Assembly (NCBI GenBank): GCA_029582155.1
Contig: CM055898.1
Span: forward strand, 24,372,839-24,436,838
Source of the DNA: Panopea generosa
Lineage: Eukaryota; Mollusca; Bivalvia; Adapedonta; Hiatellidae
Direction of reading: 5' to 3'
DNA: 64,000 nt
Part shown: piece after piece, positions 1-64,000 of the stretch
How the letters are laid out: each line of letters begins with the position of its first letter
How positions within the stretch are numbered: position 1 is the stretch's first letter
Position numbers and translations under genes: made by a program
Notes under the pieces: generated by a model
Database searches by the model: none
Seen by the model: the letters and a program-made list of their open reading frames with translations, nothing else
What the model was told of the DNA's origin: nothing

Positions 1-175
1 ATCTCTGCAAGTAACTGATAACTTTCCCACTTAAACAAGCGTCGAGAGTTGAATGATAATGAAACACAATGTCGTATATCAATCATCACGGAGACTGTTG
101 CCTGGCGGAGATTCGAACTCGCAACCCTTGGATTGATAGTCAGACACGTAACTGACTGAGCTAATTGGGCCCAGC
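1..175 (-). repeat. tRNA-derived SINE (group A), cut by window start
   Basis: Read on the minus strand, a tRNA-like head starts near 175. It has an A-box-like TAGCTCAGTCAG, then a B-box-like GAGTTCGAATCTC near 110. Behind the head comes a body (CAACAGTCTC, TGATTGATAT, CATTGTG) that is also found in the + strand copy at 33955-34275. The shared body shows this is a dispersed element and not a tRNA gene. The remaining tail would lie left of position 1. Confidence 0.75.
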
Positions 176-287
176 TTTCAAAGTTGAGACAAAGTTAGGT
201 GTGTGGACTTCAGTTTGGATTTATATGTACATCTTGCAAATTGTGTTAAAGTACGAATTTGATTTGAACATGAAAAAGGTTTTATAA

Positions 288-400
288 GGCCATAATCAAT
301 AAATGGCTAGATTATCATCCCCGCCCGCTCCCTAATTTTCATGCTGCCTCCGACCAATTTTATTTATTTATTTATTTTTTTATTTTACATTGTTTTTGAA
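288..400. mobile_element. Half of a TAA-flanked MITE (Harbinger-like family)
   Basis: TAA then GGCCATAATC at 285-297 and GCTAGATTATCATCC nearby match the left terminal inverted repeat of the complete copies at 21347-21570 and 32694-32862. The interior is T-rich, as in those copies. I do not find the matching right end, so the copy looks truncated and its right limit is uncertain. Confidence 0.5.
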
Positions 401-1050
401 AGATCACCGGGGCAAGTATTGGATAAGATGTGACCTCTTGCATGAGTGGGCATCACCCTATTCACTGCTTAATTTAATTGATAATCAGAACGCTACTGGA
501 CACCATTTTGTATTTTTGTTGTAGAAAAAATTTCAACAGAATAGTAATCAACTAAGAAAACCATTTGTGGGCCACTTTTTCCTGTTAGAACCAAGAATTT
601 CTCATTCTCGATTTCCCAGTAGGGAAATCGGCCATTGTTCCATACTCATTTTTTAGGTTTTACATTATCATTCCATTACATGAAATTACATCATTTGTCA
701 TTTGCAAAAGAGTTTTTTTTTACCGGTTTTTGTCAGGAAACAATTACGCTATTGCAGGGTATGTGCTGCTGGCCCTGTATATTAAAGTTGTCGCAGCAAG
801 ACTACCAACGTTTAGAGTGTGATAGATTTATGTTGTGCACGATCTAGTGTATTTAGCAGAAACCTAAAACAAAAAGTTCCCAGCTTGGTTTTGTTTGTCA
901 TGGTCACCATTTTATGTCAACACATATTACAGATAATATGTATTTAAGGTAAAATAAAAAAAGAGTTGTTTACCTCTTAATAGGAACACAATTGCTACGT
1001 ACCAAGCAAGGCTATTATATACATACTTGGAACAATTTTGTCACGGTAAC
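401..1050. other. AT-rich sequence, no feature seen
   Basis: Only short frames without codon structure are present (longest 70 codons at 635-847). I see no splice-framed coding segment and no clear repeat. Confidence 0.5.
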
Positions 1051-1053
1051 TGA

Positions 1054-1353
1054 TCAAGGTCATGACATGTTTTTGTCAAAGTCACTTGTCAAGGTTCAAA
1101 CCATAAACAATTTTCTTGTCAAGGCCACTTATCAAGGTCATAAAGATAATCTTGTCAAGGCCATTTATCAAGGTCATAGAGATAATCTTGTCAAAGATTC
1201 TTATCAAGGTCATATCAAAACATTTCATTATAAGAATATTATTTTTAAGGTCATTTAATAGTCATTATTATATTAACTATATCATATTAGTTGACTCAAG
1301 GTCAAACTGTAGGTCACTTACCTAAATAGAATCACGGTCACTTATCAAGGTCA
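1054..1353 (+). promoter_or_regulatory. Cluster of TCAAGG(T/C)CA nuclear-receptor-like half-sites in a degenerate repeat
   Basis: TCAAGGTCA occurs at 1054, 1132, 1168, 1204, 1296 and 1345. TCAAGGCCA occurs at 1119 and 1155, and TTAAGGTCA at 1245. The core is a 36 bp tandem repeat (about three copies, 1119-1225), with looser copies on both sides. YCAAGGYCA is the known extended half-site of NR5A/FTZ-F1 receptors, and TNAAGGTCA that of ERR-type receptors. The sites are visible in the sequence. Any regulatory use is inference, since tandem duplication alone would multiply the motif. Confidence 0.4.
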
Positions 1354-1552
1354 TGACATATATTTAGAACAATAAAACAAAGCAAAAGTGAGATAAATAT
1401 TATATAAGTATTTTGTTAACTCTTTCTTTATCAGTTAAAACCTTGTAAAACTAGCTGTGTTCAAATCAGTAGGGCTAGATTTCATTAGGGCTCGTTCAAA
1501 TGTATGTGTTTTAAATGAACATTTGAGGATTTTTGCATAACTGCTGTATTAA

Positions 1553-2016
1553 CACATTATACAACAGAGGCAGCTGCTGTACATTTACCATTTTATATAT
1601 TTATACATTATACAACAGAGGCAGCTGCTGTACATTTACCATTTTATATATTTATACATTATACAACAGAGGCAGCTGCTGTATATTTATCATTTTATAT
1701 ATTTATACATTATACAACAGAGGCAGCTGCTGTACATTTACCATTTTATATATCTATACATTATACAACAGAGGCAGCTGCTGTATATTTATCATTTTAT
1801 ATATTTATACATTATACAACAGAGGCAGCTGCTGTACATTTACCATTTTATATATTTATACATTATACAACAGAGGCAGCTGCTGTACATTTACCATTTT
1901 ATATATCTATACATTATACAACAGAGGCAGCTGCTGTATATTTATCATTTTATATATTTATACATTATACAACAGAGGCAGCTGCTGTATATTTATCATT
2001 TTATATATTTATACAT
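1553..2016 (+). repeat. 51-bp minisatellite, about 9 copies
   Basis: Each unit begins ACATTATACAACAGAGGCAG and carries the palindrome GCAGCTGC. Copies differ only at a few C/T positions. Because 51 is 17 codons, the array gives an open frame with a 17-residue period (1533-2045), which I do not regard as a gene. Confidence 0.95.
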
Positions 2017-2402
2017 TTGCACATTTTATTGCTGATGCTGGGTGAGGAAGTTGGTGTTTGTCGGTACGTCTTGGGAAAGATTATTTGAGAAGTATTTTTA
2101 GTTATCAACAGTCTCGTAATATCAATCTATTTTATCTGCTTTTATCACTACCGGTGGCAGACTTCCTCTGGAACAATGTGACTTCTGGGAATGGGTTATA
2201 TCATTGATATCATGTTAGGAAACAATATCTCAGATCCAAGATATAACAGATTAGCATTGTATCAATACCCGGTTGACTGTTCAGCTGGTACTCCTAATGG
2301 TGATCATCATACACTGATACAGATTAGAGTTTGTGTAAACTGGGGACCAGCTATTATGATCAACATTGCTGATGTTACAGTCAGATTCAGTGATTATTAT
2401 TT
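2017..2402. other. No feature seen
   Basis: A 105-codon frame (2191-2508) starts here but runs into the following tandem repeat. No homology is recognised and no splice context supports it. Confidence 0.4.
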
Positions 2403-2935
2403 GATGATGCTTCCATTTTGTTCAGTGAAAAGAGTGTCATATTGTTTCATGTTTGGCAAGAATAAAAGTGAAGAAAAGTTCAGTGGTAAATTCATAGGTC
2501 ACAATTAAAATGTTTTGTTTTCATACTGGGAATGGACAATAAAGTTTAGCTTCCGTTTTGTTCATTGGAAAAAGTGTTGTATTGTTTTCATGTTTGGCAA
2601 GAATGAAAGTGAAGAAAAGTTCAGTGGAAAATTCATAGGTCACAATTTAAATGTCTTTTTATCAAACTGAGAATGGACAATAAAGTTTAGCTTCCATTTT
2701 GTTCAGTGGAAAAAGTGTTGTATTGTTTTCATGTTTTGCAAGAATAAAAGTAAAGAAAAATTCAGTGGGAAATTCATTAAAATGTTTTGTTTTCAAACTG
2801 AGAATGAACAATAAAGTTTAGCTTCCATTTTGTTCAGTGGAAAAAGTATCATTTTGTTTTCATGTTTGGCAAGAATAAAAGTGAAAAAAAAGTTTAATGG
2901 GAACTTCATTGTTAACAATCAAAATGTCATTTTGT
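2403..2935 (+). repeat. ~140-bp tandem repeat, 4 copies
   Basis: GCTTCCATTTTGTTCAGTG recurs at about 2409, 2549 (one change), 2690 and 2821, giving a spacing of 131-141 bp. TTCATGTTTGGCAAGAATAA recurs within the units. The copies diverge moderately by substitutions and small deletions. Confidence 0.9.
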
Positions 2936-3364
2936 TTTGAAATTTGTATAGTTCATTGTTTGTTTCTGGCTGCATCAATCTTGGGAAATACATTTAGGTA
3001 TTTAGCAAATGGGTAAACTAGGGTATTACATGACTAATGTGTAGGATTGTACTTTTTCCCATCTACATGAATAGTAAATATGATGTTGTCATCACTAAGG
3101 CACCATGAGGAGAAATTTTCGTTGGACTTGGTGTAATTGTTAGATTTATGTTATTTGTCTTTAGTCAGTTTGTTTCCTTTGGGAAAGTGCTGGCCAGTGT
3201 CTGATTTCTAATTCTCTTTATGTTGATTTCGTATTCGAATCTGAATCAAGTATCTAAGCAAAGAACTGGAATATGACTGTTTGATAGTAAGTAGGCTGTG
3301 ATGAGACAAATCTTTTATATACCGGTCAGTTTAGCAAAATATTGATCTCTACACAACATCATTT
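2936..3364. other. No feature seen
   Basis: Ordinary AT-rich sequence without open frames or repeats that I can recognise. Confidence 0.4.
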
Positions 3365-3535
3365 GGGGATTTCGTGGCCTGCCAGTCTATAATGACTCAG
3401 TTTCAAGTGCACATATCTCACAGTCACCACTGAGATCTACTCAGATCCATTCTGAGGTCTTCCGCCCGTCAATAAAACAGGATGTAATAAATAACCTTTT
3501 ATGTATTAAAAATGCTAATCTGTCCAAAATGGCGA
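3365..3535 (+). repeat. SINE group B fragment (body and tail)
   Basis: TCTACTCAGATCCATTCTGA, then GGTCTTCCGCCCGTC, AATAAAAC and an AAAATG-type end match the body and tail of the group B copies at 6790, 22520 and 57912. The tRNA-like head is degenerate. Confidence 0.65.
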
Positions 3536-3828
3536 CAGTTTTCCCTTCCAATGATCTAGAAAATTTAGTTTTATTCTCACAATTATACAATATTTACTAA
3601 CATTATCTCTCTCTAATCACTCTTAGCTCCCCTTCTTTTCCACCCACACATAAGCTAAATCAGATATTGTAAGACTAAACCATTTTTAAATGCTCTGGCT
3701 GAAGTTTGTGAATAAATTTGATCTATTTGCTTATCAAAACAGACATGGTTGTTTAACAATAAATGTACAAGTGACAACCTTGTTACAGCTTTTCCTGGAT
3801 TCGTTTGTAAATATATGCCTGCTGGTCT

Positions 3829-4719
3829 TTAGCTCTACTGGCCAAAGGCCAGCAGGGCTTATGTCATGGTAAATTGTCCATCGTCTGTCGTCCGTCCATT
3901 AACCTTTTTCTTTTAGACCCGATAGCACCTTCATTTTTCATTGCATCATAACCAAACCTGCATAGCAGTTATATAACCATAAGATCTTGGACCAGTTCTT
4001 GAACTAGTGTCATTCGACCACAAATGCCCCCACCACAGGGCTTATAAGCACATTTTAAGCAAAATTTTTAAAAACAGTTTGGGGTCAGTTTTACATAGTT
4101 ATATAAGGAAAATGTTGTAGACGTGACAGTACCTTCATTTTTCATTGAATCTTAACAAAACTTGCACAGTAGTTATATAACCACAAGATCTCGGATGAGT
4201 TCGTGAACTAGTGTCATTCGCCCACAAATGCCTTGCCACATGGCTTATAAGCAGATTTTAAGCAAAATGTTAAAAAAACATATATTCTCTGAAAGTTCAA
4301 GGCCTAGACCTTAGATACTTTACATGTAACATTGCATGGAGGTCCTGTAAAAGATTTGTTAAAATTGGGTCCCTGGAGTCAGATTTGGGGCTGCCACAGG
4401 GGTTGCTGTTTTACATAGAGTTATATAGGAAAAATGTTGTAGACATGATAGTACCTTCATTTTTCATTAAATCTTAACCAAACTTGCACAGCAGTTATGT
4501 TACCACAGGATCTCGGATGAGTTCTTGAACCAGCATCATTCACCCACAAATGCTGCCGCCACAGGGCTTTTAAGCACATTTAAAGCGAAATTTAAAAAAA
4601 TTAAAAAAAAACAATTTCTCTGAAAGTTCTAGGCCTTGACCTTAAATATTTTACATGTAGCATTGCATGGAGGTCCTGTATAGCATCTGTTGCCAGTAGA
4701 GCGTTCAGGTCCTCTTGTT
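3829..4719 (+). mobile_element. Helentron/HINE-like element, 5' and 3' subterminal repeats paired
   Basis: The left end is TTAGCTCTACTGGCC, with an immediate hairpin (CTGGCC/GGCCAG) and a GTCTGTCGTCCGTCC stretch. The right end holds GCCAGTAGAGC at 4692-4702, the reverse complement of the left GCTCTACTGGC, and then TCCTCTTGTT. Inside are two to three diverged copies of a segment starting near CACCTTCATTTTTCATTG (about 3926, 4131, 4453). This layout is the known architecture of non-autonomous Helentrons (HINE/DINE-1 type; bivalve Pearl elements are similar). The expected 3' stem-loop is weak here. No transposase is present. Confidence 0.65.
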
Positions 4720-4922
4720 ATTATAACACAACCATTGCAGAGGTGTATTTGTTCAAGCCGCGGCAATCAGATCTTACCTCCAAATTCAAACGCTTTTTCT
4801 GCAAAACTTGTTGAGATGTTTGTCTTTAAGAAAAGCAAGTGTTGCTGATGATCAAGACTAGTTAAATTGACTATGGATAGCTGGCACTATTTTTCATTGG
4901 TTGACAGCAGTCACATGTACTT

Positions 4923-5200
4923 TTTAGCTCGCCGGGATGAAGTCCACGGAGAGCTTTTGCCATAACCCTGGCATCGTTGTCGTCTGTGGACATCCAAGTT
5001 AAACTTTTGCATTTTAGTTTAAGATATCTATGCAACCACTCATTGGATGTGAATGAAACTTTGCATGTGTGTTCACCATCATCAATGGAACACATATAGA
5101 CAAGAACCATAACTCTGGATTGCATTTTGACACTGTTATGGCCCATTTTTGACTAAGACACCCAGGGGAAAGCTTTGTTGTCTTCTGCCAACACTTGTTT
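4923..5200 (+). mobile_element. Short HINE-like element, AGCTCGC family
   Basis: The left end is TTTAGCTCGCCGGGATGAAG. The right end has an AGCTT remnant and an imperfect stem GTTGTC-TTCT-GCCAAC, then ACTTGTTT. The interior matches the copy at 36749-37036 closely (GAATGAAACTTTGCATG, CACCATCATCAATGGA). Two minus-strand open frames inside (4871-5205) are by-products of the repeat. Confidence 0.65.
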
Positions 5201-5254
5201 ACCAAACGAATGGTATTACTTCAATTTTGTTTATTGTATGTATGACAGTTCAGT

Positions 5255-5425
5255 ATGATCACAATATTTCATAGCTGTATTTCAACTGAGAACTATCATA
5301 TAAGCTGTATTTTGATTGGCTTGTCATCTGAGAACATCATATAAGCTGTATTTTGATTAGCTTGCATGTCAACTGCAAACTGACATATAAGCTGTATCTT
5401 GTCAACTGCAGACTGACATATTTCT
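5255..5425 (+). repeat. Degenerate ~45-55 bp tandem repeat
   Basis: CATATAAGCTGTATTTTGATT and variants recur three to four times, alternating with CAACTGC/GAACATCATATAAG. The spacing is irregular. Confidence 0.7.
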
Positions 5426-6789
5426 CAGTTTTCATGCTTAAATAAAATATCTTGAGCAGAGGTCTAAATATGACTAGTTGTTTGTGGCAGATGTATAGGG
5501 GAGAAGTCATATAGATGATTGGGACTACAATTTCAAGATTCTCTATTCTACATTTCTACAATTACTCAACATTCACTCAGATCCCAAAATTTTCTATTTG
5601 ATTTTTAAACCTTAAATTGCACGGTTTCTTGTTCCTGCACCAACTATTACCCTGTTAAATTACTTTAATTAAGTTTAATAGGAAGCGAGCAAAATTGAAG
5701 TATTTTTGTTCTGTTTGTATCCAGTCTTTTGACAGATATTAGATGAAATTACTATTGATTACAGAAACAAGATGCTCAGCTAACTCAATTGTTCCATGCT
5801 CCAATTGATTTCCCCGTTGAAGAAAGGCTTCTGAACACGGGCTTTAAGGCTTTAACAATAGCACCCCACAGTGCATCTCCTTTTAATTGCACATTGTTGC
5901 GTGCAATGCACCAAGTGTCAATAGGAATACGTTATATCATTTAACGATTACCAATTAAGGTGAAATAATCAGACAAGAGCTGACTGTAAAAAAATGTGCT
6001 GATTGGTGGGTTATCGGAGCAGAGTGTCAATAGAAGCACAATATGGTGATGAATGATAAGAAGGAAGTGCCAAGGTGCCTACACAATTAGACATGTGAGA
6101 TAAACACTGTCATCTCAATAACAAGTGTATTAGTCCATCTCTTGTTGCATATGGCAAATTGACAGATGTATTATGAAAATGGCTAATTATTCCAAATTTA
6201 GCTACATCTAGATCAGTGAGATATTCTTAATATGTTCGTAAATTACATTTTTATGCCCCTGCCATTGGAAGAATGATGAAACGACATTAGGTGTTCTCCC
6301 TATCCTTCTGTTTTCACACTCAGAATGGGCATTTAAGTATGCAGGATTTTGGGTTAGTAATTTCTCAGACAGTTGGAAAATTGTTGAAATTAATCATGTG
6401 ACTGTTTCTATACACTTTATGTGGCCAAAATCTGTTGTATAGCTAAAATTTAACCACACAAGTTAATCAGCTGGTTGCAAAGAAGCCACTTAAACACCCA
6501 TTTGTTAGAACGTCGTGGTCAAGTTGGTTTCTGGTCAATATCTTCTGAAAGGGTCTATTGTGTTTAATAGATATTTCGCATGTAGTTGTATAATTTTAAA
6601 ATACTGGTCAAGTTTGATAAATGTCTACATTGGTCATATATTACAGAAGTTGACTAAGTTTTTGGACAAAATTATTGTTTTGCAATCAATAACTTTAGAA
6701 AGGGTTTGTTTTTACTCAAACATGTTCAGGTTCCAGTTGAAGAAGGTGGTGATTTGAGGATGGGGATTTTAATCAGATTTTTCTCAACC
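5426..6789. other. No gene seen
   Basis: AT-rich non-coding sequence. The only frame of note (6515-6757, 80 codons) has no recognisable domain and no splice context. Confidence 0.4.
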
Positions 6790-7055
6790 ATTAAAATGGC
6801 CCATAAGTTTAATGGAAGGTACCATCATCCAATGACCACTTACATCTAACCACTGAGGTTGTGAGTTTGAGCCTTGCTTGGCCCAAAATCTTTATGTGAG
6901 AAGTTACTTGCAGATTTTAAAACTGTGGTTCTATTCTGATTCATCTTGAGGTCTTCCACCTCCAGTAAAACTGCCATTACAAAACATAATAAAAAATGGA
7001 TGCCATAAATAAAACCTGTGTTGTACTGAAAATGGTATTAAATCTTCATAAGGGC
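6790..7055 (+). repeat. SINE group B
   Basis: The head is degenerate, with a B-box-like GAGTTTGAGCC near 6868. The body reads CTTTATGTGAGAAG, TTACTTGCAG, TTCTGATTCATCTTGAGGTC, TTCCACC, AGTAAAACTG, and the end is an AAAATGG-type tail. The same order is seen at 22520, 57912 and 53285 (minus). Confidence 0.75.
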
Positions 7056-9657
7056 ATCTGCTGCAATAACATGGATGCTTAGTGTTTCAAGAAAAGTTTT
7101 GATAATTATTCTACTATGTCCTTCAATACATAATATTCTTGTATCACTCAACTCATATTATTCTTCTGCGTACAATTCTCCGCTGAGCTTCCAAAAAATT
7201 GCAGCAACTTGGAATGAGAAAATTAGTAGTAGACTGATTATGATGTTCCACAAGTGCTGGATTGTGAAATAACCTTTGCTTTTACGTAAGCATTAAAAAC
7301 ATGAAAAATAATTAGAATCCACTTTTCAAACCATTCAATCATAATGTCAGCAGAAAGCAAAACCGATATCTGAAACCATAAATGGTGATTGTAAACTCTG
7401 CTGATTGATAGTGAGATCAGTTGTTCTTCCACTGCGACAGACTTCGTCATTATTTACTCATTTTAATGTATCTGATAATGCACTTTCTGTAAAACTGCAA
7501 GTCTCTGTGATACTTTAATTGCCTGGCGCATCATTTCAAATCTTAAATCAGGGCTTCCACGCACAACGCAGCAAGGCATACAATGAAGAGTTGATGAAAT
7601 TGTATCCGGGAAATTGAGTGGTTTGGCTGCGAATAGTCTATTGAATGTTTCTTATTTGTTTTAGCTATTTGTATGAAACAATAAATGATTAACCAATGGG
7701 AACATACATTAAAATTTTTTATTCTGATTGTGTTGTATTAAAAAAGATGACGTTACTGATCTTAAAGATAAACAAATCAGTTTAACAGCCTAATAAAATA
7801 CCAACATTTCTTTTATTCCTTTTTCATTTTATTATAGAGCCCATTGATCGTTTATTAATTGTAATTAATTAAATATTATTTATTTTTTTGCAATTGATGA
7901 TGAATCAATTATATAATTATTATTATCTCAATATGCCTAAAATAAAAGCCCCGGGGCGTGGCATTATGCCTGACTTGGGCATTTATTTGGGTCATAAAAA
8001 GTAATTGAACAATATTGACAAACAAATACATTATTACATTGTTTTTTTTTTACTGATATCACTAAAAATAATAAAAATATTTATGAACCCAAATAAGTGG
8101 TGGGGGATGGAGGCATCTTGCGATGGCGTGTCATTTCCACAAGTTAGTTTATATCCTGAAGAAGACTCTGACTGCAGAATCATTGACATTACTAAAAATA
8201 ACTAAAGTAAAAAACATGTTGTTTTTCAAACTTTGCAAATATCAAGTTCATTTTAACAAAAAACATTGAAAAAAAAACAACGCTGGTTTAGACTTGTCCT
8301 CCCAAAGAAAAAACAAGAGAAAAAGTAATTTAGGTCAACACTGGCAGCAGATGCGGCACCATTTCATTTGTTTCAGAAAACTTATTCTTATTGATGCTCA
8401 ACTTAGTCTTCAAATTTTTTTTTTAAATTTCTCAAATGCACCATAATTGAGGGATGATGTTGAGTAATAATTAACTATAAACGTTGTTACTATGAACATT
8501 AAAGATTTATTAATGATTAACTAAAAAAAAATGTGGAGGTTACAATATGCCATCTCAGTTTTATTGATAAGCCACGTTACGACAACTGGACTTCTTAATA
8601 GTCTTGCTTTGTGATAAAATGATATTGGGGAGACATATAATTTGTATAATTTTGCGAAATTATCTTGTTATAAAAAAATGACTTGATATGGACTAAGGCA
8701 ATTTCTAAAGTAGAGTATTCAACTGTTGTTTTCCATTACTAAACAATAATTAATTGTGTAGCACTAGTCACAAGTGTCTAAATATTCCTGAATAACCAGG
8801 ACATATCGTAATTAAAACTGACACTTAATCTTTACTGAAATATTTCTTTTCTTAAATACATAATCGTTCATATTTGTCTTTAATTATGACATGACATCAG
8901 TCTATAATACTGCATAATGTCTTGTTTTTAAAAAAAACAACACTGCCTCTAATAAATCCCCCAATCCCCCCTTAACAAAATCTTGCCTTTTATTTTTCTT
9001 GTAATTGTGAAATGTTATGAATTGAATGACATCATACTTGGTTTGTTTGTGGTCATATATGTTAAAAAGTGTAACTAGTATTTTATTAGTCCACTTAAAT
9101 TTATCCATCCATCTTTCCAACTGTCCAGTGTCTGTCTGGTGTCAGTCAGTTCGGAAAGATTACTAAAAATATATATCCTAGCTAGGTTTGTGAAACTTTG
9201 CATGTGGATGGATGCCAATAAGGAGATAATGCAGGCCATTTTATTTATCAGTTGGACAAACATGGTTGCTATGGCAACAGAATTGGTAAACTAGTTAGGG
9301 ACTCCTGTGTCTTGTTTTTAAAATATTTTATCAGCATGCTAGACAAAAATAATAAAACTTTTTCTCACTGTGACTTCAATCTGATGCTACAAAAAGCATA
9401 TGGCATTATGTAAACTTCTGTTACAGATATGTGATTTCATTGGAACAAATTGCTGCCATAAACACTCCATTGTGCTGGTTAAGTACAACAAGCATTCAGC
9501 TTCATTTACATTGATTAGTACAATAAACACCACAAGTATTTTTTTTTTGCTTTTATTTTCCTGTATGCAATAAACAATACATAAATATTTACTTGACTAA
9601 CACAAATTGGCTTCACACGATGAATATATGGTCTCTTATATCACCTAGCATATTGCA
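7056..9657. other. Long AT-rich stretch, no gene seen
   Basis: Only short frames occur (up to 72 codons). A GCCCCGGGGC palindrome lies near 7950 in an otherwise AT-rich context. From about 9430 there are loose, decayed units of the 33-bp array that follows. Confidence 0.45.
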
Positions 9658-10490
9658 TGTGTCACTTTCTGCAATAAACACATTGGTTGCTATTTACAAT
9701 GAACACAATTTACTGTGTCATTTGCTGCATTAACTCCTTTTTCTTCTGTCACTCACTACAGTAAGAACATGTCTTTTGTAACTCTGCTACAATAAAAAAC
9801 ATGTTTTTTTGTGTCACTTGCTACAATAAACTCTTAATTGTATGTGTCGCTTGCTACAATAAACTCTTAATTTTCTGTGTCACTTGCTACAATAAACTCT
9901 TGACTTTCTTTGTCACATACTGCAATAAACATATGACTTCTTGTGTCACATACTACAATAAACATATGACTTCTTGTGTCACTTACTGCAAAAAACACAT
10001 TAGTTCTTGTGTCACTTACTGCAATAAACTCATGCATTCTTGTATCACTTAATACAATAAAACGAGGAGTTCTTGTGTCAAACACTGCAATAAACACAAG
10101 ACATTTTGTGTCACATACTTCAATAAACATACAAATTCTCATGTCAAGTACTGCAATAAACTAATGACTTCTTGTGTCACTTACTGCAATAAACAAATGG
10201 CTTTTTGTGTCACATACTGCAATAAACACATTACTTCTTGTATCACATACTGTAATAAACACATGAGCTCTTTTGTCACATGCTGCAATAAACACATGAG
10301 TTCTTGTGTCACATTCTACAATGAACATGTGAGTATTTGTGTCATATACTGCAGTAAACACATGTCTTCTTGTGTCACTTACTACAATAAAACATGACTT
10401 CTTGTTGAACTTACTGCAATAAACACATCATTTTAATATATGGTACAATAATTACTGAATTTTTGTGCCACATGCTACAATATAAAAACT
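9658..10490 (+). repeat. 33-bp minisatellite, about 25 copies
   Basis: The core motif is CTTGTGTCACTTACTGCAAT followed by AAACACATGA. Divergence rises at both edges. The 33 bp period equals 11 codons, so several frames stay open on both strands (for example 9801-10052 and 9867-10142 minus). None has coding features. Confidence 0.95.
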
Positions 10491-10499
10491 GATTTTAGG

Positions 10500-11690
10500 G
10501 TGTGTCTGCCAAGTTTAATACTGGCAGCAGTCATAGTGTCTCAGTCAAGTATAACACTAACAGCAGTCAGAGTGTCTCAACCAAGTGTAACACTGGAAGC
10601 AGTCATAGTGTCATAGTCAAGTATAACACTAACAGCAGTCAGAGTGTCTCAACCAAGTGTAACACTGGCAGCAGTCAGAGTGTCTCAGTCAAGCGTAACT
10701 CTGGTAGCCGTCAGAGTGTCTCTGCCAAGTATACCACTGGTAGCAGTTAAAGTGCCTCAGCCAAGTGTAACACTGGTAGCAGTCATAGTGTTTCAGTTAA
10801 GTGTCACACTGGAAGCAGTCATAGTGTCTCGGCCAAATGTAACACTGGGAACAGTCATAGTGTCTCAGTCAAGTGAAACACTGGTAGCAGTCATAGTGTC
10901 TCGGCCAAGTATAACACTGGGAGCAGTTAGAGTGCCTCAGCCAAGTGTAACACTGGCAGCAGTCAGAGTGCCTCAGCCAAGTGTAACACTGGCAGCAGTC
11001 ATAGTGTCTCGGCCAAGTGTAACACTGGTAGCAGTCAGAGTGCCTCAGCCAAGTGTTACACTGGCAGCAGCCATTGTGCCTCAGCCAAGTGTAACATTTG
11101 TAGCAGTCATAGTATCTCAGCCAAGTGTAACACCGGCAGCAGTCAGAGTGCCTCAGCCAAGTGTAACACCGGCAGCAGTCATAGTGCCTCAGTCAAGTGT
11201 AACACTGGCAGCACTTATAGTGTCTCAGCCAAGTGTAAGACTGGCAGCAGTCAGAGTGCCTCAGCCAAGTGAAACACTGGCAGCAGTCAGAGTGCCTCAG
11301 CCAAGTGTAACACTGGCAGCAGTCATAGTGCCTCAGCCAAGTGTAACACTGACAGCAGTCATAGTGCCTCAGCCAAGTGTAACACTGGCAGCGGTCAGAG
11401 TGCCTCAGCCAAGTGTAACACCGGCAGCAATCATAGTGCCTCAGTCAAGTGTAACACTGGCAGCACTCATAGTGTCTCAGCTAAGTGTAACACTGGCAGC
11501 AGTCATAGTGCCTCAGCCAAGTGTAACACTGGCAGCAGTCAGAGTGCCTCAGCCAAGTGTAACACTGGCAGCAGTCAGAGTGCCTCATCCAAGTGTAACA
11601 CTGGCAGCAGTCACAGTGCCTCAGCCAAGTGTAACACTGGCAGCAGTCATAGTGCCTCAGCCAAGTGTAACACTGGCAGCGCTGGAACCT
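10500..11690 (+). repeat. 36-bp minisatellite, left block, about 33 copies
   Basis: The unit is GTGTAACACTGGCAGCAGTC plus sixteen further bases (typically ATAGTGCCTCAGCCAA). Units at the left edge (10500-10760) carry the variant AGAGTGTCTCAGTCAA, closer to the right block at 13315-14695. The 12-codon period creates a 353-codon open frame (10644-11705) of Val/Pro/Ser/Thr repeats. It lacks a plausible start context and is best read as array by-product. Confidence 0.95.
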
Positions 11691-11694
11691 CAAT

Positions 11695-13312
11695 TGTTTA
11701 GATGAATCTTATCCTTCATATAAAGGTGGGCTGGTACACTTCTGTCACCATAAATGAATGATTTGTATAGATCAAGTGCAGCAGGTCTCCTGGCAAAGAT
11801 GTTTTAGCATGGTGTTTGTTTGGGTTATGTCTATGTTACCCTATGACATAACAAACACATGTAAACAGTGCATTCTTTTCTCTGCAAATGGTAAACAATC
11901 ATAAACATCAGTTACATGCATACCTGCAACTGCATAATAACCGCCGACATACATCACTTTGTTGTCATAATTATTCAGTCGATTTAGCCGCCTCCATATA
12001 TCGTGCATTTTTCCACCTGATATTGAAATCACCGTCGTGTCTTGGAGTCCGCAGTCTTGAATTTCTTTAAGTATAGAATCCCCGATGATCAAGGTCTTGC
12101 TTCAACAATTTTTTATTTCACTGTTTGGTGTTTTAAGAGGTGGATCATTTATATTCTGGATGCTTTGAGTTCCTGTTGGTAAAGTATCATTTACAGGCTG
12201 AGATGTCGTGATTTCTGTATGTATTTCAGTGCATCAGATATGGCCATAAGGCGTTGTTGGATAATGTCACTACATTTCTGTACTCTATCACCAATGGTTT
12301 GTGAGCCGTTTTGTAGGTCTTCTATTTTACTTTCAAGTTGACCTCCTGTGATGGTTGATTGTTTTTTGATGCTGCAAATTTCATTGCGGATTTGAGAAAA
12401 ATTTCGGTTTGTGCATTCAATGTGCCCAAACAGTGTGGTTTTCACTTGTATAATTTCAGTATGTATTTTAGCCAAAATGTTTTTCAGATCATCATCCCCG
12501 CCATTGTTGGAATCAGGGGATTTCGAATATTCTTCAACGGTTTCTAAAAGTGACTTTTGATCGACCATAACAATGTCAATGTATTCAATCTGCTGTAAAT
12601 TCTGCGATTCAGAGATGTCTTCTGTTCGTTCATTTATATAGTGTTGTAACATCTGACGAAAGGCTAAATTCGTGTCGTCAGTAGTCAAGTTCTCGTTAAC
12701 CAGCTTCATTTCAATAATTTCAATAATTTCAACAATTTCTAGTAAATGGGAATTCATGAACAGTTCAACGCACTTAACCATTGATCAGACAGGAGCTGGT
12801 GGTATTATATAAATTGAAAGTGTACGAAGATTTCTTCCCTTCAGAAACTTTAAATTTTGTTTCTACATGACATTCTTTATTGTCCATTATGGGGATTCTC
12901 TTGAACATTTTCATCATGGTTTCAGATGTGTGAAACATATCAGCTGCATGTTTTAACAGTTCAAACACTCCTGTAGTAAGAATAATTTTGATATCACCAC
13001 CTGTTTGTATGATTTCTATCTTCATCCGATCTGTCGCCAGTAACTTCTTGCTGATTGCTCTGTCCACATTCAGAGTATAATCACGATGTTCCTTGATGCC
13101 CTCATTCCTGATTGATGTTTCCAGCCATTTTCTTGTTTATGTTTGTTCCTTTAGGGCCATACTTAAATCCATATACTGGGATTTTTAAGTCGAATGGTAT
13201 TATGCTATTTTTAAGTATATCAAATAGAAAATGAATTTGAAATTATATATTTTGTAATAAAAACTTCTCATGAAAAACTTATTACCATACATCCCAACTT
13301 CATGATGTTACT
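11695..13312. mobile_element. 1.6-kb segment interrupting the 36-bp array
   Basis: The 36-bp array stops after AACACTGGCAGC (11691) and resumes with GTGACACTGGCAGCAG (about 13318). The last 14-16 bases of the left block are repeated at the start of the right block. This fits an insertion with a ~14 bp target duplication, or simply array phase. No terminal inverted repeat or A-tail was found, so the class is unknown. It carries the pseudogene at 11841-13225. Confidence 0.5.
11841..13225 (-). pseudogene. Decayed ORF with SGNH-hydrolase-like block and coiled-coil region
   Basis: Three minus-strand frames lie in order: 13067-12774, 12781-12191 and 12092-11841. They can be followed into one another through small frame changes near 12780 and 12200 and an in-frame TGA just upstream of 12092. 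An open stretch also extends upstream to about 13225 in a further frame. The middle part is Glu/Lys/Ile/Gln-rich and likely coiled coil. The C-terminal part has IIGDSILKEI, which resembles SGNH/GDSL block I, then ISGGKMHDIWRRL. A later VGGYYAVAG stands where families of this kind usually have GGND, so the block III Asn looks lost. The DxxH block is absent. Such ORFs occur in repeated elements of marine invertebrates (inference). I see no poly-A or terminal repeats. It is surely broken as it stands. Confidence 0.65.
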
Positions 13313-13314
13313 AT

Positions 13315-14695
13315 ATAAATGTGACACTGGCAGCAGTCAGAGTGTTTCAGTCAAGTGTAACACTGGCAGCAGTCAGAGCATCTCAGTCAAGTGTAACACT
13401 TGCAGAAGTCAGAGTGCCTCAGCTAATTGTAACACTGGTAGCAGTCAGAGCATCTCAGTAAAGTGTAACACTGGCAGCAGTCAGAGTGTTTCAGTCAAGT
13501 GTAACACTGGCAGCAGTCAGCATTTCAGCAAAGTGTAACACTGGCAGCAGTCAGCATTTCAGCAAAGTGTAACACTGGCAGCAGTCAGAGCATCTCAGTT
13601 AAGTGTAACACTGGCAGCAGTCAGAGCATCTCAGTCAAGTGTAACACTGGCAGCAGTCAGAGCATCTCAGTCAAGTGTAACACTGGCAGCAGTCAGAGCA
13701 TCTCAGTCAAGTGTAACACTGGCAGCAGTCAGAGCATCTCAGTCAAGTGTAACACTTGCAGCAGTCAGAGCATCTCAGTAAAGTGTAACACTGGCAGCAG
13801 TCAGAGCATCTCAGTAAAGTGTGACACATGCAGCAGTCAGAGCATCTCAGTCAAGTGTAACACTTGCAGCAGTCAGAGCATCTCAGTCAAGTGTAACACT
13901 GGCAGCAGTCAGAGCATCTCAGGCAGCAGTCAGAGCATCTCAGTAAAGTGTAACACTGGCAGCAGTCAGAGCATCTCAGTCAAGTGTAACACTGGCAGCA
14001 GTCAGAGCATTTCAGTCAAGTGTAACACTGGCAGCAGTCAGAGCATCTCAGTAAAGTGTAACACTGGCAGCAGTCAGAGCATCTCAGTAAATGTGACACA
14101 TGCAGCAGTCAGAGCATCTCAGTCAAATGTAACACTTGCAGTGTAACACTGGCAGCAGTCAGAGTATTTCAGTAAAGTGTAACACTGGCAGCAGTCAGAG
14201 CATCTCAGTCAAGTGTAACACTGGCAGCAGCCAGAGCATCTCAGTCAAGTGTAACACTTGCAGCAGTCAGAGCATCTCAGTCAAGTGTAACACTGGCAGC
14301 AGTCAGAGCATCTCAGGCAGCAGTCAGAGCATCTCAGTAAAGTGTAACACTGGCAGCAGTCAGAGCATCTCGGTCAAGTGTAACACTGGCAGCAGTCAGA
14401 GCATTTCAGTCAAGTGTAACACTGGCAGCAGTCAGAGCATCTCAGTAAAGTGTAACACTGGCAGCAGTCAGAGCATCTCAGTAAATGTGACACATGCAGC
14501 AGTCAGAGCATCTCAGTCAAATGTAACACTTGCAGTGTAACACTGGCAGCAGTCAGAGTATTTCAGTAAAGTGTAACACTGGCAGCAGTCAGAGCATCTC
14601 AGTCAAATGTAACACTGGCAGCAGCCAGAGCATCTCAGTCAAGTGTAACACTGGCAGCAGCCAGAGCATCTCAGTCAAGTGTAACACTGGCAACA
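13315..14695 (+). repeat. 36-bp minisatellite, right block, with a ~394-bp internal duplication
   Basis: The unit is GTGTAACACTGGCAGCAGTC plus AGAGCATCTCAGTCAA, about 38 copies. Unusual junctions recur at a fixed distance: CTCAGGCAGCAGTCAGAG at 13918 and 14312, and ATGTGACACATGCAGCAG at 14091 and 14485, both 394 bp apart. A block of about eleven units was therefore copied as a whole. Confidence 0.95.
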
Positions 14696-14699
14696 ATCC

Positions 14700-15567
14700 T
14701 TTCTGTGGTCGTCATGATCTGACTGTTCCATATTGATCATTTTATGTTTACCAATATGTCAAATACTATTAATCAGTTAATAATAGATTGTTTTATTATT
14801 TCTGGAAGTGCATGACCTTGTTTTTGATTGGAAGCCCACACTGTCAAACTCTCCTCATAGTACTACTGTATTGACTGAGAGATAGAAAATGAGAATTTCA
14901 TTGATTTTGAACGGGGAGTCAGCTGGAATATTGCAGAGTCCCATTGACACATGTGAAGCTTGGACTGGAGTAATGGAAAAATTAGTCTTCATGCAATGGA
15001 CGATTAAAAAACAGTGAAGAATGGGATTTATTACAATTATTCATTACCGTTAACATTTAGATGCATTATTGATCACATAGAGAGTTTCGTGTGAACAGCT
15101 TAAAAGCTAAAAGTTTGCGCTTGCTACTGTTTGATATTTGTTTCATTTAGTGGAAAAATGCTCTTTTGTGAAAAAGTTCTCGTAAATTTAGGCGTGGTTG
15201 ATTGCCTGGCTGCAAATGAGACATAGACATGATATTTTACAGACCTGGTGATGGAAATCGGCACTAACTGAATGGATTGTCGCTACTATTGTTGTTCTCA
15301 TATTACAGATAAGCACTTAGAGGTTTTCTTTGCTAAATTGGTATTGAAATTTTTTTTTTTACCCTGATTTGTAATGGTTGACCATTTATTCACATTGTCA
15401 ATAGTCTTGGCTCTTCATTCTGGAACCTTGTTTCGTTATCTATTTCTAAATAATGGAAAATACTCAAACGTTAACACTATTGATATTTGAGGGTTGGGGT
15501 AGACCATCTTTCATTCAGACACTGACAGTACAATTATATTTATATCATTATGACATTAAAAGTTATC

Positions 15568-15570
<3 letters not shown>
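14700..15570. other. No feature seen
   Basis: AT-rich non-coding sequence between the 36-bp array and the TA microsatellite. Confidence 0.4.

Positions 15571-15573
<3 letters not shown>

Positions 15574-15618
<45 letters not shown>
15574..15618. repeat. (TA)n microsatellite
   Basis: An uninterrupted run of alternating A and T of about 45 bp. Shorter TA runs lie at about 20378-20395, 20659-20680, 22267-22287 and 44693-44730. Confidence 0.95.
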
Positions 15619-15620
<2 letters not shown>

Positions 15621-16464
15621 GTTAACAGAAAAATCCATGGTAAAGAATTAACTAGATAAACAAAAATTCTTCCATATTCTGACAATTACAAAAGAGATAT
15701 TTACTTCAATAACAAGCTTAATCATGACATATTACAGTTACTGGGCCAGGTTTATCAAGTTCCCACAATATTATAATTACATTTTAAATTATTATTGATG
15801 AAGGTAAACCAAAATTTTCACTGAAATACTATGTTATTCCATTACAGTATTTTTTTTTTATTATATATAATTAATTTTTTTATTGTCTTTTGGACTTTTC
15901 TTACATTAAACTGTTTACTGTTTATGACTGCTTCAGCAACCATTTTGAGTGATTCCCTGTCTGATGTCAGTACAAAAGAAAGTTTTATTTCTCAAGTCTC
16001 AGATAGGAATATGTGCACAGTCTGTGAGATTTAATTGCCTTGGGAATATTTGAAATAATACCTTAGATCCAGACATTTTGCATCCAGCCAGTAAATCCGG
16101 TAGATCCAGCAGTTTCATAGTAGAATTACCTCATATTGACCAGGATTTGCTGAGTTGATATTTTGTAGACCATTTATATGTTTATCTCAAGCAAATACCT
16201 CTCATAGAATAAATATTACCTATTCACAATAGCTAACCTGCAGTTTAGTACCAGAATGACCAGAGTTGAGTGACTGACCATCAGTGATTTGATTAACTGA
16301 AATCAAATTTTTTAATCATCTTTTTAGTTTATTAAAAAAAGTTTAATACAATTTGACTTAGTGTCAGAATTTAAGATCGGAATGCTTTTTTTTGAAGTCT
16401 ATCAAAATAAGTTAAGAGCAGTTGACCGTGATTCACTAAAATGGTCTGTTTAAGTTGTTCTTGG
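15619..16464. other. No feature seen
   Basis: AT-rich sequence. A 67-codon frame (15831-16034) has no recognisable features. Confidence 0.4.
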
Positions 16465-16640
16465 TTCCTCATTGACCCGCAGGTGACCAGAGAAGCTCAA
16501 GTGTCAAGATTTCTTATCTCTGACCATGGAGATTGTGGGTTCAAGTCCAGATCAGTCAAAAAAAAAATTATGTGAGATAGTTAGCCATGTTCTGGCGGAA
16601 ATATGGTTGTTCCACTGAAATTCATATCTAATATCTTTCT
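16465..16640 (+). repeat. Degenerate tRNA-derived SINE
   Basis: A B-box-like GTGGGTTCAAGTCCAG near 16535 is followed by TTATGTGAGATAGTTAGCC and a GGCGGAA...GGTTGTTCCACTGAAATTC body. This corresponds to the group B order, but with much divergence. Confidence 0.5.
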
Positions 16641-18209
16641 CTTCAAATATTGCTTGTTGCGATAATATAACTTGTAATGTGTTGAATTTTTTTATTGCCC
16701 CCCTCAGATATTCAAACCAATGTAAAGCCACATTTAGTGTTACCTCTTACAGTCTGTCTTTCTGTGCAACCATCTGTCCCTCAAATTCGTTTCCAATGAA
16801 TATTTTCTGAAAGAGTCTATATATCTAATTGATATTTTGGTGTGTGGCTAAATTATTATGAAATACAGGTCATGTCTAATATTTCAGTACTAATTACTGA
16901 ATCAATGTTTGAAAGTAGACAATGAAATTATAGTGATAATCCAGTGTTATACAAATGACCGCAGGGTTTATCACTTAAAATCAATATGGCACATGTTCAA
17001 TAAGTTCTTCAGCACTTTGAAAGAATTGAGTAATGTCAATGATGCGACTGATGATATTGTTGTATATTAGGTTAATACAACTATACTCTAATGAGAAACA
17101 GAAATCTATTGATTTAGTAAAATAAAGAGAGAGGAGGTGACTGTGTTGGGATGTAATATGCTGTCTCTATTATTGATAAATTTATCATTTTAACTACATA
17201 GAAACCAAATCACAGCAGCCACAACCATTACCCTGCCTTGTGATATTGTAACGAGTAATCTGAGTGTTAATTAGATAATAGCTAAGACCATTATTAGACA
17301 CATTGTGCAATAGTGTACAGCTGATTAAACACAAAAAATGGAGAAAAAGAAAATCGAGGAAATATAATTGGAAAAAATAAATGTCCGAATGATGTAAATT
17401 TAAAGATGTTCACATCTTGTTGATAGGAAAAAAATGTTAATAATTAATATAAATTTCAAGAATATTGTTTATTTAATTTGAAATTTTCATGTTTCATTAT
17501 TTGAACAGAAGCAGAAAAGGTTTTAAAGAGTTAGTTACATTTTAACAAATTGAAAGAAAAAACAAAGGACAATTAATAAAGGACATCATAGAGATTTACA
17601 AGATTCTTCTGCTGCATCTAAGTTTTGACAGATATTGTGGTAGAGATGGTACTTTGATGAGTTATTGATAAGACAAAGTTGCAGTAGTGGTAAACTTGTA
17701 CAGTTGTGACTTTCTTTAACAGTTGGATTACATTTCAAGGGAATTATATCCTAAAATGAACATTTTCAAAAACAAAAAGAAATCTGCAAATGGTGAAATA
17801 GGATATCACGAAGGACGGTTAATTTGTGAAGAGTTGTCTCCCCTGTGTTGACTTCGCTGCCTGCAAATTTATGTTTCAGTGAGATGGGCGAGGAATGTAA
17901 TTGTTGGTCCTGGATCTGCCAGATGTAAATATAGAATTATTACTTTTTGTTACTGTTTAATGTTGCCACATTACATAAAACATAGAATTGTTGTGTTTAA
18001 GTTATTTAAGTTATTCAATTATGAAATTTGATCTTCCTACAGTAACATTGCCAAGTTACATCATAGCAAAAATATCACACCTCTATCAGTTAAACTAATG
18101 TTTATGTTGCTTAGTGGTAATTTATCTATAAAATAATCACTTTGAACATTAATGTTGCCATCAAGCGATAACCACGGTAACATTTGTTATATTTGAGTGA
18201 TATCACAAT
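16641..18209. other. No gene seen
   Basis: AT-rich non-coding sequence without long frames. Confidence 0.4.
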
Positions 18210-19320
18210 TTCAGTTATTTTATTTTCATTCTCAAGTGTTATCACAATTACAATTATTATGTTCCCAATTCTCAAGTGATATCACAGTTACAGTTATTAT
18301 ATTCCCAATTCTCAAGTGATATCACAGTTACAGTATTATATTCCCAATTTTCAAGTGATATCACAGTTACAGTTATTATATTCCCAATTTTCAAGTGATA
18401 TCACAGTTACAATTATTAAATTCCCAATTTTTAAGTGATATCACAGTTACAGTTATTTATTCCCAATTCTCAAGTGATATCACAGTTACAGTTATTATAT
18501 TCCCAATTTTAAGTGATATCACAGTTACAGTTATTATATTCCCAATTCTGAAGTGATATCACAGTTACAGTTATTATATTTCCAATTCTCAAGTGATATC
18601 ACAGTTACAATTATTATATTTCCAATTCTCAAGTGATATCACAGTTACAATTATTATATTCCCCACTTTCAAGTGATATCACAGTTACAGTTATTATATT
18701 CCCAATTCTCAAGTGATATCACAGTTACAAATATTATATTCCCAATTCTCAAGTGATATCACAGTAACAATTATTATATTCCCAATTCTCAAGTGATATC
18801 ACTGTTACAATTATTATATTCTTAATTCTCAAGTGATATCACAGTTACAATTATTATATTTCCAATTCTCAAGTGATATCACAGTTACAATTATTATATT
18901 TCCAATTCTCAAGTGATATCACAGTTACAATTATTATATTCCCGATTTTCAAGTGATATCACAGTTACAGTTATAATATTCCCAATTCTCAAGTGATATC
19001 ACAGTTACAATTATTATATTCCCAATTCTCAAGTACTATCACAGTAACAATTATTATATTCCCAATTCTCAAGTGATATCACTGTTACAATTATTATATT
19101 CTTAATTCTCAAGTGATATCACAGTTACAATTATTATATTCCCAATTCTCAAGTGATATCACAGTTACAATTATTATATTCCCAATTCTCAAGTGATATC
19201 ACAGTTACAATTATTACATTCTTAATTCTCAAGTGATATCACAATTACAACTATTATATTCTCAATTTTCAAGTGATATCACAATTGCAATTATTGTTTT
19301 CCCAATTCTTTAAGTGTTAT
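18210..19320 (+). repeat. 40-bp minisatellite built on a perfect palindrome, about 28 copies
   Basis: The unit is TTCCCAATTCTCAAGTGATA continued by TCACAGTTACAATTATTATA. Each unit contains GTGATATCAC, a perfect 10-bp palindrome, so about 28 palindromes lie 40 bp apart. Spacing is very regular from 18540 onward. Earlier units have 1-2 bp losses. Confidence 0.95.
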
Positions 19321-19399
19321 CACAATTATAATCACATGGTCATGATTGAAATCTTAATATTAATATCCATTATGTTAAAAAAGTACATTTGTTTCATTT

Positions 19400-19600
19400 C
19401 ATGATGGATCATCTCACAATTACATTTATTTTATTTCTTGAGTCACATATATGAGTATATGATATCACAATTACATTTGTTTTATTTCTTGAGGGATATT
19501 TGAGTATATGATATCACAATTACATTTATTTTATTTCTTGAGGGATAAGTGGGTATATGATATCACAATTACATTTATTTTATTTCTTTGGGTGATGTCT
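19400..19600 (+). repeat. ~49-bp tandem repeat related to the preceding array
   Basis: GATATCACAATTACATTTAT recurs at 19461, 19510 and 19559, with ATTTTATTTCTTGAG between. It shares the GATATCACAATTACA core with the 40-bp array, so it probably arose from it. Confidence 0.85.
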
Positions 19601-20219
19601 CATTGTTATATATGGAAATTAATCATAATAACATGATTTTAAATTAAACTGGAATGTTTTCTTCTATTCAATTGATTGTGTAAACAATTTTGAGTTGTCC
19701 GAGCATATACATCCAGCAGACACAAAGACTGAGCATGACGTGATAAGGACTCTCCAAATAAATAATTCACAAGGAAACTAAGATTTTCCTGTTTTTATGC
19801 TGATCTCAGGATATCTGTTATACATTTGTTGTTGTCATTGGAAGAAGATTGATTTCTCAGTTACAACTTCCTCCATTAAAATGTGGCTGCGTTTGCATGG
19901 TCATTTGCCTGAGATGCTGTCACGTTGGGTCAAGTGGCACTGACGCTCTATCCATTAGCCGTGATTGTTTCTTGAGGCAGCTTGCGCAGTCTACGCATTT
20001 TTATCCAAAGTGCTTTTTAGTACAAAAAGCTTTCAGAATTGGTACTTCTTGTAGCCAGTTGTCTATATGTTCTGTATTGTTACAGGTGATTGGTATATAT
20101 AGAAAGATTTAATTGTAAAAAAAACTACACTTTTCTTTTCTTATCTATTAATTGACTCTCATCATGCATGTTGCATTAGTACATTAGACTTATTTTCAGA
20201 AACTGTTCTTGGGTAAATA

Positions 20220-20640
20220 TCAAAAGTGGTGACTTTAGGTAACTGCCTTTATATTTTTTTACCAGAGAAATGAATTGCTATACTATTAGACAGGTGACTG
20301 GATAATACAGGTAGATTACAATAGGACCATTGACAATGAGACAGACGACAAAAGACACATTGACAATGACAAAATTTAATATATATATATATAATATGAT
20401 TGTTGTATTCAGTTGTTTGGTTTGTATTGGATACATTGACACTATAAATGCTTGCTATAGCCAGGTGATAGGTTAATGCAGGATAATTTACATTATATCC
20501 ATAGATAAGAAAATTTTAAGTGGTTGTTATAAATAGGTGACTGCCTAAGAAAGGTTGAATTGCACTTGTTCTGTGGCTATGAAAATCATAAATGGTTGTT
20601 CAAGACAGGTGACTTTCTAAACTGTCTTTAATAGCAAACA
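20220..20640 (+). repeat. Very degenerate tandem repeat with CAGGTGACT motif
   Basis: CAGGTGACTGGATAATACAG (20289), CCAGGTGATAGGTTAATGCA (20461), AGGTGACTGCCTAAGAAAGG (20531) and CAGGTGACTTTCTAAACTG (20606) look like diverged copies of one segment with uneven spacing. Confidence 0.5.
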
Positions 20641-20984
20641 TGAAAAAGGAAAATGTTATATATATATATATATATATATACAGATCAATCATTAATTAAT
20701 TCATAAATGAACAAAATAAGGAAGCACACAGCAAACTGTAATTTTTAGCCTGATTTAGTCTTAGATTCCCAGGCGGCACAAAACGTGACAAATTAGAAGT
20801 GCTTTTCCTCTTGTTTCACAGATTTTTGTCAAGAAGAAATGATGAAACACCTCCAAGGTGAGTAAATGAGGATTGAAATTATCTGCACATTCTGTGTGAG
20901 TGTATCAGATATAGGTTTACGACAGAACCTGATTTTAACTGTAGACTGCAGTACTGACGTAACAATTGAGAATCAAGCTTTGTG

Positions 20985-21130
20985 GTATTATAGTCAATAG
21001 AGTGTTGGCCACTGAGGCTGGAGGCTGCAAGTTTGATCCCTAGCTCCAATTTATGACCTCTTGAAAAACAACACTCTGTATTGATTCTACCCAGGAATCA
21101 GACTCAAAAGTGGTTCATTATTTATATGCT
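20985..21130 (+). repeat. Degenerate tRNA-derived SINE
   Basis: A B-box-like GCAAGTTTGATCCCTAG lies near 21030. GATTCTACCCAGGAA downstream is shared with the copy at 54920-55240. Confidence 0.5.
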
Positions 21131-21346
21131 CTGAGCTTTCTGCCAATTGACCTAGAACAAAATAGTATAAACTCACAATGATGGCCAGAACTGAACAAAA
21201 TCTAGCTCCTACATTATTACATTACATACAAGGAGCAGGGGGCCTCTGTGAGCGAGTGCTGAAAAGCGTTGTCTCAGAAGCACATACCCTCACTTCTGAG
21301 TCAAAATACAACTATATATTCGGCATTTTGTTAATGGTAAAGATAA

Positions 21347-21570
21347 GGCCATTATTAACTAATTGCTAGATAATCATTCAAATTTTTCTAAAAATTGGGG
21401 AGAGCAGGGGATGATTTTATTTATTTATTTATTTTTTTGTTGAATTTTTTGTTGTTACAGGAGCAGGGAGGGGTAGGGCAGCATAAAATGAAAATTAATA
21501 GGAGGGTTGTGGGGGGGGGGGGGGGGGGGGGTAGGAGGGATGTTCATCTAGCAGTTAATTTATCGTGGCC
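21347..21570. mobile_element. Complete TAA-flanked MITE (Harbinger-like)
   Basis: Terminal repeats GGCCATTATTAACTAATTGC at the left and, reversed, GGCCACGATAAATTAACTGC at the right continue into the region of TAGATAATCATTC/TAGATGAACATCC. Perfect TAA flanks lie at 21344-21346 and 21571-21573. A GGCC-starting repeat with a 3-bp TWA duplication is the signature of PIF/Harbinger MITEs. The interior holds a TATT run and a 21-G tract (21511-21531). No ORF. Confidence 0.8.
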
Positions 21571-21573
21571 TAA

Positions 21574-22519
21574 TATGTGAAATGTTAAAAAATGGGATTA
21601 AACCATTAATGAAACACTTTTCGGAACAATTCCTTGATTTTTCTCTTTCATTGTGTGATTAATGGCATCTGGCTTGTGGTTTTTTATTATGCAGTGGAAT
21701 ATGTAAAATTAGAAGCCGTTATGACTGGTGCAGATGATCCCTTTTTTGTAAGCAGTGTTTTGATTGGTCTTGATTTGACAGTAAATTATAGTCTGGAGTC
21801 ATTTTTATAATAAAATATAAATTACAGCATGTTTTACAATACTAGAGAAGAGGTCAGAATATTACACTTTATTCATTTATGGCTGTTGCAAATGAGTAAC
21901 AAGATATGAAGCGGAAACTAGCCAAGTAAAAATCCATCCTGGGATACACCTATCAACTGCATTGGACCCACATAGAAGTAAGAATTACCAGGAATTCCAG
22001 GTAGATGCAGACCAAATGTATATCTTTAATCTGCTGGTGTTAGTCTCTGGAAACCAACTTCTAGAGCATGTCACGGCCCAGATGTTGGATCTGCAAGGCT
22101 GGCTTGGACAACCTCCCCTACTGTGCAGATCTTTTAGCTATTATCTGTTTCTAAACTACACCTACACATATCTCACAATGCAGTTGGACAAAATCACATA
22201 TGAGAAAAAGCCCATGTGTTGCATTACAAGACATGCTGTGTGAGTAGACACAATATACCTTATTGATCCTAGTGTATATATATATAATGTACTGATATTG
22301 CAACATGTACTGATATTGCAACATCTTGGGAGGATTATGTGCAGGTACAAAGTACACAGGTTTACGGTCATTTGAACTACTAATTTACATAGTTCAGTGA
22401 GATCTTTTACGTGCACTGGGTATGACTCTCCCTGTACACAGGACTGACTGCTTTAAATTGCCTTTGATGGATTGCACGCTTTTCTCACTACCTTGCCTGT
22501 ATAAATTATGGCATTGTGG
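21574..22519. other. No gene seen
   Basis: A 93-codon frame (21962-22243) has no recognised domain. Two short CATGTACTGATATTGCAA units lie near 22290-22325, with a TA run before them. Confidence 0.4.
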
Positions 22520-22745
22520 GAATGCATTTGAAAAAAGACTTCATCTCAAGATCACTTACCTCTCACTGCTGGGGATGTAGGTTTGAGTCCTGCTTGGTCC
22601 AAAAACTTCATGTGGGAAAATTTGCCGTTACTTGAGGAAGGACGGTGGTTCAACTCAGATTCGTTCTGGGGTCTTCCTCTGCCAATAAAACTGTATATAT
22701 TATAACCTGAAATTTGTTAAAAATGGCATAAAACCAAATTAAAAA
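22520..22745 (+). repeat. SINE group B
   Basis: In order: CAAGATCACTTACCTCTCAC, B-box-like GTAGGTTTGAGTCCTGC, CTTCATGTGGGAAA, TTACTTGAGGAAGGACGGTG, CTCAGATTCGTTCTGGGGTC, CCAATAAAACTG, GTTAAAAATGGCATAAAACC. The head is tRNA-Leu-like, as in the better copy at 53285-53525. Confidence 0.85.
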
Positions 22746-23115
22746 TATTGAGGATCATGAAAAAACCTGTCCCCAACACGACCGACTTCACATCCATTTC
22801 TTAGAAATGAAAAAGATGGAAAGATGTGCCCTTACCTATGAAATATATGCCGCAGATCATTCTGCCGTATATAGAAAAGCAATTTATTTTGTGGGATAAT
22901 TAACTTTGAAACAGCTGCTTGCGTATGGGACAAGTAAACATATAATTACAATACAACCTGTTATGAACATTGCTGTGGTAACATATGGCTTCTATTTATC
23001 TTTCTTTTACACATTTTACGAAATAGTAATTTAATTGCGAAGGTGATCCCTCCTGTATTGATACAAAGAATGTTAGTATATTCAAATGTATTTAAATGTC
23101 CCTTTTGATTTGTTG
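22746..23115. other. No feature seen
   Basis: Short AT-rich spacer. Confidence 0.4.
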
Positions 23116-23885
23116 ATTTGTCGTTAGTAGATTAAACTTAACTGTAGTTAAGGGTTCGCTTAAATTGGTTCATTGTATGTAAGTATCTTTAACTGTATGG
23201 AAGGGTTTGTTTTGATTGGTAAGTTGGTCACAATGTAAGCATATTTAACTGTATTTAAGGGTTTGTTTTGATTGGCAGTTGGTTGTAAGTATTTTTATCT
23301 GTATCTAAAGGTTTGTTTTGATTGGCAGTTGGTTGTAAGTATATTCATCTGTATCTAAAGGTTTGTTTTGATTGGTCATTTTGATGTTAGCATATTTAAC
23401 TGTATTTAAAGGTTTCTTTTGATTGGTCATTTGATTGTTAATAAATTTTACTGTATCTAAGGGTTTGTTTTGATTGGTCATTTTGTTGTTAGCATATTTA
23501 ACTGTATTTAAAGGTTTGTTTTGATTGGTCATTTGATTGTAAATAAATTTTACTGTATCTAAGGGTTTGTTTTGAATATTCAGTTTGTTGTAAGTATATT
23601 TATCTGTATCTAAAGGTTTGTTTAGATTGGTCAGTTGGTTGTAAGTATATTTAACTGTATCTTAAGGTTTGCTTTGATTGGTCAGCTGGTTGCTAGAATA
23701 TTTAATTGTATCTAAGGTTTTTATTTGATTGGTTTGTTGGTTGTAAATATATTTAATTGTATCTTAGGGTTTGCTTTGTTTGATCAGATGGTTGTAAGTA
23801 TATTCATCTGTATCTTAGTGTTTGTTTTAATTGGTCACTTGGTTGTAAGTATATTTTACTGTTTCTATAAGGGTTTGATTTGATT
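23116..23885 (+). repeat. ~51-bp minisatellite, about 14-15 copies
   Basis: The core is AACTGTATCTAAGGGTTTGT followed by TTTGATTGGTCA and a GTTGTAAGTATATT spacer. The minus frame 23305-23532 shows its 17-codon period. Divergence between units is fairly high. Confidence 0.9.
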
Positions 23886-23887
23886 GG

Positions 23888-24055
23888 TACCGGCCCCAGT
23901 AAGCTAATAGCTGATAGCGCAGCTGACTATCAGTCTAGACTAAAGATGTTGGTGCTTGAGTACTGGCTAACCAAACAGGATCACAAGAAAGAGCGGTTAA
24001 GTTAAAGGATTGTATGTTTTCCCTCGATGGCATAGAAATGACACTAAATATTTTA
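23888..24055 (+). repeat. SINE group A, diverged
   Basis: GGTGCTTGAGTACTGGCTAA, GGATCACAAGAAAG, GGTTAAGTTAAAGG and CCCTCGATGGCATAGAAATG match in order the tail of the group A copies at 33955-34275 and 54920-55240. Confidence 0.65.
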
Positions 24056-25409
24056 ACCAACAAACAATAGATTTAGTTGGTAAATTGATTGTAACTTTCG
24101 ATGGAAGTGACCGGACCGAACAATATTGCTGTTGAAGGTTACAATTTAAATATGAACATGAAGTCCTGGGCCAAGATTTTATGAATTTTATTTCATTTAA
24201 CCAACTATTTTAAAATAAATTAAATACTTGCATTGATATTGCAGGTAAAAAAAAACAACACTCAAATGAAATGATTAAAATTATGGTAAAAAAATCTGAG
24301 ACAACATTGCTCAAGTTTTATCTTGACAGTATTTTCTTCCAAAATTGGAACAAACTCTTACTCGGCGGGTAAACACAAATGCTGGAATGAATTAAAACAG
24401 TGATCAGCTGTATACATATGTAAGTAACAAAGTAACACTGACCTGCATTAGAGGCAATATTGAAATAATTTAACCCTGTTCTACGACACATATATCTAAT
24501 CAAATAAAACCAGAGTTGTGATGTTTTAAAAATATAATGTAAGTAAAAAACAAAACAAAAAATTCAACCTATAATTTGTTTTTCCACTATTTGTCATTGA
24601 CAAATGGATTCCTTTCAATCATGTCCCATGTTTACAAACTTGTAGGTATAACATTTGAAGTTACGAAAAAAAATCAGGAAATTCCTTTAGTATTTCACTT
24701 ACAAATAATTTATGAATTTTCGTTAACTTCGTAAAAAGTGTTCTTTTTAAGATCCGCAAAATACTGCCCAATGAAATGTTCCTAGGTGTCACAATTTGTT
24801 TGTGCGAAAAAATCTTAAGACTTACGAAGGTTAGAAAACGGGCCCCTTGGTTCACATTTTCTTTTTTCCTTTTATAATTGTGTCAATGCTGTCGATAACA
24901 TCTCAATATGTGAGAGTGGTGGTCGATCAGTTACAACCAGCATCAATAATTCAGTGTTGGCCAGTGTCTATAGTCCAGCGTGGCGGCTGTTCCACATTAG
25001 CAGATTTACGGATGTGTATGCTTGACGCCTTAATTGCTGTACTTTCACAGCTCTAGTTGGAAGATTGTAGCTGCTCACACCATTGGTTTCTGTCAATAAA
25101 TTACAGGTCATTAGAACAGGTTTAGCATTGACCAACTTACTAATGGAATGTGTTCCGGAATTCGACTTAGTCCATAAAACATGTTTCAATTGTGCTCTAA
25201 AAACACTTTTCGCCTTGACTTTTACTTTTATATTGTTCATCACATACATCCTGATAACACTTATTTATTGCTACAAACCTGTCACCAAAGACATGTTTTG
25301 ATTGGAATGTCAACAAATATGGAGGCAATACATGTAGAAGTGCAGAAATGGCAGGCTTAAAAAATGATACACCCCTCCTGGCCTGTAAGCCTATCAACCA
25401 TTTTACAAT
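24056..25409. other. No gene seen
   Basis: Frames of up to 93 codons overlap on both strands (24847-25397). They lack recognisable domains or splice framing. Confidence 0.4.
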
Positions 25410-28400
25410 AAAGGGGAAGATATATCCAAGAGTTATAGTGAGGGGGGATATATATCAAGGATTTATAGTGAGGGTGGGATATATGCAGGATTTATAGTGA
25501 GGGGGGATATATCAAGGATTTATAGTGAAGGTGGGATATATGCAGGATTTATAGTGTGGGGGGATATATCAAAGATTTATAGTGAGGGTGTTATATATCC
25601 AGGATTTATAGTGAGGGGGGATATATCAAGGATTTATAGTGAGGGGGGATATATCAAGGATATATAGTGGGGGGTGGGAGTATATCCAGGAGTCATAGTG
25701 AGTGGTAGATATATCAAAGATTTATAGTGGGGGGATATACCAAGGATTTATAATGAGGGGAATATATCAAGGATTTATAGTGAGGGGGGATATATACAGG
25801 AGTTATAGTGAGGGGGGGGGGGGGGGGGGGGGGGAATATATCCAAGGTTTAAAGTGAGGGGGGATATTGCCAATATTTAAAGTGAGGGGGAGATATATCC
25901 AGGATTTATAATGAGGTGGAGATATATCAAAGATTTATAGTGAGGAGGAGATATATCAAAGATTTATAGCAAGTTGAGATATATCCAAGACATAAAGTGA
26001 GGGGGAGATATATCAAAGATTTATAGTGAGGGGGATATATATCCAGGACTTATAGTGAGAGGGAGATATATCAAAGATTTATAGCGAGATGGAGATATAT
26101 CCAAGACTTATAGTGAGGGGGAGAAATATCAAAGATTTATAGTGAGGGGGGGGGGGGGGGGGGGGGGGATATATCAAAGATTTATAGTGGGGGAAATATA
26201 TATCCAAGATTTATAGTGAGGGAGATATATATCCATGATTTATAGTGAGGGAGATATATATCTAGGATTTATAGTGAGAGGAGTTATATCCAGGATTTAT
26301 AGTGAGGGAGAGAGATATATCTAAGATTTATAGTGAGGTAGAGATATATCCAGGATTTATAATGAAGGGGAGATATAGCAAGGATTTATAGTGAGGAGAG
26401 ATATATCCATGATTTATAGTGAGTGTGAGATATATTCAGGATTTATAGTGAGGGGGAGATATATCCAGGATTTATAGTGAGGGGAAGATATATCCAAGAT
26501 TAAAAGTCTGGGAGATATATCCAATATTTATAGTGAGGGGGAGATATATCCAGGATTTATAATGAGGGAGAGATTTATCCAGGATTTATAGTGAGGGGGA
26601 GGTTTATCCAAGACTTACAGTGAGGTGGAGATATATTAAAGATTTATAGTGAGGGGGTGATATATATACAGGATTTATAGTGAGGGGGGGGGGGGGGGAG
26701 ATATATCAAAGATTTATAGTGAGGGAAATATATATATCCAGGATTTATAGTGAGGGGGAGATATATCCAAGATTTATAGTGAGGGGGAATATATCCAGGA
26801 TTTATAATGAGGGGAAGATATATCCAAGACTTATAGTGAGAGGGCGATATATATACAGGAATTATAGTGAGGTAGAGATATATCCCGGATTTATAATGAA
26901 GGGGGAGATATAGCCAGGATTTATAGTGAGGAAAGATATACCCAGAATTTATAGTGAGGGGGAGATATATCAAAGGTTTATAGTGAGGGAGATATATATC
27001 CAGGATTTATACCGGGGGTGGGGGGGAGATATACCCAACATTTATAGTGAGGGGGAGATATATTCAGGATTTATAGTGAGTGGGAGATATATACCAGGAT
27101 TTATAGTAAGGGGGGGTGGTAGATATATCAAAGATTTATAGTGAGGGAGAGATATAGCCAGGATTTATAATGAAGGGGAGATATATCCAAGATTTATAGT
27201 TTGGGGGATATATCAAAGATTTAAAATGAGGGAGAGATATAGCCAGGATTTAAAATGAAGGGGAGATATATCCAAGATTTGTAGTGAGGGGGAGATATAT
27301 CCAGGATTTATAGTGAGGGGGGAGATATATCCAAGATTTATAATGAGGGGGGATATATCCAGGATTTATAGCGAGGGGGGATATATCCAAGATTTAAAGT
27401 CGGGGAGATATATCCAATATTTATAGTGAGGGGGAGATATATCCAGGATTTATAATGAGGGAGAGATTTATCCAGGATTTAAAGTGAGGGGGGTATATCC
27501 AGGATTTATAGTGAGGGGGAGGTTTATCCAAGACTTACAGTGAGGGGAGATATATCCAAGACTTACAGTGAGGGGGAGATATATCAAAGATTTATAGTGA
27601 GGGTGAGATACATCCAGGATTTATAGTGAGGGGGAAATATATCCAGGATTTATAGTGAGTGGGGGAGATATATCCAAGATTTATAGTGAGGGGGAGATAT
27701 ATCCAGGATTAATAATGAAGGGGAGATATATCCAGGATTTAAAGTGAGGGGGGTATATCCAGGATTTATAGTGAGGGGGAGGTTTATCCAAGACTTACAG
27801 TGAGGGGAGATATATCCAAGACTTACAGTGAGGGGGAGATATATCAAAGATTTATAGTGAGGGTGAGATACATCCAGGATTTATAGTGAGGGGGAAATAT
27901 ATCCAGGATTTATAGTGAGTGGGGGAGATATATCCAAGATTTATAGTGAGGGGGAGATATATCCAGGATTAATAATGAAGGGGAGATATATCCAAGATTT
28001 ATAGTGAGGGGGAGATATATCCAGGATTTATAGTGAGGGTGGGGGGAGATATATCCAAGATTTATAGTTAGGGGGAGATATATCCAGGATTTATAATGAG
28101 GGGGAGATATATCAAAGACTTATAGTGAGGGGGTGATATATATACAGGATTTATAGTGAGGTAGAGATATATCCATGATTTATAATGAAGGGGAGATATA
28201 TCCAAGATTTATAGTGAGGGGGAGATATATCAAGGATTTATAGTGAGGGTGGGGGGAGATATATCCAAGATTTATAGTTAGTGGAGATACATCCAGGATT
28301 TATAGTGAGGAGGAGATATATTCAGGATTTATAGCGAGGGGGAGATATATCCAGGATTTATAGTGAGGGTGGGGGGAGATATATCCAAGATTTATAGTTA

Positions 28401-28890
28401 GGGGGAGATACATCCAGGATTTATAGTGAGGAGGAGATATATTCAGGATTTATAGCGAGGGGGAGATATATCCAGGATTTATAGTGACGGGGAGATATAT
28501 CAAAGATTTATAATGAAAATATCCAAGGTTTATAGTGATGGGAGATATATTCAGGATTTATAGTGACGGGGAGATATATCAAAGATTTATAATGAGGGGA
28601 AAATATCCAAGGTTTATAGTGATGGGAGATATATTCAGGATTTATAGTGAGGGGGATATATATTCAGTTTTTTTAGTGAGGGGAGATATATCAATGATTA
28701 ATAGTGAGGGGAAGATATATCCAAGGTTTAAAGTGAGGGGGAGATATATATAACTAAGATTTATAGTGAGGGGAGATATATCCAGGATTTATAGTTAGGG
28801 GGAGATATATCCAGGATTTATAGTGAGGGGGAGATATATTCAAGATTTATAGTGAGGGGGAGGTATATCCAGGATTTTTAGTGAGGGGTA
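25410..28890 (+). repeat. ~29-bp G-rich minisatellite, 3.5 kb, about 120 copies
   Basis: The core is ATATATCCAGGATTTATAGT followed by GAGGGGGAG. G-run length and CCAGG/CAAAG/CCAAG variants differ from unit to unit. Pure G tracts occur at 25812-25834 (23 G), 26146-26168 (23 G) and 26684-26698 (15 G). Larger blocks are themselves duplicated: 27481-27740 and 27741-28000 are nearly identical (shift 260 bp), 28271-28390 repeats with a 120 bp shift, and a block near 28515 repeats after about 86 bp. Confidence 0.97.
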
Positions 28891-30289
28891 GAGGTCTCCA
28901 TTGAAGATTATATCGATTTCTGACAAAGTTTCCAAAAATTTAGGGTGGTGATGGTGGGAATTCAAGTTTATTATGTTCTTTATTATTTTTACAGAAATAT
29001 AGATATATTCTTTAATATTCAGAAAATTTCATGGGCTTGTCTATTTTTTTGCATTCGGCCATCTTTAAACAATACATTGTTTGCCATGCTCCTACCTACT
29101 CTCTTAAAATTGCAGCTACCCAAACTTTTTTTATTAATTTTCAAAGCATTTAATTATTTTTATTCATGATTTCTGTCCATTTTCCTTTAAAATGACTATG
29201 CAAAATCAAAATTTGGCAGAAAAAAATACCTACCTACCTACCCACATGAAAAATACTGAGTCAGAGCACAGCAAACAAATATCTTTTTAAGGATGACCTT
29301 AGAATTCCCAAATAGATTTAGTTAAGATTAAATATCATAAAACATTTGCATTTAAAGGCATTATTTCTATTTACAATAAATTCCATTACAATATGTAATG
29401 TGAATCACAAAATTCTGGGTAACATTCAGTTTGCTTAAATGTTTAACTTGTTTGCAAATGTTTGATAACACTAGTCAACTGAACGACATGTTCGCTTTAA
29501 ATGTTTGCTAACAAAGCAAATACCTCTGAGAGCTGTTTGCTTGTGTTTATTACATGACTTAAAGGTAAATGGAGGGACTGTGACAATGTAGTCCAATTTT
29601 CATTTACTTTTTGTTTGTTTAGTCACCGTTTGCATTTATAACCAGAGTAAACATGTTCAAATGTACTGCACACAGCTCAAATCATTAGACCCAGGATCAT
29701 GGGTTCATATTTTTGCACTATACACCAGCAATGGAGACCCAGATTAGACTACAAATATCCTTAAATAGTCAGCATCTACATGTTTGGCTCTCATTCAGTA
29801 TTAACAATCACTCCTCATTCATGATGCTGTAATGACCCGCACCCATGGTTGGTCCAGCGTCAATTACAAAAACTTGACAAGTTGTAAGCACTCTCTGTGC
29901 TCAGCTGAAAGTACAATGCTTGTATAACTACTGCCTACAAGACCATATGGTACAGCTCAGTGAAAACTAATTTTGCTGAAACCATGCAAACGACAAATTG
30001 GATTATCCAGCTCTCTAATAACAGAAAGTTTGTATGATGATAGGAAATTGCTCTGTCAAAACGTACTCACCAGTACAATGATGTAGTTTGATTAAAATTT
30101 CCATTTACAGTTGGGAATCGTAGCTTCAAATTCCTGTTTTTATCTTATCTCAATTCTCAAGTCGTAGATTAAAAGATACAATATATTCATACATCTCAAA
30201 CAGTGATTGTGCTTTATTTTAAATTTAGTAAAAACAAAAATAAAAGAATGGTAACTGTAAATTGAATTGTTTTTTAGCTCTTGTTACTG
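28891..30289. other. No gene seen
   Basis: AT-rich sequence. There is a short TACC run at 29228-29241, and a weak B-box-like CATGGGTTCATATT near 29700 hints at a decayed SINE. No coding evidence. Confidence 0.4.
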
Positions 30290-30360
30290 GCCGACACAGA
30301 ACTCATCATCAATAAAACTGTAGTTTGTGTTAAAATGGTGTTTAATTCCTTAAAAAAAAA
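30290..30360 (+). repeat. SINE group B tail fragment
   Basis: CATCATCAATAAAACTG followed by GTTAAAATGGTGTTTAATTC corresponds to the group B 3' end. Confidence 0.5.
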
Positions 30361-30924
30361 TAAATTTTATAACTATGTCAAACATGATGTTAAACTCTAA
30401 ACAAAACAAAACAAAAATCTGTGTCCTTTTCTTGTTCTTTACTTCGCATTATGTAATACCAATTTGAAAAATAATCTACCAGTACAAAAACTAATGTTTA
30501 AGTTCTACAATGTGCGATTATCTTGAGATATTTCCTCCCGTATACCCCAGACTCTGTTTAGCCGTATGATATATTTGCAGATTAATGGAATTGATAGGTC
30601 AAATCGGGAGAAAAATTTGCATAAAGATACACTTAAGGTCGTTAAGATAAATAAGGATGAAAAAAAAAAAAATTTCCTGGCAGAAAGATGGATTTTTGTT
30701 TGCGAGATTTAAAGTGTGTACTTCATAGGAATTTGCATTTTAATTAAAATTTAAAGTTGTTATGTCTGTTTAATGGGTATTACATGATAATGTCGTACTA
30801 CAGCCAAATGTCATTAAGATAAAATATTAACACATGTATACATTTCTCTATACATTTACAGATATCTTGATCCAAAATCACAATTAAGTTTGTTTTAAAT
30901 TTGCATCCAAACTACTTTGATATT

Positions 30925-31010
30925 TTTTTATCGGTGGAGGAAACAAATCAGAGTGAGACGGCCTTGACCTTTCGCAAGTAACTGGCAATATCTCTTACAT
31001 AATATCATAT
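30925..31010 (-). repeat. SINE group B fragment
   Basis: On the minus strand: GCCAGTTACTTGCGAAAGG, then CTCACTCTGATTTGTTTCC and CCACCGATAAAA. This is the group B body in the same order. Confidence 0.6.
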
Positions 31011-31222
31011 ATGTGGAGAGCATGGTCTAGTTGTAGAGTACCAAACCCATGACGGAGGGTCGTTTGTTCGATCCTCCGCCACAGCTATTTGTGGTGTCCT
31101 TGAGCAAAACACTTTTTCCGCATATGCTTTGTACTGGTTCTACCTAGGAAGACTTTGAGTGTGATTTGTCTAAGTTGTAAGAACTTGTTTCACAATCGAA
31201 GTAAAATAAATAAGTTTTAACT
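31010..31222 (+). repeat. tRNA-derived SINE group C
   Basis: The A-box-like TGGTCTAGTTGTAGAG and B-box-like GTTTGTTCGATCC are followed by GTCCTTGAGCAAAACAC, GGTTCTACCTAGGAAG and a tail AGAACTTGTTTCACAATC...AAATAAATAAGTT. The tail recurs at 32098-32335 and 61455-61580. Confidence 0.8.
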
Positions 31223-31380
31223 ACATAATATCAGTGACATGTACTTGCAGAAAGACGTCTATTCTACTATACATTCATTCTGAGGTCTGACTCCACAGTA
31301 TTTGGATGAATGACTGAATACATATTTTGTAGGTAATTTTATAAGTGTATAGCTAATAGCTAGATGTGAAGATATCAATA

Positions 31381-31859
31381 CACTCTGGTCCTGTTATAAC
31401 ATGGTCTGATATAACGCGAAACTTGTTATGATGTATTTTTTCTTTGGCTCCCAAATTTAAAATCGATATTTTCAATCAGATTTATTAAAAACTTGCAGTA
31501 TAATAATTGATGAATTGATAAAAAATCTCAACTAAATCACTAAGAGTTTGCTAGCTTGTTACATTTTTCTAAACTGTAACAATGTATATGTGCATCAGTT
31601 ATACCTTGATAATTCAGACTGACATGATAACAAGTTTATAATAATTTACATTGACAAACAATGGTCTGTCATATTTATCACACATTGTCATGTGTTTGGT
31701 TACGGTACTTCAAACTCTTAAAGTATTGCCAAATAGTGTAGCGCAGTGCACCTTGGGATATTTATTATGTGGTTCCGCATATATCTTGGTTTCATTCCAG
31801 CATATATCTCGGTTTCATTCCATGGATCTCGACAACTATGTTATAACAGGACCAGAGTG
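31381..31859. mobile_element. TA-flanked MITE (mariner/pogo-like ends)
   Basis: CACTCTGGTCCTGTTATAAC at the left and its exact reverse complement GTTATAACAGGACCAGAGTG at the right end are flanked by TA at 31379-31380 and 31860-31861. The 479 bp interior has only incidental frames (31651-31943). GGTCC...TTATAAC ends with TA duplication are typical of Tigger/pogo-type elements. A transposase gene is absent. Confidence 0.85.
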
Positions 31860-32097
31860 TATGTTAAAAAAAGAAATATTGTGAAAAATAAAGTTAAATT
31901 AATAATATTAGAACTTATGTTACTTTTACCTAGAACTCATTAAATTTTGTCAATATGTTCAGGTGTCTTCTCCATACAGGTATTCGTAATTTCGATCATT
32001 TGGACACTGAAATTTAATTTATGGATTATATACATGAAATATTCATGAGTTCCACTAGTAAAACCTAACGGACAATAAACAGTGTCTCAAGATGTAT

Positions 32098-32335
32098 AGA
32101 CCGCAGCGTGATCTAGTGGTAGAGTGTCCGCCTCGCATGCGGAAGGTCGTGGGTTCTAGCAATAAAGCGTCATACCCAGGGTTGGAGGTTCGATTCAACA
32201 CCTTGGCAATGCATTCTATCCTTCACCAAAACACATTATCTGCATAACATTTTGTACTGATTAAGACTTTGGGCTTGATTTGTCCTAGTTCTTAGAACTT
32301 GTTTCACAATCAATGTAAAATTAATAAGTTTAGAA
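32098..32335 (+). repeat. SINE group C with tRNA-Ala(CGC)-like head
   Basis: TCTAGTGGTAGAGTG is followed by an anticodon arm with a perfect 5-bp stem (TCCGC/GCGGA) around CTCGCAT, whose anticodon would be CGC (Ala). The T arm is broken and there is no acceptor pairing, so this is not a functional tRNA. The tail AGAACTTGTTTCACAATC is the same as at 31010-31222. Confidence 0.8.
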
Positions 32336-32597
32336 TTAAATGCAACTTCAATATTTGCATCCAGTTGTAACATTCCAACATATACAAACATATTTAACAA
32401 TAGCGACCTGTATTCCTTTCTTTGATATTCTATTTGGACAGAAGTAATTAACCTGTGGCAGCTGCCTACTACACAGGGCAAACCATTCTTACAACATTAT
32501 TGATTGTTCAAGGTCTGTAATTCCTTTTTTATAATGTTAACAAAAAGCAATAATCAATACTTTAGAAAATATAATTGGAATGTAGTTTAAATAACAA

Positions 32598-33005
32598 GAT
32601 GTGGTCAAGTGGTCTAAAGTGTTGTGTCAAGATCACTGATCATCTCTCACTGTTGAGGTTCTGAGATCGAGACCAGTTGAGTTCAAACTCTAAGGCCATT
32701 AAAATAAATTGCTAGATTATCATCCAAATTTTTCTTAAAAATGGGGAGGGATTTTATTTTTAAAATTTTTGATGTTTTTTTATGAAAATAAAAAGGGTCG
32801 GGGTGGCATGAAAAATAGGGGGCCCGCAAGGATGATAATGTAGCAATTAATTTATTATGGCCTATTGTGAGAAAGTATGGGAATTACTCACAGAAGGACG
32901 GTGATTCTACTCAGATTAATGGTCATGAGATTGAGGTCTTTCTCTGTCAGTTAAACTGGCTGCCATATATAACACGCCTTGTGTTGAAAATGGCATCAAC
33001 TCCCA
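32598..33005 (+). repeat. SINE group B, split by a MITE
   Basis: The head GTGGTCAAGTGGTCTAAAG and the AGATCACTGATCATCTCTCAC part run to GAGTTCAAACTC. The element resumes after the insertion with TTGTGAGAAAGTATGGGAA, CAGAAGGACGGTGATTCTAC, TCAGTTAAACTGG and GTTGAAAATGGCATCAA. The interruption is the MITE at 32694-32862. Confidence 0.85.
32694..32862. mobile_element. Complete MITE nested in a SINE (Harbinger-like)
   Basis: The ends GGCCATTAAAATAAATTGC and, reversed, GGCCATAATAAATTAATTGC run on into TAGATTATCATCC/TACATTATCATCC. Flanks are TAA (32691-32693) and TAT (32863-32865), a slightly decayed TWA duplication. It belongs to the same family as 21347-21570 and 288-400. Confidence 0.85.
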
Positions 33006-33059
33006 TTCAATAAAGAGGAAGAAAACAGAAAATGATGTTCCAAGGGATTCACCAAATAA

Positions 33060-33500
33060 CTGGTCAAATCTGAACCAGAAGTTATTGACAGATTTGTACA
33101 AGATATTGTCGTCAAATCTACACTAGAAGTTTCAGACAGATTGTACAAGAAATTGTGGTCAAGTCTACACAAAAATTCATTGACAGATTTGTACAAGAAA
33201 TTGTGGACTACACTAGAAATCATTGACATATTTGTTCAAGAGATTTTGGTCAAATCTTTTCTGGAAGTTATTGACAGATTTGTACAAGAAAGTGTGGTCA
33301 AAACTACACTGGAAGTCATTGACAGATTTGTACAAGAAATTGTGGTCAAATCTATACTGGAATTCATTGACAGATTTGTACAAGAAATTGTGGACTACAC
33401 CAGAAATCATTGACATTTTTGTTCAAGAAATTGTGGTCAAAACTATACTAAAAGGTATTGCCATATTTGTACAAGAAATTTTAATCAAAACTATACAAGA
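33060..33500 (+). repeat. 48-bp minisatellite, about 9 copies
   Basis: The core is ATTGACAGATTTGTACAAGA followed by AATTGTGGTCAAATCTACACT and a GGAAG spacer. The 16-codon period leaves several overlapping frames open on both strands (33141-33606 and minus 32996-33416). These are not genes. Confidence 0.93.
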
Positions 33501-33954
33501 AACTAGTAGTCATTATCAAAACTGTTCTTTAATAGAAAAGTCATATAAAATTACACTAGATATCATGGTGAAAAATAAGTTAGAAATAGTGGTCAGAACT
33601 AAATGATTTATTCTGAAATTAAAGTCTTCAAAGGTAAAAAAAAAATATTTAAAAAGTAGTGTTTCATACTATCGTAGAAAATGTGGTCAAAACATTACCA
33701 AAAGCCATAAGTTATAATATTAATTACAACATATAACCATGTTTTCATGCTGGTAAGATCTAAGTACTGTCATATTTATTTATCGATTACATACCAGTCC
33801 ATGTTAAGATGTTTGCCCTGATAAACACATTACTATTTATATTATTCAGTTTTATTAATGTAAATTTGTAGTTGATTTTGAGTTATAGGTGTACAGAACA
33901 TTTTGTATAATGTTTTGGATCAATAATCTAGTCTCCATCCAAAGCCTGTGATTG
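33501..33954. other. No feature seen
   Basis: AT-rich sequence after the decaying edge of the 48-bp array. Confidence 0.4.
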
Positions 33955-34275
33955 AGTCAGTCCTGATTTTATCTATAGTGCTTGAACGAGTCAGTCCTGA
34001 TTTCTCAGTTGGTAGTGTGTTTGGCTATCGTTGCAGGGGTCATGAGTTTGAATCTCCACCCAGCAACAGTCTCTGTGATGATTGATATACAACATTGTGT
34101 CTCATTATCATTCTTCTCTCTCCCTTGATTCAAGTGGAAAAGTTACTTGTGAAAATTTGATGTGCTCTTGTACTGGTTAACCTTTCAAGATCCCAGGAAA
34201 GTGTTGTTAGGTTAACTAATTGTTTGTTATCCCTTGATGGCATAAAAATGATGCTTAATATTCAATCAATCAATC
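33955..34275 (+). repeat. tRNA-derived SINE group A, near complete
   Basis: A-box-like TCTCAGTTGGTAGTGTG and B-box-like ATGAGTTTGAATCTCC lead into CAACAGTCTCTGTGATGATT, then GTGCTCTTGTACTGGTTAAC, AAGATCCCAGGAAAG, GGTTAACTAATTG, CCCTTGATGGCATAAAAATG, and a terminal CAATCAATCAATCAG. This is the best reference copy of the group in the window. A short direct repeat (CAGTCCTGATTT) lies at its left side. Confidence 0.85.
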
Positions 34276-34289
34276 AGTCCAGATTTATC

Positions 34290-34425
34290 TATAGTGATTG
34301 AGCATATGCAGATAAAGATCTTGCTCAATGACTCCAAAACTACCCATGACTGAGGAACAAACTCACAACCCCCGGTCCTGGGTCCGTGGCGCTACCAGCG
34401 GACCACATAGGTCACTCTTTCCAAC
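34290..34425 (-). repeat. SINE group C, head and start of body
   Basis: The minus strand shows GGTCCGCTGGTAGCGCC, a B-box-like GGTTGTGAGTTTGTTCC, then GGAGTCATTGAGCAAGATC and GCATATGC, as in the group C body. Confidence 0.65.
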
Positions 34426-35039
34426 ATGTGTGCAAACCCTCAATTTAATTTTGTTTCTGTTTTGGAAAGGGGAATAACGTGTATATAGTTGAAATGTATC
34501 ATCATTTCGCATGATATAATTTATAATGAATTTTTACTCATATTTTCAAATATGGTGAACTCGAAAGAATGAATATACATGTAGTATAAAAGATATGTTT
34601 AATAGAATAAGTGCAGTGTGCTTCATGAACCATTATAGTGCACTTGATAGAATGAACATCATAGATATAATACCAAATGCTGCAATTTTACATTACATTG
34701 AGATTTTATACGAAATTAAGTTTTAAGACAGAACTGTGACTCCAGATCTTGTAAAGATTTCATCATGGCATTTTTATTGACAACTTAAGGCATTCAATCT
34801 TTGTTTCTGAAACAAGAAATGAAATTGAAATCGACGAAATCAAATATTAATGTAAATGTTTCAAAGATTACTTTCAACTGAATTTCACAAGTGCAATTTT
34901 ATTTATTTATACAGATTTTGAGGTTGATGTCTTTTTTGTTTCTCTTGTTGAACAGATTATTCCACAGAGGATTGATCCTAGTAATAAATACCTTTTTATT
35001 TTTGATTATGACACGCAGTTTTTAATGTCTAACTGCTAG
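34426..35039. other. No feature seen
   Basis: AT-rich non-coding sequence. Confidence 0.4.
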
Positions 35040-35390
35040 TTATAAAATAAGTAACTTGCTGAAGGATGTTGGTTCTACTCAGATTCATTCTGAGGTCGTC
35101 CTCTACCAATAAAACTGGATATGCCATATATAACCTGCAATGTATCGAAAATGGCTTTAAAGGGAATTTATCAGGATTTTTCAAAATTTTAAAATTGGCT
35201 ATAAGCATTATTTTCCAATATATCATGCCTATATATATTCACTGAATCCATATTTCCAAAAGATATCTACTAAATATGCCAAAATAATATATTTTAATAT
35301 GTATTTTAACCATTTTAAAAATAATTTTATTTTTAAGACACTTCTAGCATGTTTTCCTCATATACTCACTTTAAACCCCATTAAAAAAAT
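35040..35390 (+). repeat. SINE group B tail, split by a TTAA MITE
   Basis: GTAACTTGCTGAAGGATG, CTCAGATTCATTCTGAGGTC, ACCAATAAAACTGG and TATCGAAAATGGCTTTAA stop at 35160. TTAAACCCCATTAAAA at 35371 supplies the usual SINE end. The MITE at 35161-35370 lies between. Confidence 0.75.
35161..35370. mobile_element. TTAA-flanked MITE nested in a SINE
   Basis: It starts AGGGAATTTATCAGGATTTT and ends CCTCATATACTCACT, whose reverse complement matches the start at about 11 of 15 positions. TTAA lies on both sides (35157-35160 and 35371-35374). The same ends are better kept at 59599-60110. TTAA duplication is typical of piggyBac-like elements, but the end sequence is not a classic piggyBac one. Confidence 0.65.
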
Positions 35391-35569
35391 TAATGTCTGA
35401 AATTGTGGTGGATGTTCAGCAAAATTCAACACCCATTGAACCCTGTTTTTTTTTTTACTTTTAGTTTGACTACAACAGAATTTGTTGTGATTTTCACCTT
35501 GGCTGCAGTTGTATTATGATTTAAGATACATAGGAAGTTCAAACCTACCGCTTATGCTCTTATATTATT

Positions 35570-36430
35570 TCATGTATATTACTCAATAAATGACTTCTTT
35601 AATACATTTATGGTAATTCATGTACATTACTCAATAAACAAATTCTATAATACATTTGTAGTATCTCATGTATGTTACTCAATAAACAACTTCTATAATA
35701 CATTTGTAGTATCTCATGTATGTTACTCAATAAACAACTCCTATAATACATTTGTAGTATATCATGTACCGTATATTCCCTTATAAACGCCCCCACTCTA
35801 ATAAACACCCCCCACCTATTTTTCTGGAAAATTAAAAAATAAAACGTATATGCGAGTTGAGTGCGTATTCGCCCATCTTTCCCTGATCGATTATTTTGTT
35901 ACGCAGACAACAACTAGCGGAATGTTTATTACCTTTGAACTCTTTAACCCATTGTTTATATCTTGGGTGACCACAAGATATACCAAATACCTTCTGCCGA
36001 TTAAAACATTACAAAACGTCGGAAAATGTGGTTAGTCTGTGTACGCTAAAAGCTCATTGTTCCACGTTGATAAGAGCAAGCGTCCAAGTGATTTAAAGTG
36101 AAGAGTACACTGACCATAAATTGAGATATTCCAGTACGCAGACTAGTAATTTCATACAGATTTTCAACTTTTTTTCATCCTATGTCGATTATTTCATTCA
36201 CTATCAAATAATTCTGAACCACTTTTTCCGGGGATTTAAACCGGATTTAAGTTTTTTTCCATGGCTTTATTGGTTTTATTGTATTTTTAACTGTTGTTAA
36301 ATTTGCTTTTTTTATCTTTTATACACGCCCCCACCTTTTAAAATGTAACGCCCCTAGGGGCGTTAATTAGGGAATATACGGTATGTTACTCAATAAACAA
36401 CTTCTATAATACATTTGTAGTATCTCATGT
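35570..36430 (+). repeat. 48-bp minisatellite, about 5 copies, split by a MITE
   Basis: The unit is TCATGTATGTTACTCAATAA plus ACAACTTCTATAATACATTTG and TAGTATC. Four copies lie before 35768 and one after 36383. The unbroken copies show the empty site CATGTATGTTACTC. Confidence 0.9.
35769..36381. mobile_element. TA-flanked MITE, 613 bp, in a minisatellite unit
   Basis: The left end is CCGTATATTCCCTTATAAAC then GCCCCCAC. The right end reversed is CCGTATATTCCCTAATTAAC then GCCCC. TA lies on both sides (35767-35768, 36382-36383). The flanking array proves the duplication, because intact units read CATGTATGTTAC with one TA. The interior has no transposase. The TA duplication and TIR point to the Tc1/mariner superfamily. 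Confidence 0.92.
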
Positions 36431-36748
36431 ACAAACTATGATTGATTAAAACCATAAATCTGATCTTATGTTTTTTTGCGTTTTTTTTTTTTTTGGCGAG
36501 TGTGTGTGTTTGTTCTAATATTGTTGTTCTTCTTTGTTTCTGGTGCACAACTATGTTTATTAAATATGATATTACATAATGTTCTCCTGTACTTAAGGAT
36601 TAAAATAGTATAATTATTATGTGTTGGACAACGTTAATACATCAGTCCCTAATCCTTTACCATATAAGGTAATAAAGTAGAAAAACAGTGTTAAATGCTT
36701 AAGTATAGTGTTGATTCTCATTGCATTGATGCAAACAATCAAGCTCTT

Positions 36749-37036
36749 TTTAGCTCGCTGGATGAAGTCCAAGAAGAGCTATTGCTTTGACCCCGGTGTT
36801 GACATCGGCATCGTCGTTGTCTGTAGGCACCCAGATTAAACTTTTGCATTTAAGTTTAAGATATCTATGCAACCACTTATTGGATGTGAATGAAACTTCG
36901 CATGAGTGTTCACCATCATCAATGGATCACACACAGACAAGAACCATAACTCTGAATTGCATTTTAACACAGTTATGGCCCTTTTTGGACTTGGACACCC
37001 AAGGGCAAGCTTTGTTGACTTCTGACAACTCTTGTT
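36749..37036 (+). mobile_element. Short HINE-like element, AGCTCGC family
   Basis: It starts TTTAGCTCGCTGGATGAAG and ends with a stem GTTGAC-TTCT-GACAAC and TCTTGTTT. The interior is close to 4923-5200 (ATATCTATGCAACCACTTAT). Open frames in both directions are by-products. Confidence 0.7.
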
Positions 37037-37193
37037 TACTGTTGCTTTATTCAGGAGGAGTTGTATTTGCAAAATTTGGAAAACTCCAAATGTGCCACCC
37101 AAACTTCATACCAGTACCTGCAGTTTCTTATCTCTGTTTATTATATGTCTCTGGTATTTTATTGTATGGAGAGGGCAAACCAACAATGTTTTA

Positions 37194-37334
37194 ACTGCGT
37201 CTGTGGACATCCAGGGTAAACTTTTGCATTTAGTTGCATTTAAGTTTTGGTGTTTACTGCCAATCTCAATCTTTGCATGGGTGGTAAGTTTCATCCCATT
37301 AGCGAGCTTTGTTGTCTTCTGACAACTCTTGTTA
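37194..37334 (+). mobile_element. 5'-truncated HINE-like copy
   Basis: GCGTCTGTGGACATCCAGGG opens it. The 3' subterminal repeat AGCGAGCT (complement of AGCTCGCT) is clean, and a perfect stem GTTGTC-TTCT-GACAAC is followed by TCTTGTT. The interior resembles 61922-62121 more than the adjacent copy. Confidence 0.7.
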
Positions 37335-37984
37335 ATTCTTAAATTACCACTAAAGATATTGTATTTAACAATGTTACTTTTGAAATAGAAATTAACTTAT
37401 CAAAGCATATGTATGAATCTAAAAACATTTTTCTTTAATATTTTTGGTATATTGCTTAGTTGGCTATGATTTTACCAGCATCATGTAGGTCATAAAACGC
37501 CCTGGTTCACAGATGGCGAGCTTATAATTTATTATATTGATTGGTCCTCCTACATTACGCATTCTGAACCTTAGTTATATACATCTGCAGAGGAGACAAT
37601 GACATTATACGCTATTTTATGTCTATACAATGCAATGCGATATTTTTCGACGGTGTGTAACTATTGTGTCTCTGTAAAAACTCAGTTTTATTACAATGAC
37701 ACTGCGCCATACTTACGGCAGCTGCACAATAAACGTTAACAGTTTCTGCATACACATCTATAATAAAATAATATTCAGTCTCTTTAATAATGATTTTATG
37801 GCATGCTGGGTATCGTCAGTGCTGTCTGGTATTAAATCTATTTTCTGAGAAAACATTTTTGCATTATAGGAATCTTCATTTTCTGAACTCGGGTGCTAGA
37901 AAATATAATCTTTCCCAGCAGTCAAATAAAAGTCTACTGCATGGATAGCATAATGTCAGATAAACGATGAAATGATAGTATTAC
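37335..37984. other. No feature seen
   Basis: AT-rich non-coding sequence. Confidence 0.4.
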
Positions 37985-38195
37985 TTTCTAGAAAAGATGA
38001 CAATAATTTCTAAAAAAGATGACATGATACTTTATAAAAACAATACCGTCTAAAAATGATGACACGATATTTTCTAAATAATTGATGACATGATACTTTC
38101 TTATATGAATGATGACATGATACAGTCTAAAAATGATGACAAAAGTCATGATGCTCATGCCAGTAGAAAAACATTTCCTGAAATTGATGACAAAA
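37985..38195 (+). repeat. Degenerate ~25-33 bp tandem repeat
   Basis: AAAAGATGACATGATACTTT and GATGACATGATAC variants recur about eight times with uneven spacing. Confidence 0.8.
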
Positions 38196-38509
38196 AACAA
38201 CAATCAGAATGAGTTGATAAATTAAACACAAACCTATTTCGAACATTTATTATTTGGAATATGAAATTTCAAATTTTGTTTTTGGGTTGATGCCGGTTAG
38301 GTCGCTGATCTCTTAACTCCATCTCACCATGATGTTGTAGATGCAAGCCAAACTTGGTACATTCAATTGACTATTTACTTACTTTAATCCAGAGACAATT
38401 AAAAAACAAACTAATTAAGTCACTGATCAAACTCTGCGTTCAGTAACAACAAACACTTGCTGACATTATCGCATTTATTATCATGGACATTGGCTCTACC
38501 TCAAACTAT

Positions 38510-39205
38510 GGTAGCATACATGATAAATTTAGAATATCATGCAGTAAATATATTTCTCATTTAATACTTGTGAAGGCAGCACAGATTCATGTCTATGCAT
38601 CTGAAGTTAAACTGAGGTCTGTCTCCACTAACAAAACAGGATGTCCTCATCTATTGTAGCATCCATGATAAATTTAGAATAACAGGCAGTAAATGTATTT
38701 CTCATTGAACACTAGTGAAGGCTGCAGCCAAGATTCATGTCAATGCATCGGAGGTCTGCCTCCACTATTAAAACAGGATGTCCTTAGATATGGTAGCATG
38801 CATGATAAATTTAGAATACCAGACAGTAAATGTATTTCTCATTTAATACTAGTGAAGGCAGCCCAGATTCAGGTCTATGCATCTGATGTTACAACTGAGG
38901 TCTGTCTCCACTAATAAAACAGAAATGTCCTCAAATATGGTAGCATGCATGATAAATTTAAAATACCAGGCAGTAAATATATTTTTGATTTAACACTAGT
39001 GAGGGCAGCCCAGTTTCATGTCTATGCATCTGAGGTTAAACTGAGGTCTGTCTCCACTTCCAAACAGGATGTCCTCAAATATGGCAATATGCATTATAAA
39101 TTAAGAGTACCAGGCAGTAAATGTATTTCTCAATTAACACTAGTGGAGGAAGCCCGAATTCATGTCTATGCATCTGAGGTCTGGTTTCACCAATAAAACT
39201 GGACA
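38510..39205 (+). repeat. ~145-bp tandem repeat containing a SINE B tail, 5 copies
   Basis: ATGATAAATTTAGAATACCA, GGCAGTAAATGTATTTCTCA and GGTCTGTCTCCACTAATAAA recur every 137-147 bp. GAGGTCTG-TCTCCACTAATAAAAC resembles the SINE group B sequence GAGGTCTTCCTCCACCAATAAAAC. The final unit runs into a normal group B end (AATAAAACTGG, AAAAATGGCATTTAAA, to about 39245). The array therefore seems to have grown by tandem duplication of a SINE and its flank. Confidence 0.85.
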
Positions 39206-39830
39206 TCATATAAAATAACTAGGGTGTATTAAAAATGGCATTTAAATTCTCTATTTCAATAATTTTTACTCAGATATTGAAGTCTTAAACACAACTATGA
39301 ATGTGTATAATATGAATTCAAATTTTTAATGCATATCCAATGGGAACTAGTTTAAGTGGTGACCCAATATATATTGAAATTAAGATGCTCTGTTTCATGT
39401 GGACTCTTTCTGGAGCAACTGCCACAATTAAATAAATGATCTTGTTTTGGCTTGTAAAGTTGCCCTCATCTGCTCCATATAACCTTGATTGATTTTTAAA
39501 ACCTCAACTGCCACCACTTTAGACAATTTAATTCCTTTCTTCCCAACAAATACTCCTTGTTAACTTTATTAACATCCAGAGAAACTGGCAGAGAGTTTCA
39601 ACCTTTTGGTTCAAGCAGCGTGCTACATATTGACAAAGCTATATAATTTTTTTTTTCTTTTTAATATATTTGAATAGCAATTTTTATTTTTAGAAATTCA
39701 CATTCCGCCTTTAAATGGTCTGTCTGTTTCACTGAGGTGTTTCCAAATGTGTTCCTCTTACAATACAAACTAACCAATCTTGATCATATCAGATGGTTGC
39801 TTTTAGAAAACCAACTTTCCTGATGGGAAT
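39206..39830. other. No gene seen
   Basis: The SINE tail ends near 39245. The rest is AT-rich sequence. Confidence 0.4.
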
Positions 39831-39834
39831 GATT

Positions 39835-42030
39835 CATGTATGAACACACTATTCCTCTTTCCAATTTCATGTATGAACACATTATTTCACTTTCCAATTT
39901 CATGTATGAACACATTATTTCACTTTCCAATTTCATGAATGAACACATTCATTATCCACTTTCCTATTTCATGAATGAACACATCATTCGCTTTCTCATT
40001 TCATGTATCAACACATTATCCACTTTCCCATTTCATGTATGAACACATTATTCCAATTTCATGTATGAACATATTATTCGCTTTCTCATTTCATGTATCA
40101 ACACATTGTCCATTTTCCCATTTCGTGTGTGAACACATTATTCCACTTTCCAATTTCATATATCAACACATTATTCTTTTCTTTTTTTTATTTCATGTAT
40201 CAACAAACTATTCCACTTTCCAATTTTATGTATAAACACAATATTCACTTTCCCATTTTATGTATAAACACATTATTCCACTTTCCCATTTCATGTATGA
40301 ACACATTATTCCACTTTCCAATATCTTGCATGGACACATTATTCCACTTTCCCATTTCATGTATCAACACATTATTCCCTTTCCCATTTCATGAATCAAC
40401 ACATTCACTTTCCCATTTCATGTATGAACACACTATTCACTTTCCCATTTCATGTATGAACACATTATTCACTTTCCCATTTCATGTATGAACACATTAT
40501 TCCACTTTCTCATTTCTTGCATGGACACATTATTACACTTTCTCAATTCATGTATCAACACATTATTCCTTTTCCCATCATATATCAACACATTATTCAC
40601 TTTCCAATTTCATGTATGAACACACTATTCACTTTCCCATTTAATGTATGAACACATTATTTACTTCCCAATTTCATGTATGAACACACTATTCACTTTC
40701 CCATTTCACATATGAACACATTAATCCAGTTTCCCATTCCATGAATGAACACACTATTCACTTTCCCATTTCATGTTTGAACACATTAATCCAGTTTCCC
40801 ATTTCATGTTAGAACACATTATTCACTTTCCCATTTCGTGTATGAACATATTATTATTTTCTTTTTTTATTTCATGTATCAACACACTATCCACATTCCA
40901 ATTTTATGTATGAACACATTATTCACTTTCCAATTTCATGTATGAACACATTTTTCACTTTCCAATTTCATGTATGAACACATTATTCACTTTCCCACTT
41001 CATGTATAAACACACTATTTCACTGTCCATTTCATGTACCAACACATTATTCCACTTTCCAATTTCATGTATGAACACATTATTCACTTTCCAATTTCAT
41101 GTATGAACACACTATTCATCTTTCCCACTTCATGTATCAATTCACTATTCCACTTTCCCATTTCACGTATCAACACACTATCCACTTTCCCATTTTATGT
41201 ATCAACACACTTTACCACTTTCCAATTTCATGTATGAACACATTATTCACTTTCAAATTTCATGTATGAACACATTAATCCAGTTTCCCATTCCATGTAT
41301 GAACACATTATTCACTTTCACACTCCATGTATGAACACTTTATCCCACTCTCATTTCATGTATGAACACATTATTCCACTTTCCCATTTCTTGTATGGAC
41401 ACATTATTCCACTTTCCCATTTTATGTTTCAACACATTATTCACTTTCCCATTTCATGTATTAACACATTATTCACTTTCCCATTCCATGTATGAACACA
41501 CTATTCACATTCCCATTTCATGTATGAATACATTATTCACTTTCCCATTTCATGTATGAACACACTATTCACTTTCCCATTTCATAAATGAACACATTAA
41601 TCCAGTTTCCCATTCCATGTATGAACACACTATTCACATTCCCATATCATGTATGAACACATTAATCGAGTTTCCTGTTTCATATAAGAACACATCATTC
41701 ACTTTCCCAATTCATGTATGAAAACATTGTTCTTTTCTTTTGTATTCCATGTACCAACACAGTATCCACTTTCCAATTTCATGTATGGACACATTATTCC
41801 ACTTTCCCATTTCATGTATGGACACATTATTCCACTTTCCCATTTCATGTTTCAACACATTATTCACTTATCCATTTCATGTATCAACACATTATTCACT
41901 TTCCCACTTCATATATCAACACACCAATCCACTTTCCTATTTCATGTTTCAACACACTATTCCACTTTCCTGTTTCATGTATCAACACACATATTCCACT
42001 TATACATTCCATACAGTTACACATTATTTC
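39835..42030 (+). repeat. 32-bp minisatellite, 2.2 kb, about 68 copies
   Basis: The core is TTTCATGTATGAACACATTA plus TTCACTTTCCCA. Variants include GTATCAAC, GTATGGAC and CCACTTTCCAA. The plus strand is C/T/A-rich with very few G. It ends about 280 bp before the exon at 42312. Frames of up to 235 codons (41740-42447) pass through it and partly into the exon, but only the exon part is credible coding. Confidence 0.96.
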
Positions 42031-42311
42031 AGTTTTTCATTTTTAGATATAACCAAGCATTATTCCACATTTCCATTTCGTGGAACACATTTCACTATTT
42101 TGTTACTTACATTTTATTCAGCGATGCCGTTTCATCGAACAAAATTAATTATTTCACTTAAATTACAATTCATCAGAACTTGTAATTCAAAGAATTATAT
42201 GGTTTTAATTCACTGTGACATGGAACACTTCATTGGAATTTGCCATTTTATGTTCTTTATGTTATACTTTACTGTTCTATGTTTTTTAATGGCTGATTTT
42301 TCTATTTTTAG

Positions 42312-42441
42312 ATTTGAGAGGCCAGACAGACGTGTCGTCACGGAACACGTACAACCACAGACCACATCAACAACAGCACTCAATGATGCCCTCACGTCGC
42401 GGGGGCGCGATCCATCATATCAGTCCACAGCTGCTCATAAG
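42312..42441 (+). CDS. syt7: Probable synaptotagmin-7-type linker exon
   Basis: A pyrimidine-rich tract ending in TTTTTCTATTTTTAG precedes it, and AAG|GTATAG follows it, both good GT-AG sites. The exon is 130 nt. After one leading base, one frame is open for 43 codons and rich in Ser, Thr, Gln and Arg, starting FERPDRRVVTEHVQ and ending PSYQSTAAHK. That frame ends in phase 0, and the C2A exon at 62977 starts in phase 0 in the right frame, so the two join without a shift. Composition rises clearly in GC over the flanks. The function would be part of the linker between the membrane anchor and C2A, a region known to be alternatively spliced in vertebrate Syt7. I do not recognise the peptide itself. 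A second frame (starting LRGQTDVSSRN) is also open but would not join in phase. Confidence 0.6.
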
Positions 42442-42444
42442 GTA

Positions 42445-42578
42445 TAGTTGTGTCTGTGATATGTTTGTTTGTGATAGTACACATATGTGTGATGTTTGTT
42501 TGTGACATCTGTAATGTGATGTTTGTTTGTGATATCTGTATGTGTGATGTTTGTTTGCGACATCTGTAATGTGATGTT

Positions 42579-42671
<93 letters not shown>

Positions 42672-42743
42672 TGTTTGTTTGTGACATCTGTATGTGTGAG
42701 ATTTGTTTGTGACATCTGTAATGTGATGTTTGTTTGTGATATA

Positions 42744-42836
<93 letters not shown>

Positions 42837-44420
42837 TGCTTGTTTGTGACATCTGTATGTGTGAGATTTGTTTGTGATATCTGTGTGTGTGATGTTTGTT
42901 TGTAACATCTGTATGTGTGATGTTTATTTGAGATATCTGTATGTCTTATATTTGTTTGTGAAATATGTATGTGTGATGTTTGTTTGTGATATCTGTATGT
43001 GTGATATTTGTTTGTGAAATATGTATGTGTGATATTTGTTTGTGATATCTGTATGTGTGATGTTTGTTTGTGAAATATGTATGTGTGATGTTTGTTTGTG
43101 ATATCTGTTTGGTGATGTTTATTTGTGGCATCTATGTGTAATGTTTGTTTGTGATATATGTATGTGGGATGTTTGATTGTGACATCTGTATGTGTGATGT
43201 TTGTCTGTGATATTTGTATGTGTGATGTTTATGAATCTGTATGTGTGATGTTTGTTTGTGACATCTGTATATGTGATGTTTGTTTGAGATATCTGTATGT
43301 GTGATGTTTGTTTGTGACATCTATATGTGTGATATTTGATTGTGATATCTGTATGTGTGATATTTGTTTGTGATATATAAATGTGTATTGTTTGTTTGCG
43401 ATATTTGTATGTGTGATGTTTGTCTGTGATATTTGTATGTGTGATGTTTGTGACATCTGTATGTGTGAAGTTTGTTTGTGATATATGTATGTGTGATGTT
43501 TGTCTGTGATATTTGTATGTGTGATGTTTGTGACATCTGTATGTGTGAAGTTTGTTTGTGATGTATGTATGTGTGATGTTTGTTTGTGATATCTGTATGT
43601 GTGATATTTGTTTGTGATATATAAATGTGTATTGTTTGTTTGCGATATTTGTATGTGTATTGTTTGTTTGCGTTATTTGTATGTGTGATGTTTGTTTGTG
43701 ATATCTGTATGTTTGATGTTTGTTTGTGACATCTGTATGTGTGTGTGATGTTTGTTTGTGACGTCTTTATGTGTGATATTTGTTTGTGATATATGTATGT
43801 GTGAGGTTTGTTTGTGACATCTGTATGTGTGATATTTGTTTGTGATATATGTTTGTGTGATATTTGTTTGTGATATATGTATGTGTGATATTTGTTTGTG
43901 ATATATGTATGTGTGAGGTTTGTTTGTGACATCTGTATGTGTAATATTTGTTTGTGATATATGTATGTGTGATGTTTGTTTGTGATATATGTGTGTGTGA
44001 TATTTGTTTGTGATATATGTGTGTGTGATATTTGTTTGTGATATATGTATGTGTGATATTTGTTTGTGATATCTGTATGTGTGATGTTTGTTTGTGATAT
44101 ATGTATGTGTGATATTTGTTTGTGATATATGTGTGTGTGATATTTGTTTGTGATATATGTATGTGTGATATTTGTTTGTGATATATGTATGTGTGAGGTT
44201 TGTTTGTGACATCTGTATGTGTGATATTTGTTTGTGATATATGTATGTGTGATATTTGTTTGTGATATCTGTATGTGTGATGTTTGTTTGTGATATCTGT
44301 ATGTGTGATATTGGTTTGTGATATATATATATGTGTATTGTTTGTTTGCGATATTTGTATGTGTGATGTTTGTTTGTGATATCTGTATGTGTGATGTTTG
44401 TAATATGTGTTTGACGTTTA
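42445..44420 (+). repeat. ~28-bp UG-rich minisatellite with two pure (TG)n runs
   Basis: The core is GTGATGTTTGTTTGTGATAT plus CTGTATGT, about 65-70 copies, starting a few bases after the splice donor at 42442. Pure TG runs occupy 42583-42670 (88 bp) and 42746-42835 (90 bp). The minus-strand His/Thr-rich open frames are repeat by-products. Confidence 0.96.
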
Positions 44421-44589
44421 TTTGTTTGTGTTAAGTCAGCTTCTGATGTGTTTTTGCGATATATGTTTTTTTTTTATGTTTATAATATTAGTGTATGTGG
44501 TATATTGTATATTTGTTTTTATTTGTAGTGCATTTTTGATATACGTGTGTTTGTTGTGTTTATGACATAAGAGTGATATGTGTTTGTAG

Positions 44590-46345
44590 CAGGGCTTCTA
44601 AAACTCCTAAATACAAATCGGTCCAAGGTTTTCATTGCTGTAAGAATCACACTTTCTCCTTTTAAAACCACTCTACATTATGCCCATGCATGTATATATA
44701 TATACATATATATATATATTATATATATTTCCCAATACCCCACCCACCACGCAATTTTATCAGTTTGTTTATTTTTTATGCTTAATCTGTGTTTAATTTG
44801 ACTGAACTTTTCTTAATATGTCCAATGTACATTATTATTACCAACATCATATATTCTCATTTGAATGAACCAGTTTCAATCAATTTCACGCAAAAATGAG
44901 ATGTAAAACGATATAAACCAAAAGTATCAAATATACCGGATATAGCCTCAGTTCATCTCGAGTCGATGCCACATTTCATGCTTTGAACATTGCCAGAAGC
45001 ACTTTTTATTGAATGTGACATTTAAACAGGCTAGCCAATAGCAGTATTATTCTCCCTAAACTATGTATGAATCAGGGCTTCTAAAATCACTGTGTGTTTC
45101 GGTTTTTGGACCGATTTCTACTATTTAATGAATTGATAATACTATGATAGGAGACAAGAGTTGAAAGTGGTTGTACGCAAATTTACATTATATTCTTGTA
45201 TAGTTTAGCGGGAATAATACTGCTATTGGCTAGTCTGTTTAAATGTCACATTCAATAAAAAGTGCTTCTGACAATGTTTAAAGCATTGAATGTGGCAATG
45301 GCTCAAGACGAACCGAGGCTTTTGCCCGATACACGATACTTCAGGTTTACATCCTGAATCTATTTTTTGCATAAAATTGATTGAAACTGGTTCATTCAAA
45401 TAAGAACACATGATGTTGGTTATAATAATGTACATATTTAGAAAACTTTGTCAAATTAAACACAGAAAGCAAGAAAAATAAACAAACTGATAAAATTGCG
45501 CGGTGGGTGGGGTATGGGGATATAGATACATGCATGGGCATAGTGTAGATTTCAAATCCTTGAAAGTGACATGTTTATGGCATTTCTTTTTGAAAATTGA
45601 AGAATGTTTTTGGATTGCAAAGTTAATCATATGGAGGAAATATATCAAATTAATGGATAAGAAAAATAAACGGTATGGAAATTTTATATTAATTATTTAG
45701 TTTAAGTTACGTTGATGATGCACAGACCTGTACTCTGTAGACGATCTAGTTTTCCAAACGTTATGGCTAATGCAAACAATTCTGGTCCGAAATCAAAATA
45801 AAATCGGTCCAGGTTTGATCACTTTCCTTAATTAAAGTCATTAATATTATAATTAAAGCAATTGTTAAAAAACTCAATCAAACAAGTAATACTGCGCATT
45901 TTTATTAAATATTGTAATGACTCAAGCAATTTTTAGTCTGAAAGTCCCAGCTTTGACCACTTGAAATAAAAACCGACATGAGACACAAGTTAACACAGTC
46001 ATTACGGCAAGAAGTATATCAAAGAAATTACTGAAGCAAAACCATTTTGATGAATCGATATGGGTCGCTGATCACACACCGAAGGCATGTAACCTAGCGA
46101 TAGACTCTTCCGAAAAATCCTCTACTTAGTCAAAATTGACCTCCTTTCGCATAGCGGGTGACAAAACAATCGAATGTTATTGCCGCAAGGCATATTTCAC
46201 AGCTTAGTAAAGCATGATAAGGGATATTTATACGAAGAGTAGAAAATATCTGGACCGATTTTTTATAAAATTTTGAAATGAAAACCGGTTTTGAATAGTA
46301 GAAATCGATACAATAACAAAAAAAATGGTAATTTTAGAAGCCCCG
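44590..46345. mobile_element. hAT-like element with 8-bp target duplication
   Basis: The left end is CAGGGCTTCTAAAAC. The right end reversed is CGGGGCTTCTAAAATTAC. Eight-base flanks GTTTGTAG (44582-44589) and GATTATAG (46346-46353) agree at 6 of 8 positions. Removing the element and one flank restores GTGTTTGTAG-TGTTTATGAC, which is the 33-bp array unit found from 46354 on. CAGGG ends and 8-bp duplications are the known hAT signature. The interior contains a long inverted repeat and another end-like CAGGGCTTCTAAAATCAC at 45072, so it is composite. No transposase frame is seen. Confidence 0.8.
44650..45570. repeat. Large imperfect inverted repeat, arms ~380-410 bp
   Basis: The left arm (about 44650-45062) is the reverse complement of the right arm (about 45194-45570). 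Landmarks: left CTAGCCAATAGCAGTATTAT pairs with right ATAATACTGCTATTGGCTAG; left CCCACCCACCACGCAATTTT with right AAAATTGCGCGGTGGGTGGG; left TATGCCCATGCATGTAT with right ATACATGCATGGGCATA. The spacer is about 130 bp. The arms differ by scattered substitutions and a TA-run expansion in the left arm. Confidence 0.92.
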
Positions 46346-46353
46346 GATTATAG

Positions 46354-47680
46354 TGTTTATGACATTAGAGTAATGTGTATTTGTGGTGTTGATGACATTC
46401 GAGTGACATGTGTTTATGACATTTGAGTGATGTGTTATTGTGGTCTTTATGACATTAGAGTAATGTGTGTTTGTGGTGTTGATGACATTAGAGAAATGTG
46501 TGTTTATGACATTTGAGTGATTGTGGTATTTATGACATTAGAGTAATGTGTGTTTGTGGTGTTGATGACATTAGAGTAATGTGTGTTTGTGGTGTTGATG
46601 ACATTAGAGTAATGTGTGTTTGTGGTGTTGATGACATTAGAGTGATGTGTGTTTGTGGTGTTGATGACATTAGAGTAATGTGTGTTTGTGGTGTTGATGA
46701 CATTAGAGTAATGTGTGTTTGTGGTGTTGATGACATTAGAGTGATGTGTGTTTGTGGTGTTGATGACATTAGAGTAATGTGTGTTTGTGGTGTTGATGAC
46801 ATTAGAGTGATGTGTGTTTGTGGTGTTGATGACATTAGAGTGATGTGTGTTTGTGGTGTTGATGACATTAGAGTAATGTGTGTTTGGGGTGTTGATGACA
46901 TTAGAGTAATGTGTGTTTGTTGTGTTGATGACATTACAGTAATGTGTATTTGTAGTGTTTATGACATTAGAGTAATGTGTGTTTGTGGTATTGCTGACAT
47001 AAGAGTAATGTGTGTTTGTGGTATTGATGACATTAGAGTAATGTGTGTTTGTGGTGTTGATGACATTAGAGTAATGTGTGTTTGTGGTGTTGATGACATT
47101 AGAGTAATGTGTGTTTGTGTTGTTGATGACATTAGAGTAATGTGTGTTTGTGGTGTTTATGACATTAGAGTAATGTGTATTTGTAGTGTTTATGACATTA
47201 GAGTAATGTGTGTTTGTAGTGTTTATGACATTAGAGTAATGTGTATTTATAGTGTTGATGACATTAGAGCGATGTGTGTTTATGACATTAGAGTGATGTG
47301 TGTTTATGCATTTGAGTGATGTGTGATTGTGGTGTTTATGACATTAGAGTAATATGTGTTTGTGGTGTTGATGACATTAGAGAAATGTGTGTTTGTGGTA
47401 TTGATGACATTAGAGTGATGTGTGTTTATGACATTAGAGTGATGTCTGTTTATGGCATTTGAGTGATGTCTGTTTATGGCATTTGAGTGATGTGTGATTG
47501 TGGTGTTTATGACATTTGAGTGATGTGTATTTGTGGTGTTGATGACATTAGAGTGATGTGTGTTTATGACATTTGAGTGATGTGTGATTGTGGTGTTTAT
47601 GACATTTGAGTGATGTGTATTTGTGGTGTTGATGACATTAGAGTGATGTGTGGTCATGACATTTGAGTGATGTGTGGGCT
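46354..47680 (+). repeat. 33-bp minisatellite, about 40 copies
   Basis: The core is GATGACATTAGAGTAATGTG plus TGTTTGTGGTGTT. One separated unit lies left of the hAT-like element (about 44545-44589). The 11-codon period yields a 268-codon frame (46513-47319) and minus-strand frames, none credible as genes. Confidence 0.96.
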
Positions 47681-48350
47681 TGTGTGGGTAGGGTCTTGTG
47701 TATGAGTATGGCATGTTTGTTTAGACTTGTTAACATTATGGGTATGACATGGTCCTGTTGGTGTATAACATAGTTGTGTGGGTAGGATCTTGTGTATGAG
47801 TATGGCATGTTTGTTTAGACTTGTTAACATTATGGGTATGACATAATCCTGTTGTTGTATAACGTAGTTGTGTGGTCTTGTGTATGAGTGTGGCATGTTT
47901 GTTTAGACTTGTTAACATTATGGGTATAACATGGTCCTGTTGGTGTATAACATAGTTGTGTGGGCACGATCTTGTGTATGAGTATGGCATGTTTGTTAAG
48001 CCTTGTTAACTTTATGGGTATGACATGGTCCTGTTGGTGAATAACATAGTTGTGTTGTCTTGTGTGGGTAGGATCTTGTGTATGAGTATGGCATGTTCAT
48101 TTAGACTTGTTACATTATGGGTATGACATGGTCGTGTTTGTGTATAACATAGTTGTGTGAGCTTGTGTGGGTAGGGTCTTGTGTATGAGTATGGCATGTT
48201 TGTTTAGACTTGTTAAAATTATGGGTATGACATGGTCCTGTTGGTGTATAACATAGATGTGTGGGATTGTGTGGGTAGGGTCTTATGTATGGGTATGACA
48301 TGGTCCTGTTGGTGTATAACATAGTTGTGTGGACTTGTGTATGGATACTG
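47681..48350 (+). repeat. ~90-105 bp tandem repeat, about 7 copies
   Basis: TGTATGAGTATGGCATGTTT recurs at about 47700, 47792, 47881, 47975, 48079 and 48182, with ATGGGTATGACATGGTCCTG and GGTGTATAACATAGTTGTG between. It directly abuts the 33-bp array. Confidence 0.92.
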
Positions 48351-48408
48351 ATATCCATACTGGTATGCAAGTATGGTTTCAATAAAAAGATTTGTGCATT
48401 CTATCAAT

Positions 48409-50277
48409 TTATTATGCTCTCCCAAAGGGGGTAAGCATATAGTCGCCGCTTCGTTTGTGCGTCCGTCCATCTGTCTGTGCTTCCCCAAGTTCTTGTCCGG
48501 GTTATTTCTTTACAACCTCTTCTTGGCATTTTATGAAACTTGCCAGGATGCATCATTACCAAGTGCAGATGTGTATATTGTCTTTGTAATCTGGTTTGAT
48601 GATTTTTCACAGAGTTATTGACCTTTGATTCTGTTTGTGGCCAAATTCTTGTCGGGGCTATTTCTCTACAATCTCTGGTTGGAATTTCATGAAACTAGCT
48701 AGGATGCATCATTACCAAGTGCAGATGCGCATAATGTCTATGTGTTCCAGTTGGGTGATTTTTCACAGAGTAATGGCCCTTTGATTGAGTCTTACCAAAT
48801 TATTTTTCGCGCTATTTCTATACAAACCCATCATGGAATTTTGTGAAACATGCTAGGATGCATCATTACCAAGTGCAGATGCGCATAATGTCTATGTGTT
48901 CCAGTTGGGTGATTTTTCACGGAGTAATGGCCCTTTGATTGAGTCTTACCAAATTATTTTCCGCGCTATTTCTATACAAACCCAAAATGGAATTTTGTGA
49001 AACATGCTAGGATGCATCATTACCAAGACTTGTGTAGATGCATATAATGTCTATGTGTTCCAGTTCGATGATTTTTCACAGAGTAATGGCCCTTTGATTG
49101 AGTCTTACCAAATTATTTTCCAGGCTATTTCTATACAAATCTAAGCTGGAATTTTGTGAAACATGCTATGATGCATCATTAACAAGACTTGTGTAGATGC
49201 ACATAATGTCAATGTGTTCCAGTTCGATGTTTTTTCACAGAGTTATGGCCCTTTGATTGAGTCTATGACCAAATTGTTTTCTGCGCTGTTTCTTTACAAT
49301 CCCATGTTGGAATTTTGTGAAACATGCTAGGATGCATCATTACCAAGTGCAGATGTGCATATTGTCTTTGTGTTCTGGTTTGATGATTTTTCGCGGAGTT
49401 ATGGCCCTGTTATTCTGTCTGTGACCAATTTATTGTCCGCGCTATTTCTCTACAACCCCATTGTGGAATTTTGTGAAACTTGTTGTCTTTGTGTTCCAGT
49501 TCAATGATTTTCCATGGAGTTATGGCCCTTTGATTGAGTCTGACCAAATTATTTTTCGCGCTATTTCTATACAAACTCATGTTGGAATTTTGTGAAACAT
49601 GTTAGGATGCATCATTACGAAGTGCATATGTACATATTGTCTGTGTGTTCCAGTTCGGTGATTTTTCATGGAGTAATGGCCCTTTGATTGAGTCTGACCA
49701 AATTATTTTCCACGCTATTTCTATACAAACCCATGTTGGAATTTTGTGAAACATGCTAGGATGCATCATTACCAAGTGCAGATGCGCATATTGTCTATGT
49801 GTTCCAGTTCAATGTTTTTTCACAGAGTTATCGCCCTTTGATTGAGTCGGTACCAAGTTATTGTCTGCGCTATTTCTTTACAATCCCATGTTGATATGTT
49901 TGTGTTCCGGTTCGATGATTTTTTCACGGAGTTATGGCCCTTTCATTCATTCTGTGACCAAATTTTTCTAAGCTTTTTTTCTCTACAACCTGCCGTAGGA
50001 ATTTTATAAAACTTTAGGATGCATCATTACCAAGTGGAGTTGTGCATATTGTCGCCATGATGCTATTTCACTACAACCTCTAGTTTTAATTCTGTAAAAC
50101 TAGCTAGGATCTGCACATATTGTCATTTTGTTATGGTTCAATGATTTGCGAATGAGTTCTGTGAAGTGCAGAGCCACATATTGTTCCTGCTATGCAGTTT
50201 TGTATTTTTCAACCAAGTAGCCGGTACAGAGTCAAACACTCACTTGGGGAGCATCCATCGGTTCCACCGATATTTTT
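48409..50277 (+). mobile_element. Large HINE-like element with ~154-bp internal repeats
   Basis: The left end, TTATGCTCTCCC-AAAG-GGGGTAAGCATA, folds as a hairpin, followed by CGTCCGTCCATCTGTC. The right end has GGGGAGCAT (50246-50254), the near complement of ATGCTCTCCC, then a perfect stem-loop ATCGGT-TCC-ACCGAT (50257-50271) and a T-rich end. Inside are about eleven copies of a ~154 bp unit, marked by AGGATGCATCATTACCAAG (48545, 48701, 48855, 49009 and on) and GTTATGGCCCTTTGATTGAG. It shows the complete known plan of a Helentron-derived non-autonomous element. No protein is encoded. Confidence 0.82.
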
Positions 50278-50555
50278 ACTAAGTATTTCAGTATGTACAG
50301 TTTGATATTGCTGTGTTTGATGTTATCCTGCAGTTCTTATAACATTTACCTTTGAACATTGGTATTGTTTTTGTATGTTTTCATTAAACAATATTGGAAT
50401 GCCTCACAGCTCACAGCTATCATTGTTTGTTGTGTTCCTCTTTTATAGATACGAACATTGTTTACTGGAGAAAAGAACGAGGTAAAAATGTAGTCAAACA
50501 CAAGTTACAAACTTAAACAAAACAAATACCATGTAACACAAAACCACATGATATG
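50278..50555. other. Spacer, no feature seen
   Basis: Non-coding sequence between the HINE-like element and the 47-bp array. Confidence 0.4.
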
Positions 50556-50559
50556 TAAC

Positions 50560-52105
50560 ATGCTAACTTCAATAATACAAATGATCAAGTTATAGGCTAA
50601 CGTAGACAAAACTTATTACTTACAAACTTGATCATGTAACAGGCTAACTTAGACACAACTTTTTACTTACAAAGTTGATCATGTTATAGGCTAACATAGA
50701 CAAAAGTTATTACTTACAAAACTGATCATGTAACAGGCTAACATAGACAAAACTTATAACTTACAAAACTGATCATGTAACAGGCTAACATAGACAAAAC
50801 TTATTACTTACAAAACTGATCATGTAACAGGCTAACATAGACAAAACTTATTACTTACAAAATTGATCATGTAACAGGCTAACATAGACAAAATTTATTA
50901 CTTACAAAACTGATCATGTAACAGGCTAGCATATACAAAACTTTTTACTTACAAAGTTAATCTTGTTATAGGCTAACATAGGCAAAAGTTATTACTTACA
51001 AAACTGATCATGTAACAGGCTAACATAGACAAAACTTATTACTTACAAAGTTGATAATGTTATAGGCTAACATAGACAAAACTTATTACTTACAAAGTTG
51101 ATCATGTTATAGGCTAACATAGACAAAAGTTACTACTTACAAAACTGATCATGTAACAGGCTAACATAGACAAAACTTATTACTTACAAAACTGATCAAG
51201 TACCAGGCTAATATAGACAAAACTTATTACTTACAAAGTTGATCATGTTATAGGCTAAGATAGACAAAACTTATTACTTACAAAGTTAATCATGTTATAG
51301 GCTAACATAAACAAATCTTATTACTTACAAAACTTATCATGTGATAGATTCACATAGACAAAACATTTTACTTATAAAATTAATTATGTAACAGGCTAAC
51401 ATAGACAAAACTACTTACTTACAAAGATGATCATGTGACAAGTTAACATAGACAAAACTTATTACTTACAAAACTGATCAAGTCACAGGCTGACATAGAC
51501 AAAATTTATTACTTAAAAAAATTGATCAAGTCACAGGCTACCTGTAACTTAGACAAAACTTATTACTTACAAAACTGATCAAGTCACAGGCTTCATGTAA
51601 CATAGACAAAATTTACTACTCACAAAACTGATCAAGTCACAGGCTAACATAGACAAAACTTATTACTTACAAAACTAATCAAGTCACAGACTGACATAGA
51701 CAAAACTTATTACAGCCAAAATTTATTACTTACAAAACTGATCATGAAACAGGCTAACATAGACAAAACTTCTAACTTACAAAGTTGATCTTGTAACAGG
51801 CTAACATAGACAAAATTTATTACTTACAAAGTTGATCATGTAACAGGCTAATTTAGACAAAATGTGTTAATTAGAAGACTGATCAAGTAACAGGTTAACA
51901 TAGACAAAACTTATTACTTACAAACTTGATCATGTAACAGGTTAACATAGACAAAACTTATTACTTACAAACTTGATCATGTAACAGGCTTACTGAGACA
52001 CTCCTTTTTACTTACAAAAATGGTCTTGTGACAGGCTAACATAGACAAAACTTATTACTTACAAAGTTGATCATGTAGCAGGCTTACATAGACAAAAATC
52101 AATTA
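50560..52105 (+). repeat. 47-bp minisatellite, about 33 copies
   Basis: The core is CAGGCTAACATAGACAAAAC plus TTATTACTTACAAAACTGATC and ATGTAA. ATGTTATAGG and ATGTAACAGG variants alternate through the array. 47 bp is not a multiple of three and, as expected, no long open frame results. Confidence 0.95.
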
Positions 52106-52229
52106 TCCTTGCCTCAGGTGTAAAAAAATTATGATAGAAAAATGTAAAAAAAAATTCTTCTAAAATAAATAATATCTTAAGCTTCCATATTTTCCTGTAG
52201 TATTAGGTTATGATCCACTACAAAATGTG

Positions 52230-53078
52230 TTCTTATTCTGATCCTGGAGTCATATTTGTCCCCATCCGGGAGTCATATTTGTCCCCATCCTGGAGTCATA
52301 TTTGGCCTCAGCCTGGGGTCATATTTATCCCGGTCCTGGAGTCATATTTGGCCCCATCCTACAGTCATATTTGTCCCCATCCTGGAGCATATATGTTCCC
52401 ATCCTGGAGTCATATTTGTCCCCATCCTGGAGTCATATTTGTCCCCATCCTAGAGTCATGTTAGGCCCCATCCTGAGGTCATGTTTGTGCCCGTCCTGGA
52501 GTCATATTTGTCCCCATCCTGGAGTCCTATTTGGCCCCGTCCTGGAGTCATATTTGTCCCTGTCCTGGAGTCATATTTGTCCCAGTCATGGATTCATATT
52601 TGGTCCAATCCTGGAGTCATATTTGGCCCCCGTCCTGGAGTCATATCTGTCCTTGTTCTCGAGTCATATTTGTCCCCATCCTGGAATCATATTTAGCCCT
52701 GTCCTGGAGTCATATTTGGCCCCGTCCTGGAGTCATATTTGGCCCTGTCCTGGAGTCATATTTGGCCCCGTCCTGGAGTCATATTTGTTTTTGTCCTGGA
52801 GTCATATTTGTCCCCATCCTGGAGTCATATTTGTCCCCATCCTGGAGTCATATTTGGCCCGATCTTGTGTCATATTTGTTCTTGTCTTGGAGTCATATTT
52901 GTCCCAGTCCTGGAATCATATTTGGCCCTGTCCTGGAGTCATATTTGTCCTCGTCTTGGAGTAATATTTGTCCCCGTCCTGGAGTCATATTTGGCCCTGT
53001 CCTGGAGTCATATTTGTCCCCGTCCTGGAGTCATATTTGGCCCTGTCCTGGAGTCATATTTGTCCTCGTCCTGTGGTT
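52230..53078 (+). repeat. 24-bp minisatellite, about 35 copies
   Basis: The core is CCTGGAGTCATATTTGTCCC plus CATC. Second-half variants (GTCCCC, GGCCCC, GGCCCT) are mixed. The 8-codon period leaves several plus frames open (up to 220 codons at 52302-52964), which are not genes. Units are very uniform, suggesting recent expansion. Confidence 0.96.
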
Positions 53079-53284
53079 TTAATTCTTGGTGAATCTCATT
53101 TTCAAATATTCATTTGAGGAAAATTATTTCAGCTGGATAGACAGTTTTTTGTTTAATGACCTTCATTAATTTTTATGAAATGTACATCAATTTGAGTCAA
53201 ATACTTTATTCATTCTAATCTTGTGCTTATGGGCTACATGTCTATTAATTGTCAAAAATGTTAGATATACAATCCTGATATAGG

Positions 53285-53525
53285 GGGTTTAATGCCATTT
53301 CTAACACATTTCAGGTTAAACAATCATGGATTATCAATTTTTGTTGGTGGAGGAAGACTTTAGAATGAATCTGAGTAAAACCACCATCCTTCCACAAATA
53401 TTAAACTGGCAAACTCTCTCACATAAAGTTTTTTGAGCAAGCGGGACTCGAACCTACAATCTTAGCCGTGAGAGGTTAGTGGTCTTGAGATGGCGCCTTA
53501 GATACTCGGCTACAGAGGATCCTAT
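53285..53525 (-). repeat. SINE group B, full length, tRNA-Leu(CAA)-like head
   Basis: The minus strand reads GTAGCCGAGTATCTAAGGCG (A box), CCATCTCAAGACC (anticodon-like CAA), a long variable arm, GTAGGTTCGAGTCCCGC (B box), then CTTTATGTGAGAGAGTTTGC, GGAAGGATGGTGGTTTTACT, TCTTCCTCCACCAAC and GTTAGAAATGGCATTAAACC. The head resembles tRNA-Leu(CAA), with its long variable arm. This is the clearest copy of the group in the window. Confidence 0.88.
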
Positions 53526-54919
53526 GCAATCATGTTTTTCATGTTCTGGGCTCATGGCATTTCACAAAATAACTTAAACTATTGCTGTAAGTCAGTTTGA
53601 CAGTTTCTTCGTTGTCTGATCAAATTTTTTATCAACATTTAAAATGATTGTATTTTCAGAAAAAAAAGTCATTTTCTGCATGATTTGTGATAATTTTGAT
53701 TTAACTTTGGGTTCATTTGGATGAATATTAAACATTTTATAAATTTTTGTTGGTTTACGTTTAAGCACCAGGTGGATATTATCTCCTATTAAGGCTCTTG
53801 TTGGAAATACCAGAACTTGTGTTGGGTGTTAAGCATTTTACGATTCTGTTATTGCATTTGTTTAACATTCATGTAATCTATTTTCTAAATACTGCAGTAG
53901 ATGCTGGCATGCTTTAAACCTCTAAAAAGGTCACCTGGTTCATAATGCAGTGAACATTTATAACAACTGGCAAAATTAGAGTGATAAACAAAAAAATGAA
54001 ATTGAACAATCATTTTTGTCTGTGATTGTTTTGATAGTGAAAACTGCATGGCATGTAATATTTATTTTCTCTCAGAAATCTAATTTAGTTTTGACTAATT
54101 CTGTTTTGATACCCAGAACTCCTGTTTCAAGAATATAATTCCATCGCATGGAATTAACTTGATCGCAATACTTTACGTGACGAGACAATTCCTCTGCCTG
54201 TTTGCAAGCAGACGAACATTGGAATGTCAATATTGTGATGAATGTAGATCTTGTATTTCATTGGAATAAAAAAACTTCAGTGAATACTGCAGGGACGTAC
54301 TGTTGCTGATGTAGAACTTTTATGAAATCCAATGAATTGGTGTCTCTTAATTGAACATGATTGACTTGTAACAATACACTCGGGTTTTGTTCTTTTATCA
54401 CATTAATGATAAAACAGAACAATTCAGTTCCATCAGCGCAAATTAACAGAGAAATTCTGAAGATATTTCTTGACATATAATGTTTTAGGGATCTGGACTA
54501 TTATGATTTTACCATAGTCATTTTATAAGAAGCTTGGGTATATTAGATTTACTAAAACATCACAATTTAAGTCATTCCAGGGCGGCCGTTCAATGGAGGC
54601 CAGTCAACTTTCTGATAAGTATAAACCAATACCAAATTTTTAACAACAAACATAAATTCACCATATATAATCATCAATTACAGATACATGCTTAAAAAAT
54701 GAAAAAAAAAATCCTGGACAAGTTTATATTTCTGAAGTGATATTAAATGATATTAATGTGCTTTTTCATTAACAAAAATTGATATTGGGTTGTTAAAAGA
54801 AACATCAATTTTCAGAAAAAATTATAGGAAATACTTTTTCTTAGCTTTAATTTTTGATAAAATAATCTCATAGGGCATAATGGGTGTCTGTTAGATTATT
54901 TAAATTTATAAGGCAGTGA
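53526..54919. other. No gene seen
   Basis: AT-rich sequence. A 72-codon minus frame (54258-54476) has no recognised domain. Confidence 0.4.
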
Positions 54920-55240
54920 TCAAGTGTATAGAGGGTGGGTCAGTTACCCCAGATGTTGTAGGTTCGATCTTTAGTTCAGCCATATAGCTCTCATAAAAAA
55001 TACATAGTATTTGTGGTTCTACCCAGGAAGTGGTATTGACCTGTTTTTATGGCCTTGACCTGTCTGTTGGTCCTTTATAATTTGCCAGTACTCTTTAACT
55101 GCAGTAAGATGGGATGTGCTCAAGTATTGGTTAACCTTTCAGGATCCCCGGAAACAGTGGTTAGGTTAACTGATCGTCTGTTAGCCCTTGACTGCAAAAA
55201 AATGACGCTTGATATCTAATCAATCAATCAATTAACTGCA
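54920..55240 (+). repeat. tRNA-derived SINE group A, longer variant
   Basis: B-box-like GTAGGTTCGATCTTTAG near 54957 is followed by GGTTCTACCCAGGAAGTGG, then the group A tail GTGCTCAAGTATTGGTTAAC, GGATCCCCGGAAACAG, GGTTAACTGATCG and AATCAATCAATCAATTA. The middle segment is shared with 20985-21130, so this copy combines group A tail with another body. Confidence 0.75.
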
Positions 55241-56769
55241 GTAAATCTGGAAACTCTCAGATATATCTCATGATTTCTGGTTGGTTCTTAAAGTGGCATA
55301 ACCAGTATTTGAAGATATTTTTTTTATGAATGACAAACATTTTTGTGAATTCTTAGGGCCTTTGGTGCATTTCTAACAGCCAATACTGCTATTAAACATA
55401 AAGAAATCGCATTTTAAATCTAAATTTACTGGTCACTAGTTCTAATAATATTATGCAAACACTGACGGAAAATATCATAAAACTTCCTATTCAATCGTAA
55501 ATTCTCAGCCATTTCCACCATCCTTTAGAATTATACCGTTTTCTAGATATCGCCCCATTGATGCAAAAGGGTACCAAGTGCTTTCTTATTTCATTTACAC
55601 TTGGTACCATATTGCACTAATTGGACAATATGTGCAAAAATTTAAATTCAAATATGGACAAATATTTTTTTTCCATTTTGTTGGAACATAATTTTATTGA
55701 ATATGAGAAGCCATTTATGGAGTAATGTAGGGAAAAAAAAAGCGTCGCTTAAACTGGAAAATTGATACCTGTCATGGATTCGAAACCCGATGGGGGGGTT
55801 TATCCATGATATATGTATATGATCACAGTACCTTTGAACATTTGGATATTTCTGGGCATCATTGAACTAAAAAGGTAAAAAGTAATGGATCTTAAACATA
55901 GATAGAGATGTTTTATTGTAAAATTGTTGATCTAAGGCCCTCTGTCTGAATTTGTTATGAAATATGGGTATAATAGGGAGCAGAATAAAACTTGATTTGG
56001 TCCAGAATGCAATTCATTTTGAACAAACAGGAAGTGAGCATCTTATTTATTAACCTTGTGTCTATTTCACAAAATAAAGTGTCAAAGGTCATGAAAATTT
56101 GATTAGTGTTCCATTAGCATCATCATATGAACTTTCGTAAGTATTAAATAGAATGAAATACATTTTACATTTCACACAAACTTAATTCATGATTATCATT
56201 TTATTTGTGTTAAGGAAATTCTTCTACTTGTGTCTATAAGTAAATCTCAGGTCCCAACAACATTGTGTAAGTAAGATTTCTATTTAAATATAACGGGTCC
56301 TTCATTGCCTAGTGCTCTCAGACACTGAGTGGTCTAAAGGTCTTGAGAATTACCTCCCTTACATGAAGCTAGCAGGATTCTTACACCCAAGAAATTAGAG
56401 CTGTGTAAAGCGGTTGGGCAATTTTTTTGTTGAAAATGCATAAAATGTCATATTTCTTTGTGTATATGGGAACATTGGAACATTTTCATGATTTCTGCCA
56501 AGTTTGGCTGACATTGGGAACTGTTGACGAAGCTATAACAGAGTAAAGATGCGTAGTGATACACTGCAACAAATGGGGAAAATGAAGGTGTGCTATCAAA
56601 CCATCGAAATTGTGAAAAAGCAACCTGGTCAACCCCATTTGTTTTTCTGCATATTTGGACCAACAGAGGACTATCTATGGGAACAAGGCACTTTTAGAAC
56701 CATTGGTCATGTATTCAGTGTTCCAGAAGTGCTCTATATGCAGAACAGTACAAAATTACTTGTGTGAGA
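55241..56769. other. No gene supported
   Basis: Two overlapping frames (56549-56767 plus and 56448-56663 minus) have fairly normal composition but no motif I can name. AG/GT sites occur by chance nearby. Everything else is AT-rich. Confidence 0.35.
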
Positions 56770-56985
56770 TGTAAAGTGCTGTTGTCCAATGTCCACTTAT
56801 CCTCTCATCTCTGAGGTTGTGGGTTCAAGTCAAATATCTTTGTAAGAAAGTTTGGCAGTTACTTGCGGTAGGATGCAGGTTGTACTGAAGACTAATTCTT
56901 ACATCTTCCTCCTCCAACACTCGAATAAAACAGTAAAAGTATACCCCTCATGTGTGCATTATAGCATTAATCTCATTAAAAAAAT
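56770..56985 (+). repeat. SINE group B
   Basis: B-box-like GTGGGTTCAAGTCAAAT, then TTTGTAAGAAAGTTTGGCAG, TTACTTGCGGTAGGATGCAG, CTTCCTCCTCCAACACTCG and AATAAAACAG follow the group B order. Confidence 0.75.
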
Positions 56986-57505
56986 ATCATTCAAACTTTA
57001 TTTTAAAAAAAATGAGCAAAGAAAACTTAACAATATAACAAAAGCTACAACAACAACAATGCTGATAGGAACATCATTCTGCAGATATAATACATGAATA
57101 ACAACAGTAATAAAACATAATTTCTGTTCATTTGTTGGTTGAAGATTTATTCATGTTCCATTTCAAGTTTTTAGTTTAATGTATGTTATTCACATAGAAG
57201 GGGTCATAGTTGCTGTTGCTGTCATGTCAGCCATTCCTGATGTCTTAGATGAATTGTCTTAGACGAATTAAATGTCTTGAAACAAGTTTCAAAGAAAAAT
57301 CCCGACAATGATGACAGATTTTTACTTGACTCTGCTTCTGAAAATTAATTTTTTGTGTATGAAATTGAAGTTCCCAAGTTTGTTCATGATTTGCAGACCT
57401 TTAATTCTATTTTTTTTTATAAAAGGGGCATTACTCTGGTAAATGGTTAAATGTATGCGATTGCCTACATTTGATATTGTGGTTATTTGGGATGAAAAGT
57501 GTAAC
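56986..57505. other. No feature seen
   Basis: AT-rich non-coding sequence. Confidence 0.4.
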
Positions 57506-57683
57506 ACAGCAAAACCTGTGTAAGCGGTTTCCTATTCAGCAGTCACTTGTCTTAAACAACCACAATTGTTATTTCCCATTTCTATGCTTTTAGAGCAAAT
57601 TAACCTGTATTAAGCAACAACCTGTCTTAAAATGTCACTTTTGCTCCTTCCCATGACTGGCTGCTTAAGGCAGGTTTGACTGT
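57506..57683. mobile_element. Small MITE-like element with imperfect terminal inverted repeats
   Basis: The left end ACAGCAAAACCTGTGTAAGC and the reversed right end ACAGTCAAACCTGCCTTAAG match at most positions. The interior is rich in TTAA and CCTGTCTTAA motifs. A target duplication is not clear. The CAGGT/CTTAA motifs recall the degenerate copies at 20220-20640. Confidence 0.6.
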
Positions 57684-57911
57684 ATATTTCAGTAGATTTC
57701 ATCAGTTTTGTTAAGATTTAAGGTCATATTTTCTTGGCATGACACCACTATTTTTACAATACAAAAGTTATCTCTTTTTTCATGTGGTTATTATGATCTT
57801 TAATTCAATGATTGATTATTGATTGATATATGCATATTTTCATGAAAAAATAAATTTCAGTTTGTCATATGTCTCTGTAACAAAACATGGTCAAAATTGT
57901 TGGCACCTACC

Positions 57912-58135
57912 AGGGTCCTCTTTGGCCAAGTGGTCTAAGGCGCTGTCTTAAGATCACTTACATCTCACCGCTAAGATTAATTTGAGGTTCAAGTGCCGCT
58001 CCCACCAAAAACTTTATGTAAGAAAGTTTACCAGTTACTTGCGGAAGGACAGTCCAGGTTTCACTCAGATTCATTCGGATAAAACTGGATATGCCATATA
58101 TAAATTGAAATGTGTTGAAAATGGTGATAAATCCC
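57912..58135 (+). repeat. SINE group B, tRNA-Leu-like head
   Basis: GGCCAAGTGGTCTAAGGCGC (A box), TAAGATCACTTACATCTCAC, GAGGTTCAAGTGCCGC (B box), then AACTTTATGTAAGAAAG, TTACTTGCGGAAGGACAG, CTCAGATTCATTCGG, ATAAAACTGGATATGCC and GTTGAAAATGGTGATAAATC. Confidence 0.87.
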
Positions 58136-58181
58136 TTTAAAAAAAAATTTGAAAAAAGATGTTGGTACACCTTGAAAGTTT

Positions 58182-58440
58182 TAGCTCACCTCTCACTAAG
58201 GCCAAAGGCTATTTTAATTGCTACATTCCAATTCAATGATTGTCATTGATTGTCTGTCCAAACATAAACATTTTGTTTGTATTCACTTTAGCACCTAATA
58301 TTTCATTGTATTTTTGACCTTACTGATTTCATAGTTATTGTGATATGATGTGTTCTTGAAGTGGCCATTATTGGGTATTCATGGTCTCCTGAATCATAAA
58401 TGTTGTGTCACTTGGCCTTCAATGTTCTCTAGCACTTAGT
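58182..58440 (+). mobile_element. Possible 5' part of a HINE-like element
   Basis: TTTAGCTCACCTCTCACTAA, GGCCAAAGGC and GATTGTCTGTCC resemble the left ends of the HINE-like elements (TTAGCTCACC at 60192). No matching 3' subterminal repeat or stem-loop is found downstream. The right limit is arbitrary. Confidence 0.35.
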
Positions 58441-58541
58441 AACATTTTTTTTAAGATTTTCAATAAAAAAAAACTAGGCTGTACACATCTATTATGCAAC
58501 AACACGGTCAGATAAATCTTAGTAATACTTAGTGTTTATGA

Positions 58542-58622
58542 AGTAAAAATTTAACAATTAAGAAACCCCAAAAGAGTGACTGCAGGGAGCAACCTGGGTT
58601 TCTTATTTGTTAATTTTTTACT
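58542..58622. repeat. 27-bp near-perfect hairpin
   Basis: AGTAAAAATTTAACAATTAA plus GAAACCC (58542-58568) is complementary to GGGTTTCTTATTTGTTAATT plus TTTTACT (58596-58622), with a 27-nt loop. Pairing seems to extend weakly outward by another 15 bases. It may be a snap-back MITE core or a small hairpin RNA source. Nothing shows transcription. Confidence 0.7.
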
Positions 58623-59371
58623 TAATGGAAACTTACTGGCTTTGTGTTAAACATCATTTAACTGACAATTTATCTAACTCTGGGCGGAGCTACAATGAAA
58701 GCTGAGATGATTGATGTTTGAAAGTCCGTCCGTTGCTAGGGCTGTCTCTAAGCATAGCTTGCACAGGCTTTGTAGTTTGTATATGACTCGTTCAGAATTG
58801 AAAAAGGGAGGAGTCTGTGCAATGTCATCAGGCATGTGTGGTGATAATCTTAATCTTCTTAATAATCAGATGATTTTGTAGGCTGGTTTAACAAATAAAA
58901 GTGACAAAATTTTGAAAAATGAAGCGATTCCATTGGTTGTCCAATGAGGTTAAACACTAATCAGGTAAATTGGTCAATGATCTTTAAATTTTATGTAACT
59001 TCATGTACTGAAATGATTTAACAATTGTTGTACTAAAATATACTCCCAATTTTGCTACTTTAATTTTTAAGTTTTAGCAAAAAGGGAATCTTAAATATAT
59101 GTGCACTATTTGGGGTCATCACAACACTGGCCTTATTGTTATCATATTAAGTGAAATAATTGTATGGGGTTTAGCATTGCTTTCAACAATTTTTCAGTCA
59201 TATCACAACAGCGTCTATTTAAGGCACTATTCTTGAGTATCATTCTGCTGACACATGGTATGATAACCCCACCCAGTCACATTATACTGACACAAGGCCG
59301 ACCGGACCTAAGAACTATCCTCTAAATGCTAAGCGATAAGCAAGGAAGCTTCTAGTAACATTTTTTCAAGT
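58623..59371. other. No feature seen
   Basis: AT-rich non-coding sequence. Confidence 0.4.
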
Positions 59372-59455
59372 CTTGGGTATGACTGTGTGGATTGAATCCA
59401 CAACCTTCCCCATGCAAGGCAGATTCTCTACCACTAGACCACCACTGTGGTAGTT
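59372..59455 (-). repeat. tRNA-Ala-like SINE head (group C)
   Basis: The minus strand reads GTGGTCTAGTGGTAGAG (A box) and CTGCCTTGCATGGGG (anticodon region with TGC, Ala-like). A perfect T arm follows: TGTGG-ATTCAAT-CCACA. There is no paired acceptor stem, so it is a SINE head and not a working tRNA. Confidence 0.65.
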
Positions 59456-59598
59456 ATATAATAAATAAACAAAACGAAATAAACAACTTCATGACATTAA
59501 CAAATTATGCCATGATTAAATGTCTTGTGTTGTCAAAAATCACATACATGATTGTGTCTTCCCTATCTCGGATGATTGTCACCTTCATTAAATTTTAA

Positions 59599-60110
59599 AG
59601 GGAGTATATCAGGAAAAAACACTATATATGTCTTAAAAATAAAAATCTTTTTTTTTAAAATAAGTCTCATTACCATTAACAAATAAACTCTGAATGGCTT
59701 AGTATGTCAAATCTACCAAAATGTGATCAAAATCCCTATTTAAATTTGAGTTGTAAACTTGAAATGAAATTCCCATTCTAAAAGTAGACAACACTTTAAT
59801 ACTGCTACACAATCATCAAATTAATCGCCATTGATGAAATAATTTTTACTACCTATGAAACTGTATAACAGATTAAATTGAAATATCACAAAATAAATTG
59901 TTGCAATTTTAAGCAGGAATCTATTTTAGTCCAACCTAGGCGCGTAGCCCCAGTTTAAAGGAAACCCCTTTTCAATATATCAATTTGGCATATTTAAATA
60001 GATATATTTTGGCAATACCAGGTCAATGGATGAGTATATTTAGGCATTATATATTGGGAAAAATGTTAAAAGCCAATTTTAAACTTTTGAAAAATCCTGA
60101 TAAATTCCCT
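59599..60110. mobile_element. TTAA-flanked MITE, best copy
   Basis: The left end is AGGGAGTATATCAGGA. The right end reversed is AGGGAATTTATCAGGA. TTAA lies on both sides (59595-59598 and 60111-60114). The 512 bp interior is AT-rich with no transposase. Its right inner part matches 35161-35370 and 62529-62650. Confidence 0.85.
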
Positions 60111-60191
60111 TTAAAGTTAGTATGTGACAAAGCATTAAATTCTGAATCGGTTGAGAGAATCAGTTTTAACTGGCCATCATCATGGTCCTTG

Positions 60192-61312
60192 TTAGCTCAC
60201 CTGAGCCGAAGGCTCACAGGTAGGCTTTTGTGATAGCCTGGTGTCCGTCGTCTGTCATCCACTGTCTGTTGTCTGTCTTCCGTTGTTAACTTTTAGCTTC
60301 TAACAACTTCTCCTCTGAAATCACAGTGCCAATTTTGATATAACATCTTAACATCTTGGTTCGTCAAAAAACATGGCATCCAGGTGGTGGGGTTAGTTTA
60401 ATTAGCAAAAACTTAAAAAATCTTCTTGTCAGAAACTACTGGCTCGATTTTAAACTAATTTCACAGAAATGTTCCTTGGAGGAACCTCTACCAAGTTTGT
60501 TCAAGTCATCTTGATTCGCCAAAAAACATGGCATCCAGGGGGTGGGGTTAGTTTAATTAGCAAAAACTTAAAAAATCTTCTTGTCAGAAACTACTGGCCT
60601 CGATTTTGAATTAATTTCACAGAAATGTTCCTTGGAGGACCTTTCACCAAGTTTTTTCAAACTGTAGTGAATTGTCAAAAATCATGGCAGCCAGGGGATG
60701 GAGTTAGTTTACTATATAAGCTATAGTAAAAACTTAAAAAATCTTCGTGTCAGAAACTACTGGCTCGAATTTTAAAATAATTTCACAGAAATGGTCCTTG
60801 GAGGACACTTTACCAAGTTTGTTCTAACATCAAAAAACATGGCAGCCAGGGGGTGGGGTTAGTTTACTATGTAAGCTATAGTAAAAACTTAAAAAATCTT
60901 CTTGTCAGAAACCACTGGATAGATTTTAAAACAATTTGCAGAAATGTTCCTTGGGTGACCCTTTACCAAGTTTGTTCACACCGTTGTAATTTGTTAAAGA
61001 ACATGACCGCCACAGTGAGGTGTTAGTTTACTATATAAGCAGCTATAGTAAAAACTTCAAAAGCCTTCTTTTTAGAATCTACTGACCTGATTTCAATGTA
61101 ATTTCACTGACATTTACCATGGGTGAACCTCTTCGATGTTTGAACTCTTCTACGCATCTGTTACATCTTCAAAACAAATCAAAATTCTAACTACTTGCCC
61201 ATCTCCTCTTTCTGGAATTTTGAGTGTACATGTATTATATAATCTACTTAAGTTGGGTGATTCAAGGTCAGTCAGGTGAGCAGTATAGGGCCATCTTGGC
61301 CCTCTTGTTTTT
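60192..61312 (+). mobile_element. HINE-like element with ~160-bp internal repeats
   Basis: The left end is TTAGCTCACCTGAGCCGAAG, with hairpin CTGAGCC/GGCTCA and then a GTCCGTCGTCTGTC stretch. Inside, ACATGGCATCCAGG and AACTTAAAAAATCTTCTTGT recur every 154-166 bp, about five times. The right end has TCAGGTGAGC (61272-61281), the exact complement of GCTCACCTGA, then a perfect stem-loop AGGGCCA-TCT-TGGCCCT and CTTGTTTTT. This is the textbook HINE/Helentron-derived plan and the best example in the window. Confidence 0.88.
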
Positions 61313-61454
61313 TTATCCTGTAATTAATGATGACTGTAAAATAAAAATCAGTTCATGTAAATTTATTCAGCGACTTGAACTAAGTTCCATAATCAAAATC
61401 CAGGACATGATTTTCCTCCCTGCTGGCATTTTGCCCATTTAAACATTTCGATCC

Positions 61455-61580
61455 TGAATCCTAGATAAAGACACTGTCACATATGCATAGTAAGCGTTCT
61501 ACCTACGAATGTTTTGAGAGTGTTGTGTAAGTTGTTAGAACTTGCTTCACAATCGATGTAAAATAAATAAGTTGAAAACC
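61455..61580 (+). repeat. SINE group C tail
   Basis: TCTACCTACGAATGTTTTGA and TTAGAACTTGCTTCACAATC, then GATGTAAAATAAATAAGTT, match the tails at 31010-31222 and 32098-32335. Confidence 0.75.
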
Positions 61581-61747
61581 ATTTGAATACTTAAGTTTTC
61601 TGCTGATTTCTTTGTCTTGTTTTGTTGACTGTTTTTGTTGCAAAGTTTTCTTTACGTCTATTTCTATTTCTTTGTACAATTATTGTACACTTATTTTGGA
61701 AAATTAATGTAACTGATCTAGGCCTATAATGCACCACAAAAAAGCCT

Positions 61748-61885
61748 TGGGGGTTTGTTCCCCACCATGGTCATGTGAGTATGGAGTCTTTGAGCAAGAC
61801 GTTTTACTTGCATATCTTTTGCATAATATCTACTCAGGGTGACATCGGGCAAGATTGAATTAATAAAGTATTATTAATAAAGAGT
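61748..61885 (+). repeat. SINE group C, partial
   Basis: GGTTTGTTCCCCACC, GAGTCTTTGAGCAAGACG, GCATATC and TCTACTCAGGGTGACATCGG keep the group C order in diverged form. Confidence 0.6.
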
Positions 61886-61921
61886 ATAAGATTTAAGCAA
61901 ACTCAACTGTACATTAACATT

Positions 61922-62121
61922 TTTAGCTTGCTGGGATGAATGTCCAGGAGAGTTATTGCCATGACCCCGGCGTTGTCGTTGGCGTCATCTGTATACACCC
62001 AGGTTAATCTTTTGCGTTTAATTGCATTTAAGTTTTGGTGTTTGCCTCCAGTCTAAATCTTTGCATGGGTGGTGAGTTTTATCACATAGGTGAGCTTCGT
62101 TGTCCTCTGACAACTCTTGTA
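61922..62121 (+). mobile_element. Short HINE-like element, AGCTCGC family
   Basis: It starts TTTAGCTTGCTGGGATGAA. Its right end is GGTGAGCTTC, a perfect stem GTTGTC-CTCT-GACAAC and TCTTGT. The interior ATTTAAGTTTTGGTGTTTGC matches 37194-37334. Confidence 0.7.
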
Positions 62122-62528
62122 TCATATTGCAGTGCATGCATTTTCTATATTACAAATGTCCTATCCCACATTATTTGGTTTTCAATACTATTGACCTTAT
62201 GTAATCTGAAACGAGAGAAATTTCACATTCAATCCACAACTTATTCAACAAAAAATTGTAGTTGATGCATTGAAACTTTATTACACGATTCAATAATCAA
62301 TCGTAAAGCCAAGCGGAAGGTATCTTGGGACAGTAAATGTACGGCGCTTCCTGTAACATCATCGTGGACGAAAAAATAGGTTCTCATGTGGGCTATAAAA
62401 TTAGAGACAGAGTTTTTATTTTAGGAAGCCTGTTGACAAATGTTTTTTATTTCCTCTGATTGTAATGGCCTACTTTCAGGACATCATTACTATGGGTGAC
62501 TGCATTCTTTTGATGTTATAGTCTTTAA
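62122..62528. other. Intronic AT-rich spacer
   Basis: No coding segment or recognised repeat. A small inverted motif ACGATT...AATCGT lies near 62285-62305. Confidence 0.4.
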
Positions 62529-62650
62529 AGGGAATATATCAGGATTTTCAAAAAAATTAAAATTGGCTGAAAACATATTTTTCCAACATATATTCACTGA
62601 TCCCTTATGGCCAAAAGGATATCTATTGAAACATCCAAAATAACAGTTTC
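62529..62650. mobile_element. Fragment of the TTAA MITE
   Basis: TTAA (62525-62528) then AGGGAATATATCAGGATTTT and AAATTGGCTGAAAAC match the family. The other end is missing. Confidence 0.6.
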
Positions 62651-62760
62651 TATTCTGATCCATTTGCATGCATCTGGCGTATTTCTCCAATAAAACTGGG
62701 AGTCATTGACTGGCAAAAATAGAAACTGTAATGAGTTGAAAATGGCGTTAACCTCATTAA
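62650..62760 (+). repeat. SINE group B tail fragment
   Basis: CTCCAATAAAACTGGGAGTC and GTTGAAAATGGCGTTAACC match the group B 3' end. Confidence 0.6.
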
Positions 62761-62976
62761 AATGGCAATACAACCGCAAAAGATTGTAGGAAGTTACACT
62801 GACTGCCATTGTAATTATGTAACAATAATATTTCCAACTTTGATGTAGTCTACTAACCAGGTAATGTATTCTTGAAGAATGCAACGTTATTAGACAAAGA
62901 ATAGGATAAATACAAACTTTTCTGTCAGAAAGGTCTTCTTTATTACTTCTACAGGCATCTTGACTCTCTTTTTCAG

Positions 62977-63352
62977 CCATTGGAAACCTCAAACTCACAA
63001 AAATCAAATAGCGAAAATGGAGACACGGACAGTTTGTGGAAAGGGGTACGAAACTTTGCGACAATGTTCATGGAGGAAGGACTGGACGAGGATACCGCGG
63101 TGGCACCACTTCCTGTCGACGGGATAGATTATAACCTTGGAAAAATCCAACTTGCGCTTAGTTACGATTTTCAGACATTGACTTTAACATTAAAGGTTTT
63201 ACAAGCTATGCAACTACCAGCTAAAGATTTCACAGGAACTAGTGACCCATATGTAAAGATTTTACTTTTACCAGATAAAAGACACAAACTTTTGACTAAA
63301 GTGAAAAAGAAAAATTTAAATCCAAGATGGAATGAGTGTTTTCTTTTTGAAG
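62977..63352 (+). CDS. syt7: Synaptotagmin C2A exon, Syt7-like
   Basis: The exon has acceptor CTCTCTTTTTCAG and donor GAAG|GTAAGT. It encodes 125 codons plus one base in phase 0 at the left and phase 1 at the right. Residues 1-50 are an acidic, Ser/Asn-rich linker with a [11 protein letters not shown] stretch. C2A begins at about residue 53 with [13 protein letters not shown]. Loop 1 has [15 protein letters not shown] with both expected calcium-binding Asp (residues 84 and 90). The strand [20 protein letters not shown] and PRWNE follow, and the exon stops within FLFEG. The LPAKDF, KHKL and KNLNP..WNE motifs favour Syt7 over Syt1/2. Synaptotagmins are membrane-anchored calcium sensors for vesicle fusion; Syt7 acts in slow and asynchronous release and lysosome exocytosis. 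Loop 3 and C2B must lie beyond the window. An alternative acceptor at 62954 gives an early stop. Confidence 0.92.
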
Positions 63353-63864
63353 GTAAGTTGCATAATTTATGTTGTAACATTATGAGGTGTTGTGTTTGTT
63401 GTTTTTTAATAGGGAGGGAAGGGGTCTTTAAAAACCTCATATAGGGTCGCAAATTTCAAAATTACAGTATACTTAACCCTATTCCAATGCTCTCAAACGT
63501 TTTATCATTAAAATTCGCCTGACAAACCAAGTAACACGAGTGACTAGTGTTCAAATTTAACTTACTGTTTAGCCAAATGATGCATATCAGCAAATAATGC
63601 GCTATAAAAGTAGATTCTGGTAAAAACCAAACTCGATCATCAAACTGTATTTAATATATTTTTAACTTTTACAGATAAGAAGTAATTTAAATCGACAAAC
63701 ATTTTTTAAACTCCTGTTTACACTGTTTTCAATGACGTTGTAATAAATGGCGTAGTAATACATAGAACGCAAAAACATGATGAATTTACTGATGGTATAT
63801 GCAGTTTTTAATACCTGCAAATCTAAGAGCATCAACCAATGAAATCGTAGGAAATTTATGAAGG
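63353..63864 (+). other. Intron following the C2A exon
   Basis: It begins GTAAGT and stays AT-rich. Frames that run from the exon into it (to 63444) are intron read-through. No next exon is seen before the window ends. Confidence 0.7.
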
Positions 63865-64000
63865 GTGTTATTTAACATCATTGCCGACACATTTCAGGTT
63901 ATAATGACATTTCCAGTGGAGGAAGACCTTAGAATGAATCTGAGTGGAACCACCATCTTTCTGCAAGTAACTGGCAAACTTTCTCACATAAAATCTTTTA
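63865..64000 (-). repeat. SINE group B, cut by window end
   Basis: The minus strand shows TATGTGAGAAAGTTTGCCAG, TTACTTGCAGAAAGATGGTG, CTCAGATTCATTCTAAGGTC and TTCCTCCACTGG, then an end near ATGATGTTAAATAACACCC. The tRNA-like head lies beyond position 64000. Confidence 0.8.

Follow-up and report, generated by a model that had tools for sequence, protein, structure and literature searches.

The closest described systems are long tandem arrays located in introns next to exons. In intron 6 of human TERT, VNTR6-1 consists of a 38-bp unit in 24-66.5 copies near alternatively used exons, and deleting it shifts the balance between isoforms that contain exons 7-8 and isoforms that lack them (PMC11830802). 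As in the Panopea generosa locus analysed here, a long intronic minisatellite is situated near exons whose skipping shifts the frame. VNTR6-1 is, however, positioned ~3.5 kb upstream of the exon, is G-quadruplex-forming and has demonstrated polymorphism and effects on splicing (PMC11830802), whereas the Panopea array begins 9 intron bases downstream of the exon and is UG-rich. The VNTR in intron 18 of human ABCA7 likewise flanks an exon, and its length correlates with exon 19 skipping and lower expression (PMC6660495); gene and unit are different, and the association is one shown for ABCA7. Exons repressed by TDP-43, cryptic or 'skiptic', share with the present locus UG motifs near the 5' splice site. 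In skiptic exons these motifs are short and respond to TDP-43 overexpression (PMC11163724), whereas the Panopea locus has two runs of 44-45 UG units within a 2-kb array. The locus may be regarded as a candidate member of the established group of exon-flanking intronic VNTRs.

The GU-rich element of CELF proteins (GRE/EDEN11) is best known as a 3'-UTR and decay element, whereas the Panopea copies are intronic and constitute putative binding sites. Its sequence, UGUUUGUUUGU (PMC3737555), is found as an exact 11-mer in the Panopea array (Table 1). The alternative linker exons of vertebrate SYT7 belong to the same gene family and the same region, between the transmembrane segment and C2A, as the exon considered here. 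They are described, in the passages of Craxton 2010 that bear on this point (PMC2823689), as vertebrate additions relative to invertebrate Syt7, whereas the Panopea exon is phase-asymmetric and probably constitutive. In Drosophila, the Syt7 linker is encoded in exons 2 and 3 (PMC7224696), and forms without a transmembrane domain have been reported (PMC2823689).

The window, i.e. the whole 64,000-nt stretch that was analysed (C5:24372839-24436838 of a 39-contig, 1.474-Gb assembly), holds two consecutive Syt7 exons, which are listed in Table 1 together with the neighbouring repeats and three exons further downstream.

Table 1. Features of the Panopea Syt7 locus (window positions, except where the contig C5 is given).
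Feature	Position	Strand	Remarks
Upstream minisatellite, 32-bp unit	39833..42001	+	TRF: 66.8 copies, 2,169 bp
Decayed continuation of the 32-bp array	42002..42282	+	ends 29 bp before the exon
Polypyrimidine tract and 3' splice site (TTTTTAG), non-repeat	42283..42311	+	acceptor within top 3.5% of window AGs
Predicted Syt7 linker exon, FERPDRRVVTEHVQPQTTSTTALNDALTSRGRDPSYQSTAAHK	42312..42441	+	130 nt, phase 2-0; 1 genome match
5' splice site GTATAG and 3 nt, intron ahead of array	42442..42450	+	donor in top 8.1% of window GTs
Downstream UG-rich minisatellite, 28-bp unit	42451..44401	+	(TG)44 and (TG)45 runs, 21 UGUUUGUUUGU
Next Syt7 exon, linker end and first half of C2A	62977..63352	+	phase 0 start
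Three further Syt7 exons	C5:24462264-24462433, 24471325-24471439, 24488464-24488768		in-frame chain

Joined, the five exons encode 364 residues with no inner stop, ending ...QVAQWHLLKD and the stop codon; the C2A exon is followed by a GTAAGT donor at 63353, and the C2B-1 exon appears to use CAG/GTTTGT. Among synaptotagmins the gene is closest to Syt7 by C2A and C2B, in agreement with the Syt7-type identity assigned in the preliminary description: compared with solved structures, the joined C2AB scores 393.2 bits to Syt7 (6ank), 286.0 to Syt1 and 230.5 to Syt3, and the C2A exon alone gives 109.9 bits to Syt7 C2A versus 76.0 to Syt1. On the N-terminal side, a search for a transmembrane exon across 182 kb upstream returned five weak hydrophobic candidates with one filter and none with a stricter filter demanding a phase-2 donor. 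Relatives of the C2A exon were sought in prokaryote and viral contig collections, where 31 and 6 pattern matches were obtained and none was confirmed; given the prokaryotic and viral content of these collections, the search says little.

The exon next to the arrays is bordered by AG/ATTTGA and CATAAG/GTATAG. Two of its frames are open, and only one (FERPDRR...AAHK) runs on in frame into 62977; the exon ends agree with those given originally. Its splice sites, scored with a generic matrix and ranked against the AGs and GTs of the window, are weaker than those of the exon at 62977, where donor and acceptor rank in the top 0.07% and 0.15%, compared with the values in Table 1. No AG occurs between those at 42191 and 42310. 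Array-free intron extends over 29 nt upstream and 9 nt downstream of the exon, which is about the length of the splice sites; the layout noted in the preliminary description is thus confirmed, and is tighter than stated there.

The pyrimidine-rich 32-bp array of 2.2 kb upstream of the exon was found as first described, but not the gap of about 280 bp that was said to follow it. The distance to the TRF edge is 310 bp, and most of this spacer, up to 42282, consists of decayed 32-bp copies. Positions 42005-42282 align to the unit with a score of 120, against a maximum of 72 in 200 dinucleotide shuffles and of 46 over 103 control segments of the window; the signal is weaker in the exon-proximal half (42100-42311), with a score of 54 that is reached by 1 of 200 shuffles. 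The array is 65% pyrimidine, the highest value among the 50 arrays in the surrounding 264 kb that are 400 bp or longer, and nearly AG-free on the transcript strand, with 3.7 AG per kb being the second lowest. YCAY, a Nova-type motif, was considered and rejected as a feature of the array, its 151 occurrences being under the shuffle mean of 168.

Downstream of the exon, TRF reports two rows (42461-42664, 26 bp, 7.5 copies; 42583-44401, 28 bp, 65.6 copies), which we counted as one array. Local alignment to the 28-bp unit begins at 42451, after 9 intron bases, in line with the UG-rich array of ~2 kb previously placed near the donor. Both arrays are head-to-tail copies of a unit in the range of 10-60 bp and are thus minisatellites. 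As to the claimed motif richness, UGUUUGUUUG occurs 27 times in 42442-44420 (mean of 50 shuffles 0.5), UGUUUGUUUGU 21 times (mean 0.4) and UGUGUG 143 times (mean 87.5, maximum 111), whereas UGUGU, with 151 occurrences, is not above dinucleotide shuffles (mean 164), and its abundance was dropped as a sign of selection. Among the 50 arrays of at least 400 bp the downstream array has the highest UGUGUG and UGU densities, and it alone contains UGUUUGUUUGU. On the transcript strand, long UG tracts and UGUUUGUUUGU are thus present close to the 5' splice site, as anticipated for CELF/TDP-43-type motifs. Exact internal repeats reach at most 51 bp in the upstream array and 91 bp in the downstream one; since the latter is essentially the (TG)n run, nothing was drawn from repeat lengths.

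Tandem arrays make up 35.9% of the 264 kb and 35% of the window. In the larger region, 50 arrays are 400 bp or longer and 31 reach 1 kb or more, and hence some exons of this genome should have a large array next to them. Among random placements of a 130-nt segment (150,916 non-array, 264 kb), 1.33% have an array of at least 400 bp no further than 310 bp away on each side, and 0.04% have arrays of at least 1 kb on both sides as close as those observed here. Eleven exons were examined in addition to these placements, comprising the five of Syt7 (three with approximate edges) and six C2 matches elsewhere, for which distances were measured from the domain match and not from exon edges; the six were taken from eight C2 loci by excluding L004, which has the same score as L003, and L008, which is the last exon of Syt7 itself. 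Only 42312-42441 lies within 310 bp of arrays that are 400 bp or longer. At one of the C2 loci, L006, a 30-bp tandem stretch is present ~176 bp away. Such a double-array exon would consequently be uncommon per exon, yet many are to be expected in the genome. Among the matches listed from the open-licence literature, as far as these sources extend, none described an exon bordered by a minisatellite at each of its splice sites.

Based on these analyses, we propose that 42312-42441 is probably a constitutive Syt7 linker exon accompanied by locally born, tolerated minisatellites. Two unrelated minisatellites would have arisen locally, one per intron, and then grown, the upstream one also decaying, up to the protected footprints of the splice sites. 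Selection may have tolerated them as compatible with splicing, the upstream array being pyrimidine-rich and nearly AG-free, and the downstream one offering no 5' splice site that is predicted to pair with U1 as well as the real donor. Once transcribed, the UG array is very probably bound by proteins with a preference for UG, TDP-43 or CELF for instance; we regard this as at most a modest modulator. With up to three mismatches, all 41 matches listed for the 32-bp unit in the 1.47-Gb assembly, and all 45 listed for the 28-bp unit, fall at this locus, as local expansion predicts; a dispersed satellite family was rejected on the same matches, a result that covers close copies. That the arrays stop at 42282 and start at 42451 we count in favour of tolerance up to the splice sites. 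The second most UGU-rich of the 50 arrays, 46353-48302, is located in the same intron as the downstream array, an observation more in keeping with a regional G+T-rich seed than with selection for sites. In a genome so rich in repeats, the arrays have the appearance of ordinary local expansions; we infer that the exon is included constitutively.

Several observations count against this proposal. The arrays are extreme among the 50 in splicing-relevant features, which argues against pure neutrality, even though these features were picked after the locus had been viewed. That this is the only one of 11 exons with such close arrays is more coincidence than neutrality would like, and the excess of UGUGUG and UGUUUGUUUGU over shuffles speaks against mere passengers. 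Many regulated exons have weak splice sites, and here too both the donor and the acceptor rank below those of the exon at 62977, which counts against a constitutive exon. In addition, 4 of 430 array GTs reach the matrix score of the real donor, namely three GAG/GTTTGT and one GAT/GTATGT, and their equal score, together with the use of CAG/GTTTGT at the C2B-1 exon, is a further point against. Nevertheless, the U1 pairing of the real donor (-6.8 kcal/mol) is matched by none of the 430 array GTs. The idea that the GTs of the array serve as decoy 5' splice sites was accordingly judged weak. The array contains 46 GTATGT hexamers, against a shuffle mean of 24.9. If the arrays are inert, the locus would illustrate clearly how far minisatellites can expand before splicing sets a limit, here 29 nt from the start and 9 nt from the end of an exon. 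If such tolerance holds, exon-abutting arrays genome-wide should be without AG upstream and without strong donors downstream.

Alternatively, the UG array may act as a length-tuned regulator of Syt7 dosage, where loading of TDP-43 or CELF near a weak donor alters exon recognition; we consider this unlikely, though the likeliest of the alternatives. In this reading, skipping would shift the frame, the transcript or at least the C2 domains would be lost, and copy number would set the amount of Syt7. In its favour are the 21 CELF elements and the pair of UG runs (44 and 45 units) in an array that follows a weak donor after 9 intron bases, and a UGUGUG count beyond the shuffle maximum. A TDP-43_N domain is encoded at three loci of this genome above the curated cut-off, a further point in favour; RRM domains give 109 matches, which denote the general RRM only, with CELF itself not identified among them. 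When overexpressed, TDP-43 represses exons that show a slight enrichment of UG motifs close to the 5' splice site (PMC11163724), VNTR6-1 deletion in TERT and VNTR length in ABCA7 are tied to exon skipping (PMC11830802, PMC6660495), and SYT7 acts dosage-dependently in Drosophila (PMC7224696). Against the regulator stand the UGUGU count, which shuffles equal, and the confinement of the repeat units to this locus (up to three mismatches, among the matches listed). Furthermore, intronic CELF1 binding is reported without consistent direction (PMC4448682), and UGUUUGUUUGU is described as a sub-optimal site that binds CELF1 via only two of its three UGU sites (PMC3737555). Length-dependent control of Syt7 dosage would have precedents in kind in the human arrays and in the TDP-43-repressed exons. 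In its fullest form, UG-array copy number would act as an expandable dial on a neuronal calcium-sensor gene that sets the TDP-43/CELF load, functional Syt7 and ultimately short-term synaptic plasticity, with the nearly AG-free upstream array as counterweight, a chain that we regard as quite improbable. If functional, the locus would be the equivalent, in an invertebrate, of the intronic VNTRs of TERT and ABCA7, and its likely output would be Syt7 dosage and not linker length.

Linker length would be the output if in-frame alternative inclusion of the exon generated isoforms comparable to vertebrate Syt7 alpha, beta and gamma, which we deem very unlikely. Linker splicing is real in vertebrates (PMC12636619, PMC10947677), and the preliminary description had drawn a parallel to it. 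However, the length of 130 nt and the phase 2-0 mean that skipping alone shifts the frame: with 42312-42441 left out, 62977 is entered in a shifted frame that reaches a stop after 49 codons, ahead of C2A. Simple skipping hence destroys the protein instead of yielding a shorter version; in-frame linker isoforms from omitting this exon alone are excluded, and the parallel to a vertebrate-style alternative linker exon is not supported. A second, frame-restoring exon would be needed; none was found, nor was an upstream coding exon in the 182 kb, and invertebrate Syt7 is described, in the pertinent passages of the source, as lacking extra exons (PMC2823689).

Still less probable is that 42312-42441 is no exon and that the true linker exon is located elsewhere in the intron. 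The 43-residue peptide has no Pfam match, the splice sites are moderate, and the coding score, computed with a codon table for which C2 exons of this genome supplied 856 codons, is equalled by 141 of 10,818 open 43-codon windows, placing the exon 8th among separate sites. The other high-scoring sites are Syt7 exons and frames taken for repeats. On the other hand, its GC content is reached by only 2 of 31,291 non-array 120-nt windows (step 5) in the 264-kb region, and the coding score is best in the sole frame that fits the next exon (10.7, versus 3.9 and -14.7 in the other two). Together with the GT-AG ends, the in-frame chain and the single match in the whole genome, these values make the exon call a good one, although the coding score is not unique.

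Finally, pairing of the arrays across the exon, by which the exon would be looped out in favour of skipping or circular RNA, is highly improbable and was rejected: the UG array is C-poor and the upstream array G-poor, which would in principle allow them to pair, but the duplex energy of 12 piece pairs (mean -42.2 kcal/mol) is weaker than that of shuffles (-49.3 kcal/mol) and ranks 19 among 55 array pairs, without the complementarity expected of circular RNA. The GC skew itself flips across the exon, from 5.9% G and 25.9% C in the upstream array to 28.9% G and 3.2% C in the downstream array.

The intron of Syt7 that contains the 28-bp-unit UG-rich minisatellite (42451-44401) also holds a second UG-rich array, whose UGU density ranks second among the 50 tandem arrays of at least 400 bp in the 264-kb region around the window, suggesting a regional G+T-rich seed behind the UG-rich arrays of this intron. 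Folding stability on the + strand, calculated for the first 300 nt, lies far above that of dinucleotide shuffles (n=20) for two further arrays, whereas the two arrays flanking the Syt7 linker exon lack such an excess (z -1.5 and -2.2). Related peptides are encoded by minus-strand open frames, in one case partly, and these frames are probably not genes but members of a dispersed family of repeats.

Features in the window
Feature	Position	Strand	Detail
Open frame	4874-5152	minus	SIDDGEH.C.VSFTSN.WLHRYLKLKCKSL
Open frame	36753-36926	minus	SIDDGEH.C.VSFTSN.WLHRYLKLKCKSL, related to 4874-5152
Open frame	61906-62052	minus	Partial likeness to both (TDD/LHP-type stretch)
Stably folding array	18196-19332	+	z -7.0 (first 300 nt, 20 dinucleotide shuffles)
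Stably folding array	25412-28892	+	z -8.1 (likewise)
UG-rich array	46353-48302	sense	121.5 UGU per kb

Across the assembly, the TDP-43 N-terminal domain was found at three loci (C17:26349275, C7:43354822 and C7:62948306), exceeding the single gene expected. Equal-scoring matches to C2 or RRM domains occur far apart at contig C2:7997862/8697841 and, on opposite strands, at C13:58059276/68649598 and C12:45920873/69312744, representing either segmental duplications or assembly duplicates.
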